This document shows, piece after piece, positions 1 through 64,000 of a stretch of 64,000 nt of DNA. The stretch lies in contig CAJCIC010000042.1 of assembly GCA_903970185.1 (NCBI GenBank), positions 1 through 64,000 of the forward strand. Reading direction: 5' to 3'. The stretch is from Gammaproteobacteria bacterium (GTDB taxonomy: Bacteria > Pseudomonadota > Gammaproteobacteria > Burkholderiales > Burkholderiaceae_D). The position numbers and the translations under genes are program-made. A model generated the notes under the pieces. The model did no database searches and had not been told where the DNA came from. It was given only the letters and a program-made list of their open reading frames with translations. Within the stretch, counting starts at the first letter, position 1; the number at the start of each line of letters is the position of its first letter.

Positions 1-2
1 TT

Positions 3-688
3 GCCGGCGGACACGAAATATCGGGCGGGGGAACGTCCCACAACGTCGCGTATGAGACCTCGTTGCCAATCGTCCAGCTGGGCGGCTTGACTGCAACCAA
101 GGTCGATGCGGGAGCGATGGATCTGTCGAGCCTCAGCATGAAGCTGGGGAGACCGGTTGGCGGCATCCTGGGCTACAGTTTTCTCAAGGGACGGATTGTG
201 CAGATCGACTATCCGAACCGCAAGGTGCGCTTCTATAGGAGGCACCGGCTTGCGCCGGAGGTCCTCCGACATGCACGATACTTTCCTTTCGATACAAAAA
301 TGCCATTTTGGCGAAAGGGGTAACGGTAGACGGCAAGCCTGTGACCGCCCATATCGATACCGGCTCGAATTCATATTTCCAGTTCACCCCCGCTGCCGTG
401 GACAAGCTCGGCTTGAGCGAGGACGTTGCCCGTTCACATGAGAGCAGTTCGTTGGGGTTCAATGGAAATTTGAAAAATCACGAAGGTAGCGTACGCAACG
501 TCACGGTCGGCTCGATTTCGGTGGACAATCCCACCGTGATTTTTTTCGGCAAGGGCATGGGCGTGGACAAGGAGCTCTGGGATCTTCGGATCGGCAGCGC
601 ATTCATGAAGGATTTTGCGGTGATGCTGGATTTCCAACATGGGAAAATGACGCTTGTCCGTGACGCAACCCCGAAGTCTGGGGAGTAA
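3..688 (+). pseudogene. Retropepsin-like aspartyl protease, 5'-truncated by window, frameshifted
   Basis: The frame is open from the first bases, so the true start lies upstream of the window. The first part carries a retropepsin-type C-terminal signature (GGILGYSFL followed by IDYPNRKVRFY). The second part opens with a new active-site motif (HIDTGSNS), ends with a matching LRIGSAFMKDF segment, and stops at 686-688. The two parts lie in different frames. Adding one T to the TTTT run at 306-309 fuses them without a break, reading ...MPFLAKGVTVDGK. The protein is therefore a two-domain clan AA aspartic protease (Asp_protease_2 type), probably periplasmic, broken by a one-base deletion. It faces the efflux operon tail to tail. 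Whether the lesion is genuine or a sequencing error cannot be told from the sequence. Confidence 0.7.
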
Positions 689-711
689 ACGCCATCAAGA
701 CTGGTCGATGA

Positions 712-745
712 GAAAAGACGCGCCGCGAACTCAATCGGCGCGTCT
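712..745 (-). terminator. Rho-independent terminator of the efflux operon
   Basis: A perfect 10-bp inverted repeat (AGACGCGCCG at 716-725, its complement at 736-745) has a 10-nt loop. Read on the minus strand the stem is followed directly by TTTTC. It lies about 100 bp past the stop of the outer-membrane channel gene, where the minus-strand operon should end. On the plus strand no T run follows, so it should act mainly in one direction. Confidence 0.85.
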
Positions 746-843
746 CTAATGGCTGCGTGAGGCCGTTTCAATGTTTCAATGCCCGCGTCGCGCCGCCCCC
801 GCCGGCCCGTTGCCAGGCACATCAACTTCGCGCTCTGCCCCGA

Positions 844-2352
844 CTAGCGATTCGGTTCTTCTGCCCGCTCTGGCGGTAATGTCTTGGGATCTGCGGGATC
901 GTGCAAGTCGCTATTGGACCAGCCGCCGCCGAGATCCCCAATGAGAGAAACGGCGGCAAGCAGACGGCTTTGTTGCACGGCGAGCGCGGACTGTTGATCA
1001 GCGAGTTGCGTTTCCTGAGCAAGTGCAACGGTGGTGTAATCAACGGTGCCCGCCTTGAACTCTGCCAGCGCTATCTGTGTGCCGCGAATCGCGTCCTGCA
1101 CTGCCTTATCGAGGGCGTTGCCCTGATTCTGCAGGATGCGAAGCCCCGACAGGTCGTTCTCAACATCCTGGAAAGCAGTCAGAACGGTATTGCGATAACT
1201 CGCAACAGCCGCATCGTACTGTGCTCGTGCGGCTTCCACTTCCCCTGCCCGCTCGCCAAAATCGAAGATCGTCTCGGTCGCGCTGGCACCAAGCGACCAG
1301 GCATAGTTGGCCTTGCGCAGGAGGCCATCGAGCGGACCCTGCGAAAACCCGGCGGCGCCCGACAGCGAAATGGTGGGGTAATAGGCCGCAATGGCAACGC
1401 CAATTGCGGCGTTTTGCGCCTGCATGGTGCGCTCCGCAGCTGCGATATCTGGCCGGCGTTCCAGTAAAAGCGAAGGCACGCCGACCGGAATCTGCGGCAA
1501 GGTCGGCATGAGATTGGTGCGCACGATATCAAGGTCCTCAGGGTTCTTGCCGACCAGAACCGCGATGGCGTGGGCGTACTGCGCCCGGGCGACGCCCAGA
1601 CTGATCAGGTTGGCCTGCTCGGTCTCAAGCTGCACTTGTGCCGTAATCACGGCAGACGGTGGCGTCGCTGCAATGCCTGCATTGCCTTGCGCGGACACGA
1701 TGCGAAAGGCCTCCTGGTAGGCAGCCACAGTCTTTTCTGCCAGGTCGATATTTGCATCGGCGAGGCGCAGCTCGATGACACTCGTTGCCAGCAACGTCTG
1801 CTCGGACAGGGTCGCGTTCGCGAGCGTCGCCTCGTCGGCTTGAGCCAGCGCCGCGTTCTCTTCGACAAGGCGTCTTATGCGGCCCCAGACATCGATCGTC
1901 CAGCTGGCCGTGCCCTGCAGTGATCCGGAGTTGACCACCCTGCTGCCGCCTCTGCCCGTGCTGCTGGTTGTGGTGCCCGTGGCGGTGCCGGTGCCAGCAC
2001 TTTGGCCACCAGCGCGGGTGCCTGACGCCGACAGTCCGAGCACCGGAAAAAGTTGCGCGCGCGCCACTTTGACTTCGGCAAGCGCCTGCTCGTAGTTCGC
2101 ATAATTCTGGCGCACCGTCTGGTTTGACACTTCCACCTGCGGCTCGAGCTCGTCAAGCAGCGGATCGTTGAAATCCGTCCACCAATTGCCCTTGGGCGCG
2201 GCATCCGCCGGCGTCGCCTGGGCCCAGCCCTCCGGCGGCGCTTCCTTGAATTGGTGAGCGACCGGCGCACTTGGCCGCTGATAGTCGGGACCGACTACGC
2301 ATCCGCCAAGCAACGCCAGCAGGCCCATACTTCCGAGTCGCAACAGTTTCAT
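844..2352 (-). CDS. RND efflux outer-membrane lipoprotein (OprM/NodT family)
   Basis: This is the outer-membrane channel of a tripartite drug or metabolite efflux pump, 502 aa. The start at 2352 gives a short lipoprotein signal with lipobox LLGGC followed by VVGPDYQRP, the classic N-terminus of the NodT/OprM family. It overlaps the stop of the upstream pump gene by 4 bp (ATGA at 2352-2349), so it is translationally coupled. Two outer-membrane-factor repeats are recognisable, with WTIDVWGR in the first and LPQIPVGVPSLLLERRPDI at the domain junction. A Gly/Ser/Thr-rich stretch sits in the first half, just before WTIDVWG. It is the last gene of the operon. A longer frame reaches 2433 but overlaps the pump gene and lacks the signal at its front. 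OpmB or OprM would be the closest named relatives. Confidence 0.93.
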   Translation of the reverse strand: MKLLRLGSMGLLALLGGCVVGPDYQRPSAPVAHQFKEAPPEGWAQATPADAAPKGNWWTDFNDPLLDELEPQVEVSNQTVRQNYANYEQALAEVKVARAQLFPVLGLSASGTRAGGQSAGTGTATGTTTSSTGRGGSRVVNSGSLQGTASWTIDVWGRIRRLVEENAALAQADEATLANATLSEQTLLATSVIELRLADANIDLAEKTVAAYQEAFRIVSAQGNAGIAATPPSAVITAQVQLETEQANLISLGVARAQYAHAIAVLVGKNPEDLDIVRTNLMPTLPQIPVGVPSLLLERRPDIAAAERTMQAQNAAIGVAIAAYYPTISLSGAAGFSQGPLDGLLRKANYAWSLGASATETIFDFGERAGEVEAARAQYDAAVASYRNTVLTAFQDVENDLSGLRILQNQGNALDKAVQDAIRGTQIALAEFKAGTVDYTTVALAQETQLADQQSALAVQQSRLLAAVSLIGDLGGGWSNSDLHDPADPKTLPPERAEEPNR

Positions 2353-5300
2353 GGCGTATCCGTTTGCAGGTCGCTCTGACCGGTGCGGTTGTTGTACCAA
2401 GTGTGCATTCTCACGCGCAACCTTTCGAACCACAGATAGATCACGGGCGTCGTGTACAGCGTAATGACCTGGCTCAGGATCAGGCCGCCGATCACCGTGA
2501 TGCCGAGAGGTTGACGCAAGGAGGCACCCTGACCGATGCCAATCGCAAGCGGCAGGGCGCCAAGCACGGCCGCCGCCGTGGTCATCATGATCGGGCGAAG
2601 CCGCACCACCGCCGCGTCATGGATGGCCTGCTGCGGTTCCATTTTCTGCTCGCGCTGATTGTGAATTGCAAAGTCGATCATCATGATGCCGTTCTTCTTT
2701 ACGATCCCGACAAGAAGAATGACGCCGATGAAGGCAATCACCGACAGGGGCGTATTGAAGATCAGAAGGGCAAGGGTCGCGCCGACCATCGCAGACGGCA
2801 GCGTCGACAGGATCGTGATGGGATGGATGGTGTTCTCATAGAGCACGCCAAGCACGATGTAGATCGTGCCGAAAGCTGCGAGCAGCAGCAAAGGCAGCGC
2901 CAGCACGTTCTGGTTGAAGACCTGGCCAGCTCCTGCTGCGCCACCGTGGATCGACGAGGGCATGCCGAGATCATGCATGGCTTGCTGGATAGCCGCCTGC
3001 GCCTTGCTCAGCGACCCCCCGGGGGGGAGGTTGAAAGAGATGGTCGACGCCACCAGCCCGTTCTGGTGATTCACCTGGGTGGCGGTGTGATTGTTGACGT
3101 AGGTGGCCATGGCGGGAAGCGGCACCATGTTCTCCGACGAGGTCGAGTCGGCGCTGCCTGTCGATGTTCCGCCCTTGCTGTTCGAGATGCTGTTGGTGAC
3201 CGCGTTGGCCTCGGCATTGGCGTTAAGCGAGTTGGTGCTGTTTGTGCCCGCAGCGGCAGTGATGGCTGAATACCCCGTGACGCCGCTCACCGTACCCCCA
3301 GGGGCTTGCGTCTGCGCCGATCCGTTGGCATTGCCCGCAGCCGTACTGAGGAAGATGCGGTTGAGCATTTCGGGATACTGCCAGTACTGCGGTGCGACTT
3401 CCATCACGACGTAATACTGATTGAACGGGTTAAAGATTGTCGTGACCGTGCGCTGACCGAACGCGTCATAAAGAACGCTGTCGATCTGGTTCGGTGCGAA
3501 GCCGTAGCGCGCTGCGGTCTGCCGCGCGATGGTGATATAGGTCTGCAGGCCGTGTTGCTGGAGATCGGAATTTTCGTCGACGAGCTCGCTGTGGTCCTTG
3601 CCGAGTTCGTCGAGGAGCTTTGGCGTCCACAGATACAGTGCGTCGGGATCATCGCTGGTCAAGGTGTACTGGTATTCGGCGGCCGACTGTCGCCCGCCAA
3701 TGCGCAGGTCCTGCGTCGCCTGCAGGAACAGGCGCGCACCCGAGACCCGGTTCAATTTCGGCCTAAGGCGTGCAACGACCTCGTCAGCGGACAGCTTGCG
3801 CTCCGACTTGGGCTTGAGCGCGACGTAGACGTTGGCCTGGTTCAGCGCGCGCGTGCCCGTGAAGCCGACCACCGATTGCACCGCCGGATCCGATCCCACG
3901 ATCTCCTGCAACTGCTGGAGTTTCTTGCTCATGGCCGGAAATGAAATGCTCTGGTCGGCAATGATCTGACCGATCAGCAGGCCATTGTCCTGCTCCGGAA
4001 ACAGGGTGAACGACACCAGCTTCAAAAGAAAAACGTTGAGCACAATGATGCCAAGCAGGCTCAAGCCGACCAGGAGGGCGTGATCGAGAACCTTGGTCAA
4101 TGACCTTGAATAGCCGTCTTTGAAGCGGTCGAACTGCCGTTCCGTCCAGGCCGACCAGCCTGTTTGCTTGCCTGTCACCTGCTCGGCTTTGAGCAGATAG
4201 GCGCACATCGTCGGCGTGACGGTCAGCGAGACGACGAGTGAAATCGCAATCGCAATCGACAGGACCACGGCGAACTCGTGGAACAGCAGCCCGATGATGC
4301 CCGGGAAGAGCAATATGGGAATGAACACCGCGACGAGCGAGATGCTCATCGAAATCACCGTGAAGCTGACCTCGCCGCTGCCAATTAGCGCTGCCTCCTT
4401 GACGCTTTTGCCCATCTCGATATGACGCACGACGTTTTCCAGAACCACCACGGCGTCGTCGACCACGAAACCCGTGGCGACGGTGAGTGCCATGAGGGAC
4501 AGGTTGTCAAGGCTGTAGTGCAAGAGGTACATCGGCCCGAAGGTGCCGAGTATCGAGATCGGCAGCACCGCAGACGGGATCAGCGTGGCGCGCGGTGAGC
4601 GCAGGAAAATGAACACCACGCCGATGACCAGAAGCACTGCAATCACGAGGCTGGTTTCGGTGTCTTGCACGGCTGCCGTGACCGACTGTGACCGGTCCAT
4701 CGCGATGTGCAACTCGATATTGCTTGGCAACGTCGCCTGGACCGATGGCAGCACTTTCTTGATCTGGCCCACCGTCTTGATGATGTTGGCTCCCGGCAGC
4801 GGAAAGACGATGACGCCCACGGTCGGCGTGCCGTTGAAAAGGCCCTTGTTGCGGATGTTCTCGTTCGAATCCACGACCGCTGCGACGTCGTGCAGGAACA
4901 CCGGCGCCTGGTTACGGTAGGCGACGACGAGATCCTTGTAGTCGGCAGCTTTGGTGGCCTGATCGTTGGACAGGACTTCGTAGCGCAGGTCGCCCTGATC
5001 GATATAGCCCTTGGCACTGTCCGCGTTGGCGGCGGCGATCGCAGCGCGCACGTCTTCCAGGCCAATGCCGTAGCTTGACAGCTTGTCCGGCTGGATCTCG
5101 ACGCGCACCGAGGGCAAGGCTCCGCCGCCAAGCGAGATCTGACCGACGCCGTCGATCTGTGACAGCTGCTGCTGGATCACCGTGTCGGCCGAATCGTAGA
5201 GCTGTGCGGTGGTCAGCGTCTTCGAGGTCAGCGACAAGATGATGATGGGCGAATCCGCCGGATTGTATTTGCGGTAGCTCGGGCTGCCGCGCAGCGTGGT

Positions 5301-5660
5301 CGGCAGGTCGGCTCGTGCCGCCTGGATCGCGGCTTCGACGTCGCGCGCCGCGCCATTGATATCGCGGTCAACGTTGAACTGGATGACGACGCTGCTCGAG
5401 CCGACACTGCTCTGCGACGTCAGTTCGGTCACGCCAGCGATGGTCGCAAGCCTGCGTTCCAGCGGTTCGGCGACGGTCGAGGCCATGATCTCCGGGCTTG
5501 CCCCGGCCATCGAGGCTTGCACCGCGATCACAGGCAGCGTGACGTTGGGCAGTGGCGCGACAGGCAAATGGAAGTACGCCAGTATCCCCGACATCGCAAT
5601 GGCGATCGCGAGGAGCGATGCGGCGACGGGCCGCTGGATGAAGAGCGCCGGAATGTTCAC
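2349..5660 (-). CDS. mdtC: RND efflux pump inner-membrane permease, MdtC/MuxC-like
   Basis: This 1103-aa proton-driven permease of the hydrophobe/amphiphile efflux family is probably the second partner of a heteromeric RND pump with the gene just upstream. It begins IPALFIQRPVAASLL, has the TM4 proton-relay pair in TGFVVDDAVVVLENVV, and ends with the TM10-12 block including GIVKKNGIMMIDFA. It starts with GTG in a GTGA overlap (5660-5657) with the mdtB-like stop. Family members are about 1030-1040 aa; the surplus is mainly one Asn/Ser/Thr/Ala/Gly-rich insert of about 70 residues in the second periplasmic loop (roughly 3130-3345), between IFLST and MVPLPAM. Substrates cannot be inferred from sequence. 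Confidence 0.93.
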   Translation of the reverse strand: MNIPALFIQRPVAASLLAIAIAMSGILAYFHLPVAPLPNVTLPVIAVQASMAGASPEIMASTVAEPLERRLATIAGVTELTSQSSVGSSSVVIQFNVDRDINGAARDVEAAIQAARADLPTTLRGSPSYRKYNPADSPIIILSLTSKTLTTAQLYDSADTVIQQQLSQIDGVGQISLGGGALPSVRVEIQPDKLSSYGIGLEDVRAAIAAANADSAKGYIDQGDLRYEVLSNDQATKAADYKDLVVAYRNQAPVFLHDVAAVVDSNENIRNKGLFNGTPTVGVIVFPLPGANIIKTVGQIKKVLPSVQATLPSNIELHIAMDRSQSVTAAVQDTETSLVIAVLLVIGVVFIFLRSPRATLIPSAVLPISILGTFGPMYLLHYSLDNLSLMALTVATGFVVDDAVVVLENVVRHIEMGKSVKEAALIGSGEVSFTVISMSISLVAVFIPILLFPGIIGLLFHEFAVVLSIAIAISLVVSLTVTPTMCAYLLKAEQVTGKQTGWSAWTERQFDRFKDGYSRSLTKVLDHALLVGLSLLGIIVLNVFLLKLVSFTLFPEQDNGLLIGQIIADQSISFPAMSKKLQQLQEIVGSDPAVQSVVGFTGTRALNQANVYVALKPKSERKLSADEVVARLRPKLNRVSGARLFLQATQDLRIGGRQSAAEYQYTLTSDDPDALYLWTPKLLDELGKDHSELVDENSDLQQHGLQTYITIARQTAARYGFAPNQIDSVLYDAFGQRTVTTIFNPFNQYYVVMEVAPQYWQYPEMLNRIFLSTAAGNANGSAQTQAPGGTVSGVTGYSAITAAAGTNSTNSLNANAEANAVTNSISNSKGGTSTGSADSTSSENMVPLPAMATYVNNHTATQVNHQNGLVASTISFNLPPGGSLSKAQAAIQQAMHDLGMPSSIHGGAAGAGQVFNQNVLALPLLLLAAFGTIYIVLGVLYENTIHPITILSTLPSAMVGATLALLIFNTPLSVIAFIGVILLVGIVKKNGIMMIDFAIHNQREQKMEPQQAIHDAAVVRLRPIMMTTAAAVLGALPLAIGIGQGASLRQPLGITVIGGLILSQVITLYTTPVIYLWFERLRVRMHTWYNNRTGQSDLQTDTP

Positions 5661-8600
5661 ACAGCGTCCTCACCGCTCTGGTTCGAAGGCGTACTGGCCT
5701 TCTTGCCAAAGCGTTCCGAGAGCCGGTCGAACATCAGGTAGATCACAGGCGTGGTGAAGAGCGTGAGCACCTGGCTGACCGACAGGCCGCCGATGATGGC
5801 CAGTCCGAGCGGGCGGCGCAATTCGTGTCCGGTCCCGCCGCCCAGAAGCAGCGGCAGCGCGCCCAGGAGGGCGGCGAAGGTGGTCATCAGGATCGGCCGG
5901 AAACGCAGCCTCGACGCCTCGAAAATGGCGTCGTACGGGGACTTGCCGTGCACCCGTTCAGCCTCGAGCGCGAAGTCCACGATCATGATGCCGTTCTTCT
6001 TCACGATGCCGATGAGAAGCACGATGCCGATGATGCCGATGACATCGAGGTCGTTGCCGGCAATCATCAGGGCGAGCAGCGCACCAATGCCAGCCGATGG
6101 CAAGGTGGACAGAATGGTCACGGGATGGATGTAGCTTTCATACAGCACACCCAGCACGATGTAGACGGTCACGAGTGCTGCGATGAGCAGGAACAGCTCG
6201 CTATGCAAGGAGTCCTGGAAGGCGGCGGCGGCGCCTTGGAACGAGGGCTGGATCGAGGGCGGCATATTGACTGCCTTTTCCGCATCCGCGATCTCGTCGA
6301 CGGCCTTGCTAAGCGAAGCCTCGGGTGCCAGGTTAAACGAGATCGTGACTGATGGAAATTGCGCCAGGTGGCTGATCACGAGCGGTGACTTCACGACCTT
6401 GATGTCCGCAATCGCGCTTAAGGGAACCTGGCCTGCCGTACCCGTTTGGGTTGGCAGGTAGAGCTGGCCTAGCGCCTTCAGGTCAGGCACGCTCTCGGGC
6501 TTGCCTACCAGCACCACGCGATACTGGTTCGACTGGTTGAAAATGGTCGAGACGATGCGCTGCCCGAGCGTGTCGTACAAGACGTTGTCGATGGTCGCAG
6601 GCGTAATGCCGTAACGGGCCGCGAGCTGGCGATTGACCTCGACATCGACACTCAAGCCGGTGTTGTCGAGATCACTCGTCACTTCGGTGACCGACTTGAT
6701 CTGCTTCATGCGCGCGACCAGGTCAGGCACGATGGTCTTGAAGGCGTCCTGGCTCGGACCGCGCAGCACCAGCTGGTACTGGCTCGGCGAAACCACGGTA
6801 TCAAGAGTCAGATCCTGCTCGGCCTGGGCGAAGAGGGTGACGCCCGACACGTTTGACGTTTCGCTCGACAGGCGCTTGGCGATCTGCTGCGCCGACAGCG
6901 ACCGGTCGTCGACAGGCTTGAGGTTGATCAAAAAGCGCCCATTGTTGAGCGTCTGGTTGGTGCCGTCGATGCCGATGTACGACGTTAGCGAGACGACGTC
7001 GGGGTCCTTCAGAATGGCGTCGGCAAGCAGCGCCTGGCGCTTGGACATTGCAGCGTACGACACGGAATTGTCGGCGATGCTGATGCCCTGGATGACACCC
7101 ACGTCCTGAACCGGAAAAAGCCCCTTGGGGATCAGAATGTAGAGCAGCACCGTGAGCGCCGTGGTTATGGTCGCGGCAATCAGGGTCAGCCCCTGATGTT
7201 TCAGCACCCAGGTCAGCGCGCCTTCGTAGGTCTTTAGCGTGCGATCAAAGACATTCTCGCTGACACGCTCGAAACGGCTCGGCTCGCGGTCCGCCTTGCG
7301 ACGCATGATGCGCGCGCACATCATCGGCACCAGCGTTAGCGACACCACAGCCGAAATGCCGATGGTGATCGCAAGCGTGACTGCGAACTCGCTAAACAGG
7401 CGTCCGATGACACCGCCCATGAAGAGCAGCGGAATCAGAACCGCGATGAGTGAGATCGTCAGCGACATGATGGTAAAGCCGATCTGGCCCGAACCTTCCA
7501 GCGCCGCGTCGAGCGGGCTCTTGCCTTCCTCGAGGTAGCGCACGATGTTCTCGATCATCACGATCGAGTCATCGACCACGAAACCGGTGGCAATGATCAG
7601 CGCCATGAGTGACAGGTTGTCGATCGAGTAGCCGAGCTCGTAGGCAATAGCCAGGGTCGCAATCAGCGAGACCGGGACCGAGATACTCGGGATCAGGGTC
7701 GCCGGAACATTGCGAAGAAACAGGAAAATGACAAGAACCACCAGCGCGATCGAGACCAGCAGTTCGAAGCCGGCGTCGCGAACCGAAGCGCGGATGACGC
7801 CGGTGCCGTCGGCGACGATCTGCACGTGCATGGCCTGCGGCAGACTGGCCAGAAGGATCGGCAGCTGTTTTTTGATCTGGGTGACGGTCTGGATCACGTT
7901 TGCGCCGGGCTGACGCATCACGTTGAGTACGATTGCGGGCTGGTTGTTGACCCAGGCGCCCTGGCCGATGTCCTGGGCTGACTGCGTCACGCGAGCGACG
8001 TCGCGCATGAACACCGGCGAGCCGTTCTGATACGCGATGACCGTGCTCAGGTAGTCCTTCGGATCCTGGATCTGGTCGTTCGCATTGATGGTGTAGTCAA
8101 GATCCGGCCCGTCGAAGTTGCCCTTGGGGTTGCTGACATTGATATTGGCGAGCAGGGTCCGCAAGTCGTCGATGTTGAGGTTGTAGGCGGACATCTTTCT
8201 CGGGTCGACTTCAACCCGCACGGCAGGGATGTTGCCGCCAGCCGGTGTCACGACGCCAACGCCTGGCACTTCAGAGATTTTCGAGGCGAGCCGGTTGTTC
8301 GCCAGGTCCTGCAGCTGCGTCAAGGACAGCGAGTCTGAGGTGACGGCGAGTGTCAGGATCGGCTGGTCAGCCGGATTCACCTTGGCATACACCGGCGGGG
8401 CGGGCAGCCCGCTTGGCAACAGGCTGTTGGCGGCGTTGATGGCCTGTTGCACGTCCTGCTCGGCGATGTCCAGATTGAGCGCCAGATCGAACTGCAAGGT
8501 GATGACTGAAGCCCCTGAAGAACTGATCGACGTCATCTGCGCCATGCCCGGAATCTCGCCCAGTTGCACCTCAAGCGGTGCGGTCACGGTGGTGGCCATG

Positions 8601-8773
8601 ACCTGGGGGCTAGCGCCAGGGTAGAAGGTCTGCACCTGGATGGTCGGGTATTCGACATCGGGCAGCGAGGAAATCGGCAAGAACTTGGCTGCAACAAGGC
8701 CAACCAGGACGAGCGCGATCATCAGCAGCGAAGTCGCCACCGGCCTTAGGATAAACAGGCGGGAAAAATTCAT
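5657..8773 (-). CDS. mdtB: RND efflux pump inner-membrane permease, MdtB/MuxB-like
   Basis: This is the first of two tandem RND permeases, 1038 aa, a normal family length. It starts MNFSRLFILRPVATSLLM at 8773 (ATG), preceded by the adaptor gene 25 bp away. It shows the duplicated 6+6 TM architecture, the TM4 acidic pair in GFVVDDSIVMIENIV, and a second-half GIVKKNGIMIVDFA. A pair of consecutive RND permeases downstream of one adaptor is the arrangement of MdtABC (enterobacteria) and MuxABC (Pseudomonas), in which the pump is a hetero-trimer of B and C; that stoichiometry is inferred here. A frame extension to 8887 runs into the adaptor gene and has no family match. Confidence 0.94.
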   Translation of the reverse strand: MNFSRLFILRPVATSLLMIALVLVGLVAAKFLPISSLPDVEYPTIQVQTFYPGASPQVMATTVTAPLEVQLGEIPGMAQMTSISSSGASVITLQFDLALNLDIAEQDVQQAINAANSLLPSGLPAPPVYAKVNPADQPILTLAVTSDSLSLTQLQDLANNRLASKISEVPGVGVVTPAGGNIPAVRVEVDPRKMSAYNLNIDDLRTLLANINVSNPKGNFDGPDLDYTINANDQIQDPKDYLSTVIAYQNGSPVFMRDVARVTQSAQDIGQGAWVNNQPAIVLNVMRQPGANVIQTVTQIKKQLPILLASLPQAMHVQIVADGTGVIRASVRDAGFELLVSIALVVLVIFLFLRNVPATLIPSISVPVSLIATLAIAYELGYSIDNLSLMALIIATGFVVDDSIVMIENIVRYLEEGKSPLDAALEGSGQIGFTIMSLTISLIAVLIPLLFMGGVIGRLFSEFAVTLAITIGISAVVSLTLVPMMCARIMRRKADREPSRFERVSENVFDRTLKTYEGALTWVLKHQGLTLIAATITTALTVLLYILIPKGLFPVQDVGVIQGISIADNSVSYAAMSKRQALLADAILKDPDVVSLTSYIGIDGTNQTLNNGRFLINLKPVDDRSLSAQQIAKRLSSETSNVSGVTLFAQAEQDLTLDTVVSPSQYQLVLRGPSQDAFKTIVPDLVARMKQIKSVTEVTSDLDNTGLSVDVEVNRQLAARYGITPATIDNVLYDTLGQRIVSTIFNQSNQYRVVLVGKPESVPDLKALGQLYLPTQTGTAGQVPLSAIADIKVVKSPLVISHLAQFPSVTISFNLAPEASLSKAVDEIADAEKAVNMPPSIQPSFQGAAAAFQDSLHSELFLLIAALVTVYIVLGVLYESYIHPVTILSTLPSAGIGALLALMIAGNDLDVIGIIGIVLLIGIVKKNGIMIVDFALEAERVHGKSPYDAIFEASRLRFRPILMTTFAALLGALPLLLGGGTGHELRRPLGLAIIGGLSVSQVLTLFTTPVIYLMFDRLSERFGKKASTPSNQSGEDAV

Positions 8774-8798
8774 CGCAGGTGCGCCGGCTGATAACGCA

Positions 8799-10199
8799 TC
8801 AGTGGGCGCTGGTCTCTGCGCTGCTTGTCGCCTCAGTCGCCTGTGATTTCCGTTTGCCGTGCCCAGCTGCCGCCGGCGTCGACGCATCGGTGCCAGAAGC
8901 GGCGGCGGCAGGAGGCGCGGCGGTCTTGATCTTGGCGCCGTCGGTCAGACGGTCTGTGCCATCTGTGACCACGGTCTCGCCTGCTGCCAGACCCGACAGG
9001 ATTGCCGTGTTCTTGCCATCGCTCGGTCCGAGTGTGACCTTTCTGACCGAGACGGTATCGGCGATGGCATCGCCGTCGGCTCCATCCTTGCCAGCCGACT
9101 TGTGCGTGCCGGAGTGGCTCTTGCCTTCGGATGCGCCGGCGCCGCTCGATTCCGCGGCGCCGCTGGAATCGGCCTCGCCCTGGGCCGGGCGCTTGACCGT
9201 TCCTGGCGGATCGACGACATACACGTAGTCGCCAGGCGCACCACTCAGGACCGCTGGGGTTGGCACCAGGACGGCATTTTTCAGGGTGTCAACGAGCAGC
9301 TTGATGTTGACGAACTCGCTCGGGAAAAGGGCTTCATCTTCGTTGGCAAAGGCGGCGCGAAGCGTCACCGTGCCGGTGCTCGTGGTCATCTGGTTGGAGA
9401 GCGCGTACAGGGTGCCGGTTGCGATCACCTTGTTGTTGTCACTGCTGTAGGCCGTCACTGGCAGCTGTGCACCGCTATTCACGCGTGCGACGACCTTGGC
9501 CAGGTCGTTTTGCGCGACGGTGAATTGGACCGTGGTGGGTTTGATCGTCGTGATCACGACAATGCCCGGAGAGCTCGACGCGGTGACATAGTTGCCCGGA
9601 TCGACCAGTCGCAAACCGACCCGGCCGGACACTGGCGCGACAATGTGGCAATACGTCAGATCAAGTTTGTACTGGGCGATCGCCGCCTCGTCCGACTTGA
9701 CCTGGGCTTCATCCTGGCGCACGAGAAATCGCTGGTCGAAAAGTGTCTGCTCTGCGATCGCCTTTTGCTGGTTCAGGCCTTCATACCGGTTCAGGTCGGA
9801 GCGCGCCTGATCGAGCGCTGCCTGGTCCTTCATGGCCGCAGCTTCAGCCTGCTGAAGATCGATCTCATACTGGCGCGGGTCGATCTGTGCGAGGAACTGG
9901 CCCTTGACCACGTCCTGCCCCTCTTTGTAGCCGACCTGGGTGAGATAGCCGCTTAATTGCGGCAGCACCGTCACGGTGGCAGTCGGAGTCACCGTGCCGA
10001 GTTCGGAAAGCGTTTCAGGCATGTCGCCTGTCGCTGCTTTGGCGACCTTCACGACCTGCGGCTGCGGCGGCTTGGTCTGCTTCTTCGCCCCGAGGACGTG
10101 CGTGACAATGATCACGATGATGAGCACCACAATCGCCCCGATGATCCAGCGGGCCCAATGAATGCCTTTTCTGCGGTAATTTCCCTGCACGTCAGTCAT
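8799..10199 (-). CDS. mdtA: RND efflux periplasmic adaptor (membrane fusion protein), MdtA-like
   Basis: This is the periplasmic adaptor that links the two RND pumps to the outer-membrane channel, 466 aa. The start at 10199 is preceded by GGAG about 8 bp upstream and gives MTDVQGNYRRKGIHW, then one TM anchor (residues about 17-37). The lipoyl/hairpin/beta-barrel order is visible: VTVLPQLSGYLTQVGYKEG, a coiled-coil hairpin, then VAPVSGRVGLRLVDPGNYV. A Ser/Gly/Ala/Lys-rich insert of about 45 residues (roughly 9060-9195) interrupts the membrane-proximal domain between VYVVDPPGTV and TVSVRKVTLG, and the C-terminus is another Ala/Ser/Thr-rich tail. It is first in the operon, so the promoter should lie in 10200-10400. 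Confidence 0.93.
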   Translation of the reverse strand: MTDVQGNYRRKGIHWARWIIGAIVVLIIVIIVTHVLGAKKQTKPPQPQVVKVAKAATGDMPETLSELGTVTPTATVTVLPQLSGYLTQVGYKEGQDVVKGQFLAQIDPRQYEIDLQQAEAAAMKDQAALDQARSDLNRYEGLNQQKAIAEQTLFDQRFLVRQDEAQVKSDEAAIAQYKLDLTYCHIVAPVSGRVGLRLVDPGNYVTASSSPGIVVITTIKPTTVQFTVAQNDLAKVVARVNSGAQLPVTAYSSDNNKVIATGTLYALSNQMTTSTGTVTLRAAFANEDEALFPSEFVNIKLLVDTLKNAVLVPTPAVLSGAPGDYVYVVDPPGTVKRPAQGEADSSGAAESSGAGASEGKSHSGTHKSAGKDGADGDAIADTVSVRKVTLGPSDGKNTAILSGLAAGETVVTDGTDRLTDGAKIKTAAPPAAAASGTDASTPAAAGHGKRKSQATEATSSAETSAH

Positions 10200-10792
10200 A
10201 TGAACTCCGGGCGTGCCCAAAAGAGTGCTTGCCCACAGGCGGGCGGACAATTTTCCAGCGTTTTGATGCGGCAAGCTGCGAGCCTGGGCGCGCGAGCAAC
10301 TCGCGGCCTCCCGGAGTATGCCCGCCAGACCTTGTCTGGTCGAATGAATGGGTAACGGGCCGGTTACAAAAAATCACAGTTTCGAGGCACCACGATCTTT
10401 GGCACGATCCGGGCCTGCCCGACCGCCCACTGGCCATGCGTGCATCCACTGATCGCCCCCGTAATCCGCGACTCTTAACTAAGACCCCGGCCGGCGAGCG
10501 AAATTCAGTGGATTATAGGGGGCCCTTCAATCAGGGCCGATGCAGGTTCGCCGGTATGCGCTTACCTGTATCGATGCGTTGCATTCAGGCCCCAAGCCAT
10601 CTTCCGTGTGAATCCATGATGACAAGCTTTGAGGGATCCCGCACCGGTCGTTCAAATGCCGCTTTGGGCCTTGCTGCCCTCGCAGTGCCGCAGCCACGTG
10701 GCCGTTCTCGATCGCAAATGGACAGGCTCGCAAGCAACCCCGCTGTATGATTCGCTTCAGTAGATCGACCGGATTCCGGCGAAAGGACTTGC
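10200..10792. other. Intergenic region between divergent efflux operon and FkbM gene
   Basis: About 590 bp with no frame that looks coding: the open frames here are short, Arg/Pro/Ser-rich and carry no domain signature. It must hold the promoters of the minus-strand efflux operon and the plus-strand methyltransferase. I could not assign a convincing -35/-10 pair. Two inverted repeats at 10325-10367 are described separately. Confidence 0.5.
10325..10367. promoter_or_regulatory. Two adjacent inverted repeats, candidate operator for efflux operon
   Basis: CCAGAC-ctt-GTCTGG (10325-10339) is a perfect 6-bp palindrome with a 3-nt spacer. Twelve bases on lies GTAACGGGCCGGTTAC (10352-10367), with 5-bp perfect outer arms. 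Both are 125-170 bp upstream of the adaptor start. Efflux operons are commonly controlled by dimeric repressors or response regulators that bind such sites, but no regulator gene is adjacent, so the role is inference. Confidence 0.3.
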
Positions 10793-11740
10793 GTGGCGTT
10801 GAATCGTGTGGCGAGCGTACAGCAGATCAAGAACCGGATTGTGGCGCTTGGGCCCCGGTCGAAGATTTTGCACCTGAGCCTTGCTGCGGCCGGCGCGCTC
10901 AAGGGTTTTCGCATCCGGTTTGCCGAAGATTCCATCTCGCTCGTGAAGGGATCGCGCGAGATCGATTTACCGTTGAATCTTTATGTCGAAGTTCCAATTG
11001 TGATGGAATGCTTCGATGACTACTTTCGCAGTATCGAGCCCAAGCAGGCGGCGGGGCGCGAGGTACTGGACTTTGCAAACCCGGGACTGCATGTCTACAA
11101 ACGCGACAAGGTGGGCCTCTATTTTCCTGGGCTTCCTGAAGAGGACGCCATGGATGCATACACACACTGGTATCAACCCCTAGAAGGCGACATCGTGTGG
11201 GACGCCGGAGCGCACGCGGGGGCGACCACGTACTTCCTCGCCAAGGCCGTCGGCCCGACCGGGCGCGTCTACGCGTTTGAGCCTGATGAGCGCAACTACG
11301 AGTTCCTCGTGCGAAACATCGCGCTGCATGGATTGACCAACGTGGTACCGATCAGAAAGGCGCTATCTGGGGAAACTGGCACGGTCGTGTTCCAGTCGGA
11401 CGGCACCCAGGCTTCGGCCATACGCAGCGTGATGCTCTACGCAGAACGGGGACGCACAGTCGAGGTGCAGGCAATCTCGCTGGAAGATGCGTGCAAGGAG
11501 TTCGGCTCGGTACCGACCTACGTGAAGATGGATATTGAAGGCGCAGAGGCCGCAGTGATCGAAGCGTCAGCCGCGTTTCTTAGAAGCAACCCGATTCATT
11601 TTGCGATCGAAAGCTATCATCCCTTGGCAGATGGCATATTGACGCAGCAGATTCTGGACAAGGCATTTCCCGCGATGGGATACGACTGCGAATCTTCGGC
11701 GAAGTTTGGACAAATGTTTACGTGGGCGCGGCGCAAGTAG
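10793..11740 (+). CDS. FkbM family SAM-dependent methyltransferase
   Basis: This 315-aa protein starts with GTG, with GAAAGGA at 10781-10787 as ribosome-binding site. The central part carries a Rossmann SAM-binding motif (WDAGAHAGATTYFLAKAVG), an acidic loop (VYAFEPDERNYEFL) and the late motif YVKMDIEGAEAAVIEAS, which together define the FkbM family (Methyltransf_21). Such enzymes O-methylate sugars or polyketide-type substrates. Here the neighbourhood (TPR and glycosyltransferase genes) suggests a sugar or glycan substrate, which is inference. It converges on the RIO kinase gene with only 8 bp between stops. The first 110 residues are less conserved. Confidence 0.85.
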   Translation: MALNRVASVQQIKNRIVALGPRSKILHLSLAAAGALKGFRIRFAEDSISLVKGSREIDLPLNLYVEVPIVMECFDDYFRSIEPKQAAGREVLDFANPGLHVYKRDKVGLYFPGLPEEDAMDAYTHWYQPLEGDIVWDAGAHAGATTYFLAKAVGPTGRVYAFEPDERNYEFLVRNIALHGLTNVVPIRKALSGETGTVVFQSDGTQASAIRSVMLYAERGRTVEVQAISLEDACKEFGSVPTYVKMDIEGAEAAVIEASAAFLRSNPIHFAIESYHPLADGILTQQILDKAFPAMGYDCESSAKFGQMFTWARRK

Positions 11741-11748
11741 ATCCGCAA

Positions 11749-12597
11749 CTACTGTCTTTCAGCCCGCTGCCGTTCGCGCGCCTCGTGCTCCAGCTCGACC
11801 GCGGAAATTTCCTCGATGATGCCCTTAACGTCTGCCTTTTTCCGGTCGCTTGCAAAATGGCCGGTCAAGGCTGAATCCGGCTCGAGCTTTCCCTTCTCAT
11901 AGAGTGCCCATATTTCATCGCCATAGCGCGATGCAAGAATGCGTTGGTCAAACCGTCCGAAGTAGGTTCGAAGGTTATCGACGTCGCGCTTGAGCATCAT
12001 CGCGGCATTGTTGTTCTGCGCGGCTGCGACCGCCTGCGGAAAATCGATGATGACCGGGCCCGATTGGTCGAAAAGAATGTTGTATTCGGACAGGTCGCCA
12101 TGAATGATCCCGGCGCAGAGCATCTTGACCACTTCACGGATCAGCAAGTTGTGCGCGATGCCAGCCTCTTGCACTGAAAACTGGACATCGTTTAGCCGTG
12201 GAGCGGCATTGCCATTGGCGTCAACCAGCAGATCCATCAGCACCACGCCCTGAAAAAATCCATGGGGCCTGGGCACGCGTACACCCGCTGCAGCAAGCTG
12301 ATAGAGCGTATCGACCTCAACACTTTGCCAGGCTTCTTCGTCAGCACGCTTTCCGTACCGGCTGCCCTTTTTCATGGCGCGGGCATCACGCGTGTTCTTG
12401 GTCTTTCGGCCTTCCTGATAAAGCGCAGCCTGGCGGAAGTTCCTTCGATTCGCCTCCTTGTAGACCTTGGCGCAGCGGTTGACATCGCCACAGCGCACGA
12501 CGTAGACGATCGCTTCCTTCCCGCTCATCAGCTGGCGCACGACTTCGTCGATGAAGCCTTCATCGAGCAAGGGCTGCAGTCGCGCAGGCGTCTTCAA
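11749..12597 (-). CDS. RIO1-type serine protein kinase
   Basis: This is an atypical Ser/Thr kinase of the RIO family, 282 aa, the usual size of bacterial members. It has a flexible-loop ATP region (LMSGKEAIVYVV, then CAKVYKEANRRNF), a catalytic loop HGDLSEYNILFD with the catalytic Asp, and the metal-binding IDFPQAV segment that replaces the DFG motif in this family. RIO kinases are ATPases or kinases of ribosome maturation in eukaryotes and archaea; the substrate of bacterial homologues is not established to my knowledge. The gene stands alone on the minus strand, with about 500 bp of apparently non-coding DNA upstream. Confidence 0.9.
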   Translation of the reverse strand: MKTPARLQPLLDEGFIDEVVRQLMSGKEAIVYVVRCGDVNRCAKVYKEANRRNFRQAALYQEGRKTKNTRDARAMKKGSRYGKRADEEAWQSVEVDTLYQLAAAGVRVPRPHGFFQGVVLMDLLVDANGNAAPRLNDVQFSVQEAGIAHNLLIREVVKMLCAGIIHGDLSEYNILFDQSGPVIIDFPQAVAAAQNNNAAMMLKRDVDNLRTYFGRFDQRILASRYGDEIWALYEKGKLEPDSALTGHFASDRKKADVKGIIEEISAVELEHEARERQRAERQ

Positions 12598-13106
12598 GCC
12601 GGGACCTTCGCTAGGCCCGGGTTGCCGCGAAATGCGGGGGATGCAAATCGACCCTGCACCGACAACGCGTCATGCTGACCCCGGGGTGCGTCAGAAACCT
12701 GGTTCATCAGAGTGTAGAGCCACAAGTTGACAGCCGATCAGTCTAGCTGAGGCGACGCGATTGCGATGTGAAGAAGATCGCGTGGCAGCAAGCGCACCAC
12801 GCTCACTTGCGCGATCCCGAAGACAAGTCCCGTGAAGCCAGCCCAGGGCCTGCGCGCGCAAGGGTCGGGCTGCCAGGGCTGCAATTGCGTCCTGAGCACC
12901 CCGGCTTTTCACGACACGGGCGGCTCGTGCGGCGGTGGTAAACTCCGCTCGGCTCAAAAATATGCCACCAAGGTCTTGTTTTTCATGATAATTGTGGGCG
13001 CGAGAGGGGCCGCGAGGCCCGCCAGAAGTGCCAGGCGATCATGCCCTCGGGGCTTGCGCCAGCCGTCCAGTTCTTCAAACCTTCGCCAGGACCACGATCC
13101 ACGCAG
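12598..13106. other. Intergenic region, no gene recognised
   Basis: About 510 bp between the divergent RIO kinase and TPR-glycosyltransferase genes. Open frames of up to about 110 codons exist on both strands but are Arg/Ala/Ser-rich, have no recognisable motif, and one merely extends into the TPR gene as its mirror image. I see no convincing promoter, terminator or RNA gene. Confidence 0.4.
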
Positions 13107-15014
13107 ATGACGGCGACTTCCAACTCTGCACAGACGCTGCAAGAAGCGTTCGCCTTGCACCAGGCCAACCGTCTGGACGAGGCCGAGCCGCTTTATCGCA
13201 GCCTGCTTGAAACCAACCCGCGCGAATTCAACGTCTTGCACCTGCTTGGGCTCGTGTGCTATCAGACCGGACGGATCGACGAGGCCGATCAACTGATGAG
13301 CCAGGCCTTGCGGCTTGAGCCTCGCGACGCGTCTGCCTTATCCAATCACGGTTTGGTCCTGCTCAGACTTGGCAAGGCCGACGCCGCGGTCAGGCGACTT
13401 GCCGAGGCCATTGCGATAGATCCCGATGCGAGATCCTCGCGCGCCAACTACGCGAGCGCACTCAATGCAGCAGGGCGTGCTGATGAGGCATGCGAGGTGG
13501 CGCATCGCCTGACCGTCGAATTCCCCGATTTTGCCGAAGCCTTCTGCGCCCTGGGCCAGGCGCAATATCTCCTCGGGCGCCACGAAGAGGCGGCCGCTAA
13601 TTTCAAACATGCACTGTCGCTCGCCAACGCCAATGTCGACACGCTGGCGGGATTGACGGCCTGCCTTTTCGCCCTCGGACAGCCAGAGGAAGCGCGCAAT
13701 TATGCCGCCCAGCTGCAGGCGCTCGCGCCTAACAGCCTGCCGGCGCTTTTGCTGCGTGCCCGTGAATTTGAGGAAGCCAAGGATTTTGAAAATGCACTAA
13801 CGACACTCGATGCGGCACTGGAATTCAACGCGCACAGTGCCGAGCTGCAGATCGCCCGCTGCAAGCTGCTTGGCAAGCTCGAGCGAGCGCAAGAAGCACT
13901 CGATGCGGCTGACGCCGCCATCGCCATTGCGCCAGGAGATGCAGAGGCAATCTTTGTACGCGGCCTGTCTCTGGAAGCGATGCTGGATTTCTCAGGTGCC
14001 TTGCGCGAGTATCAGCGCGTGATTGAAATCGATCCCCGCAATGCCGACGCGCATTGGAACGAGGGCTATTGCCAGTTGATGCTGGGACAGCTCAGTGAAG
14101 GATTCAAGAACTACGAATGGCGCTGGCAAGCGCCTTCACTGAAGAAAAAACCGAGGGCATTCTCCACACCCCTGTGGCTTGGGCAATTTCCGCTTGCGGG
14201 CAAGACGATTCTGCTCTATCCGGAGCAGGGCTTTGGTGACACGTTCCTGTTCCTGCGCTACGTTGACGAAGTGCGCAGCAAGGGGGCTGACGTCATCCTC
14301 GAGGTACAGCCTGGCGTGGGCGCCTTGCTCAGATCATCGTACCCGCCAGACCACCTGTTCGAGACCGGCGAGCCACTTCCTGCGTTCGATGCGCACTGCC
14401 CGTATCCAAGCCTGCCACTGGCTTGCGGCACGCGCGAATCAACCATTCCGACCAAGATACCCTACCTGTTTAGCGAGCCCGCGCGGGTGACGCGCTGGCA
14501 CGCGGCGCTTGGGGAGAAAAAAGGGCTTCGTATCGGCGTGGCCTGGTCAGGCAATCGCAGCCACGTCAACGACCTGAACCGCTCGCTCACCTTCGAGGCG
14601 TTCGCGCATGCGTTTCGCGCCGATGATGAACTCGTCTGCTTGCAAGATGAAATCCGCGAAGAGGACCTGCACGGCCTCTCCCTGTCGCGACAGATTCGCG
14701 TTTTCGACAAGGCGATCAAGGATTTTGGCGATACCGCGGCTCTGATTGAACTCGTTGACATCGTGGTGACCGTCGACACCGCGGTTGCGCATCTGGCAGC
14801 GGCCATGGGCAAGCCCACCTGGATCCTGCTTGACACGATTGCGGACTGGCGCTGGCAACGTGACCGTACCGACTCGCCCTGGTATAGCAGCGTCAAGCTC
14901 TATCGCCAGAGCGTCCCCAAGCGGTGGAAGGAAGTGCTTGAAAGCGTGAAACACGATCTGGACGCCTTCAGGCCCAAGCGGCGCGGACTTCTGGGCTTGT
15001 TCTCGCGACGCTAA
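13107..15014 (+). CDS. Tetratricopeptide-repeat protein with GT9-like glycosyltransferase C-terminus
   Basis: This 635-aa protein has two halves. Residues about 10-330 are tandem TPR units (AFALHQANRLDEAEPLYRSL, then repeated A...ALRLEPRDASALSNHG-like helices). Residues about 360-635 resemble heptosyltransferase-like GT9/GT-B proteins: KTILLYPEQGFGDTFLFLRY, LRIGVAWSGNRSH, and VDIVVTVDTAVAHLAAAMGKPTWILL. This architecture is common in bacterial gene clusters for protein or surface glycosylation, often beside GT41 proteins, as here. The start at 13107 (ATG) leaves a short N-terminus before the first TPR; a longer frame from 13041 adds residues without TPR character. No signal peptide is seen, so it is probably cytoplasmic. 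The acceptor is unknown. Confidence 0.85.
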   Translation: MTATSNSAQTLQEAFALHQANRLDEAEPLYRSLLETNPREFNVLHLLGLVCYQTGRIDEADQLMSQALRLEPRDASALSNHGLVLLRLGKADAAVRRLAEAIAIDPDARSSRANYASALNAAGRADEACEVAHRLTVEFPDFAEAFCALGQAQYLLGRHEEAAANFKHALSLANANVDTLAGLTACLFALGQPEEARNYAAQLQALAPNSLPALLLRAREFEEAKDFENALTTLDAALEFNAHSAELQIARCKLLGKLERAQEALDAADAAIAIAPGDAEAIFVRGLSLEAMLDFSGALREYQRVIEIDPRNADAHWNEGYCQLMLGQLSEGFKNYEWRWQAPSLKKKPRAFSTPLWLGQFPLAGKTILLYPEQGFGDTFLFLRYVDEVRSKGADVILEVQPGVGALLRSSYPPDHLFETGEPLPAFDAHCPYPSLPLACGTRESTIPTKIPYLFSEPARVTRWHAALGEKKGLRIGVAWSGNRSHVNDLNRSLTFEAFAHAFRADDELVCLQDEIREEDLHGLSLSRQIRVFDKAIKDFGDTAALIELVDIVVTVDTAVAHLAAAMGKPTWILLDTIADWRWQRDRTDSPWYSSVKLYRQSVPKRWKEVLESVKHDLDAFRPKRRGLLGLFSRR

Positions 15015-15074
15015 CGCCGCGGGAACAGCAAGCGAACAGGCTATGATTCACCCAATGCCTTGAACTGATGCCCC

Positions 15075-15839
15075 ATGCGCGCGTTCCTTGACCGGCTGCG
15101 AGTCAATCTTGAAAAGCGGGCCGCCGAGCTTGGCGGTGCAACGCCTCTTGCCGATCTTATTCCCGCCGATACCCCAAAGAGCCTTTATCAGCGCCAGCAC
15201 GATGCCAACGCCCTGCGCGCTGCGAATGATGTGAAGAAGGCGCACACGCTCTATACCGAAATTCTTGTGGAAGATGGCCAGTTCGCCCCTGCATGGCTTG
15301 GCCTTGGCTTGTGTCTTCTCGACCTTGATCGAGGCGAGGAAGCGCGCACTGCGTTCACGGCCGCCAGGGGCTTGCGTCCGGACGACGTCAATGCCCACTA
15401 CCTGTTAGGCGTTGCCGAAATGCAACTGGGCAATGCCGAAGCTGCGATGCAAAACTGGGGTAATGCGGTCCTCGTGCAACGCGATTTCCTTCCCGCCCTC
15501 GATGGCCTTATTCCCCTTCTGGTTCGCGTCAGCCCGAATCAGGCCGAGGCGATCTGCCGGGATGCCATTGCCCTCGCGCCACGCGTTGCCGAATTTCATC
15601 TGTTGCTTGGCCTGACGCTCACGGAGCTTGGCCGCTTGCAGGAGGCCATCGTCTCATTTCGCGCCTGCCTTGAGCAGAATCCGTCGATCATCGAGGCGCG
15701 GCTGAATCTTGCCCGGATTTATATCGAGCTTGCCGAGGGCGCCAAGGCAGAAGAGGAAGCACGAATACTTCTCGCGGCCGCGCCCGAACTCGCGGAAGGT
15801 CATGCGGCACTCGAGCGCGCCCTCGCGTTGCCACGATAG
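15075..15839 (+). CDS. Tetratricopeptide-repeat protein
   Basis: This 254-aa soluble protein is made almost entirely of TPR units after a 40-residue N-terminal lead (MRAFLDRLRVNLEKRAAELG). Repeats are seen as WLGLGLCLLDLDRGEEARTA, VNAHYLLGVAEMQLGNAEAA and FHLLLGLTLTELGRLQEAI. It has no catalytic domain. It follows the TPR-GT9-like gene by 60 bp on the same strand and is probably cotranscribed, so a scaffold or partner role in the same glycosylation pathway is a fair inference. It converges on the GT41 gene 25 bp downstream. Confidence 0.8.
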   Translation: MRAFLDRLRVNLEKRAAELGGATPLADLIPADTPKSLYQRQHDANALRAANDVKKAHTLYTEILVEDGQFAPAWLGLGLCLLDLDRGEEARTAFTAARGLRPDDVNAHYLLGVAEMQLGNAEAAMQNWGNAVLVQRDFLPALDGLIPLLVRVSPNQAEAICRDAIALAPRVAEFHLLLGLTLTELGRLQEAIVSFRACLEQNPSIIEARLNLARIYIELAEGAKAEEEARILLAAAPELAEGHAALERALALPR

Positions 15840-15864
15840 AGTCGCTGCGAATTCGCCTGCGCGC

Positions 15865-18210
15865 TCAGTCCTGCGAGAAGTCGATGAGGGTTGCGGCCAT
15901 GCCCCTCGCGCTGCGTTGAAACATCACTTCATAGGCGGCTTCGAGTTCGGCGGCAACCCTCGTGCTGGAAAATACACCCGCATCGCGAGCGCGCAGAAGA
16001 CGGGCGCGAATGTCCTCTAGCAGTGCTGGCTCGTGGGCGAGGCGCAGTGCGAGCGCTTCATACTCGAGTAGCGAGGCGCAGGCGAGTTCGCCAAGTCCGA
16101 GTGCAGTCACGAGGCTGCCGGCCATGCGCGACGCAAACGCCTCGCCTGAGCAGGTCACAAGCGGCAATCCGACCCAAAGCGCATCACTTGCCGACGTCCC
16201 GGCATTAAAGGGCAGGGTATCCAGAAGCAGGTCTGCAAGTCGATGTCGTGCGAGGTGCGCCGGATAATCGATGTCACGCGCAATGACAATTCGTTCGCGC
16301 CCGACGCCGCGGGCCCGGGCTTCCTGATAGAGATTTTTTTCGGCCGTGGGCGAATTGCAAAGAATCCAAAGCACGCTCCCAGGCGTTTGCAAGACCAGCC
16401 GCATCCAGATGTCGAACATCACCGGCGTGACCTTTGGCGTGCTGTGAAACGAGCAGAAGACAAATGCGTCTGGCGGCAAGCCGAAGTCTCTTCTGGTTTG
16501 CGTATCCGCAAGAACATGCCTGCGGTCGTCGTTGGCCTGAAAGCACGTCGGCAGGTACGCCACCTCCTCGGCGTAGCCATGACGCGCCGAATCTGGAATC
16601 ACATAGCGATCGGCCACGATGTAGTCCAGGTAGGGCACGCCCATGGTGGCAGGATAGCCGAGGTAGTTGACCTGGACAGGCGCAGCCCGGCGCGCGAAGA
16701 TTCCGGAGCGCGCCCCGTGGGTATAGCCGGTGAGGTCGACCGCGATATCAATGCCAAGCTCGCGCATGCGCGCCACCGCCTCGTCATCGGATAACTCGTT
16801 GAGATCGATGAAGTGCTCAAAGGCCGCGGCCATGCGGACTTGCATCGCGTCTTCCTGATGCCCACCCCAGCGAAATCCGAATACTTCGAAGCGCTCGCGT
16901 CGATGCGCCTCGATGACGCCGGCGATCAGAAACGACACCGCATGATTCCTGAAATCCGGCGAAAGATAGGCAAGCCGGATTCTCGTGTGGCCAAAATTGC
17001 ACCTGAGCGCGGGCACCTGATGCTCTTGCAATGACAACGAGGCGCATTGGCGCTGCAACTGGAGCGAATCAGAGACCAGCAGAAAATTGAACGGATCGGC
17101 TGCGCGCTCTCCATTTCCTATACGCGTGCAGATCTCATCGCGTAGCGCTCGCCAGTCCTGCCATTGCATCTGCGACCATTCGGCGAGGGCGAGATGGCCC
17201 AGTGCAAGCGGCGTCTGTGGCTTTAGCCGGACGGCTTCGCGAATCGTCGCGGTCGCCGCGTCATAGCGCAGGAGCCCGGCTTCGACCGCGGCCAGCGCAA
17301 GGCGCGATTCAATGTTCGACGGCTCAACCAGGATCGCCTGGGCGTATGCGCGCGCGGCATCTTCAAGCCGGGCCGCACGTTGCAGCAAGGTGCCGTAAAG
17401 GTGATGCAACTGTGCCGCCTGTGGATGCTTGGCGACAGCGCGCTCTGCCGCACGCAACGCATCATCAGTTTCGCCTCGGGCGAGATGCATGCGAATGATT
17501 TCTTCCTCAATTGCAGCAATGGAGGCAGGAATCGACTGCAGCTGCCTTGATACCTCGTTGGCGCGTTGGCGCTGCCCGTCGCGCTCGAGCGCGCGCATCA
17601 GGGGCAACAGGACATCGATCGAATCCGGCGCGAGTGCGCGGGCGCGCTCGAAGCAGTCGATCGCGTCCTTGAATTCGCCCTGCTGCTGGCATACCAGGCC
17701 CAGCAGGATCAAGGGAGAAGGCCAGGACGGGTCGTCCTTGATGACATCGAAAAGCAGCGCGCGGGCATCATCGATGCGGGCCGCACGCATCAAGCTATCG
17801 GTGACGGCCTCAAGCGCGGACTGAAAGCGCGGGCGCAGAGAAAGCGCGTCATGAAACTGTCGTGCAGCCTTGCTTGCATCGTTTTGTGCGGCGCTGATGC
17901 GCCCCAGAAAATACAACGCGTCCGCCGATTTTTCGTCAAGAGCCAGCGCGCATTCAAATTCCGATTTCGCTGCAGCGAAATCTCCCGCCTCGAAAAGCGC
18001 GAAGCCAAGGCTTAGGGCATGGCTGGCATTTGCCGGTGCCAGCGCCCGCGCGTGGCGATAGGCGACTTGCGCATCACCGATGCGGCCGTCGGACAATGCC
18101 TCGCTGCCGCGCGCATGCCACTGGCTTGCGCTTAAGCCGCTGCTTTCGTCACGTGCCGACGGATCGGGAGCTTGCGTGCCGCGCCACAGATTTTTAATCC
18201 AGCTGGGCAT
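15865..18210 (-). CDS. TPR-containing O-GlcNAc transferase-like protein (SPINDLY family, GT41)
   Basis: This 781-aa protein has an N-terminal TPR superhelix (residues about 20-380) followed by the bacterial GT41/SPINDLY catalytic region. Recognisable blocks are IRLAYLSPDFRNHAVSFLI, VDLTGYTHGARSGIF, PVQVNYLGYPATMG, FCSFHSTPKVTP, DTLPFNAGTSASDALW and EAFASRMAGSLVTALGLGEL. GT41 enzymes transfer GlcNAc, fucose or other sugars to Ser/Thr or Asn of proteins; donor and acceptor here are unknown. The start (ATG at 18210) is 15 bp downstream of the bioB stop, so it is probably in an operon with biotin synthase, an odd pairing. No signal peptide is seen. Confidence 0.9.
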   Translation of the reverse strand: MPSWIKNLWRGTQAPDPSARDESSGLSASQWHARGSEALSDGRIGDAQVAYRHARALAPANASHALSLGFALFEAGDFAAAKSEFECALALDEKSADALYFLGRISAAQNDASKAARQFHDALSLRPRFQSALEAVTDSLMRAARIDDARALLFDVIKDDPSWPSPLILLGLVCQQQGEFKDAIDCFERARALAPDSIDVLLPLMRALERDGQRQRANEVSRQLQSIPASIAAIEEEIIRMHLARGETDDALRAAERAVAKHPQAAQLHHLYGTLLQRAARLEDAARAYAQAILVEPSNIESRLALAAVEAGLLRYDAATATIREAVRLKPQTPLALGHLALAEWSQMQWQDWRALRDEICTRIGNGERAADPFNFLLVSDSLQLQRQCASLSLQEHQVPALRCNFGHTRIRLAYLSPDFRNHAVSFLIAGVIEAHRRERFEVFGFRWGGHQEDAMQVRMAAAFEHFIDLNELSDDEAVARMRELGIDIAVDLTGYTHGARSGIFARRAAPVQVNYLGYPATMGVPYLDYIVADRYVIPDSARHGYAEEVAYLPTCFQANDDRRHVLADTQTRRDFGLPPDAFVFCSFHSTPKVTPVMFDIWMRLVLQTPGSVLWILCNSPTAEKNLYQEARARGVGRERIVIARDIDYPAHLARHRLADLLLDTLPFNAGTSASDALWVGLPLVTCSGEAFASRMAGSLVTALGLGELACASLLEYEALALRLAHEPALLEDIRARLLRARDAGVFSSTRVAAELEAAYEVMFQRSARGMAATLIDFSQD

Positions 18211-18225
18211 CGGCCGTGCGCTGCA

Positions 18226-19227
18226 TCAGCTGATTTCCGTGGCGCTAACGCCAAGCTTTGCAAACAGCGCCTGGTCGCGGACGATTTGAGGATTCGATGT
18301 CGTCAGAAGCCGGTCGCCATAGAAAATCGAATTGGCACCCGCCAGAAAGCACAGCGCCTGCAGCGCTTCGTCCATCTGCTCGCGTCCTGCAGACAGTCGC
18401 ACCATCGCCCGCGGCATGGTGATGCGCGCCGCCGCGATGGTTCGCACGAAGTCGATGCCATCAAGCGCCGCAGCCGCGGCAAGTGGCGTTCCGGCGACGC
18501 GCACGAGATGGTTGATGGGTACCGATTCGGGATACGGATCAAGCGATGCCAGCTGGGCGATCAGCCCTGCGCGCGCGCGCACCGATTCGCCCATGCCGAC
18601 AATGCCGCCGCAGCAAACACGAATATCGGCATCGCGCACGTGTTGCAAGGTGTCGAGCCGGTCCTGGTAAGTTCGCGTCGAAATGATTTCGCCATAGAAC
18701 TCGGGCGATGTATCGAGGTTATGGTTGTAATAGTCAAGCCCCGCCTCGCGCAGCTGCCGTGCCTGGTGGGCTTCGAGCATGCCAAGCGTCACGCATGTTT
18801 CCAGTCCAAGGTTTTTGACCGCGGCGACCATCTCGGCGACGCGCTCGAGGTCGCGCTGGTTCGGACTGCGCCAGGCAGCGCCCATGCAAAAGCGCGTGGC
18901 GCCATGTCGCTTGGCCGCCTGCGCCGCCTCAACGACCTCGCTTAGTTCAAGCAGTTTCTGGGCTTTGACGCCTGTATCGAAATGAAGCGATTGCGGACAG
19001 TAGGCGCAATCTTCGGGGCAGCCCCCGGTCTTGATCGACAGCAACGTCGAGCGCTGGATCTGGTTCGCCTCGAAATTCGCCCGATGCACTTCTTGCGCCC
19101 TGAACATCAGGTCAGCAAAAGGCATGGCGAGAAGCTCGAGCACGGCTTCCGTCGACCATGCGCACTCGCGGGCGGTTGCCGCCTTGCGAAACTCGATCCG
19201 GGAGGTGTCTATGGGTTGACTGGACAT
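18226..19227 (-). CDS. bioB: Biotin synthase
   Basis: This radical-SAM enzyme inserts sulfur into dethiobiotin, the last step of biotin synthesis. It is 333 aa, normal for the family. The radical-SAM cluster motif is CPEDCAYC within [17 protein letters not shown], followed by conserved blocks [24 protein letters not shown] and [11 protein letters not shown]. The ATG at 19227 ([15 protein letters not shown]) is chosen. A longer frame to 19383 runs across a decayed glycosyltransferase remnant and its extra residues do not fit BioB. No other biotin genes (bioA, bioF, bioD) are in the window. The next gene, 15 bp on, encodes a GT41 protein. Confidence 0.96.
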
Positions 19228-19291
19228 GGCAAAAATATGCGGGTAAAGCCGGGCAGTGTATTGACGAAGCAACGCTCGGGCAAGTGCACTA

Positions 19292-19525
19292 TCACGGCAA
19301 TTGTTCGGCGAACTGCCGAAACGAGACCAGAAGCTCGTCCATCGCACAGCCAAGAACTCCGGGTGCGGTGGCGTGGAAGACATGGGCGCTTAGCCACCAG
19401 CGCGGTGCCTTGGGACGTTTCGATTAACGCCAGTCAATCTGCGTGGGGGCGAGAACGAAAAGCGGCCTGCCGATGCGCCCGGCAATGTGGGCCACGACGC
19501 AGTCGATGGCAAACACGGCCCTGGT
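19292..19525 (-). pseudogene. Remnant of a GT9-like (TPR-glycosyltransferase) C-terminus
   Basis: On the minus strand the translation AVFAIDCVVAHIAGRIGRP followed by LFVLAPTQIDWR is clearly related to the end of the TPR-GT9-like protein at 13107-15014 (VDTAVAHLAAAMGKP, then TWILLDTIADWRW). A TAA at 19424-19426 then interrupts the frame, after which the same frame continues for 43 codons, ending [16 protein letters not shown] before a TGA at 19292-19294. Upstream of 19525 the reading frame loses resemblance. I interpret it as the eroded 3' end of a second glycosyltransferase gene, co-directional with bioB. Confidence 0.5.
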
Positions 19526-19742
19526 CCTGTTAGACGAACAGCCTGGCGGTGGCCGAGCCAGCGCGGCACCTTGGCTGGAAAATCGAGCGGATTGTAAGTG
19601 CGACACCCGCCCTCCCCTGCGATCGGCCAGCAAGCATGATCGCAGAAGTTGGCGCACCATTTCACGTTCCCGCTGGCACGCGGCCGGCGTGATTCAGGCG
19701 CCGCCTGCGGTTTTATTGGCGCGCATTTCACCGGAGAATTTC

Positions 19743-20666
19743 ATGAAAGTGCTTGTTCTTGGCGCGGGTGCGATTGGCGGCTATTACGGCGCGCGCTTGA
19801 TCGAAGCAGGAGCGGAAGTCACCTTTGTCGTCAGACAGGGGCGAGAGAGGCAGATAAAGGCTTCAGGTCTGGTTGTCAAAAGCCAGCTTGGCGACTTTTC
19901 ACAACCGGTTGATACCGTGCTCGCCGGCCAGACAAGGCCCGCGGCGGATATCGTTCTTCTGGCCTGCAAGGCCTACGACCTGGACGATGCGTGCGATGCC
20001 ATTGCGCCTAGTCTTGGCGACGGAGCGCTCGTCTACCCGCTTCTCAATGGCATGCTGACGTACGACCTGCTCGATCAGCGCTTCGGCAGGCAAAGCGTGC
20101 TGGGCGGGGTCGCCTACATCGCCACGACGTTAACGCCAGAGGGCCACATCGAGCATATGGGCACCAATGATTCGGTGATTGTCGGTGCGCGCCACCCTTC
20201 CCAGCAAATGCAGGGCCGTGCACTCCACGACTTGTTGCAAAGATCAAAGGGCACGCGGTCATGGTCAGAGGAGATCGAACAGGACCTCTGGGAAAAATGG
20301 GTGATGGTCGCCGCAGGCGGCATCATCACTTGCCTCATGCGGGGTGTCATTGGCGATGTCCTGAAAAGCGACGACGGCGAACGCCTTGCGCGCCAGGCGA
20401 TCGCCGAATGCAGCGCGGTTGCCAAGGCGGCGTCGTTCGAACTTCGGCCAAACGCCGTCGCCGCGGCGAACCGGATCCTGCTCGATGTCAATTCGCGCTG
20501 GGGTTCGTCGATGATGCGTGACATCGAGCAATCGGCGCGCAAGATCGAAGCCGACCAGATTGTGGGCGACATGCTAAGGCGCGCCGCAGCGTTCGGTATC
20601 GACGCGCCGCTGATGCGAGCTGCGTACTGCCATTTGCAGGTCTACGAACGTCGCCACGCGCAATAA
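19743..20666 (+). CDS. panE: 2-dehydropantoate 2-reductase
   Basis: This NADPH-dependent ketopantoate reductase of the pantothenate/CoA pathway is 307 aa. The start at 19743 (ATG, GGAGA at 19733-19737) puts the Rossmann motif at the extreme N-terminus: MKVLVLGAGAIGGYYGARL. Further family marks are ILLACKAYDLDDA-like (VLLACKAYDLDDA), NGM after the NADP domain, and EKWVMVAAGG with the likely catalytic Lys. The C-terminal helical domain contains NSRWGSSMMRDIE. The frame is open upstream to 19443 but that stretch overlaps the GT remnant and has no family match. KPR-family paralogues with other substrates exist, so the exact substrate is probable rather than certain. Confidence 0.88.
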   Translation: MKVLVLGAGAIGGYYGARLIEAGAEVTFVVRQGRERQIKASGLVVKSQLGDFSQPVDTVLAGQTRPAADIVLLACKAYDLDDACDAIAPSLGDGALVYPLLNGMLTYDLLDQRFGRQSVLGGVAYIATTLTPEGHIEHMGTNDSVIVGARHPSQQMQGRALHDLLQRSKGTRSWSEEIEQDLWEKWVMVAAGGIITCLMRGVIGDVLKSDDGERLARQAIAECSAVAKAASFELRPNAVAAANRILLDVNSRWGSSMMRDIEQSARKIEADQIVGDMLRRAAAFGIDAPLMRAAYCHLQVYERRHAQ

Positions 20667-20715
20667 TGGCGTTGATTCAATGCGCGGCGTCTCCGAGTCG
20701 CCTAAAATGCGCGGT

Positions 20716-21360
20716 ATGAACGATCCACGTATATTTGCCGACGATGTCGAGGGGGCGCGCGTGGCGCGCGGACTTGCCGCCGCGCACCCGGACGCTGCCC
20801 CTGCCAATCTTGCGCAGGTTGAGCCTGAAGACCCCTCTTTGGCGCGCGTGCGCCAGGAGGACCTGCACTGGCGTTGCGAATTTGCCTGGAAGATCTTCGC
20901 CCAGAATCAGGCGTTGATTGCCGCCACGGACCAGAAAACCTACATGCTGATCGTCATGTCGACGCTGCTCATCAGCCTCGGTTCGGCCAACATCGACCGC
21001 TTCGTGCTCGGGCCCTTTGCACGCCAGGTCGCACTGTCCCTGCTGGTTGCAAGTGCAGTTGTCTTTTTCTTGCTGGCGCTTGTCACGCTGCTTGCACGCG
21101 GCAGCAAACATGCGCCCGGCGAAAGCCGGAGTCTTGTCTATTTCGCCCATATCGCAGAGGCGGGTTCAGAGGGCGCCTACAACAGCCGCTTTGCGTCCGC
21201 CTCCCAGACCGAGTTGATGGATGACCTGCTCGAGCAACTCACGCACGTCTCCCACATCCTCACCAAGAAAATGCGCAATTACCGACATTGCTGGATCGGC
21301 GCCATCGGTGAGGTCGTGATCTTTCTGAGCATCGTTCTGATCGGCCACGTCATCCACTAG
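20716..21360 (+). CDS. Orphan membrane protein resembling Pycsar effectors (DUF5706)
   Basis: A 214-aa protein with an N-terminal soluble segment of about 70 residues, two TM helices (LIVMSTLLISL... and LSLLVASAVVFFLLALVTLL), a cytoplasmic middle part, and a C-terminal TM helix (EVVIFLSIVLIGHVI). The order FAQNQALIAATDQKTYM - TM - TM - YFAHIAEAGS - QTELMDDLLEQLTHVSHIL - KMRNYRHCW - TM matches by eye the Pycsar effector TM family (DUF5706), in which a (A/T)D.K motif precedes TM1 and the YFAHIA/EL..DL..Q block follows TM2. Pycsar effectors kill phage-infected cells by membrane damage after sensing cCMP or cUMP. No nucleotidyl cyclase gene is nearby, so a defence role is inference. The start is the ATG at 20716; an in-frame GTG/ATG slightly upstream is possible. 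Confidence 0.6.
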   Translation: MNDPRIFADDVEGARVARGLAAAHPDAAPANLAQVEPEDPSLARVRQEDLHWRCEFAWKIFAQNQALIAATDQKTYMLIVMSTLLISLGSANIDRFVLGPFARQVALSLLVASAVVFFLLALVTLLARGSKHAPGESRSLVYFAHIAEAGSEGAYNSRFASASQTELMDDLLEQLTHVSHILTKKMRNYRHCWIGAIGEVVIFLSIVLIGHVIH

Positions 21361-21377
21361 AGCCAGGCCCTGGGCGT

Positions 21378-22229
21378 TCACGGCTTAAGCGCGATGCCGC
21401 GTTCGAGCATGACCTTGGCGCGATCGTGGTGAACCTGGTCATCGCGATTGATCCTGTAGAAAACGCTCGGGGTATTGACCGCGCGCCAGGTGAAATTGTT
21501 TCGCAACTCGCGAAAGACATGACGATCGCAAGACATCGCTCCCGGATCGTTGGGTAGCGGGATGCCCCACCAGCGCAACACCGCATCGCAGGCGAGCTTG
21601 TCGATCATCAGGCAATTGGGATCGACAAAGCCGCCAAATAGCGCCTGCCAGACGCCGCGATCGGGCCCAACCGACTCCCAGTCATCGATGCAGATCACTG
21701 CGTCATCGAGGGGATCGACGAACCAGCGCAAGCTGTAGGACCACTGCACCCCTTCGATGGCGCCGCGCAGGTTGCGCAAGTGATCCTTCGACCACCAGTT
21801 GTCGTCGTCCAGAAAGGCCAGAAAGCGTGAATTGGCAAGGTAGCAAAGGACGGTGCGCAACGCCCCGCCGTCAAAGGCGGGATGAATGCCGCCATGCCGG
21901 CGCGACGTCGAATAGCCGGGGTAGAAGGCCAGCACCGATCGGTCAGCCGGCAGCGATCCGATCATCTTGTCAAGATCAAGGCGCGCCGCGTTCGGGACGT
22001 CAAAACCCAAAAGGATCTGGATCGAGCCGGCAAAGTCCTGTTCGATGACACTTCTTAGCGCCTGCTCAAGCGATGGCCGCCAGATCGAGGGCATGATCAC
22101 GGCAATGTCTGAAGGCGTCTGGGACTGGACGCCAAAAGCCCGGCAAAACGGCTGCAAGGGCACCTCGCCAAGCGCGGGTGCGCCAGCGGCCACGCTCGGC
22201 GGTGGTATCCGGATGACCAGATCTGGCAT
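21378..22229 (-). CDS. Glycosyltransferase (GT-A fold, family 2-like)
   Basis: This 283-aa protein shows a GT2-like nucleotide-sugar domain: DIAVIMPSIWRPSLEQALRS with the early strand, VIEQDFAGSIQILLGFD, and the DxD-type metal site in RFLAFLDDDNWWSKDHL. The final third (FVDPNCLMIDKLACDAVLRWW, then DPGAMSCDRHVFREL) resembles the acceptor side of polysaccharide glycosyltransferases. An N-terminal extension of about 40 residues precedes the first strand. No signal peptide or TM helix is present. It is convergent with the Pycsar-like gene (17 bp between stops) and divergent from the small secreted protein at 22352. The substrate is unknown; surface glycan synthesis is likely. Confidence 0.75.
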   Translation of the reverse strand: MPDLVIRIPPPSVAAGAPALGEVPLQPFCRAFGVQSQTPSDIAVIMPSIWRPSLEQALRSVIEQDFAGSIQILLGFDVPNAARLDLDKMIGSLPADRSVLAFYPGYSTSRRHGGIHPAFDGGALRTVLCYLANSRFLAFLDDDNWWSKDHLRNLRGAIEGVQWSYSLRWFVDPLDDAVICIDDWESVGPDRGVWQALFGGFVDPNCLMIDKLACDAVLRWWGIPLPNDPGAMSCDRHVFRELRNNFTWRAVNTPSVFYRINRDDQVHHDRAKVMLERGIALKP

Positions 22230-22351
22230 GAAACTGTCTCCCTTCAGTTGCGCCGTAGCGCCCGTGCCTTGCGCCGCATTTTACTGCCGCAGGCGCTCAC
22301 CGCCCTGTTAACGCCCCGGCCGTCGGGTAGGCGCGGTAAAATCGTGCCGAT

Positions 22352-22741
22352 ATGGAAAATTCGTCTCACGTCCGGAACCATCGCAGGCCCCTTGGGCGTT
22401 GCGCACTGAGCTTCGCAATAATGTGTTTTGCGACACTTGCGCTCGCCTTGCCGCGCCAGTTCCCAAGCGACAGCTACCAGGTCAAGCTCCAGGCGGTCAA
22501 CGATCCGGCGATCACGATCGATGGCACCACCGTGCAGCTGGCGGCTGGCGTTCTGATCTTCAACGGCAACAATGCGACGCTTGTGAAGAGCATGCTTGCG
22601 CCTGATGTCATCGTCCGCGTCCAGTTCAATTCCCAGTGCCAGGTGCGGCGCCTGTGGATCCTAAAGGATGAGGAAATCGTGCCGGTGTCGTTCTGGCAAT
22701 GGCTGACCAGCGGCTCGTTTACGCCGCCTTGCGCGAGCTGA
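22352..22741 (+). CDS. Small exported protein of unknown function
   Basis: A 129-aa protein with a basic N-terminus and one hydrophobic segment (CALSFAIMCFATLALALP) that looks like a signal peptide cleaved near residue 33. The mature part is about 95 residues, predicted beta-rich (YQVKLQAVNDPAITIDGTTV, AAGVLIFNGNN), with two cysteines near the end (FNSQCQVRRLWILKDEEIV and TPPCAS). A TAAAAT box lies at 22337-22342. It ends 3 bp before miaB, so the two are probably cotranscribed. I do not recognise a family; the coding bias and start context support a real gene. Confidence 0.7.
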   Translation: MENSSHVRNHRRPLGRCALSFAIMCFATLALALPRQFPSDSYQVKLQAVNDPAITIDGTTVQLAAGVLIFNGNNATLVKSMLAPDVIVRVQFNSQCQVRRLWILKDEEIVPVSFWQWLTSGSFTPPCAS

Positions 22742-22744
22742 CCG

Positions 22745-24103
22745 GTGAGCGGCAAATTTTTCATCAAGACTTTCGGCTGTCAGATGAACGAGTACGATTC
22801 TGACAAGATGGCCGACGTCTTGCACGATACGCGAGGCCTGTCTCAGACCGAATCGATCGAAGAGGCCGACCTGGTCATTTTCAACACGTGTTCGGTACGC
22901 GAGAAGGCCCAGGAGAAAGTGTTTTCCGATCTCGGCCGCGTGCGCGAGATGAAACTTGCCAACCCGGACCTGATGATCGCCGTTGGCGGCTGCGTGGCGA
23001 GCCAGGAGGGCGAGCGCATCATCGCGCGTGCCCCCTATGTCGACGTCGTGTTCGGGCCGCAAACCCTGCACCGGCTGCCAGGACTGCTCGAGAAGCGACG
23101 CCTCTTCGGGCGCCCCCAGGTCGACATCAGTTTTCCGGAAATCGAGAAATTCGATCATTTGCCGCCCCCAAGTGTCAAAGGCGCCACGGCTTTCGTGTCG
23201 ATCATGGAAGGCTGTTCCAAATATTGCAGCTTCTGTGTCGTGCCCTACACGCGCGGCGAGGAAGTGTCACGTGGCTTCGAAGACGTGCTGATCGAGATCT
23301 CCGATCTTGCCGATCAGGGTGTGCGCGAAGTGACGCTGCTCGGTCAGAACGTCAACGCCTACCAGGGCAAGACCGAAGACGGCGACATCGCTGACTTTGC
23401 GATGCTTCTCGAATACGTCTCGGACATTGCGGGAATCGAGCGCATCCGGTTCACGACCTCCCATCCCAAGGAATTCACGCAGCGCTTGATTGACTGCTAC
23501 GCGCGGCTGCCAAAAGTGGTCTCGCACCTGCACTTGCCGGTGCAGTCCGGCTCCGACCGGATCCTCGCCGCGATGAAACGCGGCTACACCGTGCTTGAGT
23601 ACAAGTCGATCGTCAGACGCCTGCGCAAGGCGCGGCCGGATCTGTCGCTCTCCACGGATCTGATCATCGGGTTTCCAGGCGAGAGCCAGGCCGATTTCGA
23701 TGCCACGCTAACGCTCATTGACGAGGTCGGCTTTGATGCCTCGTTCTCGTTTATCTACAGTCCGCGGCCAGGTACCCCCGCGGCGGGTCTAGCCGATGAC
23801 ACGCCCAAGGCCGTCAAGCTTGAACGGCTGCAAGAAGTCCAGGCGAGAATCGAGGCGCACGCGCTTGCGATTAGCCAGGCGATGGTCGGCACGCGCCAGG
23901 ACATCCTGATCGAAGGCCCCGCGCGCAAGGATCCAGACGAGCTGTGCGGGCGAACCGAGAACAACCGGGTCGTCAACTTTGCCATTGGCGATGACCCCTC
24001 CCTGGTGCCCGGGCGCATCGTCGAAGTTGAAATCACGCGCGCCTATCCCCATTCGTTGCGTGGACGCATTGCCGACTTTGCGACGGAAAAAGGTGCGATC
24101 TGA
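22745..24103 (+). CDS. miaB: tRNA-2-methylthio-N6-dimethylallyladenosine synthase
   Basis: MiaB is a radical-SAM methylthiotransferase that converts i6A37 to ms2i6A37 in tRNAs reading UNN codons. It is 452 aa, standard length. It has the N-terminal UPF0004 cluster cysteines ([25 protein letters not shown]), the radical-SAM motif in [17 protein letters not shown], the block [14 protein letters not shown], and a C-terminal TRAM domain ([20 protein letters not shown], then [15 protein letters not shown]). It starts with GTG 3 bp after the preceding gene. miaB-phoH-ybeY-corC-lnt is a conserved proteobacterial order. Confidence 0.97.
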
Positions 24104-24106
24104 GCC

Positions 24107-25099
24107 TTGAACTCCGCAGCCAGCAGGGCGCTCCAGTTCACAGCGCCGTCGGACAACCAGGAACTCGCCAATCTTTGTGGCCCGCTCGATGAGAACCTGC
24201 GTCAGATTGAAACCGCTCTTGATGTCGAAGTCACGCGCCGCGGCAGCAAGGTGCTGGTGCGCGGAAAAAACGCCCCGCAGGCGATTGGCGTTCTCGAACG
24301 TTTCTTAAGGCTCGCGACAAAACCGATCCAGCTCGAAGACGTCCAGCTCGCGCTCGTCGAAGCCGGCCAGCGCGATGAAAAAGGTGCACTCCGTGTTGAT
24401 CTCGACGCGCGAGGCGACGAGGCCGCCCCGATCCTGCGCACGCGCCGAACCGATCTCAAGGGGCGCACGCCCAACCAGCGGGACTACCTGAAAAACATCC
24501 TCGCCTCGGATATCAGCTTTGGCATCGGCCCTGCCGGCACCGGCAAGACGTATCTGGCAGTCGCCTGCGCCGTCGATGCGCTCGAGCGCGATGCGGTCAA
24601 GCGCATCGTGCTTACAAGACCTGCGGTCGAGGCGGGCGAGCGGCTCGGATTTCTGCCTGGCGATCTCGCGCAAAAGATCGATCCCTATTTGCGGCCGCTC
24701 TACGACGCCCTGTATGACCTGCTCGGCTTTGACCGCACGGCGAAGCTGTTCGAAAAACAGGCGATCGAGGTCGCACCCCTGGCTTACATGCGCGGACGCA
24801 CGCTCAATCACGCGTTCATCATCCTTGACGAAGCGCAGAACACCACGCCCGAGCAGATGAAGATGTTCCTCACGCGCATCGGCTTTAGCAGCAAGGCCGT
24901 GATCACGGGCGACATCACCCAGGTCGACCTGCCGCGCGGTCACAAGAGTGGCCTGATCGACGCCGTCACGGTCTTGCAGGACGTGCGTGGCATCGCCTTC
25001 ACGCGGCTGACCAGTGCCGACGTCGTCAGGCATCCGCTGGTTGCTCGCATCGTCGATGCCTACGAGGCGCAACAGTCAGACGACAACCACAGCCGATGA
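24107..25099 (+). CDS. ybeZ: PhoH family ATPase
   Basis: This 330-aa PhoH-like P-loop ATPase is the partner of YbeY in ribosome maturation and RNA metabolism. It has an N-terminal KH-like region (residues about 20-90) followed by the PhoH domain: Walker A GIGPAGTGKTYLAVA, PAVEAGERLGFLPGDL, and Walker B FIILDEAQNTTPEQM with sensor region VITGDITQVDLP. It starts with TTG 3 bp after the miaB stop; no better start precedes the conserved N-terminus. Its stop overlaps the ybeY start by 4 bp. Confidence 0.95.
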   Translation: MNSAASRALQFTAPSDNQELANLCGPLDENLRQIETALDVEVTRRGSKVLVRGKNAPQAIGVLERFLRLATKPIQLEDVQLALVEAGQRDEKGALRVDLDARGDEAAPILRTRRTDLKGRTPNQRDYLKNILASDISFGIGPAGTGKTYLAVACAVDALERDAVKRIVLTRPAVEAGERLGFLPGDLAQKIDPYLRPLYDALYDLLGFDRTAKLFEKQAIEVAPLAYMRGRTLNHAFIILDEAQNTTPEQMKMFLTRIGFSSKAVITGDITQVDLPRGHKSGLIDAVTVLQDVRGIAFTRLTSADVVRHPLVARIVDAYEAQQSDDNHSR

Positions 25100-25548
25100 G
25101 CGATGCGGCTCGGCTGGCCTTGTCGGTGCAGTATGCGTGCCGCGGCATTGCGCCTGACCGCAGTCAGTGCCGACGCTGGGTCAAGGCCGCCTGCACCATG
25201 GCGAAACAGTACAAGAGCTGCAGCCTGACCTTGCGCTTTGTCGATGAGAAGGAGCAACGCAAGCTCAATCGGACTTTTCGGGGACGCGACTACGCGACCA
25301 ATGTCCTGACCTTTAGCTACGGCTCTGGCAACGAGGTCGTCGCCGATATCGCCATTTGCGTTGCCGTCGCGCGTCGCGAGGCGCACGCGCAGAAAAAGCA
25401 CCCCAAGGCGCATTTTGCGCACCTCGTCGTGCATGGCACGCTGCATGCATTGGGCTACGACCATGAGACCACTGTCGACGCCCGTGCGATGGAGACTCTC
25501 GAGGGACAGATCCTTGGCCGCTTCCGCCTCGCCAACCCGTACGCCTGA
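25096..25548 (+). CDS. ybeY: Endoribonuclease YbeY, 16S rRNA maturation factor
   Basis: A 150-aa metal-dependent single-strand endoribonuclease involved in 16S rRNA 3' end maturation and 70S quality control. The metal-binding motif H-x3-H-x5-H is present in HLVVHGTLHALGYDHE. The earlier conserved block LNRTFRGRDYATNVLTF is also clear. The ATG at 25096 overlaps the phoH stop (ATGA), which indicates translational coupling. Confidence 0.96.
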   Translation: MSDAARLALSVQYACRGIAPDRSQCRRWVKAACTMAKQYKSCSLTLRFVDEKEQRKLNRTFRGRDYATNVLTFSYGSGNEVVADIAICVAVARREAHAQKKHPKAHFAHLVVHGTLHALGYDHETTVDARAMETLEGQILGRFRLANPYA

Positions 25549-25621
25549 GCCGATTCGCAATCGTCATGCGCGCCACGCATGAAATCGTGTATGCTGAAAT
25601 GCCCCATCCGTTTTGTGCCGA

Positions 25622-26485
25622 ATGCCTGAGCCACTGAGTCCTTCGGAGCGGCGAGATCACCCGCCCTCCCTACTTGAGCGACTCTCCGCACTCTTGATGC
25701 GCGAGCCTGAAGATCGCGAGCAGCTGCTTGCGATGCTGCATCAGGCACACGAACGCAATCTGCTTGACGCCGATGCATTGTCGATGATCGAAGGCGTGAT
25801 GCAGGTCTCCGAGCTTTCCGCCCGAGACATCATGGTGCCACGCTCGCAGATGGACGTGATCGACATCGAGCAGTCGCCCGAGCAATTCATCCCGTTCGTG
25901 ATCGAAACGGCCCACTCGCGGTTTCCGGTGATCGAGGGCGATCGCGATCACGTCCTCGGCATTCTGCTCGCCAAGGATCTGCTGCGTCACTATCACGATC
26001 AGGACTTCGACGTGCGCGACATGCTAAGGCCTGCCGTGTTCATTCCCGAATCGAAGCGACTCAATGTGCTCCTGCGCGACTTTCGTAGCAATCGCAACCA
26101 TATCGCCATCGTCGTGGATGAATACGGAGGCGTGGCGGGCCTGGTCACGATCGAAGACGTGCTTGAGCAGATCGTGGGAGACATCGAGGACGAGCACGAC
26201 TCCGATGACGAGGAAGACAACATCACGCCGGCAAAGGATGGGCGCTTTCGCGTGCGCGCATTGACCGAACTCGAGCAGTTCAATGAAGCCTTTGGCACCG
26301 AGTTTGTCGATCCCAACGTCGATACAATCGGGGGTTTTGTAACCGATCACCTCGGCCGCGTGCCCCGACGTGGCGAGGTCACGACCATCGGACCCTGCCG
26401 TTTCGAGGTGTTAAGGGCCGATGCGCGCCAGGTGCATGTGTTGATGGTCCGGGTTGCGGCAACGCTCTCAGCCGACGCCACCTGA
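25622..26485 (+). CDS. corC: CorC/HlyC-type CBS-domain protein
   Basis: This 287-aa cytoplasmic protein of the CorC family is associated with magnesium and cobalt efflux. After a 50-residue lead it has two CBS domains (RDIMVPRSQMDVIDI ... FPVIEGDRDHVLGILLAKDLL, and HIAIVVDEYGGVAGLVTIEDVLEQIVGDIEDE) and a C-terminal CorC_HlyC domain (FGTEFVDPNVDTIGGFV, then HLGRVPRRGE). It lacks the N-terminal DUF21 membrane domain of longer paralogues, as CorC does. The ATG at 25622 is chosen over an in-frame TTG nine bases upstream. It sits between ybeY and lnt, the usual place. Confidence 0.94.
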   Translation: MPEPLSPSERRDHPPSLLERLSALLMREPEDREQLLAMLHQAHERNLLDADALSMIEGVMQVSELSARDIMVPRSQMDVIDIEQSPEQFIPFVIETAHSRFPVIEGDRDHVLGILLAKDLLRHYHDQDFDVRDMLRPAVFIPESKRLNVLLRDFRSNRNHIAIVVDEYGGVAGLVTIEDVLEQIVGDIEDEHDSDDEEDNITPAKDGRFRVRALTELEQFNEAFGTEFVDPNVDTIGGFVTDHLGRVPRRGEVTTIGPCRFEVLRADARQVHVLMVRVAATLSADAT

Positions 26486-26486
26486 A

Positions 26487-28019
26487 GTGCCCGTCCTGCG
26501 ATTTCCGGCCAGGTTTCCGCTGACGGCACTTTTTTCAGCTGCACTGGGGGTGCTCAATACCCTTGCGTTCTTCAACGACAACGCCTGGCCGCTTCAGATT
26601 GCAGTGCTTGCGGCACTGTTTGCGCTGGTCATGCGCACGCCAAGCGCGGCACGCGGCGCACGCGCGGGCTTCGCCTTCGGGCTCGGATGGTTCCTCTGCG
26701 GAATATCGTGGCTGTTCATCAGCATGCATACCTACGGCCTGTTGCCGGCATGGTTCGCTGCGCTTTGCACCTTCGGCTTTTGCTGCTACCTGTCGCTCTA
26801 TCCGGCGCTGGCCATGAGCCTTTTTGCGGCGCTCTTGCAGCGCGGCATGCCTGCTGGCCGGGCGCTTTTGCTCGCGCCGCTGCTTTTCACGCTGTCCGAA
26901 CTCTTGCGCAGCGTGGTGCTGACCGGATTCCCCTGGCTTGCCACGGGCTATGCTGAGGTCGGCGGCCCGCTTGCCGGATTCGCGCCGATCGCGGGGGTTT
27001 TTGGCGTGACGCTCGCAAGCGCCGGCTGTGCGGCAAGCGTGACTGCGCTTGGCATGCGCCGCACGCAGAGCCGGTTAAGACCGGTGGCGCTGGCTTGCCT
27101 TGTCGCCCTCATCGCAGGCGGTTTTGCGTGTTCGCACATCGACTTCACGCATGCCAGCGGGGCAACCGTTCGCGTCCGCCTGTTGCAGGGCAACGTTGCA
27201 CAGGCGATGAAATTCGATCGCGCAGAACTGCAGCGCACGATTGCCCTTTATTTCGGCTTGATCGAGCGTGCCCCAGCCGATCTCATCGTGCTGCCCGAGA
27301 CGGCGCTGCCGATCTTTTTCAATGACATCGATTCGAACGTGATCGAGCGCTTGCACCACGACGCGGTGACGCTTGACGCCTCGATTGCCGTTGGCGTGCC
27401 GATTGCCGATGGTCCAACGCGCTATACCAACAGCGTCGTCGTTTTCAGCAAGACGGAAACGAGGCTGTCACGCTACGACAAGTCCCACCTGGTACCCTTC
27501 GGGGAATTCGTGCCGCGCGGATTTCACTGGTTCGTGCACATGATGCAGATCCCGCTTGGCGATTTCACCGCCGGAGAACCGGACCAGCCGCCAGTCGCCC
27601 TTTCGAGCCAGGCGATCGGCTTTGACATCTGTTACGAAGACCTGTTCGGTGCGCAGATTGCACGCCAGGCGCGGAATTCAACGATGCTCGTCAACTTGAG
27701 CAATGTCGCGTGGTTTGGCGACTCGCTGGCGCTGCCCGAACACCTGCAGATCGCGCGCATGCGCGCCATCGAGACCGGGCGGCCGATGTTGCGCGCAACC
27801 AATACCGGCATGACCGCTGCAATCGATGCCCGCGGCCAGGTCATCGGCGTGCTTGCGCCATTTACTGCTGGCGAGCTCACCATCGACATCCAGCCGATGG
27901 CAGGCGAGACGCCGTATAGCCAGCTGCTTGACTGGCCGCTGTGGATATTGTGTGCGATGGGCGCAGTTCTGAGCTTCGCTTTTCTTGTGCGCGCAAATCG
28001 TGCGCGCAGGCTAAGCTAA
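26487..28019 (+). CDS. lnt: Apolipoprotein N-acyltransferase
   Basis: Lnt is an inner-membrane enzyme that adds the third acyl chain to lipoproteins. It is 510 aa with a GTG start 1 bp after corC. Eight or so hydrophobic segments fill residues 10-220. The C-terminal nitrilase domain has the catalytic triad: Glu in IVLPETALPIFF, Lys in YDKSHLVPFGEFVP and Cys in GFDICYEDLFG. A frame extension to 26454 would overlap corC and adds nothing conserved. Its substrates in this window include Pal and the OprM-type channel. Confidence 0.95.
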   Translation: MPVLRFPARFPLTALFSAALGVLNTLAFFNDNAWPLQIAVLAALFALVMRTPSAARGARAGFAFGLGWFLCGISWLFISMHTYGLLPAWFAALCTFGFCCYLSLYPALAMSLFAALLQRGMPAGRALLLAPLLFTLSELLRSVVLTGFPWLATGYAEVGGPLAGFAPIAGVFGVTLASAGCAASVTALGMRRTQSRLRPVALACLVALIAGGFACSHIDFTHASGATVRVRLLQGNVAQAMKFDRAELQRTIALYFGLIERAPADLIVLPETALPIFFNDIDSNVIERLHHDAVTLDASIAVGVPIADGPTRYTNSVVVFSKTETRLSRYDKSHLVPFGEFVPRGFHWFVHMMQIPLGDFTAGEPDQPPVALSSQAIGFDICYEDLFGAQIARQARNSTMLVNLSNVAWFGDSLALPEHLQIARMRAIETGRPMLRATNTGMTAAIDARGQVIGVLAPFTAGELTIDIQPMAGETPYSQLLDWPLWILCAMGAVLSFAFLVRANRARRLS

Positions 28020-28064
28020 AATGGCGGGTTTACCGTCACGCGCTTACCCATTGCCGCGCCACCC

Positions 28065-28982
28065 ATGCTGACCTTTCAAGAAACCATCCTGACGCTGCAG
28101 AAGTACTGGAGCGATCAGGGCTGTGCCCTTTTGCAGCCGATCGATCTGGAGGTCGGTGCCGGAACTTCGCACACGGCGACGTTCTTGCGGGCGCTTGGGC
28201 CCGAGCCCTGGCGCGCTGCCTACGTGCAGCCCTCGCGCCGCCCCAAGGATGGCCGCTTTGGTGAAAATCCCAATCGCTTGCACCAGCACCACCAGTTCCA
28301 GGTGGTGCTAAAGCCCGCGCCCGCCGATATCCTTGATCTCTACCTCGGCTCCCTCGTGGCCCTTGGCATCGACCCGAAAATCAACGACATCCGCTTTGTC
28401 GAGGACGACTGGGAAAATCCGACGCTTGGCGCTGCAGGCCTTGGCTGGGAAGTCTGGATGAACGGCATGGAAGTCACGCAGTTCACCTATTTCCAGAAGG
28501 TCGGCAGCCTGCCTTGCAAACCGATCACCGGAGAGATTACTTACGGGCTCGAGCGGGTTTCAATGTATCTGCAAGACATCGACAACATCTTCGATCTCGT
28601 CTACACGCGATGGCACGATGATTTCTCCGAGCACGTCCTGACCTATGGCGACGTGTTCCACCAAAACGAAGTCGAGCAGTCCCGCTTCAACTTCGAGGCA
28701 AGCTCGGTCGAACTGCTTCTTGGCCAGTTCGTGAATTCGGAAAATGAGGCCAAACGCCTGATGGCGGCAAGCCTGCCCTTGCCCGCTTACGAAGCCGTGC
28801 TGCGGGCCATCCACGCCTTCAACCTGCTCGACGCCCGCGGCGCAATCTCGGTCACCGAGCGCGCCGGCTATATCGAGCGCATCCGCGTGCTGGCCAAGAG
28901 CATCGCGCAGAGTTACTACGACGCGCGCGAGCTGCTTGGCTTTCCGATGTGTCGGCCAAGTGCCGATGGGGCAGCCGCATGA
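28065..28982 (+). CDS. glyQ: Glycine--tRNA ligase alpha subunit
   Basis: This is the catalytic alpha subunit of the bacterial alpha2beta2 glycyl-tRNA synthetase, 305 aa. The class II core is obvious from the start: [38 protein letters not shown], and [16 protein letters not shown]. It ends ...[16 protein letters not shown]. The glyS start overlaps its stop by 4 bp. A TAAAAT box occurs just before, at the lnt stop, but an independent promoter is uncertain. Confidence 0.98.
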
Positions 28983-31081
28983 GCGAGCCGCTACTCATCG
29001 AATTGCTCACCGAGGAACTGCCACCCCGATCGCTTCGCGTCCTGGGCGAGGCGTTCGCCACGGGTCTTTTTTCTGCCCTGAAGGCGTGCGATCTGCTCGA
29101 TCCGGACGCGACGCGCAAAGCCTTCGCAACACCCAGGCGCCTTGCTGCCCTGATCACGGGTGTGCGCGCCAAGGCGCCCTCAAAAAGCGTCCGGGAAAAG
29201 GTCCTGCCGGTTGCGATCGCCTTTGATGCCGATGGCAAGGCGACGCCGGTGTTGCTCAAAAAGCTCGCAGCGCTGGGCATTGCGGCAGAGCAGATTGATC
29301 ATCTCGAGCGTGCCGCCGACGGCAAGGCCGACGCTCTCTTCCTCACGCGCGAGATCAGTGGCCAGACGCTTGCGGATGCGCTTGACGGCATCCTGCAGAA
29401 AACCCTAGCGGGACTGCCGATTGCGAAGATGATGTCCTACCAGGTCGAGCCGGGGACGGCAAACGAGCGCACCGTGCAATTTGCCCGCCCGGCCCACGGC
29501 CTCGTCGCGATCCACGGCGAGCTTCTGGTTGAGGCAAGCATTCTTGGTCTTGCCGCGACCCGCGAAACCCTTGGCCATCGCTTCATGTCAAGGGGACCGA
29601 TTGTCCTTTCCCATGCCAGCAGCTACGAGGCGCAGCTGCTTGAGCACTTTGTCATCGCCTCCTTTGACACGCGTCGGGAGAAGATCGCCGCCCTGGTCGA
29701 CAAGGCCCGGGGCGATCTGAGCGCGATCGCACCCGAGGCCTTGCTTAACGAAGTCACGGCGCTGGTGGAATGGCCGGTGATCTACCGCGGCAGCTTCGAG
29801 CGCGAATTTCTCGAAGTGCCGCAGGAATGCCTGGTCTTGACCATGCAGCTCAACCAGAAATACTTTGCATTGACCGATGCCGCGGGCAGGATGGCCGAGC
29901 ACTTCCTGCTCGTCTCCAACCTCGCCACCGATAATCCCGCGGCCATCATCAAGGGCAACGAACGCGTCCTGCGCGCGCGCCTTGCAGATGCCAAGTTCTT
30001 CTTCGACCAGGACAAGAAGCGTCGACTCGCGTCTCGGCGCGAAGCACTCGAGAAGGTCGCCTACTTCAGGAAACTGGGCAGTCTTCTGGATCGTTCCTAC
30101 CGCATCGAGAAGCTGGCGATTCTGATCGCTGGGGCATTGGCTGCGGATGTGCCGCGGGTGGCTCGCGCCGCGGGGCTTTCCAAGGCTGACCTGACCACCG
30201 ACATGGTCGGCGAATTTCCTGAACTGCAAGGCATCATGGGCCGCTACTACGCACTATCCGACGGCGAAGACGACGCCGTCGCAAATGCCATTAGCGAGCA
30301 CTATCGTCCGCGTTTTGCCACCGATGAATTGCCGCAGTCGACAATTGCGATCTGCGTCGCCATGGCCGACAAGATGGAAAGCCTGGTCGGGCTTTTTGCG
30401 GTTGGCGAAGTGCCCAGTGGAGAACGCGATCCGCACGGCCTGCGCAGGCAGGCCCTCGGGGTTCTCAGAATCCTGATGGACCGCCACATCGGCATCGAAC
30501 TCGAGCAGCTCTTCTCATTTGCGCTGTCCGCGTTTGACGGATCGCTGCCGCCTGCGGAGCTCGACGCAGTGAAAGGACCCCTTGCTGATTTCGTCTACGA
30601 ACGCCTGCGCGGCCTCTTGCGCGAACGCGGCTCAAGCACCACCACCATCGATGCGGTTCTAAGCTTGAGGCCTTCCCGCATCGACCAGGTACCCGCCCTT
30701 CTTCGTGCCGTTGCCGCCTTCGGCGCTCTGCCCGAAGCGCCCAGCCTTGCCGCGGCCAACAAGCGCATCGGCAATATTCTCAAGAAGAATGATGCCGTGC
30801 GCACCGTGCTTGATCGTGCCAGGTTGGTCGAGCCTGCCGAACGCGTCCTTGGCGATGCACTGGATGCCATCGCCCCGACCGTGGACGGGCAGTTTGAAAG
30901 CGGCGACTATACCGGCATGCTGAAAAGCCTTGCCAGCCTGAAGGCACCGGTCGACCAATTCTTCGCGGACGTGATGGTCATGACAGACGACGAGGCCCTT
31001 CGCAACAACCGCCTCGCGCTCCTTTTCGAACTGCAGCGGCTGATGAATCGCATCGCTGATCTTTCGATGCTTGCCGCCTGA
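28979..31081 (+). CDS. glyS: Glycine--tRNA ligase beta subunit
   Basis: The beta subunit, 700 aa, binds tRNA-Gly. Its family opening [15 protein letters not shown] is at residues 5-19. Other conserved parts are FPKTM-region equivalent [38 protein letters not shown], an HD-like domain segment [17 protein letters not shown], and a C-terminal anticodon-binding-like helical domain ([20 protein letters not shown]). The ATG at 28979 is in an ATGA overlap with glyQ; an in-frame upstream start at 28949 would lie inside glyQ. Confidence 0.98.
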
Positions 31082-31083
31082 CG

Positions 31084-31629
31084 ATGAAGCTCGTGATTCT
31101 CGACCGTGACGGTGTCATCAACGAAGACAGCGACGCGTATATCAAGTCGCCCGAGGAGTGGCAGCCGATCGCGGGCAGCCTCGAGGCCATCGCGCGGCTG
31201 AACCAGAGCGGCTTTCGCGTCGTTGTTGCCACCAACCAGAGCGGGCTTGGCCGCGGCCTGTTCGACATGAGTGCGCTAAACGCCATGCATGCCAAAATGC
31301 ATCGCGCCCTGGCGAGCGTTGGCGGCAAGGTCGATGCCGTGTTCGTCTGCCCGCATACGCCTGATGAAGCCTGCTCCTGCCGCAAGCCCCTGCCAGGACT
31401 TTTCGAGCAGATTGCAAAGCGCTATGACATCGATCTTGCGCACACGCCGATGGTCGGCGATTCTCATCGCGATCTTGCCGCCGGGGTTGCTGCCGGCTGT
31501 ACAGTGATTCTGGTGCGCACCGGCAAAGGCGCGGCGACAGAAAAACGCGACGACCTGCCCGCTGGCACGCCGGTGTTCGACAATCTCGCAGCTGCCGTCG
31601 ACTTCATCGCGACCGAGCCTCGCTTGTGA
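31084..31629 (+). CDS. gmhB: D-glycero-beta-D-manno-heptose-1,7-bisphosphate 7-phosphatase
   Basis: This HAD-superfamily phosphatase of the ADP-heptose pathway for LPS core is 181 aa. The HAD motif I is at the N-terminus (VILDRDGVINEDSDAYI), followed by VVATNQSGLGRGLF, a zinc-binding Cys/His set (CPHTPDEACSCRKP), and motif IV (MVGDSHRDLAAGVAAG). It starts 2 bp after glyS, and its stop overlaps the plsC start. Histidinol-phosphatase-like paralogues share the fold, but the zinc loop and neighbourhood favour GmhB. Confidence 0.94.
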   Translation: MKLVILDRDGVINEDSDAYIKSPEEWQPIAGSLEAIARLNQSGFRVVVATNQSGLGRGLFDMSALNAMHAKMHRALASVGGKVDAVFVCPHTPDEACSCRKPLPGLFEQIAKRYDIDLAHTPMVGDSHRDLAAGVAAGCTVILVRTGKGAATEKRDDLPAGTPVFDNLAAAVDFIATEPRL

Positions 31630-32375
31630 CCGTGTCAACCCTTCGCGCCTGGCTGTTTTTCCTGATCGAGCTGGTCACGGTGATTCCGGTGGCGCTGGGA
31701 TGTCTTGTGCTTGCGCCGTTGCCCTTGCACCTGCGTTACAGCTGGACCATCCTCTGGCCGCGCGTCGTAATCTGGGCCGGGCGCGTCGTGTGCGGCATGC
31801 GCTACGAGGTGATCGGCATGGAGAACCTGCCAAACGGCCCGTGCGTTCTCTTGCCCAAGCACCAGTCGACGTGGGAGACCATGTTCTTCCCGACCATCAT
31901 GCCGCGCGAGCTGTGCTTCGTCTACAAGCGCGAGCTCCACTGGGTGCCGTTTTTTGGCTGGGGCATCAAGCTCCTGCGCATGGTGTCAATCGATCGCAAG
32001 AAGGGCACCGACGCCTTCGAAAGCGTCGTGCGCCAGGGCACGCAACGGTTGCAGGAGGGCCGCTGGATCATCATGTTTCCCGAGGGCACGCGCACGCCGG
32101 TGGGCAAGAGAGGACGATACAAGTCAGGCGGCTCGCGCCTGGCTTTGCGCCTTGGCGTACCCGTGGTGCCGATCGCGCACAACGCGGGCGAGCTTTGGCC
32201 GCGCAAGAAACTTCCCCAGCGCCCGGGATTGATCACGGTCTCGATCGGGCCGCCGATTGCTTCAGCAGGTCGCACCGCCGAGCAGATCATGAGCGAGGTA
32301 GAATCGTGGATAGAAAGTGAAATGCGACGCATCAGCCCGCATGCCTATGCCGACGAGAGCCCGACGCCTGTTTGA
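31626..32375 (+). CDS. plsC: 1-acyl-sn-glycerol-3-phosphate acyltransferase
   Basis: This inner-membrane acyltransferase makes phosphatidic acid, 249 aa. It starts with GTG in a GTGA overlap with gmhB. An N-terminal hydrophobic segment (LFFLIELVTVIPVALGCLVL) precedes the acyltransferase motifs. The first motif reads KHQSTWETMFF, so the usual H-x4-D is H-x4-E. The second block is FPEGTRTPVGKRGRYKSGGS, and VPVVPIAHNAGELW follows. The H-x4-E form is, as far as I recall, found in betaproteobacterial PlsC homologues, so it need not mean loss of activity. Confidence 0.92.
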   Translation: MTVSTLRAWLFFLIELVTVIPVALGCLVLAPLPLHLRYSWTILWPRVVIWAGRVVCGMRYEVIGMENLPNGPCVLLPKHQSTWETMFFPTIMPRELCFVYKRELHWVPFFGWGIKLLRMVSIDRKKGTDAFESVVRQGTQRLQEGRWIIMFPEGTRTPVGKRGRYKSGGSRLALRLGVPVVPIAHNAGELWPRKKLPQRPGLITVSIGPPIASAGRTAEQIMSEVESWIESEMRRISPHAYADESPTPV

Positions 32376-33171
32376 CCAGCTCGCCTTGCAGTTCGAGCTG
32401 CCCTTCTTTTCGGCAGCACCGGCTGCCGAACCCCGTGTTGCCGACAAGAAGCGCCTGATCCAGTTCGGCGCCCAGGTGGTGTCGTACCGCCTGAAACGCT
32501 CGCGCCGCAAGAGCATCGGCTTTGTCATCGACGAGGAGGGACTCGTCGTCACGGCGCCGCGCTGGGTCAGCCTGGCTGACATCGACCTGGCGCTCAAGGA
32601 AAAGCAGCGCTGGATCCTTGTCAACCTGCACGAAATGGGTGAGCGCCGCCGCGCCACGCCGCACGTGTCATGGCAAGAGGGCGGGCGCGTGCCTTACCTC
32701 GGCGTTTCGCTCGCGCTTTGCATGGCGCCCCGTGGCGTGCGCGGGCGCGATGCCGTCGTGCTCGATCTCGAGGCCGCGACCTTGACCGTGTCGCTGCCGC
32801 CCGACGCCGGGCCGAAACAGCTGCGCGACCGCGTGCAGGGCTGGTTGCAAGCCGAGGCGCGGCGGATTTTCGCCGAACGCAGCGCCATCTTCGCCAAGCG
32901 CCTGGGCGTGACGCCCAAGGGGTTGCGGCTGTCTTCGGCAAAAACCCGCTGGGGCAGCTGCAGCGCTGACGGCAAGATCCTGCTCAACTGGCGTCTCGTG
33001 CACTTTCCGATGTCATCGATTGACTATGTCGTGGCCCATGAGCTTGCCCATCTGCGGGAAATGAATCACGGGCCACGCTTTTGGCAGACGGTGGGTGAGA
33101 TCCTGCCGGGATTTGAGAGCGCCCGTGCCCATCTGGCCGAGCCGCCCGCAGAGCTCTTGCCGGTCCTCTAG
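32341..33171 (+). CDS. YgjP-like M48-type zinc metalloprotease (DUF45)
   Basis: This 276-aa soluble protein has an N-terminal beta-rich domain (VVSYRLKRSRRKSIGFVIDEEGL is its start) and a C-terminal metallopeptidase domain with the zinc motif HELAHLREMNH followed by GPRFWQTVGEILP, preceded by the family block SSAKTRWGSCSADGKILLNW. That pattern defines the YgjP/DUF45 (SprT-like M48) family. The start is uncertain: ATG codons at 32341 and 32347 both overlap plsC, and 32317 is also in frame. No function is well established for this family. Confidence 0.85.
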   Translation: MPMPTRARRLFDQLALQFELPFFSAAPAAEPRVADKKRLIQFGAQVVSYRLKRSRRKSIGFVIDEEGLVVTAPRWVSLADIDLALKEKQRWILVNLHEMGERRRATPHVSWQEGGRVPYLGVSLALCMAPRGVRGRDAVVLDLEAATLTVSLPPDAGPKQLRDRVQGWLQAEARRIFAERSAIFAKRLGVTPKGLRLSSAKTRWGSCSADGKILLNWRLVHFPMSSIDYVVAHELAHLREMNHGPRFWQTVGEILPGFESARAHLAEPPAELLPVL

Positions 33172-33208
33172 TCGCGTGCTCAACCCGTCACCATCAAGGA
33201 CAACTTAA

Positions 33209-33610
33209 ATGAAAATGCTCCATACCATGTTGCGCGTGGGTGACCTCAAGCGCTCGATTGACTTCTACACCCAGGCGCTTGGCATGCAGCTGCTGCGGAC
33301 CAACGACCGGCCAGAACAGAAATACACCCTCGCCTTTGTGGGCTATGGCGCGGGCAATGCGGGTGGCGAGGCCGAACTCGAATTGACCTACAACTATGGC
33401 GTCGATCACTATGACCTTGGCAGTGCCTATGGTCACGTCGCATTGCGCGTCGACGATATCTACGCCACCTGCGATTCGATTCGCAAGCAAGGCGCCAAGA
33501 TCACGCGCGAACCGGGCCCGGTCAAGGGCGGCAGCACGGTCATCGCCTTCGTCGAGGATCCCGACGGCTACAAGATCGAACTGATCGAACGTCCGGACGC
33601 TTTGGCATAG
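33209..33610 (+). CDS. gloA: Lactoylglutathione lyase (glyoxalase I)
   Basis: GloA is a metal-dependent enzyme of methylglyoxal detoxification, 133 aa with two beta-alpha-beta-beta-beta modules. Module one is [21 protein letters not shown] ending with the metal Glu of [12 protein letters not shown] (shown as two parts: [11 protein letters not shown] and EAELELTYN). Module two begins [15 protein letters not shown] and ends [15 protein letters not shown]. An AAGGAC Shine-Dalgarno precedes the ATG. The last 43 bp overlap, tail to tail, the end of rsmA on the other strand. Confidence 0.95.
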
Positions 33611-34398
33611 GCGGCAATGCGGTTGGCGTAGTCGACGTAGGCCACCGCGCTGATATCCTCGGCGCGCGCCGTAGGCGCGATGCCGGCTTCTTCGAGACCG
33701 ACCATCAAGGCATGGCGCTCAAGTGTATTGCGCAGCATTTTGCGCCGCTGGGAAAAGGCTTTCTTGACGACGCTTGCGAAAATGTCGTGATCGACAATGC
33801 GCGAGGCCAGCGTCGAGTCGGGCGTCATGCGCACCACGGAAGAGACGACCCTCGGTGCCGGCTCAAATGACTCGGGCGCGACATCAAACAGGTGCTCCAT
33901 GCGATAGTGGACCTGGAGCATGACCGAAAGCCGGCCAAACGCGCTGTCGCCTGCAGATGCCGTCATGCGCTCGATGACCTCCCGCTGCAACATGAAATGC
34001 TGGTCGCGCACCCGAGGTGCAAAGCCGATCAGGAAGAACAACAGCGGCGAGGAAATATTGTAGGGAAGATTGCCGATCAGGCGCAGCTTCTCGCCCTCCT
34101 TGCACAATGCGGCGAAATCGAATCCAAGGGCGTCTGCCTGGTGCAGCACGATGCGCCCTTGCATCTCGCCTCGCGCCATGCGCCCCGCCAGATCGCGGTC
34201 GAGCTCAACCACGTGCAAGGGGCTGCCACCCGCCGCGGCGCGGGCCTCGATGAGCGGTCCGGTCAGTGCGCCAAGGCCCGGGCCGATTTCCACGACGCAG
34301 TCCTTCCCGTCAAGGCCGATCGCAGCCACGATGGCGTCAATCACGCTTCGGTCGACAAGAAAATTCTGCCCGAAACGCTTTCTTGCGACGTGCTTCAC
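33568..34398 (-). CDS. rsmA: 16S rRNA (A1518/A1519-N6)-dimethyltransferase
   Basis: KsgA/RsmA dimethylates two adjacent adenosines near the 3' end of 16S rRNA, 276 aa. It opens [20 protein letters not shown], then the SAM motif [29 protein letters not shown], and the catalytic [14 protein letters not shown]. The ATG at 34398 overlaps the pdxA stop by 4 bp. Its last codons (ending SISSIL) run 43 bp into the convergent gloA gene. It is last in the lptD-surA-pdxA-rsmA operon. Confidence 0.97.
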
Positions 34399-35390
34399 GC
34401 CGCCTGTGCCCGCGCGAAGTGCATCTCAAGCGCGAATTCGATGGCAGCACGCATGCTGCCGGCATCGGCCTTGCCCGATGCGGCGAGGTCAAGCGCCGTG
34501 CCGTGATCAACCGAGGTGCGGATGATCGGAAGGCCGAGCGTGACGTTAACCCCTTTTCCAAAGCTTGCGTATTTGAGGGTGGGCAGGCCCTGGTCGTGAT
34601 ACATGGCCAGCACGGCATCACAGCCGGCCAGATATTTCTGCTGAAACAGCGTATCCGCAGGCAACGGACCCCTGACGCTGAAGCCTTCCTCCTGCAGCCG
34701 GTCGATGACGGGCGTGATGACTTCGATTTCTTCCCTGCCAAGAACGCCCGACTCGCCGGCATGCGGATTAAGTCCGGCGACGAGAACACGCGGGTCGGAA
34801 ATGCCAAACCAGGCGACGAGATCGTGCAACAGAATGCGCAGCGTGCGCTCGAGCGACGCCTGCGTGATGGCGGCCGGAACATCGGAGAGCGCCAGATGCG
34901 TGGTGGCAAGCGCGACGCGCATGCCGCCGCCTGCAAGCATCATCACCACGTGCGCTACGCCAAGACGTTGGGCGAAGTACTCGGTATGTCCGGAAAATGC
35001 GATGCCGGCCTGATTGATCACGCTCTTTTGCAAGGGCGCCGTGACGACGGCAGCAAATTCGCCGCTAGCCGCGCCATCGATGGCAATATCGAGCATCCTG
35101 AGCACGGCGGGCACATTGGCGCCTTCAAGGATCCCAGGTGTGCTTGCGCTTGCGAGAGGAACATCAATGACTTCGAGTGCGCCCGACTTCGGTTCGACAT
35201 CGCGCCCGTAGGCTATCAGTTCGATGCGACCCAAAGCACGCTTGACAAGCAGGTCGAAGTCGCCAATCAGGACCGGTCGACAACGCGCAAGCAACGCCGT
35301 GGCGCAAAATGCCGCGACCGATATTTCAGGGCCGATGCCGGCCGGCTCGCCAGTGGTAATTGCGATGCGCGGACGCGCGCGCTCGACCAT
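34395..35390 (-). CDS. pdxA: 4-hydroxythreonine-4-phosphate dehydrogenase
   Basis: PdxA is an NAD-dependent enzyme of pyridoxal 5'-phosphate synthesis, 331 aa. The family start [16 protein letters not shown] is near the N-terminus. Metal-binding His residues are seen in [10 protein letters not shown], in [10 protein letters not shown], and in [13 protein letters not shown]. The surA stop is 5 bp upstream and the rsmA start overlaps its stop. This placement between surA and rsmA is conserved in proteobacteria. Confidence 0.97.
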
Positions 35391-35395
35391 ACCCG

Positions 35396-36757
35396 TTAGG
35401 CGTGGCTGTCGAGCAGGCGAATTTCCACGTAAGCCTCGTCACGCACGCTGCGCACCCAGTCCTGGTAGGCCTCATCGAGCTTGCGATCGTGAATCGCCTG
35501 GCGCGCGAGCAGGCGCACCCGTTCTTCCGGCACGTCCTGCATGCGCCGGCCGAGCACCTGGATCAGGTGCACGCCAAATTGCGTCTCCACCGGATCACTG
35601 ATTTCGCCGACCTTGAGCGAGTTCATGGCGCGCTCGAATTCAGGCACGGTATCGCCCGGGAAAATCTCGCCCAGATCGCCACCCTTGCTTGATGAGCCGT
35701 CAGCCGAATACGTCCTCGCCATGTCCTCGAATTTGGCCTTGCCCGACTCGATGCGCTGCTTGATCTCCATGAGCCGCGCCTTGGCCTGCGCTTCGGTCGT
35801 GACTTCGTTGACGCGAATCAGGATATGGCGCGCGTGCGTTTGCATGACCGGCGCGATGTTGAGGTTCTTGCCCAACGCCGCGTTGCGCTTGCCGATCAGC
35901 TTGAGCACGTGAAATCCGTTGGGGCTTTTCACGGGCTTTGAGACATCGCCAATGCTAAGCGCTGAAACAGCATCGACGAACACCTGCGGATAGCGCTCGG
36001 CCGGGCGCCAACCCAGATCACCACCGGTCAGTGCGTCAGGGGCGTTGGAATAGGTCACGGCAAGCTTGGTGAAGTCGGAGCCCGAGGTGGCTTGCTTGTA
36101 GACCTCGTCGGCCTTGGCACGGGCCGCCTCGATCTGCTCGGAGGAGGCCTGCTCGGGCGTTCTGATCAGAATCTGGGCGATGTCGAGTTCCTGGCTGCCT
36201 GGCGTGCCGCCGCCCTGAAGCGCAAGGAAGTTGTCGATTTCGCCTTCACTGACCTGGATGTTGCTGTCGACCTCGCGCTCGCGCAGCCGGTTCATGATGA
36301 TTTCGTTGCGCACGTCCTCCCGGAAGGCGTAATAGGACGTGCCATCGGCAACGACGCGATCGTGAAAGGCCGCAAGCGACACCTTGCTTTGCTGGGCCAT
36401 CGAGGCGATCGAGCGGTCGACCGCAAAATCGTCGACGCGAATGCCTTCTTCACGCGCCTCCTGCAGCTGCGCGCGCTCGTCAATGAGCCGGTCAAGGACC
36501 TGGCGATTGAGCACATCTACCGGGGGCAAGGCGGTGCCCTGGCGCTGCAATCCGCGCTCGACCGCATTGACGCGAGCGCGCAACTCGTTGCGGGTGATGA
36601 CCTCGTTATTCACGATGGCGACGATTTCATCAGCCACCGGCGACGAATTTGACGCCGGGGCCGATAGCGTCTTGGTCAATTGCGTTTGCGCCATCAAGGC
36701 ATCGGGCGTTGTGCTGACGAGGGCAACAAGGAGAAATCCGGAAAATAGGTGCTTCAT
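35396..36757 (-). CDS. surA: Periplasmic chaperone/peptidyl-prolyl isomerase SurA
   Basis: SurA escorts outer-membrane proteins such as LptD through the periplasm, 453 aa. It has a signal peptide ([22 protein letters not shown]), an N-terminal chaperone domain (VDEIV-like [18 protein letters not shown]), and two parvulin domains ([20 protein letters not shown] ... [14 protein letters not shown]; and [18 protein letters not shown] ... [17 protein letters not shown]). It follows lptD by 6 bp, so client and chaperone are made together. Confidence 0.96.
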
Positions 36758-36763
36758 GCTCGT

Positions 36764-39064
36764 CTACTCATAGTGATCGTAAGGTGATTCTTCAACCGTC
36801 GGCGCCAGGACCCGCGGATAGCCCGGAATGTTGTGCCTGAGCTGCTCCAGTGGATTGGCGCCGATTTGCGAAAAACCGTTCAATTCGAGCTGGAAGAACA
36901 ATGTCGTCGTCGACGTCGACACTCCGGTCAGGAAACGTTGCGCGGCAAAACGCAGAACCCAGCAGCAGCCGCGGTATTCAAGACCAGCCAACACTTCGAC
37001 CAGTTGCCGGTCGCGAGCCGAGTAGTTTACCCGACCGACGCCATACCAGCCGGCCGACAAGGGATACTGCCCGGTGAAGTCGAACTGGTCAAACTGTCCC
37101 CTTAGGTAGCGATAGTCAATGCCAAGTTCCTTGTTCTCGCCAGGGATCCAGCGCGCGCCGATGTTGGAAGTCTGCGTGCCACCGGCCTCAGGGCTGTAGT
37201 CAAGGGCGACATCGACGGCCACCTGCGGCGTGACCTGGCCGCTGGCCAGCGCCAAAAGGTCGGCCTGGCCGGCATTCACCGGCTGGCTTGGCGCAAGCGA
37301 GGCGTAGGGCAAGAGCGAGTTGGTAACGCCGGGCACGGTGACATTCTGGTCACTCAGGTACAGCCTTGAGCCGATTGCGGCGCGAAACAGTTCGGCACCC
37401 GTAGCCGGATTGAGCAAGCGCGTGGTCAGCGCCGTGGTGATCTGGTTTTCGTCAGCCAGCCGGTCATACCCGGTGAACGCATTTTCGGCGAAAAGTTGTG
37501 AAAAATTGAATTCCGGAACCGCGCTGTCGAAATCCGGGAACTGGCTCTGATTGCGATACGGCCGGTAGACATAAAAGGCTCGCGGCTCAAGCGTTTGCAG
37601 GTAATCGTCACCGAAAATGGTCGCATCGCGCTCGAAGATGAGGCCGGCATCGACGCTGACTGCCGGCACCGAGCGGTCAAACGAGTTGGGCAACGCCGGG
37701 CTCTGGTCGGTCAGGGCATAGCTGGTGAAGTTATAGGATGCCTTGGGCGTGATGAACCAGCCCGGACCGACAAGCGGATAGGACACACTCGGATTGAACA
37801 CCACGCGCTGGCCGCCAACGGCGCCGACCGTCTCAAATCGGGTGGCAAATCCAGTCAGGCTGAAGTCAAAGCCGCCGTAATCGAGCTTGGCTGCGTGCAG
37901 TTCGAATTCAGGCACCTTGTCGTAGGGCACGGCAATCGGCGAATCGGGCAACTCCAGCGTCTGGTAGCGCAACACGCGCGCAGTCAGCGTCCAGTAGGTC
38001 GAGCCGTATGACAATTCAAGATCGCGCGGCAACTCGCGCGTCGAGGAGGCAGCCAGATTGCGCGAGAAATCGACAAAATAATTGGCGTCAGAAACCTTCT
38101 GGAAATTGATGTAGCTCGAGAACCCGGCGAGCGCACCGCTGCCCGTCCACAGGTTTTGCACGAGCAGCGAATAGCGCCCGTAACCCGCTTCGCGGTCGTC
38201 AAGCGCCTCGATGCGGATATCGCCGATATCATGCGGCTCGATAAAGCGGAAGTCGCCGGCTTCTTGCAGACCGCGACGCGAGAGGAAGTTGTTGTAGATC
38301 GTCAGGTCGCGGTTGGGCGCGATGTTCCAGTAGTACGGGAGCAAGAACTCAAAGCCGCTTGTCGAAGTGGCGCTCATCGTCGGCGGCAAAAAGCCGCTGC
38401 GCCTGTCGTTGTTGAGCGGGAACGTCAGGTACGGCGAGGTCAGGATCGGCACCCCCTGGAAGTACACCGTGGCGTTGTGGCCAACGCCCTCGCCCGTGCC
38501 CTGATCGAGCTCCATCTGGTTGGCGGTCATGTACCACTCGTAGTCGCCAGGCGGACAGGTGGTATAGATCGGCTCGATCAAAACCGATTGCTGGCGACTC
38601 AGGAAATTGATGCGATCTGCAAATCCACGGCCCTGGTTGCTCCACAGGTAATAGTTGGGCGCGACGAAAAATCCCTGGTAGTCATCAAGGCGCAGGCGCA
38701 ATTCCGGGCCGGTGTAGGTGTTGTCATCGCGGTACAGGCGTACCGAGCCGCTTGCGAACAGTTCGTCTGACACCTGGTCATAATGAATGTAGTCGCCCTT
38801 GATGATGCCGCTTGCCCGCCTCAGCTCGGCATGGCCAACCAGGGTCGTGTCGACATCATTGGTGCCGAACACTTGGTCGCCGATGCCAAACGTCGGTGTC
38901 GCCTCGTCGCCGTTTTTTTGTAAAGGCGGGATCAGGATGTCCTGGGAGCGCAGCTGCAGGCCGTCCTGCGCGCGGCAAAGGGAAGGGTCGGCAAGCGAGC
39001 CGAAAAGCCAGAGCGCAAATGCGATGCGCGTCATGCGCAGATGAGCGCCCGCACTGCCCCCCAT
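36764..39064 (-). CDS. lptD: LPS-assembly protein LptD
   Basis: LptD is the outer-membrane barrel that inserts LPS, with LptE, 766 aa. The ATG at 39064 is favoured because AGGGAG lies 9 bp upstream; ATG at 39034 (MTRIAFALWLFGS) is an alternative. A signal peptide ending SLCRA precedes QDGLQLRSQ. The N-terminal OstA/LptA-like domain is seen in GHAELRRASGIIKGDYIHYD, followed by the 26-strand barrel. Mature cysteines are in YTTCPPGDYEW and the adjacent pair in YRGCCWVLRF; the N-terminal Cys that forms the second disulfide in E. coli is not evident after the signal. It is first in the operon and divergent from amgK. Confidence 0.95.
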   Translation of the reverse strand: MGGSAGAHLRMTRIAFALWLFGSLADPSLCRAQDGLQLRSQDILIPPLQKNGDEATPTFGIGDQVFGTNDVDTTLVGHAELRRASGIIKGDYIHYDQVSDELFASGSVRLYRDDNTYTGPELRLRLDDYQGFFVAPNYYLWSNQGRGFADRINFLSRQQSVLIEPIYTTCPPGDYEWYMTANQMELDQGTGEGVGHNATVYFQGVPILTSPYLTFPLNNDRRSGFLPPTMSATSTSGFEFLLPYYWNIAPNRDLTIYNNFLSRRGLQEAGDFRFIEPHDIGDIRIEALDDREAGYGRYSLLVQNLWTGSGALAGFSSYINFQKVSDANYFVDFSRNLAASSTRELPRDLELSYGSTYWTLTARVLRYQTLELPDSPIAVPYDKVPEFELHAAKLDYGGFDFSLTGFATRFETVGAVGGQRVVFNPSVSYPLVGPGWFITPKASYNFTSYALTDQSPALPNSFDRSVPAVSVDAGLIFERDATIFGDDYLQTLEPRAFYVYRPYRNQSQFPDFDSAVPEFNFSQLFAENAFTGYDRLADENQITTALTTRLLNPATGAELFRAAIGSRLYLSDQNVTVPGVTNSLLPYASLAPSQPVNAGQADLLALASGQVTPQVAVDVALDYSPEAGGTQTSNIGARWIPGENKELGIDYRYLRGQFDQFDFTGQYPLSAGWYGVGRVNYSARDRQLVEVLAGLEYRGCCWVLRFAAQRFLTGVSTSTTTLFFQLELNGFSQIGANPLEQLRHNIPGYPRVLAPTVEESPYDHYE

Positions 39065-39132
39065 TAGACCCGACTCCCTCTCGCGCATCGTATTGTGGCG
39101 CGACGCGCGCCGCATGGCTCTGGCAATCGGCT

Positions 39133-39138
39133 ATTATA
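39133..39138 (-). promoter_or_regulatory. Candidate -10 element of the lptD operon promoter
   Basis: On the minus strand the sequence reads TATAAT, about 70 bp upstream of the lptD start. No good -35 is found at 17-18 bp. The same AT-rich patch reads TATTAT on the plus strand and might instead serve amgK. It is the only good -10-like hexamer in the 144-bp divergent region. Confidence 0.4.
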
Positions 39139-39208
39139 GGGCATCGATTTTTGGCCGCGACGAAATCCGCTCGCGGCTTGCGTATCGTTCAGCCTTGATA
39201 CCCCCCAG

Positions 39209-40252
39209 ATGCCGGTCACAGAAAATAGCGGGCGGAAAGAGGCGCTCGTCAAATGGGTGAATAGCTTGCCAGGGTTTCACCTGGCGCTTGATGACGTGGT
39301 CGCGGCGTCAAGCGATGCCAGTTTTCGACGCTACTTCCGCATCCCTTCGGATGCCCACGGCAGTCTGATCGTCATGGACGCGCCGCCTGAATTCGAGGAT
39401 TGCCAGCCGTTTGTCGCCGTTGCTGCGCTTTTTGAAGCTGCCCACATCTCGGTGCCCGAAATCCTCGGCGCCAATCTTGCCGAGGGATTCCTCGTGCTCT
39501 CCGATCTGGGCGACACGACGTATCTCCTGAGCCTTGATAACAATGCCAGGAATAACGCGCCGGCGCTGATGAACGACGCGATCAAGGCGTTATTGCAATT
39601 GCAGTCGCGCGCCGATGGCGCGCAACTGCCTGCCTACGACCGGGCGCTGCTGCTGCGCGAAATGACGCTATTCATCGACTGGTACCTGCTGCGCCACCTC
39701 GGCGTCGATCCCTCGCGGGCCGAACGTGACATGCTCGCCGAACTTTTCGAGCGACTGGTTGAAAACGCCCAGTCGCAAGCGCAGGTCGCCGTGCATCGCG
39801 ATTACCATAGTCGCAATCTGATGGTGATCGACGACACGCGGCGCCACGGTAACCCGGGGGTGCTGGATTTCCAGGACGCTGTGCTTGGCCCGATCACCTA
39901 TGACCTGGTATCGCTTTTGCGCGACGCCTATATCGAGTGGCCGGAAGAACAGATCCTTGACTGGGCCGTGCGCTACTGGGAAAAGGCACGCGCACTGGGT
40001 CTGGGCGTTCCTGGCGACTTCGCCGATTTCTGGCAGGGATTCGAGTTGATGGGTCTGCAAAGACATCTGAAAGTGCTCGGCATCTTCGCGCGCCTGTCGC
40101 ATCGCGACGGCAAGCACGGCTACCTCGCCGACCTGGCGCTGGTCTCGCGCTACGTCCGCGGTGTATGCGCGCGCTATCGCATCGCAGCGCCGCTGTTGAA
40201 ACTGCTCGACCGCAGCGAAGGCCATGCAAGACACGCGGGGTACACGTTCTGA
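39209..40252 (+). CDS. amgK: N-acetylmuramate/N-acetylglucosamine kinase (AmgK-like)
   Basis: This 347-aa kinase has the aminoglycoside-phosphotransferase fold. The catalytic Asp lies in VAVHRDYHSRNLMVID and the metal Asp in GVLDFQDAVLGPITYDLVSL. The N-terminus has SSDASFRRYFRIP. AmgK phosphorylates MurNAc at C1 in the cell-wall recycling bypass that ends in UDP-MurNAc, and in Pseudomonas it is paired with murU and lies divergent from the lptD operon. Both hold here, so the substrate assignment is strong though inferred. Its stop overlaps the murU start by one base (TGATG). Confidence 0.9.
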   Translation: MPVTENSGRKEALVKWVNSLPGFHLALDDVVAASSDASFRRYFRIPSDAHGSLIVMDAPPEFEDCQPFVAVAALFEAAHISVPEILGANLAEGFLVLSDLGDTTYLLSLDNNARNNAPALMNDAIKALLQLQSRADGAQLPAYDRALLLREMTLFIDWYLLRHLGVDPSRAERDMLAELFERLVENAQSQAQVAVHRDYHSRNLMVIDDTRRHGNPGVLDFQDAVLGPITYDLVSLLRDAYIEWPEEQILDWAVRYWEKARALGLGVPGDFADFWQGFELMGLQRHLKVLGIFARLSHRDGKHGYLADLALVSRYVRGVCARYRIAAPLLKLLDRSEGHARHAGYTF

Positions 40253-40971
40253 TGCGCGCCATGATCCTTGCTGCCGGCCGCGGCATGCGCATGCGGCCCT
40301 TGACCAACGGTCGGCCCAAGGTCCTGCTCGAGGTCGGCGGCAAGAGCCTCATCGTGTGGCAGATCGAGCGCCTCGTGGCTGCGGGTTTTCGCGAAATCGT
40401 GATCAATCATTCGCACCTGGGCCAGATGATCGAGCGTCAGCTGATCGACGGCAGGCAGTTCAACGCCCGCATCACCTATTCGCCCGAGGCCGAGCCGCTC
40501 GAGGCGCTTGGGGGTATCGTCCAGGCCCTGCGCATGCTCGGTGATCAACCGTTCGTCCTCGTCAGCGGCGATATCTACACGACCTACCCCTATCAGCAGC
40601 TGCAGGCGATCGGCAGCGCGATTGCAAGCGACTATCCAAGGCGCTCTGCGCATCTGGTCCTGACCGACAATCCTGCCTACCACCCACAAGGCGACATGGG
40701 GCTAAAAGACGGCAGCATCACCGTCGACGGGCCGCACCTGACCTACGCCAACATTGGCGTATTTCATCCGCGCCTTTTTTCCGGCCTATCGCGCGGCGAG
40801 CCGTTAAAGCTGTTTCCCTGGATCTACCGCTTTCTCGGAGGCCAGCGCGTGACCGGCGAGCATTACAGCGGCGTGTGGCACAACGTTGGCACGGCCGATG
40901 AACTTGGCATGCTCAACGAGCGCTTGCATCGCCAGGCGACAAGCAGAGCAAGCCCGGTGCCGCCGCGATGA
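40252..40971 (+). CDS. murU: N-acetylmuramate alpha-1-phosphate uridylyltransferase (MurU-like)
   Basis: This sugar-nucleotide transferase of 239 aa starts MRAMILAAGRGMRMRPLTNG followed by RPKVLLEVGGKSL, the GT-A nucleotidyltransferase signature, with the metal Asp in FVLVSGDIYTTYP. It would make UDP-MurNAc from MurNAc-1-phosphate supplied by AmgK, bypassing de novo synthesis and fosfomycin-sensitive MurA. The start at 40252 is set by the overlap with amgK; a longer frame reaches 40165 inside amgK. Its stop overlaps the next gene by 4 bp. Confidence 0.9.
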   Translation: MRAMILAAGRGMRMRPLTNGRPKVLLEVGGKSLIVWQIERLVAAGFREIVINHSHLGQMIERQLIDGRQFNARITYSPEAEPLEALGGIVQALRMLGDQPFVLVSGDIYTTYPYQQLQAIGSAIASDYPRRSAHLVLTDNPAYHPQGDMGLKDGSITVDGPHLTYANIGVFHPRLFSGLSRGEPLKLFPWIYRFLGGQRVTGEHYSGVWHNVGTADELGMLNERLHRQATSRASPVPPR

Positions 40972-42128
40972 CAAAGATGCCCGCACGCGCGCCTCGTGCA
41001 AGGACGGTTCTGATCTCGGGTTTCGGCCCGGTGGGCGCCGCGTGCGCTGCCGCCCTGTCGCTGCGACTCGCAGACAGCGTGGCCATCGTCGTGCTCGATT
41101 CCCGTCCCATGCGCGCGAGCCCCAGTCTTGACACGCGCATGCTCGCCGTCTCGCACGGCAGCCGGGTGCTGCTCGAACGCCTCGGCGCGTGGAACGGCGA
41201 GGAGGCGGCAGCGATCAGGCAGATTCACGTCTCCGAACGCCTGGCATTCGGGCGCACCCTGCTTAAGGCCAGCGACTACGGCATCGACGCCTTGGGCTAT
41301 GTCATCCCCTATCGCGCACTGGCGACGATGCTCATCGAACGCGCGCGCGCACTGCCGGTTGAAGTGCGCACAAACGTGCGCATCGAACACTGCAAACTGG
41401 AGGGTGACGGCTGCCACGTCGCTCTGTCTGACGGAGGGTCGATTGACGTCGACTACGTCATCCACGCGGAAGGACAGCCCGAAGGCCAGCCTGCGCAAAA
41501 AAGCCGCGACTACGAGCAGCATGCGTTGTCTGCACTGGTCACGTGTGAGCGGCCACTCGCTTACACCGCCTTCGAGCGCTTTACGCGCGAGGGGCCGCTT
41601 GCGCTGTTGCCGGCAAAAAACGGCTATGCGCTTGTCTGGTGCGCAAGGCCCGAAGAGACCGAGCGGCGCATGGCACTTGCCGATGCCGCCCTGCTTGGCG
41701 AGCTCCATGACATGTTTGGCGATCGTCTCGGGAAATTTACGTCGATTCGCGCACGCTCGAGCGTGCCCCTTGGCTTGCAGGTTGCGCAAAATGCACCAAA
41801 ACTGCGCGAGTTCGCGATCGGCAACGCCGCGCAGGCACTTCATCCTGTCGCAGGACAGGGGTTCAATCTCGGCCTGCGTGACGCGTTTTGTGTTGGCGCA
41901 GCGATTGCCCGCAATTTCGATGATCCCGCCAAAGCCGAGAGCGACTTTCTCGTGCAACGCCGCCGCGATCGGCACGCAACGATCGGCGTCACAGACCTGC
42001 TCTCGCGCGTCTTTGCGACCCCGCTTTGGCCACTGCGCCCCTTGCGCGGCGCGGCGCTGGCGCTTCTTGACGTCGTTCCTGCACTGCGTCATCCGCTCGC
42101 GCGCCACATGATGAACGGACAACGCTAG
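40968..42128 (+). CDS. ubiH: UbiH/UbiF/VisC family FAD-dependent hydroxylase
   Basis: This 386-aa flavoprotein monooxygenase of ubiquinone biosynthesis type has an N-terminal FAD motif, VLISGFGPVGAACAAAL, and an NAD(P)/FAD second motif with the family signature GNAAQALHPVAGQGFNLGLRD near residue 285-305. The DSRP and DTRMLAVSHGSRVLLERLG blocks are typical of UbiH. Which ring position it hydroxylates cannot be decided from motifs, so UbiH is the probable name, by analogy with its position near dusB/fis in related genomes. It starts in an ATGA overlap with murU. Confidence 0.85.
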   Translation: MTKMPARAPRARTVLISGFGPVGAACAAALSLRLADSVAIVVLDSRPMRASPSLDTRMLAVSHGSRVLLERLGAWNGEEAAAIRQIHVSERLAFGRTLLKASDYGIDALGYVIPYRALATMLIERARALPVEVRTNVRIEHCKLEGDGCHVALSDGGSIDVDYVIHAEGQPEGQPAQKSRDYEQHALSALVTCERPLAYTAFERFTREGPLALLPAKNGYALVWCARPEETERRMALADAALLGELHDMFGDRLGKFTSIRARSSVPLGLQVAQNAPKLREFAIGNAAQALHPVAGQGFNLGLRDAFCVGAAIARNFDDPAKAESDFLVQRRRDRHATIGVTDLLSRVFATPLWPLRPLRGAALALLDVVPALRHPLARHMMNGQR

Positions 42129-42268
42129 GCGCAAGATCAACTTTTTTTCGGGAAACCTGTTGCAGTTGCGCCCGATGAGAATTTTTGACGTGTGTTGGAC
42201 GATCTCTTGTCCTAGAATAACGCTCCCTGGCGGTGTCAGCATGGCACCGCGCAATCTTGCATCGTGTC

Positions 42269-43297
42269 GTGCGCCTCGCTCAATTTCAACTTCCCAACAA
42301 TGTCTTCGCCGCGCCCATGGCGGGCGTGACAGACCGGCCGTATCGCAAGCTGTGCAGGCGGTTGGGTGCGGGCTACGTGGTCTCGGAAATGGCGGCGAGC
42401 AATCCCAGAGTCTGGGCCTCGGAAAAAACCGCGCGACGCCTCGACCACCAGGGCGAAGAGGCCCCGATTGTTGTCCAGATCGCCGGGGGCGACGTCAATC
42501 TCATGGCAGAAGCCGCGCGCTACAACATCCAGCGCGGCGCTGCCATCATCGATATCAACATGGGCTGTCCGGCAAAAAAAGTCTGCCAGCTGCAGGCGGG
42601 CTCCGCGCTCCTTTCTGACGAATTGCTGGTGGCACGCATGATCAGCGCGGTGGTCGCCGCCGCGCGCGACGAAGGGGATGTCCCGGTCACGCTCAAATTT
42701 CGCACCGGCCCGACGCGCGTGCTGCGCAACGCCACGCGCATTGCCGCCATTGCAGAAGCCGAGGGCATCGCCATGCTGACGCTGCACGGACGCACGCGCG
42801 CCGATCAGTTCAACGGCGAGGCCGAGTACGAAACCATCGCCAGGGTCAAGGCGGCCGCACGCATCCCGGTGGTGGCCAACGGTGACATCGACTGCCCCGA
42901 AAAGGCCGCAAGGGTGTTAGCGCACACCGGCGCTGATGCCGTCATGATCGGCCGCGCCGCGCTCGGGCGTCCATGGCTCTTTCGCCAGATCGCGACCTAT
43001 CTCGAGACCGGTGTCGTTGGCCCTTTGCCAACGATTGGAGAAGTGCGCGAACTTCTGCTTGAGCACCTGCAGGAACATTACCGCTTCTACGGCGAATGGA
43101 TAGGCGTCAGAAGCGCAAGGAAACATATCGGCTGGTACGTCCACGACCTGCCCCAGGGGGCAGCGTTTCGTGCACGCATGAATCAACTCGAGGATTGTCG
43201 CAGCCAGGCTGAGGCGGTCGATCAGTTTTTCGCCAGGCTTGGCGATCCGTCTTTGCCTTTGCCTGTAGGCGACATCAAGGAGCAACTTGCCGCATGA
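42269..43297 (+). CDS. dusB: tRNA-dihydrouridine synthase B
   Basis: DusB is an FMN enzyme that reduces uridine 17 in the D-loop of tRNAs. The core is APMAGVTDRPYRKLCRRLGA, then VVQIAGGDVNLMAEAA, the catalytic Cys in NMGCPAKKVCQ, TLHGRTRADQFNG and VVANGDIDC. The start is uncertain: GTG at 42269 (MRLAQFQLPNNVF) gives 342 aa and fits the family, while GTG at 42233 adds 12 residues. The fis start overlaps its stop by 4 bp, as in the dusB-fis operon of E. coli. Confidence 0.94.
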   Translation: MRLAQFQLPNNVFAAPMAGVTDRPYRKLCRRLGAGYVVSEMAASNPRVWASEKTARRLDHQGEEAPIVVQIAGGDVNLMAEAARYNIQRGAAIIDINMGCPAKKVCQLQAGSALLSDELLVARMISAVVAAARDEGDVPVTLKFRTGPTRVLRNATRIAAIAEAEGIAMLTLHGRTRADQFNGEAEYETIARVKAAARIPVVANGDIDCPEKAARVLAHTGADAVMIGRAALGRPWLFRQIATYLETGVVGPLPTIGEVRELLLEHLQEHYRFYGEWIGVRSARKHIGWYVHDLPQGAAFRARMNQLEDCRSQAEAVDQFFARLGDPSLPLPVGDIKEQLAA

Positions 43298-43527
43298 GCA
43301 AACAATCGATCGAAGAATGCGTGCGACGCAGCCTTGACAAGTATTTTCGCGATCTCGAAGGCGAGACCGCGCATAACGTCTACGAGATGGTGATGCTAAC
43401 GGTTGAGCGGCCGGTGCTCGAGGTCGCAATGGAGCAGGCTGCAGGCAACCAGTCGATTGCAGCGGGCATCCTTGGCATCAATCGCAACACCTTGCGCAAG
43501 AAACTCCAGCTGCACGGCCTGCTCTAG
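43294..43527 (+). CDS. fis: Fis family DNA-binding protein
   Basis: This 77-aa nucleoid-associated protein lacks most of the E. coli N-terminal arm. The C-terminal helix-turn-helix is clear: ERPVLEVAMEQAAGNQSIAA followed by GILGINRNTLRKKLQLHGLL. Short Fis proteins like this are normal in betaproteobacteria. It overlaps dusB by 4 bp (ATGA). A 7-bp stem (GCGGTCG/CGACCGC) follows at about 43539-43555 but has no T run. Confidence 0.94.
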   Translation: MSKQSIEECVRRSLDKYFRDLEGETAHNVYEMVMLTVERPVLEVAMEQAAGNQSIAAGILGINRNTLRKKLQLHGLL

Positions 43528-43602
43528 GGCCCTCTTCGCGGTCGCTGCGACCGCTTGCTCGAAGGCGGCGCAAGTTGAGCTGCCGCAATCTGAATGTGGA
43601 TC

Positions 43603-45165
43603 ATGACAGCTAACGTCAAACAGGCGCTCCTGAGTGTTTCGGACAAGACCGGCATCGTCGATCTCGCGCGTGCGCTGCGCGCGCTTGGCATCCAGCTGCT
43701 GTCAACCGGAGGCACGGCACGACTTATCGCCGAAGCCGGCATCGAAGTCACCGAGGTCGCCGATTACACCGGCTTTCCCGAGATGCTCGATGGCCGCGTC
43801 AAGACGCTGCACCCGCGCATTCACGGCGGACTTCTGGCGCGGCGGGACGACGCCGAACATGTCGCTGCCCTCGTCAAGCACGATATTCCAACCATCGATC
43901 TGCTGGTGGTCAACCTCTACCCCTTTGCGGCAACGGTGGCACGACTTGATGCGAGTCTTGAGGAAGCCATCGAAAACATCGACATCGGCGGGCCTGCCAT
44001 GCTGCGTGCGGCGGCCAAGAACTACGGCGGCGTCGCCGTCGTCGTCGATCCCGCCGACTATGCAACGGTGCTCGAAGAAATCAAGGCCAGCGGCTCAGTC
44101 ACCGCCAAGACGCGTTTTGCTCTTGCCAAGAAAGTCTTCGCGCACACGGCGCAGTACGACGGCGCGATCACCAACTACCTGACCTCGCTTGACGACAGCG
44201 ATCAGCGCAGGCCTTTTTCCGGCACCCTCAATTTGCACTTCGCCAAGGCGCTCGAACTGCGCTATGGCGAGAATCCCCATCAGGCAGCGGCGTTTTACCG
44301 CGAGCTCAAGCCCGTCGCCGGATCGCTCGCAACCTTCACGCAACTGCAGGGCAAGGAGCTCTCGTATAACAACCTGGCTGACGCCGATGCCGCGTGGGAA
44401 TGCGTCAAGTCCCTTGATTCGAGCGCGTGCGTCATCGTCAAGCATGCCAACCCGTGCGGCGTGGCACTTGGCCCCTCGGCCGAGAAAGCCTATCTGCGCG
44501 CCTTGAGCACCGACCCGACCTCGGCCTTTGGCGGCATCATCGCGCTGAACTGCGAAATTGACGAAGCGGCCGCAGTTGCCATCGCGAGGCAATTTGCCGA
44601 AGTCGTGATCGCACCGGCCTTCACGCCGGCTGCGCGCACGGTGTTTGCAGCCCGTGACAAGGTGCGCCTGCTTGAGATTGCCCTGGCCAAAACCCCGCCA
44701 GGCCTTGATTTCAAGCGCATCGGCGGCGGCCTTCTGGTGCAAGACGCCGACCTCTTCCCGGTCAACAAGGCCGAGCTGAAGGTCGTCACCACGACGCAAC
44801 CCAGCGATGAACAGTTGGCCGACATGCTGTTTGCCTGGCGGGTTGCCAAGTTCGTCAAGTCCAACGCCATTGTCTTTTGCCGCGATGGCATGACCCTTGG
44901 TGTCGGAGCGGGGCAAATGAGCCGGGTTGATTCCTCGCGCATTGCCGCGATCAAGGCCGAGCACGCTGGCCTTGCCCTGGCCGGCTCGGCTGTCGCCTCT
45001 GACGCCTTTTTTCCGTTCCGCGACGGCCTTGACGTCGTCATCGATGCCGGCGCCACGTCGGTCATCCAGCCTGGCGGCAGCATGCGCGATGCAGAAGTCA
45101 TTGCCGCTGCCAACGAACGCGGCATTGCCATGGTCCTGACCGGTCATCGCCACTTTCGACACTAG
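43603..45165 (+). CDS. purH: Bifunctional AICAR transformylase/IMP cyclohydrolase
   Basis: PurH performs the last two steps of IMP synthesis, 520 aa. The MGS-like IMP cyclohydrolase domain is N-terminal ([47 protein letters not shown]). The AICAR transformylase domain follows, with [25 protein letters not shown] and [18 protein letters not shown]. The ATG at 43603 is used; upstream GTG at 43594 adds only three residues. It lies 75 bp after fis, so it may share its transcript. Confidence 0.97.
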
Positions 45166-45222
45166 CCGGCCCACACGCGCCCGCGGGGGTGATAGCCTGT
45201 CTCTTTTCTCAATGGCCGGGGC

Positions 45223-45765
45223 ATGATCATTCTGGGTATCGACCCTGGGTTGCGCGTAACCGGCTTTGGCGTCATCCGGCAGTCCGGCAGCCGCCTTTCC
45301 TACATCACGAGCGGCGTCATCAGGACGCCGCTGTCAAGCCTGCCCGAGCGCCTGAAGGCCATCCTCGAAGGCCTCTCCGAAGTCATCGCCTTGCACCGGC
45401 CTGATGAATGCGCGATCGAAAAGGTCTTCGTCAACGTCAATCCGCAATCGACGCTGCTCCTGGGCCAGGCGCGCGGTGCTGCCATCGCAGCACTGGTGCA
45501 GCACGGGCTGCCTGTTGCCGAATACACGGCGCTGCAAACCAAGCAGGCCACGGTGGGCAAGGGCAAGGCCGACAAGAGCCAGGTCCAGGCCATGGTGCAG
45601 CGGCTCCTGGCACTGCCTGGGCCGCCGGGCACCGATGCCGCCGATGCGCTCGCCTGCGCCATCTGCCACGCGCATTCGAGCGCAGGATTTTCGAGTCTTG
45701 CATCGGCCACAGGCCTGCCCAAGGGCGGCGCGCTGCGCCTAAAACGCGGCCGCATCATCGGCTAG
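45223..45765 (+). CDS. ruvC: Holliday junction endodeoxyribonuclease RuvC
   Basis: RuvC is the resolvase that cuts four-way junctions with RuvAB, 180 aa. The RNase H-like acidic residues are in [31 protein letters not shown] and [14 protein letters not shown]. The lysine-rich central loop ([18 protein letters not shown]) is typical. A peroxiredoxin gene separates ruvC from ruvAB, an insertion not present in the E. coli order. Confidence 0.97.
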
Positions 45766-45827
45766 CCCCGCCTCGGGAAGTGCCCGGCTCGCGTATCATT
45801 GGGCGATCTTTACAAGGAGAACATCCG

Positions 45828-46331
45828 ATGATCAAGGTTGGCGACACCGTGCCCGATGGGGCGTTATCCGAATTCATTGAAGTCGAAGGCAACGGCTGCA
45901 CGCTCGGACCCAATTCGTTTAAGGTCAGTGAACTCACGCGCGGCAAGACAATCGCCGTGTTCGGCCTGCCAGGCGCTTTCACACCGACCTGCTCGGCCAA
46001 GCACGTGCCAGGCTATATCGAGCACGCCAAGGACTTGCACGACAAGGGTGTCGACGAAATATGGTGTGTCTCGGTCAATGATCCGTTCGTCATGGGCGCC
46101 TGGGGCCGCGAAACCGGCAGTGCCGGCAAGATACGCATGATGGCCGACGGCTCGGCCACGTGGACCAAAGCGCTCGGTCTCGAATTTGATCTCACCGAGC
46201 GCGGCATGGGCATCCGCTCGCAGCGCTACTCGATGCTCCTGAAGGACGGCAAGGTGCAGTCATTGAACCTCGAGGCACCGGGCAAGTTCGAAGTGAGCGA
46301 CGCAGATACGATGCTCAAGCAGATCGCCTAG
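45828..46331 (+). CDS. Peroxiredoxin (Prx5-like)
   Basis: This 167-aa peroxiredoxin reduces hydroperoxides in the cytoplasm. The peroxidatic Cys is in [15 protein letters not shown]. No resolving Cys of the 2-Cys type appears in the expected C-terminal place, which fits the Prx5/hybrid subgroup whose donors are glutathione or thioredoxin. A second Cys is in [18 protein letters not shown] strong AAGGAGA precedes the ATG at 45828. It lies between ruvC and ruvA, 62 bp and 4 bp from them. Confidence 0.93.
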
Positions 46332-46335
46332 CGCG

Positions 46336-46905
46336 ATGATCGGCCGCATCGCCGGGTCCTTGCTCGAGAAGAATCCGCCGCAGGTGGTGATCGATTGCGG
46401 TGGTGTCGGCTATGAGGTCGACGTGCCGATGAGCACCTTCTATAACCTGCCTGGCCTTGGCGAAAAAGTGACCCTGCTCACGCACCTGGTCGTGCGCGAA
46501 GATGCCCAGCTGCTCTACGGTTTTGCAAGCGCTGCCGAACGTGCGGCGTTTCGCGAACTGGTGAAGATCGCGGGCGTCGGCCCGCGTACCGCCCTGTCGG
46601 TGCTGTCGGGGTTATCGGTGAATGACCTTGCCGAAGTGGTCACGCTGCAAGAGCCGCACCGGCTCACGCAGGTGCCAGGCATCGGCAAGAAAACGGCGGA
46701 AAGATTGCTGCTCGAGCTCAAGGGCAAGCTCGGCGCTGCGCTGCCCGGCGCATCGATTGCCGGCGAATCCTCGGGCGATGTCTTAAAGGCGCTGACCGCC
46801 CTGGGGTATTCCGAACGCGAAGCCCTGCAGGCGGTCAAGGGGCTGGAGCCTGGCATCTCGGTGTCCGATGGCATTCGCAGTGCCTTGAAGATTCTCGCGC
46901 GCTAG
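46336..46905 (+). CDS. ruvA: Holliday junction DNA helicase subunit RuvA
   Basis: RuvA is the tetrameric junction-binding subunit of the branch-migration motor, 189 aa. Domain I ([20 protein letters not shown]) and the two helix-hairpin-helix motifs ([35 protein letters not shown]) are clear. The C-terminal domain III ([18 protein letters not shown]) contacts RuvB, the next gene 12 bp downstream. Confidence 0.97.
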
Positions 46906-46917
46906 AGGGCCAATGAC

Positions 46918-47955
46918 GTGATCGAAACTGACCGGCTGATCGCACCCAAGACGGTATCGCCTGCCGAAGAGGTGGTCGAGCGTGCCTTGCGGCCACGCGT
47001 GCTCGACGAGTATGTCGGCCAGGTCAAGATCCGCGAGCAGTTGAATATTTTCGTGTCGGCCGCAAGGCAGCGCAGCGAAGCGCTCGACCACGTCCTTCTG
47101 TTTGGGCCACCTGGCCTTGGCAAGACCACGCTTGCCCATATCGTCGCGCGCGAGATGGGCGTCAATCTCAGGCAGACCTCGGGGCCCGTGCTCGAGCGCG
47201 CCGGGGATCTTGCGGCGCTTCTGACCAATCTCGAAGCGCGTGACGTGCTTTTCATCGACGAAATCCATCGTCTCTCGCCCGTCGTCGAAGAGATTCTCTA
47301 CCCCGCTTTGGAAGATTTCCAGATCGACATCATGATCGGTGAAGGCCCCTCGGCGCGCAGCGTCAAGCTTGACTTGCAACCGTTTACGCTGATTGGCGCG
47401 ACAACGCGTGCCGGCATGCTGACCAATCCGCTTCGCGATCGCTTTGGCATCGTCGCCAGGCTCGAGTTCTACAGCGCCGAGGAAATCAGCCGCATCGTGA
47501 CGCGTTCGGCGCGGCTTTTGGAAGTCTCGCTCGAAGCCGACGGTGCGCTCGAGATTGCCAGGCGTTCACGCGGCACGCCGCGCATTGCCAACCGGCTGTT
47601 GCGGCGCGTACGCGATTTTGCCCAGGTCAAAGGCGATGGCGTGATCAGCGCAAAAGTCGCCGATGCGGCGCTATCGATGCTTGACGTCGATCCGATGGGA
47701 TTTGACGTCATGGACAGGAAGCTGCTCGAGGCCGTGCTGCTGCGCTTTAACGGCGGCCCGGTGGGCCTTGACAACCTGGCTGCTGCCATTGGCGAGGAGC
47801 GCGATACCATCGAGGACGTGCTCGAGCCCTATCTTATCCAGCAAGGCTACCTGCAACGCACGCTGCGCGGGCGCATTGCAACAGCCGCGGCCTACCAGCA
47901 CTTCGGATTGACTGCGCCTCAAGGCGGCCCGAACGACCTTTTTAGCAATTCCTAG
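46918..47955 (+). CDS. ruvB: Holliday junction DNA helicase motor RuvB
   Basis: RuvB is the AAA+ motor of branch migration, 345 aa. It has the family opening [20 protein letters not shown], Walker [18 protein letters not shown], Walker [17 protein letters not shown], sensor [17 protein letters not shown], and a C-terminal winged helix ([16 protein letters not shown]). It begins with GTG; the start is well set by the family N-terminus. Confidence 0.97.
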
Positions 47956-48062
47956 GGCCATTGCCGTCAACCCCGGCTCGCTCATAACCGTTGTCAGCAC
48001 AGGAGCGCCCGGCAATGCCGGGTCCGAAATCATGCCGTACCGAGCCATGCGCTCCGTTGAGA

Positions 48063-48476
48063 ATGGCTGAAGCCTTTGAATTTCCGGTCCGCGTCTACTA
48101 CGAAGACACCGATGCCGGGGGTGTGGTGTTCTACGCCAACTACCTGCGATTTTTCGAGCGCGCGCGCACCGAATGGCTGCGCAGCGCGGGCATTTCCCAA
48201 CACGATCTGACGGCAAGATATGGCGTCATGTTTGTCGTTCGCGAAACCAGCGTAGACTTTCGCGCGCCGGCCCGGCTGGACGATCTGTTAAGGATCTCCT
48301 CGCGCATTGCGCGCTTGGGGCGAGTGGCTGTCCTCTTTAACCAGGAGGCCTGGCGCGATACCGCTGCCGCGCCCGAACTCCTTGCAACCAGCACCATCAA
48401 AGTGGGGTGCGTCGATTGCACCGCCTTTCGGGTGACCCCGATTCCCGACCATGTCCGCGCCGCACTGAACCCCTGA
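48063..48476 (+). CDS. ybgC: Tol-Pal-associated acyl-CoA thioesterase
   Basis: YbgC is a hotdog-fold thioesterase, 137 aa, the first gene of the Tol-Pal operon in most proteobacteria. The catalytic Asp lies in VYYEDTDAGGVVFYANYLRF, followed by FERARTEWLRSAG. The ATG at 48063 is chosen because the longer frame from 47991 adds 24 Pro/Cys/Arg residues without family match. It ends 9 bp before tolQ. Confidence 0.93.
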   Translation: MAEAFEFPVRVYYEDTDAGGVVFYANYLRFFERARTEWLRSAGISQHDLTARYGVMFVVRETSVDFRAPARLDDLLRISSRIARLGRVAVLFNQEAWRDTAAAPELLATSTIKVGCVDCTAFRVTPIPDHVRAALNP

Positions 48477-48485
48477 TCTGAGCCA

Positions 48486-49160
48486 ATGAATTTAACTTCC
48501 GACTTGTCCGTTGTCTCGCTTGTGACTGGCGCCAGCCTGTTTGTACAACTCGTGCTTGCGCTTCTTGCCTTCGTCTCCCTCATGAGCTGGACCTACATTT
48601 TCCGCAAGCTCTTCGAGATTCGCGCGGCCAAGGCCCAAACCGAGCACTTTGAAGAGGATTTCTGGTCTGGCGGGGACCTGAACGACCTCTACGCCCGCGC
48701 CCAGAGCCAGCGCAGCCGGATTGGCGCCCTGGGGCGCATTTTCGAGGCAGGCATGCGCGAATTCATGAAGGCCCGCGCGCAGCATGTCGATGCGAGCGCG
48801 CTTCTGGACGGGGCAAGGCGGGCCATGCGCGCGGCCTATCAGCGCGAGATGGACGCCCTCGAAGCGCACCTTTCGTTTCTGGCCTCGGCAGGCTCGGTGA
48901 GCCCCTATGTCGGCCTGCTTGGCACCGTGTGGGGCATCATGAACGCCTTTCGCGGTCTGGCCAACGTGCAGCAGGCAACGCTTGCGCATGTCGCACCCGG
49001 TATCGCCGAAGCGCTGGTGGCCACTGCGATTGGCCTTTTCGCAGCGATTCCGGCGGTCGTTGCCTACAACCGCTTCGTGCACGAGACCGATCGGCTCGCG
49101 ATCCGCTTTGAGAGCTTCATCGAAGAGTTCTCGAACATCCTGTTGCGTCAGGCACGCTGA
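48486..49160 (+). CDS. tolQ: Tol-Pal system protein TolQ
   Basis: TolQ is the three-TM stator of the proton-driven Tol motor, 224 aa, homologous to ExbB/MotA. TM1 is LFVQLVLALLAFVSLMSWTY. The cytoplasmic loop is followed by TM2 and TM3, with the conserved SAGSVSPYVGLLGTVWGIM and APGIAEALVATAIGLFAAIP. It overlaps tolR by one base (TGATG). Confidence 0.96.
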   Translation: MNLTSDLSVVSLVTGASLFVQLVLALLAFVSLMSWTYIFRKLFEIRAAKAQTEHFEEDFWSGGDLNDLYARAQSQRSRIGALGRIFEAGMREFMKARAQHVDASALLDGARRAMRAAYQREMDALEAHLSFLASAGSVSPYVGLLGTVWGIMNAFRGLANVQQATLAHVAPGIAEALVATAIGLFAAIPAVVAYNRFVHETDRLAIRFESFIEEFSNILLRQAR

Positions 49161-49618
49161 TGGCAAGCATCCAACGCGGCTCATCGATGCGCGGCGGTCG
49201 CAGCCGACGCTCGATGTCGGAAATCAACGTCGTGCCCTACATCGACGTCATGCTGGTGCTGCTCGTCATCTTCATGGTGACAGCGCCCCTGGTCACGCCA
49301 GGCGCCGTCGACTTGCCGACCATGACCAAGGCCTCGAACGCACCACCGACCTTGATCGAAGTCGTGATCAAGGCCGACAAGACCATGACGGTGCGCATCC
49401 GCGATCCGAAATCACCGCTTGAACAGTCGATTTCATCGGCGAGCGAGCTCGTTCCGATCATTTTGGCGCGACAAAGCGCCAATCCTGCCAGTCCGCCGCC
49501 GGTGATTATCGCGGCGGACAAGACCGTTCAGTACGACGCCGTGCTCAAGGTCATGGATGCGCTGCAGTCAAACGGTGTCAAGCGCGTCGGCCTTTCCGTC
49601 AAGGCAGCGCAAAGCTAG
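49160..49618 (+). CDS. tolR: Tol-Pal system protein TolR
   Basis: TolR has one TM and a periplasmic domain, 152 aa. The critical channel Asp is in EINVVPYIDVMLVLLVIFM, followed by VTAPLVTPGAVDLP. With TolQ it uses the proton gradient to energise TolA. It has a somewhat long basic N-terminus (SIQRGSSMRGGRSRRSM), which is usual in betaproteobacteria. Confidence 0.95.
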   Translation: MASIQRGSSMRGGRSRRSMSEINVVPYIDVMLVLLVIFMVTAPLVTPGAVDLPTMTKASNAPPTLIEVVIKADKTMTVRIRDPKSPLEQSISSASELVPIILARQSANPASPPPVIIAADKTVQYDAVLKVMDALQSNGVKRVGLSVKAAQS

Positions 49619-49645
49619 CGAATCAGGCGAAGACATGCAGGCAAG

Positions 49646-50440
49646 ATGAGCAGCGATCTCCTTCGACCCTATGTGATCCCGCCGGCAGGCAAGAAACTGC
49701 CCGCGGTGATGCTCGCGCTCGCCATGCACCTGCTCCTCTTCGTGTTCCTTTTTTTCGGACTCAATTGGCAATCGCGCGCGCCAGCCACCGTCGAGGCCGA
49801 GTTGTGGAGCAGCCTGCCCCAGATTGCCGCGCCACAGGCCACGGCGCCCCCTCCGGATCCCACGCCTGCGCCGCCGCAGCCGGTCGTAGAGCCGCAACCG
49901 ATCAAGGTCGTGCCACCGCCTGAGCCGCCGCCCGAGGCCGACATCCTGATTCGCGAGCCGGTGAAAAAACCGCCTCCACCCAAGGCGCCGCCCCCGCCCC
50001 CCGCCCCCGCACCTGAACCCCAGGCCAGGGTCGTCAAGCCGCAAAAGCCTGACAAACCGTTGCCGCCGAGCGATCTGGCCCTGCTGCAAAACCAGGCGCA
50101 TGCCCCCTCGACCGGGACGCAAGCCTTCACCGGCGGGCCGCGCGGTGACGACAAATATGCCGGGCGCATCGCTGCAATCGTCAAATCCCACACGAATTTC
50201 CCGCCGCCAGCGGGCGTTCAGGGGAACCCCACCGTGACAATTCGCATCCAACTGCTGCCAACGGGTGAGGTGCGGGACCTCGAAGTCGATAAATCGAGCG
50301 GCATCGCCGCGTTTGACGACGCCGTCGTGCGCGGCATCCACGCCTCCTCGCCTTTGCCAAAGGATGTCAACGGAAAGGTCCCTGCAACGCTTAATCTGAG
50401 TTACTCGCTCTTCGATCAGGGCCAAAGCGGCAGCAACTGA
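49646..50440 (+). CDS. tolA: TolA/TonB-like cell-envelope spanning protein
   Basis: This 264-aa protein has one N-terminal TM (AVMLALAMHLLLFVFLFFGL), a periplasmic linker and a C-terminal TonB/TolA-type domain (VTIRIQLLPTGEVRDLEVDKSS, then AVVRGIHASSPLP). In E. coli TolA the linker is a very long Ala/Lys-rich helix. Here residues about 60-150 are Pro-rich (PPPDPTPAPPQP and KPPPPKAPPPPPAPAPEP), resembling TonB instead, and the protein is much shorter than the 421-aa E. coli one. Its place between tolR and tolB supports a TolA function. A 377-codon open frame on the opposite strand is the mirror image of this GC-rich stretch. Confidence 0.88.
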   Translation: MSSDLLRPYVIPPAGKKLPAVMLALAMHLLLFVFLFFGLNWQSRAPATVEAELWSSLPQIAAPQATAPPPDPTPAPPQPVVEPQPIKVVPPPEPPPEADILIREPVKKPPPPKAPPPPPAPAPEPQARVVKPQKPDKPLPPSDLALLQNQAHAPSTGTQAFTGGPRGDDKYAGRIAAIVKSHTNFPPPAGVQGNPTVTIRIQLLPTGEVRDLEVDKSSGIAAFDDAVVRGIHASSPLPKDVNGKVPATLNLSYSLFDQGQSGSN

Positions 50441-50491
50441 CCAAAAAACACCTCCGGCCACGTCCGGCACCGTCAACCAACCGATGCACCG

Positions 50492-51793
50492 ATGCCCAAC
50501 CAAACCACACTGAGATCGATCGCAACGCCATTCTTGGCGACCCTCTTCCTGGCGTTGGCCATTCCCGCTGCCAACGCCCAGCTGCATGTCGACGTCCAAG
50601 GTGTCGGCGGCACGCAAATTCCGATCGCGATCGCCAATTTTGCAGGCGACGCCACGCCGCCGCAGGACCTGCCGCAGATCGTTCGCGACGACTTGAGCCA
50701 TAGCGGCATGTTTCGCACCGTCGATGCCGGCGTTGCGCCGATAAGTGACGCTGACCTGATCGATACCGGCGCCTGGAAATCTCGCGGTGCCGATGCGGTC
50801 GTGGTCGGCAGTGCAACGCGAACCGCAGATGGACGCACCACGGTGCGCTTTAAGCTCTACGACGACGTCAAGGGCCAGAGCCTGGGCGGACTTGAGTTGA
50901 CCGCCAACAGCCCGCGCGATTTACGCTTAACGGCGCATCGCATCTCGGATTTCATCTATGAGAAGTTAACAGGTGAGCGCGGCGTTTTTTCGACCCGCAT
51001 CGCCTATGTCGTGCGCGAAAACCAGAACCGCTACCTGCTGCAGATCGCCGATGCCGACGGGCAGAATTTCCAGACTGCGCTGGCGTCAAAAGAGCCGATC
51101 ATCTCGCCGGCTTGGTCACCCGATGGCACGAAACTCGCGTATGTGTCGTTCGAGCTCAGAAAACCGGTTATTTACGTGCATACCGTGACCACCGGCCAGC
51201 GCGTTCCCGTGGCCAACTTCAAGGGTAGCAACAGCGCGCCTGCATGGTCGCCCGACGGCCGCACGCTGGCTGTGGTGCTCTCGCGCGATGGCAATAGCCA
51301 GATTTACCTGATGGGCGTGGACGGATCGGGACTCAGGCGCTTCTCGCAATCAGCAGGGATTGATACCGAACCGTTTTTTTCCCCCGATGGCCAGTCGGTC
51401 TACTTTACGAGTGACCGGGGCGGTGGCCCGCAGATCTATCGCATGAACGTGGCAGGGGGCGATGCGACGCGCGTGACCTTCAAGGGCGACTACAACATCA
51501 GCCCGAGGATCAGCCCGGATGGCAAGACGCTTGCCTTCGTCTCGCGCCGCGGCGGCAAATTCCAGATTTTTGTTCAGGACCTGGAGAGCGGCCAGGAACT
51601 CCAGCTCACCGATACCGTCAAGGATGAGTCGCCAAGCTTTGCCCCCAACAGCAAGATGCTGATCTATGCGACACAACTCGGCGGCCGCGGGGTGCTGGCC
51701 GCAGTCACCGCAGATAACCGCGTGCACCAACGCATTACCAGTGACCAGAGCGGCGACGTACGTGAGCCGACCTGGGGACCTTACATCAAGTAA
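50492..51793 (+). CDS. tolB: Tol-Pal system beta-propeller protein TolB
   Basis: TolB is a periplasmic propeller that links Pal to TolA, 433 aa. It has a signal peptide ending ANAQ, an N-terminal alpha/beta domain (FAGDATPPQDLPQIVRDDLS), then about six WD/PD40 blades: SPAWSPDGTKLAYVSFE, APAWSPDGRTLAVVLS, EPFFSPDGQSVYFTSDRGG, SPRISPDGKTLAFVSRRGG. It ends EPTWGPYIK, a normal terminus. Confidence 0.97.
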   Translation: MPNQTTLRSIATPFLATLFLALAIPAANAQLHVDVQGVGGTQIPIAIANFAGDATPPQDLPQIVRDDLSHSGMFRTVDAGVAPISDADLIDTGAWKSRGADAVVVGSATRTADGRTTVRFKLYDDVKGQSLGGLELTANSPRDLRLTAHRISDFIYEKLTGERGVFSTRIAYVVRENQNRYLLQIADADGQNFQTALASKEPIISPAWSPDGTKLAYVSFELRKPVIYVHTVTTGQRVPVANFKGSNSAPAWSPDGRTLAVVLSRDGNSQIYLMGVDGSGLRRFSQSAGIDTEPFFSPDGQSVYFTSDRGGGPQIYRMNVAGGDATRVTFKGDYNISPRISPDGKTLAFVSRRGGKFQIFVQDLESGQELQLTDTVKDESPSFAPNSKMLIYATQLGGRGVLAAVTADNRVHQRITSDQSGDVREPTWGPYIK

Positions 51794-51831
51794 TTTTTCT
51801 TAATCGGCAACAACAACAAGGGGTTTACATC

Positions 51832-52347
51832 ATGAAGAACGCATTTCGCATCATTTTCGTTAGCACTGCCTTGCTTGTCCTTGGTGCCTGCAGCCAGGGC
51901 GTCAAGCTCAACGACAACGGCCCTGCAGTCAGCGACCAGTCGACACCGGCTGCGAACACCGATTCGCGTGCTGTCACGCAGGTCAACGTCGACGAACTCA
52001 ACAATCCGAACAGTCCGCTGGCCAAGCGCAGCGTCTATTTTGACTACGACAGCTTCGTCGTCAAAGACGACTATCGCGGCCTGATCGCCGCACATGCCCG
52101 ATATCTCCAGGCCCACCCGACAACGCACATCATCATTCAGGGCAATACCGACGAGCGCGGCGGCAGCGAATACAATCTGGCCCTGGGCCAAAAACGCGCC
52201 GAAGCCGTCCGCAAGGCACTGTCCTTGGTCGGAGTCGCCGACAACCAGATGGAAGCTGTAAGTTTCGGCAAGGAAAAGCCCAAGGCGCTTGGCCACGACG
52301 AAGCCTCATGGGCGGAAAATCGCCGTGCCGATATCGTCTATCAGTAA
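51832..52347 (+). CDS. pal: Peptidoglycan-associated lipoprotein Pal
   Basis: Pal is an outer-membrane lipoprotein, 171 aa. Signal and lipobox are at LLVLGACSQG, the OmpA-like domain binds peptidoglycan (SVYFDYDSFVV, IIQGNTDERGGSEYNLALGQ, KRAEAVRKAL). It follows tolB by 38 bp and precedes cpoB by 12 bp. Acylation would need Lnt, encoded at 26487-28019. Confidence 0.97.
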   Translation: MKNAFRIIFVSTALLVLGACSQGVKLNDNGPAVSDQSTPAANTDSRAVTQVNVDELNNPNSPLAKRSVYFDYDSFVVKDDYRGLIAAHARYLQAHPTTHIIIQGNTDERGGSEYNLALGQKRAEAVRKALSLVGVADNQMEAVSFGKEKPKALGHDEASWAENRRADIVYQ

Positions 52348-52359
52348 TCTGGAGTTGCA

Positions 52360-53115
52360 ATGACGCGTCGCTATCGCAATACCGCATCGCTCACGCTGAT
52401 CGCCGTTTGCGCAGGGATTTGCCTGCCAGCGCATGCGGGCGTGTTTGACGATGACGACGCGCGCAAGGCGATTCTCGATCTGCGTGCCAAGGTCGATGCC
52501 AACCAGCGCGATACCAACAACCGCTTGCAAACCATCCAGTCGGGGCAACTCGATCTCGCCAATCAGATCGATCTGCTGCGCCAGGACAACGCAAAACTCA
52601 GAGGCGAGATCGAGCTCCTGCAAAACACCAGCGCGACGCAGGAAAAACGCGAGAAGGATTTCTATACCGACCTTGACGGGCGACTGCGCAAGCTCGAGCC
52701 ACAGGCAGTCACCGTCGATGGCCGCACCGGCACCGCCGATCCCGCCGAATCGCGTAACTACGAAACTGCGGTGGCCTCGTTCAAAAACAGCGATTTCAAG
52801 GGCGCACTGAACCAGTTTCTGGCCTTTAGCCGCGACTATCCGAACTCCGTTTACCTGCCCTCGGCGCAGTACTACATCGGCGCCTGTTATTACGCTCAGC
52901 GCGATTTCAAGTCGGCCATTGCGGCACAGCAGGTGGTATTGAGAACGTGGCCGGACGACCCCCGAGCCGCCGATGCGATGTTCAACGTCGCGAGTTCGCA
53001 ATCCGATATGGGCGACAGGAAAAGCGCGCGCAAAACGCTCGAGACCCTGGTCTTGACCTACCCCGACAGCCAGGCCGCCGGCATCGCCCGAGAACGCCTT
53101 GCATCGATGAAATGA
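52360..53115 (+). CDS. cpoB: Cell division coordinator CpoB (YbgF-like)
   Basis: This periplasmic protein of 251 aa has a signal peptide (ASLTLIAVCAGICLPAHA), a trimerising coiled coil (residues about 40-110, with DQLRQDN-like LLRQDNAKLRGEIELLQN) and a C-terminal TPR domain (NYETAVASFKNSDFKGALNQ, YYIGACYYAQRDFKSAIAAQ). CpoB coordinates Tol with PBP1B during constriction. It is the last gene of the Tol-Pal operon and ends about 55 bp before a tRNA gene with its own promoter. Confidence 0.94.
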   Translation: MTRRYRNTASLTLIAVCAGICLPAHAGVFDDDDARKAILDLRAKVDANQRDTNNRLQTIQSGQLDLANQIDLLRQDNAKLRGEIELLQNTSATQEKREKDFYTDLDGRLRKLEPQAVTVDGRTGTADPAESRNYETAVASFKNSDFKGALNQFLAFSRDYPNSVYLPSAQYYIGACYYAQRDFKSAIAAQQVVLRTWPDDPRAADAMFNVASSQSDMGDRKSARKTLETLVLTYPDSQAAGIARERLASMK

Positions 53116-53132
53116 GCAACAGGCACGCAGGT

Positions 53133-53162
53133 TTGACTGTGCGACCTGCGACTCGATACAAT
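53133..53162 (+). promoter_or_regulatory. Sigma70-type promoter of tRNA-Lys(UUU)
   Basis: TTGACT (53133-53138) is separated by 18 bp from TACAAT (53157-53162). The predicted start falls about 4-6 bp before the tRNA 5' end at 53173. This is the best promoter match in the window. Confidence 0.75.
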
Positions 53163-53172
53163 CGAGGGCTTT

Positions 53173-53248
53173 GGGTCGTTAGCTCAGCTGGTAGAGCAGC
53201 GGACTTTTAATCCGTTGGTCGTGGGTTCGAATCCCGCACGGCCTACCA
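53173..53248 (+). tRNA. tRNA-Lys (anticodon UUU)
   Basis: 76 nt with a complete cloverleaf and encoded CCA. The anticodon loop is CTTTTAA within the stem GCGGA/TCCGT, giving anticodon UUU for lysine. The D arm is GCTC-AGCTGGTA-GAGC and the T arm GTGGG-TTCGAAT-CCCGC. The acceptor stem starts with a G1-U72 wobble (5' GGGTCGT, 3' ACGGCCT), unlike the paralogue at 60047 which has G-C. Confidence 0.97.
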
Positions 53249-53306
53249 AAGAACTTCGGTTTGTACCGGACACATCCTTTACACCCCTCAAGACCTTCGC
53301 AGCAGA

Positions 53307-53798
53307 TCAGGAGAAGCGGCTGCTGTAATCCGTGACGGTCGGCGGGTAGCAATAGCGCTTGTTGCCCATCATGAATTCGCCCTTGTCGTCAATGCACCCG
53401 AGCTCATCGGGCCGCGTCGCCAGGCCGAGGTCGACACCCTCGCAAAGCCATCGTTGGCTGATGCTGATGCCGTGAGTGGAAGTCAGTCCGGGGAATATTT
53501 GAGCGGGGCCGGAAACACGCATTGACGATTCGATGTTTGGATCAGTGGTAAGCCCGGATGTTTGGTCCATTTCCCGGATTCCGTCATCGCATTGAGGGCC
53601 GAAAGGCTCATGGCAAGCCCGATCGCAGCGCCGGTACTCTGATGCCGCGAAAGGTTCCAGGGTCAGTGGCGCTCGATGCGATGTCCGCGCAGCGCGAGCT
53701 GGGTGACGATTCTTCTCTGCGTGCCAGGCAAATAGGGGCGTCTGCTGAAATCGGAGGACGCCCCGCCTTACGCGCGCAATTTGGCGAACGGAACGCAA
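53307..53798 (-). CDS. Hypothetical protein, possibly only C-terminal half genuine
   Basis: A 163-codon open frame ends just past the tRNA. Its last 45 codons (CEGVDLGLATRPDELGCIDD, then GEFMMGNKRYCYPPTV) use GC-rich third positions and look like real protein with conserved-looking Cys residues. The first half is Arg/Ala-rich and overlaps the PEP-CTERM gene end by 31 bp, so the true start is unclear; a GTG or ATG near 53590 may be used, or this may be a gene remnant. I recognise no family. Confidence 0.3.
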   Translation of the reverse strand: MRSVRQIARVRRGVLRFQQTPLFAWHAEKNRHPARAARTSHRAPLTLEPFAASEYRRCDRACHEPFGPQCDDGIREMDQTSGLTTDPNIESSMRVSGPAQIFPGLTSTHGISISQRWLCEGVDLGLATRPDELGCIDDKGEFMMGNKRYCYPPTVTDYSSRFS

Positions 53799-54469
53799 TC
53801 CGACTCCTTGCTCTTTTGTCGGAGTCCGATGAGCCCTAAAATGCCGAGTCCCATCAGCATTGCGATATATGTCGAAGGTTCTGGAACGGCTGATACAGGG
53901 GAGACTGACGTTATTCTGAAGGCACCCACAGTCATCGCACCGGTAGGGTAGACGAGGGATTCGAAGCGACCGATTTCAACTGTCTGTGGAAAGATCGGAA
54001 AACCGGCCGCCGAATATGTAGGAGCTGAAACGTAATTCTGGAATACGAAAAGCGAGGTGAAATAGGAACCATTTTGATAAACGTCGTCTGTATACCCATT
54101 GAAGAGTCCAGGGACCCCGACCGCGTCGTGGTAGTTCTGAAACGAGGTTGGGGAACTGGAAAACGTCAACGCTCCCACCTGAAACGAATCGGAAAACGGT
54201 TGTATGCCGGGCGGGGGTCCGTAGAAAGAGCCGGTCAATGCCCTGATCGACCACCCCGCCGGGTCCCCGATAGTTCCGCTGGTCGTCGTCCCAGACGAGG
54301 GCGTGTAATCGAATGTGAAGCTGCCGGTTACAGGAGTTCCATCGGCCACAGCGTTAGGGCCACTCCAACTGGTCGTGTATCCGGAGAAATCATACGTTGC
54401 GGTCTGCGCCTGCGTTGAAGTTGACGCCGCCAACAGCCAAAGTGCAAGTGCCAAGTTAACAAGCCTCAT
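53768..54469 (-). CDS. PEP-CTERM sorting-domain exported protein
   Basis: This 233-aa exported protein has a signal peptide (LVNLALALWLLAASTSTQAQ), a beta-rich body (TYDFSGYTTSWSGPN, SFTFDYTPSSGTTTSG), and a PEP-CTERM signal: VPEPSTYIAMLMGLGILGLI followed by GLRQKSK. PEP-CTERM proteins are cleaved by exosortase (EpsH/XrtA) and usually relate to exopolysaccharide. No exosortase is in the window. The start has a strong AGGAGAGG 5 bp upstream. Unusually, 11 or so residues (ESDCVPFAKLRA) follow the basic end of the signal, where most members stop. Codon use is less GC-rich than neighbours. Confidence 0.9.
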   Translation of the reverse strand: MRLVNLALALWLLAASTSTQAQTATYDFSGYTTSWSGPNAVADGTPVTGSFTFDYTPSSGTTTSGTIGDPAGWSIRALTGSFYGPPPGIQPFSDSFQVGALTFSSSPTSFQNYHDAVGVPGLFNGYTDDVYQNGSYFTSLFVFQNYVSAPTYSAAGFPIFPQTVEIGRFESLVYPTGAMTVGAFRITSVSPVSAVPEPSTYIAMLMGLGILGLIGLRQKSKESDCVPFAKLRA

Positions 54470-54606
54470 TTCACCTCTCCTGAGCTTGAAAGCCGATTTC
54501 TCGCAATTTTGAAACAGTTGCTCGAAGCGGCTACGTGCGCAATAGTCCTTTCGACTAGGGTGATATTCACCCCAACGGATAGCCTGACGGGTGGGGTATA
54601 GCCAAG

Positions 54607-54980
54607 ATGAGAGTCAACTCCGCCATCGTGACGCTAGAGGCACGGCTTGATGCGTTGTTCCTGTCAAGCTTGCAGCAGGTTGGGAAGGTGACCTTGGGTG
54701 GACACCAACGCGGACAACACTAACTTGGTACGACCCTGGGCAGGCGCGCCAGAGCCGCTATTTCTTACGCGAACTCTCAGCCAACCTGCGAGCGACGCGT
54801 CCAACTTACGGCGTCTGCGATGTCTTGCTGTTGGAGCCCGGGCTCCACGAGCTTCGCACGTACAGAATCTCCGCGCTGAATCGGCACCGGAGTTGGCAGG
54901 ATCTGTCGGTTTCGAGCCTCGACTTCAAGTATTCGGTAGATCCGACAGCTGCTGTGATGCTCTTGGGCAGCGTCGACTGA
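54607..54980 (+). pseudogene. Possible frameshifted small gene of unknown function
   Basis: From the ATG at 54607 one frame reads MRVNSAIVTLEARLDALFLS and runs to a TAA at 54721. A second frame, shifted, is open from 54651 to a TGA at 54978-54980 and reads like a real protein: LTWYDPGQARQSRYFLRELS, then RATRPTYGVCDVLLLEPGLH, SWQDLSVSSLDFKYSVDP, and AVMLLGSVD. It has no usable start of its own except TTG codons, so a frameshift between 54651 and 54720 would join them. I recognise no family. Other frames on both strands here look like noise. Confidence 0.35.
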
Positions 54981-55016
54981 TTCTTCGAGCACCAGTTAGC
55001 GGCCTGGAAATGGAGT

Positions 55017-55646
55017 TTACCCGCGCGGTTTTAAGCCGCGCTTGGCGAGATTTGCCTCAACTTCAGCGCGCATTTTCTCGAATTCGGCCGGATCAACGTT
55101 TTCTTGACGAAGCCCCATCAGCTTGTTCATCTTGGCGATGCACTCGTCGTGGAGCTTGGAACTGCCGGATACCTTGAAATTCGGGCCGAACAGTTTCACC
55201 TTGGCGCCATTTTTCAGAATCAACTGGACGTAGTACGTCTTGCTTTCGACTCTATGATCGTCCTTATCGCGCAACTCCTTGATCGAAATCAGACCCTTTA
55301 TTTTTTCGATTTCATCGAAGTGCCAGCTCTGCGTCGTGGGCCTGAAGCGACGCATATGCGTCCATGTCAGCCGCCTTGACGCCTGGTCGATTTCGACGCG
55401 CCAGGGGCCACCAGACCAGGCGAATACGATGCAACCTATCGTCCACGCGACGCCGATTCCCGCCAGAATTGCAAACGCAGGAATCGGATCGTCCATATAG
55501 TCGCTGCCAAACGCAGCGGCACAAGCGACGCCGATGAGGGAAAGGACGACGGGCCAGACCCATCTTGCGATCTCATTGCTCTGCTCGGACCATTTTTCAT
55601 GTGCGCCAAACAGGTCCGGTTCATCCGCACTCGCATCAAGTTCCAT
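55017..55646 (-). CDS. Two-TM membrane protein with a PH-like C-terminal domain
   Basis: A 209-aa protein starting MELDASADEPDLFGAHEKW. Two TM helices follow (WVWPVVLSLIGVACAAAFG and IPAFAILAGIGVAWTIGCIV, ending in FAWSGGPW). The rest is cytoplasmic with alternating beta strands (WRVEIDQASRRLTWTHMRR, SWHFDEIEKIKGLISIKE, YYVQLILKNGAKVKLFGP) that look like a bacterial PH domain, then a charged C-terminal helix rich in Glu/Arg. The start ATG at 55646 is chosen; seven more codons are open upstream. I cannot assign a function. Confidence 0.7.
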   Translation of the reverse strand: MELDASADEPDLFGAHEKWSEQSNEIARWVWPVVLSLIGVACAAAFGSDYMDDPIPAFAILAGIGVAWTIGCIVFAWSGGPWRVEIDQASRRLTWTHMRRFRPTTQSWHFDEIEKIKGLISIKELRDKDDHRVESKTYYVQLILKNGAKVKLFGPNFKVSGSSKLHDECIAKMNKLMGLRQENVDPAEFEKMRAEVEANLAKRGLKPRG

Positions 55647-56201
55647 TGCTTGAACTCCCGCCTCCAAAGAGACACAAAGAACACCTGCGCTCGGGGCTCG
55701 GCGTTACGCGATAGTCGAACTCCCCTCAAGGATCTGAAGCAAAACCGCATTCAATCATGGCAAGCTCGTCCGTCGCAACGTAAATGATGCACGTCCCCAC
55801 GTCCACTGGCGAGCAAGAATCCCCGCTGTCCGCCTCGCGTCTTTTGGGAAGCATCGCGGCAAGGCCGATCATGGCTCGATGCTTCGAAGTCCGGGTGGCC
55901 GCAGCGACGAGCCTTCTATCTTTCACCCTTGGCGCAAGAGCGCTTCGCCGAACCACACTGTTTGCAAGGAGGTTGGCCAAGTTGCGAGACGCATTCGCGG
56001 CGTCTTGCTTTGCAGGCGATTTCATTGCAGGAGCCCGGCATGCCATCGCTCGTGGGGCCGAACCCGCACGGCCCGTCAACGAACACGGTTCGCATTGAGC
56101 ATCCTGGCATTGCGGCAATCCCCGAAGGCCAAACACTGCAAGGCCGCTTATGTCTGGCGAGACCGCTTCGAGGGTTCTGCACCCTCGCCGCAAACGGGCA
56201 A
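55647..56201. other. Intergenic or decayed region, no gene supported
   Basis: About 555 bp. Open frames of 88-176 codons exist in several frames on both strands but are Arg/Ala/Ser/Cys-rich and carry no domain I recognise, and they mirror each other. Some Cys-rich text on the minus strand (PCKQCGSAKRSC) might be an old coding remnant. No promoter, terminator or RNA was recognised. Confidence 0.4.
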
Positions 56202-56432
56202 TTACGCCACTGCCGTCACTGTAGGAACTACAGGCACTGCAGTAAATGACGGGCACGATGAACGTGCAGAGAGATAACGCTCATGGACAAGACACAGACC
56301 GTCGCGCCAGCGCACGGAAGCATCAGCCGAACTCATCGTGATGAGGCCTGCGATTTCACGCTCAAGATGTCTCGCCTCATTTCTGAAGTGAGCGCAGGTG
56401 CCACAGCGCGCGCTTCTTGGCGCCAGCGCCAT
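56202..56432 (-). CDS. Small cysteine-rich protein of unknown function
   Basis: A 76-aa protein with a spaced cysteine pattern: CGTCAHFRNE near the N-terminus, then GLITMSSADASVRWRDGLC and HERYLSARSSCPSF. Four cysteines as CxxC...C...C suggest a metal site. I have an impression of similar small proteobacterial proteins (CxxCxxF, SS.ASVR..DGLC..H.RYL), but cannot name a family. The ATG at 56432 follows a purine-rich GGCGGGGGCG. An in-frame ATG at 56468 is the other option and would abut the transporter stop at 56470. The C-terminal 13 residues (TAVPVVPTVTAVA) are simple-sequence. Confidence 0.55.
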   Translation of the reverse strand: MALAPRSARCGTCAHFRNEARHLEREIAGLITMSSADASVRWRDGLCLVHERYLSARSSCPSFTAVPVVPTVTAVA

Positions 56433-56469
56433 TTCGCGCCCCCGCCTGAAGACGTGCATGACTGACATC

Positions 56470-57870
56470 TCAGAGTCCCTTCCAGTGCTCAACGAAGACC
56501 TGCGTCGAGAGGACAAATCCGATGACCACATTGACAGCCACGCCCGCCGAAAATGCCCAGAAGGGGCGGCCCGCAGCGCCCGCCAACTGCTTGAACCGCG
56601 TGGTCAAGCCGATGCTAAAGAAGCAGAAAATAAACGCCCATGTGCGCAGGTTCTTAAGCGGCGTTACAAGCTCAGGGTTGACGACCTTGTTGAAATCAGC
56701 GAACGCTTCGCCAGAAGTGGCATAGGTGATGATTGCGGAGGCGATCAAAAACCCGAACACGAACTTCGGAAAGCGCGCCCAGATCTGCCGGGCATCAGCG
56801 GGCGTGCGCACGCCATCTTCGCTTTGCCACCGCGTGGTTGCAATGAAGGCAAGCACAAACGCCCAGATGCCAATCCAGGCATCGCGGCCGATTACCTTCA
56901 TGAGCGTGAAGGAGGTCAACGCGGCCTGCGAAGTGCCACTGATGTTGGCGACGTGGCCGGCATAGCCACTGTAGGTTTGTGCCGCGGCAAATCCCGCCGC
57001 GTCAGCAAACTCGGACGTACCGATCCACGCCCCGGCAACGCCCGTGGGCAAGGCGAGTTCGCGCGACACCAGTGGCAGCACGAAGATCATCACAATGGCC
57101 CAGAAGATCACAAGCGTGATGGCAATCGGTGCATGTTCGCGTTTGGCACCGACGGCGCCGGCGATGGCGATCGCGCCCGACACACCGCACACCGCGCCAC
57201 CTGCGCCAAGCACTGCCGACAAGCGCCGGTCTAGGCCAAGCCGGGTACCCACGAAGAAGATCACGAGGAACGTGATGATCGAGACGATCCCGGCTTGGAC
57301 AATCGCCACGGGGCCGGCCCAGATGATCAGGCTAAACGGCAGGGTTGCACCAAGAAGCACGATCCCGGTCTTGACATAGAACTCGACGCGAAAGCCGCTA
57401 TCCATCCATTGCGGCAATCCAATCAGGTTGGAAATGATGAGGCCAAGCAGCAATGCAACCAACGGCGGCTCGAGGTTGTAGTAGCTCGCCTGATCCCATT
57501 GCCCGAGCGCGAAGATCGGAACTGCAACGACATAGACGAACGTGAACGAACGCAGGAAGTTGAAAAGTGGAATCTCCAGAGACCATGTAGCAAGCCCGAA
57601 GAGCGCAGCGAAAAGCACGTAGAGCGCAAGATATTGCTGCCAATGGGCCTCAAACTGCGGCACCAGTTCTGCGACATGGGTCCATTTGGCAGGAGCAATG
57701 CTAAGCCACTTGATGCTCGAGCCGGCCTCAAACCAGATCGTCGCGACGATGACAAGGCCCACACCAATCCAGATGGCCCACAAGTCTTCGTTATCGAAAA
57801 GGCCACGCCAACTCAGCTTCTCGCGCGAAGCGGCGAAAGGGGTGTCAAGGGTCGAAGAGTGGTCGCTCAT
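56470..57870 (-). CDS. YeiH family (UPF0324) putative sulfate exporter
   Basis: A 466-aa integral membrane protein of the Cons_hypoth698/YeiH family. About 11-12 TM helices follow a 35-residue N-terminus. Family blocks are GLIISNLIGLPQWMDSGFRV, EFYVKTGIVLLGATLPFSL, LGAGGAVCGVSGAIAIAG and GRPFWAFSAGVAVNVVIGFV. Members are annotated as sulfate or sulfur-compound exporters with little experimental support. It carries an extended N-terminal region with additional TM segments compared with the 340-aa E. coli YeiH. The ATG at 57870 (MSDHSSTLDTPF) is used; the frame extends to 57972 without membrane character. Confidence 0.85.
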   Translation of the reverse strand: MSDHSSTLDTPFAASREKLSWRGLFDNEDLWAIWIGVGLVIVATIWFEAGSSIKWLSIAPAKWTHVAELVPQFEAHWQQYLALYVLFAALFGLATWSLEIPLFNFLRSFTFVYVVAVPIFALGQWDQASYYNLEPPLVALLLGLIISNLIGLPQWMDSGFRVEFYVKTGIVLLGATLPFSLIIWAGPVAIVQAGIVSIITFLVIFFVGTRLGLDRRLSAVLGAGGAVCGVSGAIAIAGAVGAKREHAPIAITLVIFWAIVMIFVLPLVSRELALPTGVAGAWIGTSEFADAAGFAAAQTYSGYAGHVANISGTSQAALTSFTLMKVIGRDAWIGIWAFVLAFIATTRWQSEDGVRTPADARQIWARFPKFVFGFLIASAIITYATSGEAFADFNKVVNPELVTPLKNLRTWAFIFCFFSIGLTTRFKQLAGAAGRPFWAFSAGVAVNVVIGFVLSTQVFVEHWKGL

Positions 57871-58169
57871 GGCATTGATTCGGCGCAGCTGGAAAAAAGT
57901 CTCGGCAACGATAGCCTCATTGCGCTGAATCCCAAATCGACAAATTTGCATACGCATATAGGCAAAAAGCATAAGCGCCCGCCCATTTTGCGGATTTTTC
58001 CGGCAATAGCCGCCCTCGCTTGCAAGCCATGCCCTAGTGCCACGGCGTGCCGTCGACGTGAAAGCCGGTCAAGGCGAGCGCGAGGGCAGGTCGAGGGCAA
58101 AGAATATCTTTACGGTCGAAAAGGCAGCGTTTCGCCTGCGCGAAACGCGTACTCGCTCGCCATCAAGCG
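57871..58169. other. Intergenic region between YeiH-type transporter and Deg9-like protease
   Basis: 299 bp between the end of the protease gene and the start of the transporter, both minus strand. I see no gene. It must contain the transporter promoter, but no clean -35/-10 pair stood out. No T-rich hairpin was found for ending the protease transcript. Confidence 0.4.
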
Positions 58170-59699
58170 CTAGTGTCCGTTCCAGACCGCCATCACGTCA
58201 GGCGTTCCTTGCGCGCGAATGCCGTTGTCATTGAGCAGATCCTCGGTCGCAGCGACCATTTCCTTGCGCGGAAAAACCAGGGTTTCCGCGCCACGCTGGG
58301 CGAATGCGATGGTCACGTATTCGTCCTTGTTGTCGCGCAGCAGCTGAACCAAGTGCTTCAGATTCTTTACTTCGATGCCGTTGATCGATTTTACGGCCTG
58401 GCCTGCCGGGTTCGAATAATTTCGAGCGAGATTGTGCGGCAGGAATGGAGCCCCGATGATGACGATCTGCTCGCCAGGAAAACTGGGCGTATCACCCATG
58501 CGAATCGCCGCCGGACTTCCAAGGAACATGGAAATCCCCAGCGCCTGGGCGTGAGCCGCCGCAAACTGTTGCGTCGCCGTCGTAAAGACGATAGGTCCGT
58601 AAATGAAATAGCTGGGATATCCCCCAAGGAGGTCCGGCACGAGCATGGTATGGGGGTCGGTGACCGGCAGCGAGATGGCGATCTGCTTGCCATTGCGCAG
58701 CACGGTCAGCGGCACCTTGCCGTCGCGTGCGATGTTTTGCACTGCGTATTGAAAACGCAGGCGCAGGCCATTACTCGTGATCATGCCCTGATCGTCGATA
58801 GGCAGATCGCCAATCTTGGTGATGATGTCCCAGTCCTTCAGTGGCGTGTCCTTGCCATAGGCGTGCGTGACAAGAATGCCCTCGGTGGTCTTGTCCACCT
58901 TGAGGCTCGAACGCAACGCAGGATTCTCGAGGGTTTGCAATTCGTCGTACATGGCAGGCTTGCTGTACGGCTGGCCGTGCTCGGCCTTGTCGAGAAACAG
59001 ATTTACCTCTTCGCACGGAATGATGTAGCCGATGTTCTGAACGCCATTGCCAACAAGGCTCGAGAACGTAATGCCGATCAGGTCACTGCCAACCACCGCC
59101 GCACCGCCGCTATTGCCAGGATTGATGGCCGCGTCGATCTGGATTCTCAAACCGGAAACGAGCGCCGAATAGTTGGCGAACTCGATGCGCGAGATGATTC
59201 CCTTGGTGATCGAGAGATTCGAGCCCCCCGTGGGATAGCCGTAGGTCATCACCGTGTCCTTGACATCGGGGATGCCCTTTGCGCAATTGAGGGACGGGCG
59301 TTTGTCAAAGAAGCTGTCGTCATCGACCTTGAGCAGGGCGAGATCGATGCCTGGAGCAATCGAGACGACGGTAGCCGGGGCCTTGTCGCCACTCTGATTG
59401 CCTTGCACCTCAATCTGGCTCGCGTAGGTCACAACGTGAGCATTGGTGAGAATGTAATGGCCCGGGATGATGACACCGCTTCCGGTCACATCGTGCGGCG
59501 CCTGTTTGGTCCATGGCTTGGACATATCAGGTTCGCGTTTCGTCGAGAACACCTTGACGACCGCGTTCTCGACCATCACGGACGCAGGCGGCGCCTCCTG
59601 GGTGGCAGTCGCAGGCTCCTCGGCCCAGGCCCCGGAAACCCACACGAGCGCAAGTACACAATGAACTGCAAGCGACACAAAGCGTGAAAAAGGCACCAA
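58170..59699 (-). CDS. Secreted Deg9-like trypsin-family serine protease
   Basis: A 509-aa protein with a signal peptide (FVSLAVHCVLALVWVSGAWA). The trypsin-like triad is complete: His in YILTNAHVVTYASQ, Asp in APGIDLALLKVDDD, Ser in AINPGNSGGAAVVG. PDZ-like regions follow. The blocks TYGYPTGGSNLSITKGIISR, QIDAAINPGNSGG, NIGYIIPCEEV, and the late YPSYFIYGPIVFTTATQQF look by eye like plant DEG9/DEG10 rather than E. coli DegP, DegQ or DegS. It starts with TTG at 59699 (GGGA 8 bp upstream), or with the adjacent GTG at 59696. A 504-codon open frame on the opposite strand is its mirror. Confidence 0.85.
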   Translation of the reverse strand: MVPFSRFVSLAVHCVLALVWVSGAWAEEPATATQEAPPASVMVENAVVKVFSTKREPDMSKPWTKQAPHDVTGSGVIIPGHYILTNAHVVTYASQIEVQGNQSGDKAPATVVSIAPGIDLALLKVDDDSFFDKRPSLNCAKGIPDVKDTVMTYGYPTGGSNLSITKGIISRIEFANYSALVSGLRIQIDAAINPGNSGGAAVVGSDLIGITFSSLVGNGVQNIGYIIPCEEVNLFLDKAEHGQPYSKPAMYDELQTLENPALRSSLKVDKTTEGILVTHAYGKDTPLKDWDIITKIGDLPIDDQGMITSNGLRLRFQYAVQNIARDGKVPLTVLRNGKQIAISLPVTDPHTMLVPDLLGGYPSYFIYGPIVFTTATQQFAAAHAQALGISMFLGSPAAIRMGDTPSFPGEQIVIIGAPFLPHNLARNYSNPAGQAVKSINGIEVKNLKHLVQLLRDNKDEYVTIAFAQRGAETLVFPRKEMVAATEDLLNDNGIRAQGTPDVMAVWNGH

Positions 59700-59993
59700 G
59701 GTTCAAATCCCGAAAAGTTAGCGATTGATTGGTTCACCTCAAGCGCGGCAAGAACCAAGAAAGGGTCGTCCGAAATCGGACTGTACTCGATTATTTGCCT
59801 CGACTCGTCCGGGTTGGCAGGGAAGGACAGGGACTTGGGTGGTCTGCACGAATCTTGGCGCGGCGCCTGAGAGCGCCGATCTTTGCAACGAGGATGCCGC
59901 AAACGCGATGCGGCCGCTCCTTGCTCGCAATGCCGAGCACCGTCGCTGCCTGAATACCCATCGCGTTGGCCCGGCGCTCGTGCATCGATCGTC

Positions 59994-60002
59994 TGCTATA
60001 AT
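59994..60002 (+). promoter_or_regulatory. Extended -10 promoter element of tRNA-Lys(CUU)
   Basis: TGCTATAAT at 59994-60002 is an extended -10 (TGn plus a perfect TATAAT), 44 bp before the tRNA 5' end. No good -35 is found at 17 bp; TTGGCC lies 25 bp upstream. An extended -10 can compensate for a poor -35. Confidence 0.65.
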
Positions 60003-60046
60003 CCGCACCCGCGAGAGACCGGAAATTTTCCGCGTTGATCAAGTGC

Positions 60047-60122
60047 GGGTCGTTAGCTCAGTTGGTAGAGCAGCGGACTCTTAATCCGTAGGTCGAGTGT
60101 TCGAGCCACTCACGGCCCACCA
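60047..60122 (+). tRNA. tRNA-Lys (anticodon CUU)
   Basis: 76 nt, complete cloverleaf with encoded CCA. The anticodon loop is CTCTTAA in the stem GCGGA/TCCGT, giving CUU for lysine. The acceptor GGGTCGT pairs with ACGGCCC; the T arm is GAGTG-TTCGAGC-CACTC. The 5' half is nearly identical to tRNA-Lys(UUU) at 53173, differing in one D-loop base and in the anticodon. A terminator follows. Confidence 0.97.
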
Positions 60123-60138
60123 GCGAACAGCAGTACAA

Positions 60139-60168
60139 ACCCGGACCCTTGCGTCCGGGTTTTCTTTT
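60139..60168 (+). terminator. Rho-independent terminator of tRNA-Lys(CUU)
   Basis: Perfect 8-bp stem ACCCGGAC (60139-60146) and GTCCGGGT (60153-60160) with a 6-nt loop, followed by TTTCTTTT. It lies 17 bp after the tRNA CCA, so the tRNA is transcribed alone. Confidence 0.9.
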
Positions 60169-60306
60169 CCTGCCTGTCGCTTTGGTCGCCCCAGTCCCGC
60201 GATCGGGCGCGTCGTGTCCCTGATTTCCCCGTGCTGTGCAAATCCGCCTGCCCGGGCTAGACTTGCGCACGACCCGGTCACGAGTGTTACGACGTAACGA
60301 GAGCGA

Positions 60307-62031
60307 ATGGACGAGGACGATCTCGACACCGAAGACGATGACCCCTCGCAGCGGTATGACGTTGTCATTACCGGCATGCGCTCGGGTGTGGAACGCGGCG
60401 CCTTCCTGGCAAATCTGTCGGCACATCTGAAAGCCAGCACGGCAACGCTCGAACCCCTGTTTTCGCCTACCGGCCTGGTCGTCAAGCGCAGCTCCGACTA
60501 TGCAACCGCGTCAAAGTACGTCAGTGCGCTGCGCGAGTGGAACTGCGTGTGCAAACTGGTGCGCAGTAACGCACCGCCAGCACCCCCGAAATTCCCGCCG
60601 GCTGCACCAAAGCCCGTCGTCGAAGCCCCACCTGCGACGCCGAAGAAAGCCTACACGCCGGGCTGGATCGCCTTCACGCTAGTCATGACCCTCGCCATCA
60701 GCTTTTTCCGCCTGCACGAAATCAAGCTCCGGCTAGGCGGCTCCGCTACGGAGGCCGGAGCGAGCGTGGATGCCACAGACGCTACTGCAAACAGCGCTAG
60801 CGACGCGGCCACGGCAACCAGCGCGCTTGAGGTCGAGATCGTGAAAAGCGCAGGCTTCGCCCACGACGCCATGAGCGAACACGTGACCGCGGCAGCCGCG
60901 CTGGCCGAAGGCGGGTTTCTGGTCGCCACGGCTGCCCAGCCGGCGGGTACCTTTCTCTATCTGATTTCAAAGGATGGCGAAGTCCTTTGGCGCGACGACC
61001 TGTCAGCCTCAAGCGAACACCTGACATCGGCAGGCAGCGCGCCAGAAGGGGGCTACTGGATCGCAGGGCAGGTTCCTGATGCGACCGGCAATTCGCGCGA
61101 TTTTACCCAGCGCGTGTCCGCCGAGGGACAGCTTTCCGCGCCCGTCGTCCTGTCGTCGATCAGTGATAACCGACTTTCGCATTGCATGACAGACAACGGC
61201 AGCGGCTTCGTCCAGATCAGCTCGAACGACACGCTTGACGAGTATTTCCGCTTGCCCACGCCGGCCGTGTCGATGACGAACGACAGTGGCGACAGAATCT
61301 GGGAACACCTTATAGCCACGGTCCAGGGTCAGCGCATTGCCACAAGCGTCAGTGGTCCACAGTCAACAGACGCGTCGACCTGCGCTGGCATCACCTCTGA
61401 CGCCGCCGGACGGATCCTCGCCGCGCAACGCATTGTGCTGCTGCCCGATGCGAGTTCGAAGGAGGACATGGACAAGCAACTGGCCAGCGCTACCAGCTAT
61501 GGCACGCTGCTGGTCGCGCTTGATGCGAAGGGAACCGAGATCGCGAGCATCCGCCATGACAACACCGTCGGGGCGATCATGATCGGCACGCCCAAAGGCG
61601 CCGTGCTCTTCGAAAGTGCTGCGCCTCGCAAGGGGCCGATAGCAGCGTCGACAACCGATTTGATCAACGCCGTCAAGGCACCCGAGCAGGGCGACGCCCG
61701 GCTGCACATGTACACGTTTGACTACGCGCTCAAGGAGACGCGACCGCAGGTGGTATTTGCCGGGACCCAGCTTGACAGCGTCGATGCCGCCTTGCTCACG
61801 CCCGAAGGCGGCCTTCTGATCACCGGCTGCCCAGGGGATGGCGGCAGTCGCTACGTGCTCTACATCGATGCCTTGGGTACGATGTCGCCGAAGCACAAAT
61901 TTGCCCAGTTGGGCGAGGACTGCCACGGTCTCTACCGCCTAAGCAAGGCCGACTCCCCGGGAGAAGCCCTGCTCCTGTCGCAAACTCCGGATGCAGGAAA
62001 CCGACTTTTTACCATCAGGTACCTGAACTGA
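60307..62031 (+). CDS. Single-TM protein with N-terminal alpha/beta domain and repetitive C-terminus
   Basis: A 574-aa protein of unrecognised function. After an acidic start (MDEDDLDTEDDDPSQ) comes a 70-residue alpha/beta domain (YDVVITGMRSGVERGAFLAN, SPTGLVVKRSSDYATA, YVSALREWNCVCKLV) of a type seen N-terminal in other proteobacterial proteins of unknown role; it recalls the ribosomal L7/L12 C-domain in general pattern. A Pro-rich linker follows, then one TM (PGWIAFTLVMTLAISFFRL, about residues 118-136), then about 400 exported residues with propeller-like beta repeats (GGFLVATAAQPAGTFLYLIS, GGYWIAGQV, GGLLITGCPGDGG). The downstream genes follow at 44-bp and closer spacing. Confidence 0.75.
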   Translation: MDEDDLDTEDDDPSQRYDVVITGMRSGVERGAFLANLSAHLKASTATLEPLFSPTGLVVKRSSDYATASKYVSALREWNCVCKLVRSNAPPAPPKFPPAAPKPVVEAPPATPKKAYTPGWIAFTLVMTLAISFFRLHEIKLRLGGSATEAGASVDATDATANSASDAATATSALEVEIVKSAGFAHDAMSEHVTAAAALAEGGFLVATAAQPAGTFLYLISKDGEVLWRDDLSASSEHLTSAGSAPEGGYWIAGQVPDATGNSRDFTQRVSAEGQLSAPVVLSSISDNRLSHCMTDNGSGFVQISSNDTLDEYFRLPTPAVSMTNDSGDRIWEHLIATVQGQRIATSVSGPQSTDASTCAGITSDAAGRILAAQRIVLLPDASSKEDMDKQLASATSYGTLLVALDAKGTEIASIRHDNTVGAIMIGTPKGAVLFESAAPRKGPIAASTTDLINAVKAPEQGDARLHMYTFDYALKETRPQVVFAGTQLDSVDAALLTPEGGLLITGCPGDGGSRYVLYIDALGTMSPKHKFAQLGEDCHGLYRLSKADSPGEALLLSQTPDAGNRLFTIRYLN

Positions 62032-62075
62032 TCGCGCGCTTTGCGATCGGCACGAACGCTTGACATGGACACCGC

Positions 62076-62501
62076 ATGATCTGGATCAAGAAGTTCTGGA
62101 GAGGCGAACTCCCGCTTGCAAAGGCATTCTGGTTCTATGGCGTTTTCATTTTTCTTGTGATCTGCGTCGCGCTGAGGCTGGTTGCGCCGATGCTCTTGCT
62201 ACCGTTTGGGCTTGTGGTCGGTCTTGGCGGTGGCAACCTGGTGATCACATTGCTCATCGCCGCCATGGCGCTGTTGCCCCAGATCATCTACCAGGTGCTG
62301 GCCTCTGTTGGCATCTGGCGCAGTTCGGAAGCCTACCTGGGTCCCGCGCTGCGCGCATTCCTGTGCCGTCTTGTGCTCGCGCTCGCTGCAGCTGTGACCG
62401 TCAGCGACGCAATCGTCACCGTCATCGAAGTGACGCCTGCACTGCGGCAGCAGTTCCTTCTCAGCGGCACCGGCGGGATCTTCGGTTCACGTGGCAAATA
62501 G
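62076..62501 (+). CDS. Small conserved-looking membrane protein
   Basis: 141 aa with a short cytoplasmic start (MIWIKKFWRGELPLAKAFW) and three or so TM helices (YGVFIFLVICVALRLVAPM, LLLPFGLVVGLGGGNLVITL, CRLVLALAAAVTVSDAIVTV). The motif W.GELPLAKAFW at the N-terminus is one I have seen in small proteobacterial membrane proteins of unknown function. It lies between the repeat protein and the SnoaL-like gene on the same strand. Confidence 0.65.
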   Translation: MIWIKKFWRGELPLAKAFWFYGVFIFLVICVALRLVAPMLLLPFGLVVGLGGGNLVITLLIAAMALLPQIIYQVLASVGIWRSSEAYLGPALRAFLCRLVLALAAAVTVSDAIVTVIEVTPALRQQFLLSGTGGIFGSRGK

Positions 62502-62548
62502 CACGCCCTGATACGCTGCGCACGCTGACCTTCTTCAAGCCTTTGCCC

Positions 62549-62938
62549 ATGACAACGCCCTCGGCTATCGCCATCGCTCACGAATTCTGGTCGCTCATGG
62601 CGACCAACGAATTCGACCAGGTGTCCAAGGTCCTCGCCAACGAGTTCATCCTCGATTATCCGCAAACCATGGAGCGCATTCGCGGTGCCGAACGATTCGC
62701 CCAGTTCAACCGCGAGTACCCGGCGCACGGGCCGTGGCAGTTCACCGTGCACCGGGTGATCGGCAGCGAAACCGAATCCGTGTCCGATGTCACCGTCACG
62801 GACGGCGTCATCACGGGCCATGCGATATCATTTTTCTTCGTGGCCAACGGCCTCATCACCCATATCATCGAATACTGGCCGGACCTGACAAAACCCGCCT
62901 GGGACCGGAAACATCTGACCGAGCCCCTCGAAGACTGA
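62549..62938 (+). CDS. SnoaL/NTF2-like fold protein
   Basis: 129 aa with the NTF2-like pattern: an N-terminal helix pair (AIAHEFWSLMATNEFDQVSK), LANEFILDYPQTMERIRGAE, then a curved sheet (FTVHRVIGSETESVSDVTVT) and the closing HIIEYWPDLTKP. SnoaL-like proteins are enzymes or ligand binders with varied substrates, so no function is proposed. A longer frame from 62060 overlaps the membrane-protein gene and reads as noise. It ends 9 bp before the maleylacetoacetate isomerase gene. Confidence 0.8.
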   Translation: MTTPSAIAIAHEFWSLMATNEFDQVSKVLANEFILDYPQTMERIRGAERFAQFNREYPAHGPWQFTVHRVIGSETESVSDVTVTDGVITGHAISFFFVANGLITHIIEYWPDLTKPAWDRKHLTEPLED

Positions 62939-62947
62939 CAGAAAAAA

Positions 62948-63629
62948 ATGGACCCAGAAAACCGCTTCGAGATCTTCTCTTACTGGCGTACGTCGGCGAC
63001 CTATCGCGTGCGGGTCGCATTGAATTTGAAGGGCATCGCTGCAACCGAAACCAATGTCGACATCGACAAGGGCGAACAGCGCGATGCCGGGTTTCTGAAG
63101 ATCAATCCGATGGGAGCGATTCCGGCACTTATCGACAAGACGCAAGGTGAACACTCCGTGCCGCTCACCCAGTCGCTTGCAATCCTTGAATTCCTTGACG
63201 AAAGCTTTCCCGAACCGGCCTTGTTGCCGCGCGATCTTCTTTGCGCGCGCGCGCGTGCGCTCGCTCGCATCGATGCTGGCGGCAGATACGCATCCGCTGA
63301 TCACGCCGCGCATCAAACGATATCTGCTTGGCGCCGGTCGATTCGACGATGCCATGTGGCGTTCCTGGCAAATCAACTGGTTCGCCACCGGCCTTGCTGC
63401 ATTCGAGGAGCGTCTCGCAACAGAACCGGGGACAGGCAAGTACTGCCAGGGCGATGACATCAGCATCGCCGACATCTGCCTTGCAAGCATCATCGTCGTG
63501 ATGCGCGTTTTCAAGATTGAAGTCGCGGATATCCCGACAGTGACAAGAATCATGGCGTCGCTTGAAGCCATCCCGGCATTTGCCAGGGCCGATCCTTATC
63601 GCCAGGTTGGTGCACCGCCAAGGACCTAG
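62948..63629 (+). pseudogene. maiA: Maleylacetoacetate isomerase, frameshifted
   Basis: A zeta-class glutathione S-transferase of the tyrosine/homogentisate pathway. The N-terminal thioredoxin-like half is intact (FEIFSYWRTSATYRVRVALN, KINPMGAIPALIDK, TQSLAILEFLDE) with the glutathione-site Ser-type loop. At 63240-63242 an extra T in CTTCTTTGCG shifts the frame: the natural reading LLPRDLL-ARARVRSLA continues only in the next frame, where the C-terminal half (WRSWQINWFATGLAAFEERL, YCQGDDISIADICLAS) runs to a TAG at 63627-63629. Removing one T restores about 226 residues, near normal length. Either a pseudogene or a homopolymer sequencing error. Confidence 0.8.
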
Positions 63630-63720
63630 ATTTGCAGGCCGCCTTGCCGCGCTTTCTCCGAAAAACGAGCAAGCCTTTCGCAACGCGCCTTGGCATGAGC
63701 TGCCATCTGCTCGGCGCGAA

Positions 63721-63966
63721 CTAGCGGGTCGCACCTTTCTCGGACTTGAATACGCCGCGAATAGTGGTGAACGCAAGGGCCATTTGCAGCACGATCAGTC
63801 CATAGGCGCGATCGCCCCAGCCCCACGCGACCCAAAGCACATTGCTTGCGAGAAAACACCAGAAACCGGCGTGGCGGGTGCGCACGGATGTCGACGTCAC
63901 GAGCCAGGACGCAAGGAGGGTGGCGGCCATCGCTGGCCATTGCAAAGCGCTGATCAGGTCGTCCAT
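63721..63966 (-). CDS. Small membrane protein of unknown function
   Basis: 81 aa, three hydrophobic segments (LQWPAMAATLLASWLVTSTS, GFWCFLASNVLWVAWGWG, GLIVLQMALAFTTIRGVF). The GFW.FL.SN.LW..WG pattern looks like small proteobacterial membrane proteins related in shape to PnuC-type or MtN3/SWEET half transporters, but this is only a resemblance. It starts with ATG at 63966 and is convergent with the maiA frame. Confidence 0.65.
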   Translation of the reverse strand: MDDLISALQWPAMAATLLASWLVTSTSVRTRHAGFWCFLASNVLWVAWGWGDRAYGLIVLQMALAFTTIRGVFKSEKGATR

Positions 63967-64000
63967 AGCGTGCCTTTCTTGTCGTGGCCCGGGTCACGTG

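What the first reader, a model, noticed from the sequence alone, without database searches (positions are those of the whole stretch)
58170..59699. Bacterial homologue of plant DEG9-type proteases, exported
The block order (YGYPTGGSNLSITKGIISR, QIDAAINPGNSGG, NIGYIIPCEEV, PPSYF-like YPSYFIYGPIVFTT) resembles plant DEG9/DEG10, nuclear or organellar proteases, more than DegP, DegQ or DegS. A signal peptide places it in the periplasm. Bacterial members may show where the plant family came from.
Basis: partly seen in the sequence, partly recalled or inferred. Interest (0 to 1): 0.55.

Follow-up and report, generated by a model that had tools for sequence, protein, structure and literature searches.

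The report
Periplasmic protease resembling plant Deg2/Deg9
This bacterial gene encodes a probably exported protein-cutting enzyme built like the plant proteases Deg2 and Deg9 rather than like the usual bacterial DegP; its nearest kin are in Verrucomicrobia and Planctomycetes, from which this lineage probably received it.

Summary
Window 58170-59699 (-) encodes a 509-residue Deg/HtrA serine protease with intact triad, signal-peptide-like start, one PDZ and a PDZ_3 domain. Its best solved relatives are AtDEG2 (1.4e-66) and AtDEG9 (2.2e-57), nearly full length; DegP, DegQ and DegS score far lower. The predicted fold (pLDDT 93.9) fits Deg9/Deg2 over all domains.

The origin claim is open. AtDEG2 and AtDEG9 pair with each other; free trees set them beside six Verrucomicrobiota rows (bootstrap 84-92), while the window lies in another clade with Planctomycetota, Verrucomicrobiota and Massilia's family. 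Joining that clade to the plants is not rejected (AU p 0.43-0.55). PDZ_3 genomes: 90/240 Verrucomicrobiota, 30/179 Planctomycetota, 117/392 of the window's family, 3/398 Pseudomonadota. Verdict: new member of a known kind, probably a periplasmic quality-control protease.

The parts
58170..59699 (-). CDS of a 509-aa Deg/HtrA serine protease with PDZ_3 domain (TTG start, TAG stop)
59622..59699 (-). signal-peptide-like residues 1-26, possible cleavage AWA|EE
   Evidence: read by eye from the translation; best 12-residue Kyte-Doolittle mean 2.5, a measure that proved unspecific; no predictor run
58974..59576 (-). trypsin-type protease domain, about residues 42-242
   Evidence: Pfam PF13365 residues 73-202 and PF00089 residues 58-232; model
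59436..59438 (-). catalytic His88 codon
   Evidence: invariant in the 8 rows of A1; the three positions read HDS in 118 of 134 aligned rows
59343..59345 (-). catalytic Asp119 codon
59109..59111 (-). catalytic Ser197 codon in NPGNSGG
58665..58943 (-). first PDZ domain, about residues 253-345
   Evidence: PDZ_2 E 0.015, below the curated cut-off; confident part of the model, which aligns to Deg9 5il9 over 452 residues
58206..58619 (-). second PDZ domain of type PDZ_3 (PF17815), residues 361-498

Best explanation
It is a Sec-exported, ATP-independent serine endoprotease of the Deg2/Deg9 (PDZ_3) type. After removal of the signal peptide it would act in the periplasm, most likely as a quality-control protease: the trypsin-like domain (H88-D119-S197) cuts unfolded or damaged chains, PDZ1 presents substrate, and the PDZ_3 domain packs against the rest to build or lock the oligomer, as is reported (recalled) for the plant enzymes. 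It works beside the organism's classical HtrA paralogues. Shown: the gene, triad, domain order, fold model, and separation from DegP/DegQ/DegS. Inferred: export, activity, oligomer, substrates. The lineage probably got the gene from a Verrucomicrobiota-like donor.
For: Full-length match to AtDEG2 and AtDEG9; PDZ_3 above its cut-off; triad intact; AlphaFold model pLDDT 93.9, best PDB matches Deg9 5il9 (Z 39.2, 452 aligned, rmsd 2.4) and Deg2 4fln (Z 38.5) against Z 27.7 for the best DegP chain; one PDZ_3-family clade of 43 rows, 100/100, apart from 23 classical HtrAs. Three other Trypsin_2 genes in the same genome, two of which match only the protease-PDZ1 part; one PDZ_3 match in the genome. 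Donor: the four family rows (100/100) fall inside a group of Verrucomicrobiota rows (11 rows 100/99; 10 rows without L240 96/89; 6 rows 97/89). PDZ_3 in 90 of 240 Verrucomicrobiota and 30 of 179 Planctomycetota genomes, but 3 of 398 Pseudomonadota, own genome included.
Against: No activity, localisation or oligomer was measured. The start is TTG or GTG and no ribosome-binding site was tested. PDZ1 is below Pfam's cut-off. No neighbour of the window's gene clustered with genes of 24 sampled loci, so context tells nothing of its substrate. The crude hydrophobicity measure passed 1 of 4 controls that are not known as exported (visC) and failed exported E. coli DegP, so it hardly bears on export. 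The window row does not fall in the clade of the rest of its family, as one simple transfer would predict; that single clade is 11-14 log units worse but not rejected (AU p 0.08). The gene's composition shows no recent transfer.
Confidence: 0.72

Rival explanations
1. It is an ordinary DegP/DegQ/DegS-type HtrA and the likeness to plant Deg is only that of the shared trypsin fold.
For: TIGR02037 (degP_htrA_DO) is its best NCBIfam hit, 2.4e-35 over residues 44-473, and DegP/DegQ align with protease and PDZ1. Forcing the window row beside the four outgroup rows (E. coli DegP, DegQ, DegS and own paralogue L002) costs 15 log units with AU p 0.041, a weak rejection; that test also moves the root.
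Against: The NCBIfam scores are far below cut-off (122.3 against 416.2 bits for degP_htrA_DO). No PDZ_3 match in the 14 control genomes. One 100/100 clade with AtDEG2/9 on the protease domain alone, with 23 classical HtrAs present. Fold match over all domains at low rmsd only for Deg2/Deg9 chains among the rows listed.
Confidence: 0.04
2. The window's clade is the true bacterial sister of the plant Deg2/Deg9 group, and its place outside in free trees is a long-branch effect.
For: Trees with clade C plus AtDEG2/9 held together are about as good: log-likelihood 2.1 lower, 1.6 higher and 0.7 higher; AU p 0.43, 0.55, 0.54.
Against: Free trees put the plants with six Verrucomicrobiota rows outside clade C: 92/94, 88/98, 84/95, and 94/89 on the protease domain alone.
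Confidence: 0.2
3. It is a regulatory or processing protease with one or few substrates, as DegS is, and not a general quality-control protease.
For: Patchy presence: 117 of 392 family genomes, 9 of 44 genera, with classical HtrA paralogues in the same genome, so it is not the only housekeeping HtrA.
Against: No partner gene conserved nearby in the loci sampled; the start looks like a cleavable signal peptide by eye, whereas DegS keeps a membrane anchor (recalled).
Confidence: 0.24

Closest known systems
Arabidopsis DEG2 (4fln), chloroplast stroma
   Same: Best sequence match, 1.4e-66 over residues 42-503, same domain order; Z 38.5 over 453 residues at 34% identity
   Different: Plant, organelle-targeted (PMC3473262 and PMC4130198, passages); pairs with AtDEG9 and not with the window protein
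Arabidopsis DEG9 (5il9), nucleus
   Same: 2.2e-57 over residues 29-494; best fold match, Z 39.2, 452 aligned, rmsd 2.4, tied with DEG2
   Different: Nuclear by GFP tagging (PMC4130198, passages); the bacterial protein has a signal-peptide-like start
Bacterial PDZ_3 proteases, labelled 'S1C family serine protease' in the two plasmid records opened
   Same: Same domains; 39 rows of the window's own clade are 50-58% identical to it
   Different: Other clades are 26-32% identical; in one, an intact protease often stands beside a second copy without the triad
E. coli DegP, DegQ, DegS
   Same: Protease domain and first PDZ, triad
   Different: No PDZ_3 match in the E. coli control; separate in the tree; fold match weaker over the whole length

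Membership tests
Plant-type Deg clade II (DEG2-4, DEG9-13; protease-PDZ-PDZ) | trypsin-type domain with intact His-Asp-Ser | tested here: met
   H88, D119, S197
Plant-type Deg clade II (DEG2-4, DEG9-13; protease-PDZ-PDZ) | two PDZ domains, the second of type PDZ_3 | tested here: met
   PF17815 6.5e-18 above cut-off; PDZ1 below cut-off by Pfam but present in the model. The clade's two-PDZ order is from PMC3473262 (passages); that the second is PDZ_3 rests on the DEG2/DEG9 alignment
Plant-type Deg clade II (DEG2-4, DEG9-13; protease-PDZ-PDZ) | common clade with plant members, apart from DegP/DegQ/DegS | tested here: met
   43 rows 100/100 with 23 classical HtrAs present (the program calls the bootstrap rough); only AtDEG2 and AtDEG9 stand for plants
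Plant-type Deg clade II (DEG2-4, DEG9-13; protease-PDZ-PDZ) | oligomer closed through the PDZ domains | not testable with these tools
   monomer modelled only; the oligomers of DEG2 and DEG9 are recalled, not read here
DEG9 in the strict sense | groups with DEG9 to the exclusion of DEG2 | tested here: not met
   AtDEG2 + AtDEG9 at 100/100 and SH-aLRT 100
DEG10 | closest to DEG10 | not testable with these tools
   no DEG10 sequence was available
DegP/DegQ/DegS | NCBIfam subfamily or equivalog cut-off | tested here: not met
   degP_htrA_DO 122.3 of 416.2 bits, DegS 82.9 of 422.95, DegP 68.9 of 720, DegQ 60.5 of 756
DegP/DegQ/DegS | grouping in a tree | tested here: not met

The most novel reading that the evidence does not exclude
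The plant Deg2/Deg9 group descends neither from the plastid nor from the mitochondrial ancestor but from a bacterium of the Planctomycetes-Verrucomicrobia group, in which the PDZ_3 proteases are diverse and often present; the window protein is a periplasmic side branch of the same family, handed on to Burkholderiales from the same source.
Probability: 0.3. Interest if true: 0.6.

Novelty: new member of a known kind. Interest (0 to 1): 0.36.

Why it matters
In the one plant-wide Deg tree seen here (PMC3473262, passages) the only bacterial sequences were three from Synechocystis; an earlier study that it cites included distant taxa and was not read. This work finds a large bacterial PDZ_3 family, frequent in Verrucomicrobiota and Planctomycetota, that holds the nearest bacterial kin of AtDEG2/9 among those sampled. 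That makes the origin of this plant group testable with existing genomes and offers bacterial enzymes for studying what the PDZ_3 domain does.

Tried and rejected
Viral contigs: 64 loci, best E 1e-12, none over more than part of the query; not followed. Plasmids: 42 records with a match, 3 of them covered by 80% or more; two of these were opened.

Neighbourhood: the last 14 kb of the window and 24 loci of relatives, two of which are the same Massilia region, with crude gene calling of my own. No gene of the window clustered with any of the other loci. In 10 of the 25 loci the protease itself was not found in the protease cluster, I think because longer antisense frames displaced it, so this is no basis for a strong negative.

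Foreign origin by composition: the gene has GC 57.8 (window 60.8) and GC3 72.4; 12 of 14 other genes have GC3 71-80, two have 59 and 65. No sign of recent transfer. The neighbouring yeiH-like gene has 75% identical relatives in 2 of 35 other genomes searched, both of the same family, so that side of the contig looks native.

Export by hydrophobicity: 114 of 130 rows pass the mark, but so does 1 of 4 controls (visC), and exported E. coli DegP fails; not used as evidence.

One or two transfers into the window's family: not settled (AU p 0.08). Two AU tests did not finish (clade C with outgroup; window with L015) and were not repeated.

Rows dropped: one search used 47 of the 67 rows (out: six long branches named by the program, four further second tandem copies, nine rows thinned out, own paralogue L001). 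One search left out 7 of those 47 and added 16 of the 21 rows. One search left out the 4 outgroup rows and one long Planctomycetota row (L269). The 134 rows include 5 classical HtrAs, AtDEG2, AtDEG9 and the two stray rows L011 and L028; the genome of L028 has no PDZ_3 match.

Literature: PMC2490706 and PMC2394758 (chlamydial genes in plants) were searched for Deg and protease terms, passages only; no Deg2/Deg9 entry was seen. PMC6411480 (passages) does not name Deg2 or Deg9. PMC3473262 (passages) says that an earlier study found Deg proteases of Archaea, Bacteria and Eukarya in four clades; whether bacteria stood in clade II there is not known to me, so bacterial clade II members may be in print already. 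Searches listed no paper on bacterial Deg2/Deg9-type proteases that I recognised, but they used few word combinations in an open-licence library; one search returned only the best 10 of 5,630 and the best 15 of 292.

Full report
What is there. Pfam finds Trypsin_2 (8.1e-21), Trypsin (2.1e-14) and PDZ_3 (6.5e-18) above their cut-offs and a PDZ_2 below it. The triad H88, D119, S197 is intact. The first 26 residues look like a signal peptide by eye; no predictor was available, and the crude hydrophobicity measure was not specific: 114 of 130 rows passed, but also 1 of 4 controls, while E. coli DegP failed.

Which Deg type. phmmer against PDB sequences (best 60 of 101 shown) gives AtDEG2 (228.6 bits, residues 42-503) and AtDEG9 (198.3 bits, 29-494) first; AlgW, DegP, DegQ and DegS follow at about 49-73 bits, mostly over protease plus first PDZ. 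A predicted structure of the mature protein, built on an alignment of 62 proteins, has mean pLDDT 93.9 and pTM 0.89. Foldseek ranks Deg9 and Deg2 chains, or their chimera, in places 1 to 8 (TM by query 0.63-0.86, five of them 0.84-0.86); places 9 to 30 are DegQ and DegP chains at 0.43-0.49. VIA-align gives Z 39.2 (5il9) and 38.5 (4fln) against 27.7 for the best DegP chain.

Tree test. On the protease domain alone, with 23 classical HtrA rows (E. coli DegP, DegQ, DegS, own paralogue L002 and 19 rows), the 43 rows of the PDZ_3 family form one clade at 100/100; the program warns that the bootstrap had not fully settled. Held beside the four outgroup rows, the window row gives AU p 0.041, a weak figure, but that constraint also moves the root within the family.

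Where the window protein sits. Its clade (C, 100/100) holds Planctomycetota rows on one side and, on the other, an 11-row group (100/99) of Verrucomicrobiota with the window and four rows of its family. In one search one long Planctomycetota row (L269) is basal. The family rows fall inside the Verrucomicrobiota: 10 rows without L240 at 96/89, 6 rows with L239 and L242 at 97/89; the same groups have 95/76 and, with L239 alone, 93/49. The window's family is Massilia's: the match in G536, same family, has the contig, coordinates and score of that in the genome of L017, Massilia atriviolacea. The other family rows form a 100/100 clade without the window; holding the window with them is 14.0 and 11.4 log units worse, AU p 0.079 and 0.081, so one or two transfers cannot be told apart. 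Composition shows no recent transfer.

Where the plants sit. AtDEG2 and AtDEG9 pair at 100/100. Free trees put the pair with six Verrucomicrobiota rows (L226, L232, L248, L249, L250, L254): 92/94, 88/98, 84/95, 94/89 (protease domain), SH-aLRT 96. Trees that join clade C and the plants are about equally likely: AU p 0.43, 0.55, 0.54; in two of three tests the held tree was slightly better than the free one. The order of the deep branches is therefore unresolved. With only two plant proteins and no cyanobacterial sampling beyond one control genome, neither the donor nor the direction is shown.

Distribution of PDZ_3 (PF17815), genomes with a match at E <= 0.001, centre genome included: own family 117 of 392, 9 of 44 genera; relatives, one genome a genus, 5 of 60; Pseudomonadota 3 of 398, being the own genome, G180 and a marginal one, G069; Verrucomicrobiota 90 of 240, phylum of an Opitutaceae MAG that is itself positive; Planctomycetota 30 of 179, phylum of a Gemmatales genome; Acidobacteriota 12 of 199; Alphaproteobacteria, class of Hyphomicrobium, 1 of 190, a partial match; phylum of a Kapabacteria MAG 1 of 198, that genome itself; named controls 0 of 14 in each of these calls. 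Genomes are one per species and partly MAGs, which may hold foreign contigs. Phylum and class names rest on the record title of the centre genome's locus.

How it likely works. From the Deg/HtrA family in general: ATP-independent endoprotease, PDZ domains for interaction (background in PMC3473262, passages). That DEG2 and DEG9 form closed oligomers through PDZ contacts is recalled, not read here. With a signal-peptide-like start, classical HtrA paralogues in the genome and no shared neighbours in the loci sampled, a periplasmic quality-control role is the best guess; a narrow regulatory role is the main rival.

Novelty. The protein is a new member of a known kind: plant clade II Deg architecture in bacteria. 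The two opened plasmid records name such genes 'S1C family serine protease'. The wider result, a PDZ_3 family frequent in Verrucomicrobiota and Planctomycetota as the nearest sampled bacterial kin of AtDEG2/9, was not seen in the papers listed by the searches, within their limits.

Noticed in passing
L020, L021, L026, L159, L214, L243, L244, L247, L253, L255, L256, L274, L277: Tandem PDZ_3 pairs: an intact protease beside a second copy whose triad positions are not H-D-S. Of 134 aligned rows 16 lack HDS, and 13 of these lie beside an intact copy on the same stretch. [quoted passage not shown] homology to Deg7 was not tested.
   Followed up: partly
window 58173-59687 (+): A 504-aa open frame antisense to the protease gene, probably a by-product of codon bias in a GC-rich gene.
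   Followed up: no
window 53768-54469 (-): 233-aa protein ending in a PEP-CTERM-like tail (VPEPSTYIAMLMGLGILGLIGLRQ; motif recalled), with lower GC3 (59) than the neighbouring genes.
   Followed up: no
window 56470-57972 (-): 500-aa YeiH-like membrane protein (name recalled); 75% identical relatives in G020 and G010 of the same family.
   Followed up: partly
L011 (G069): A 591-aa frame with a marginal PDZ_3 match (27.1 bits) on a long branch between the family and the classical HtrAs.
   Followed up: no
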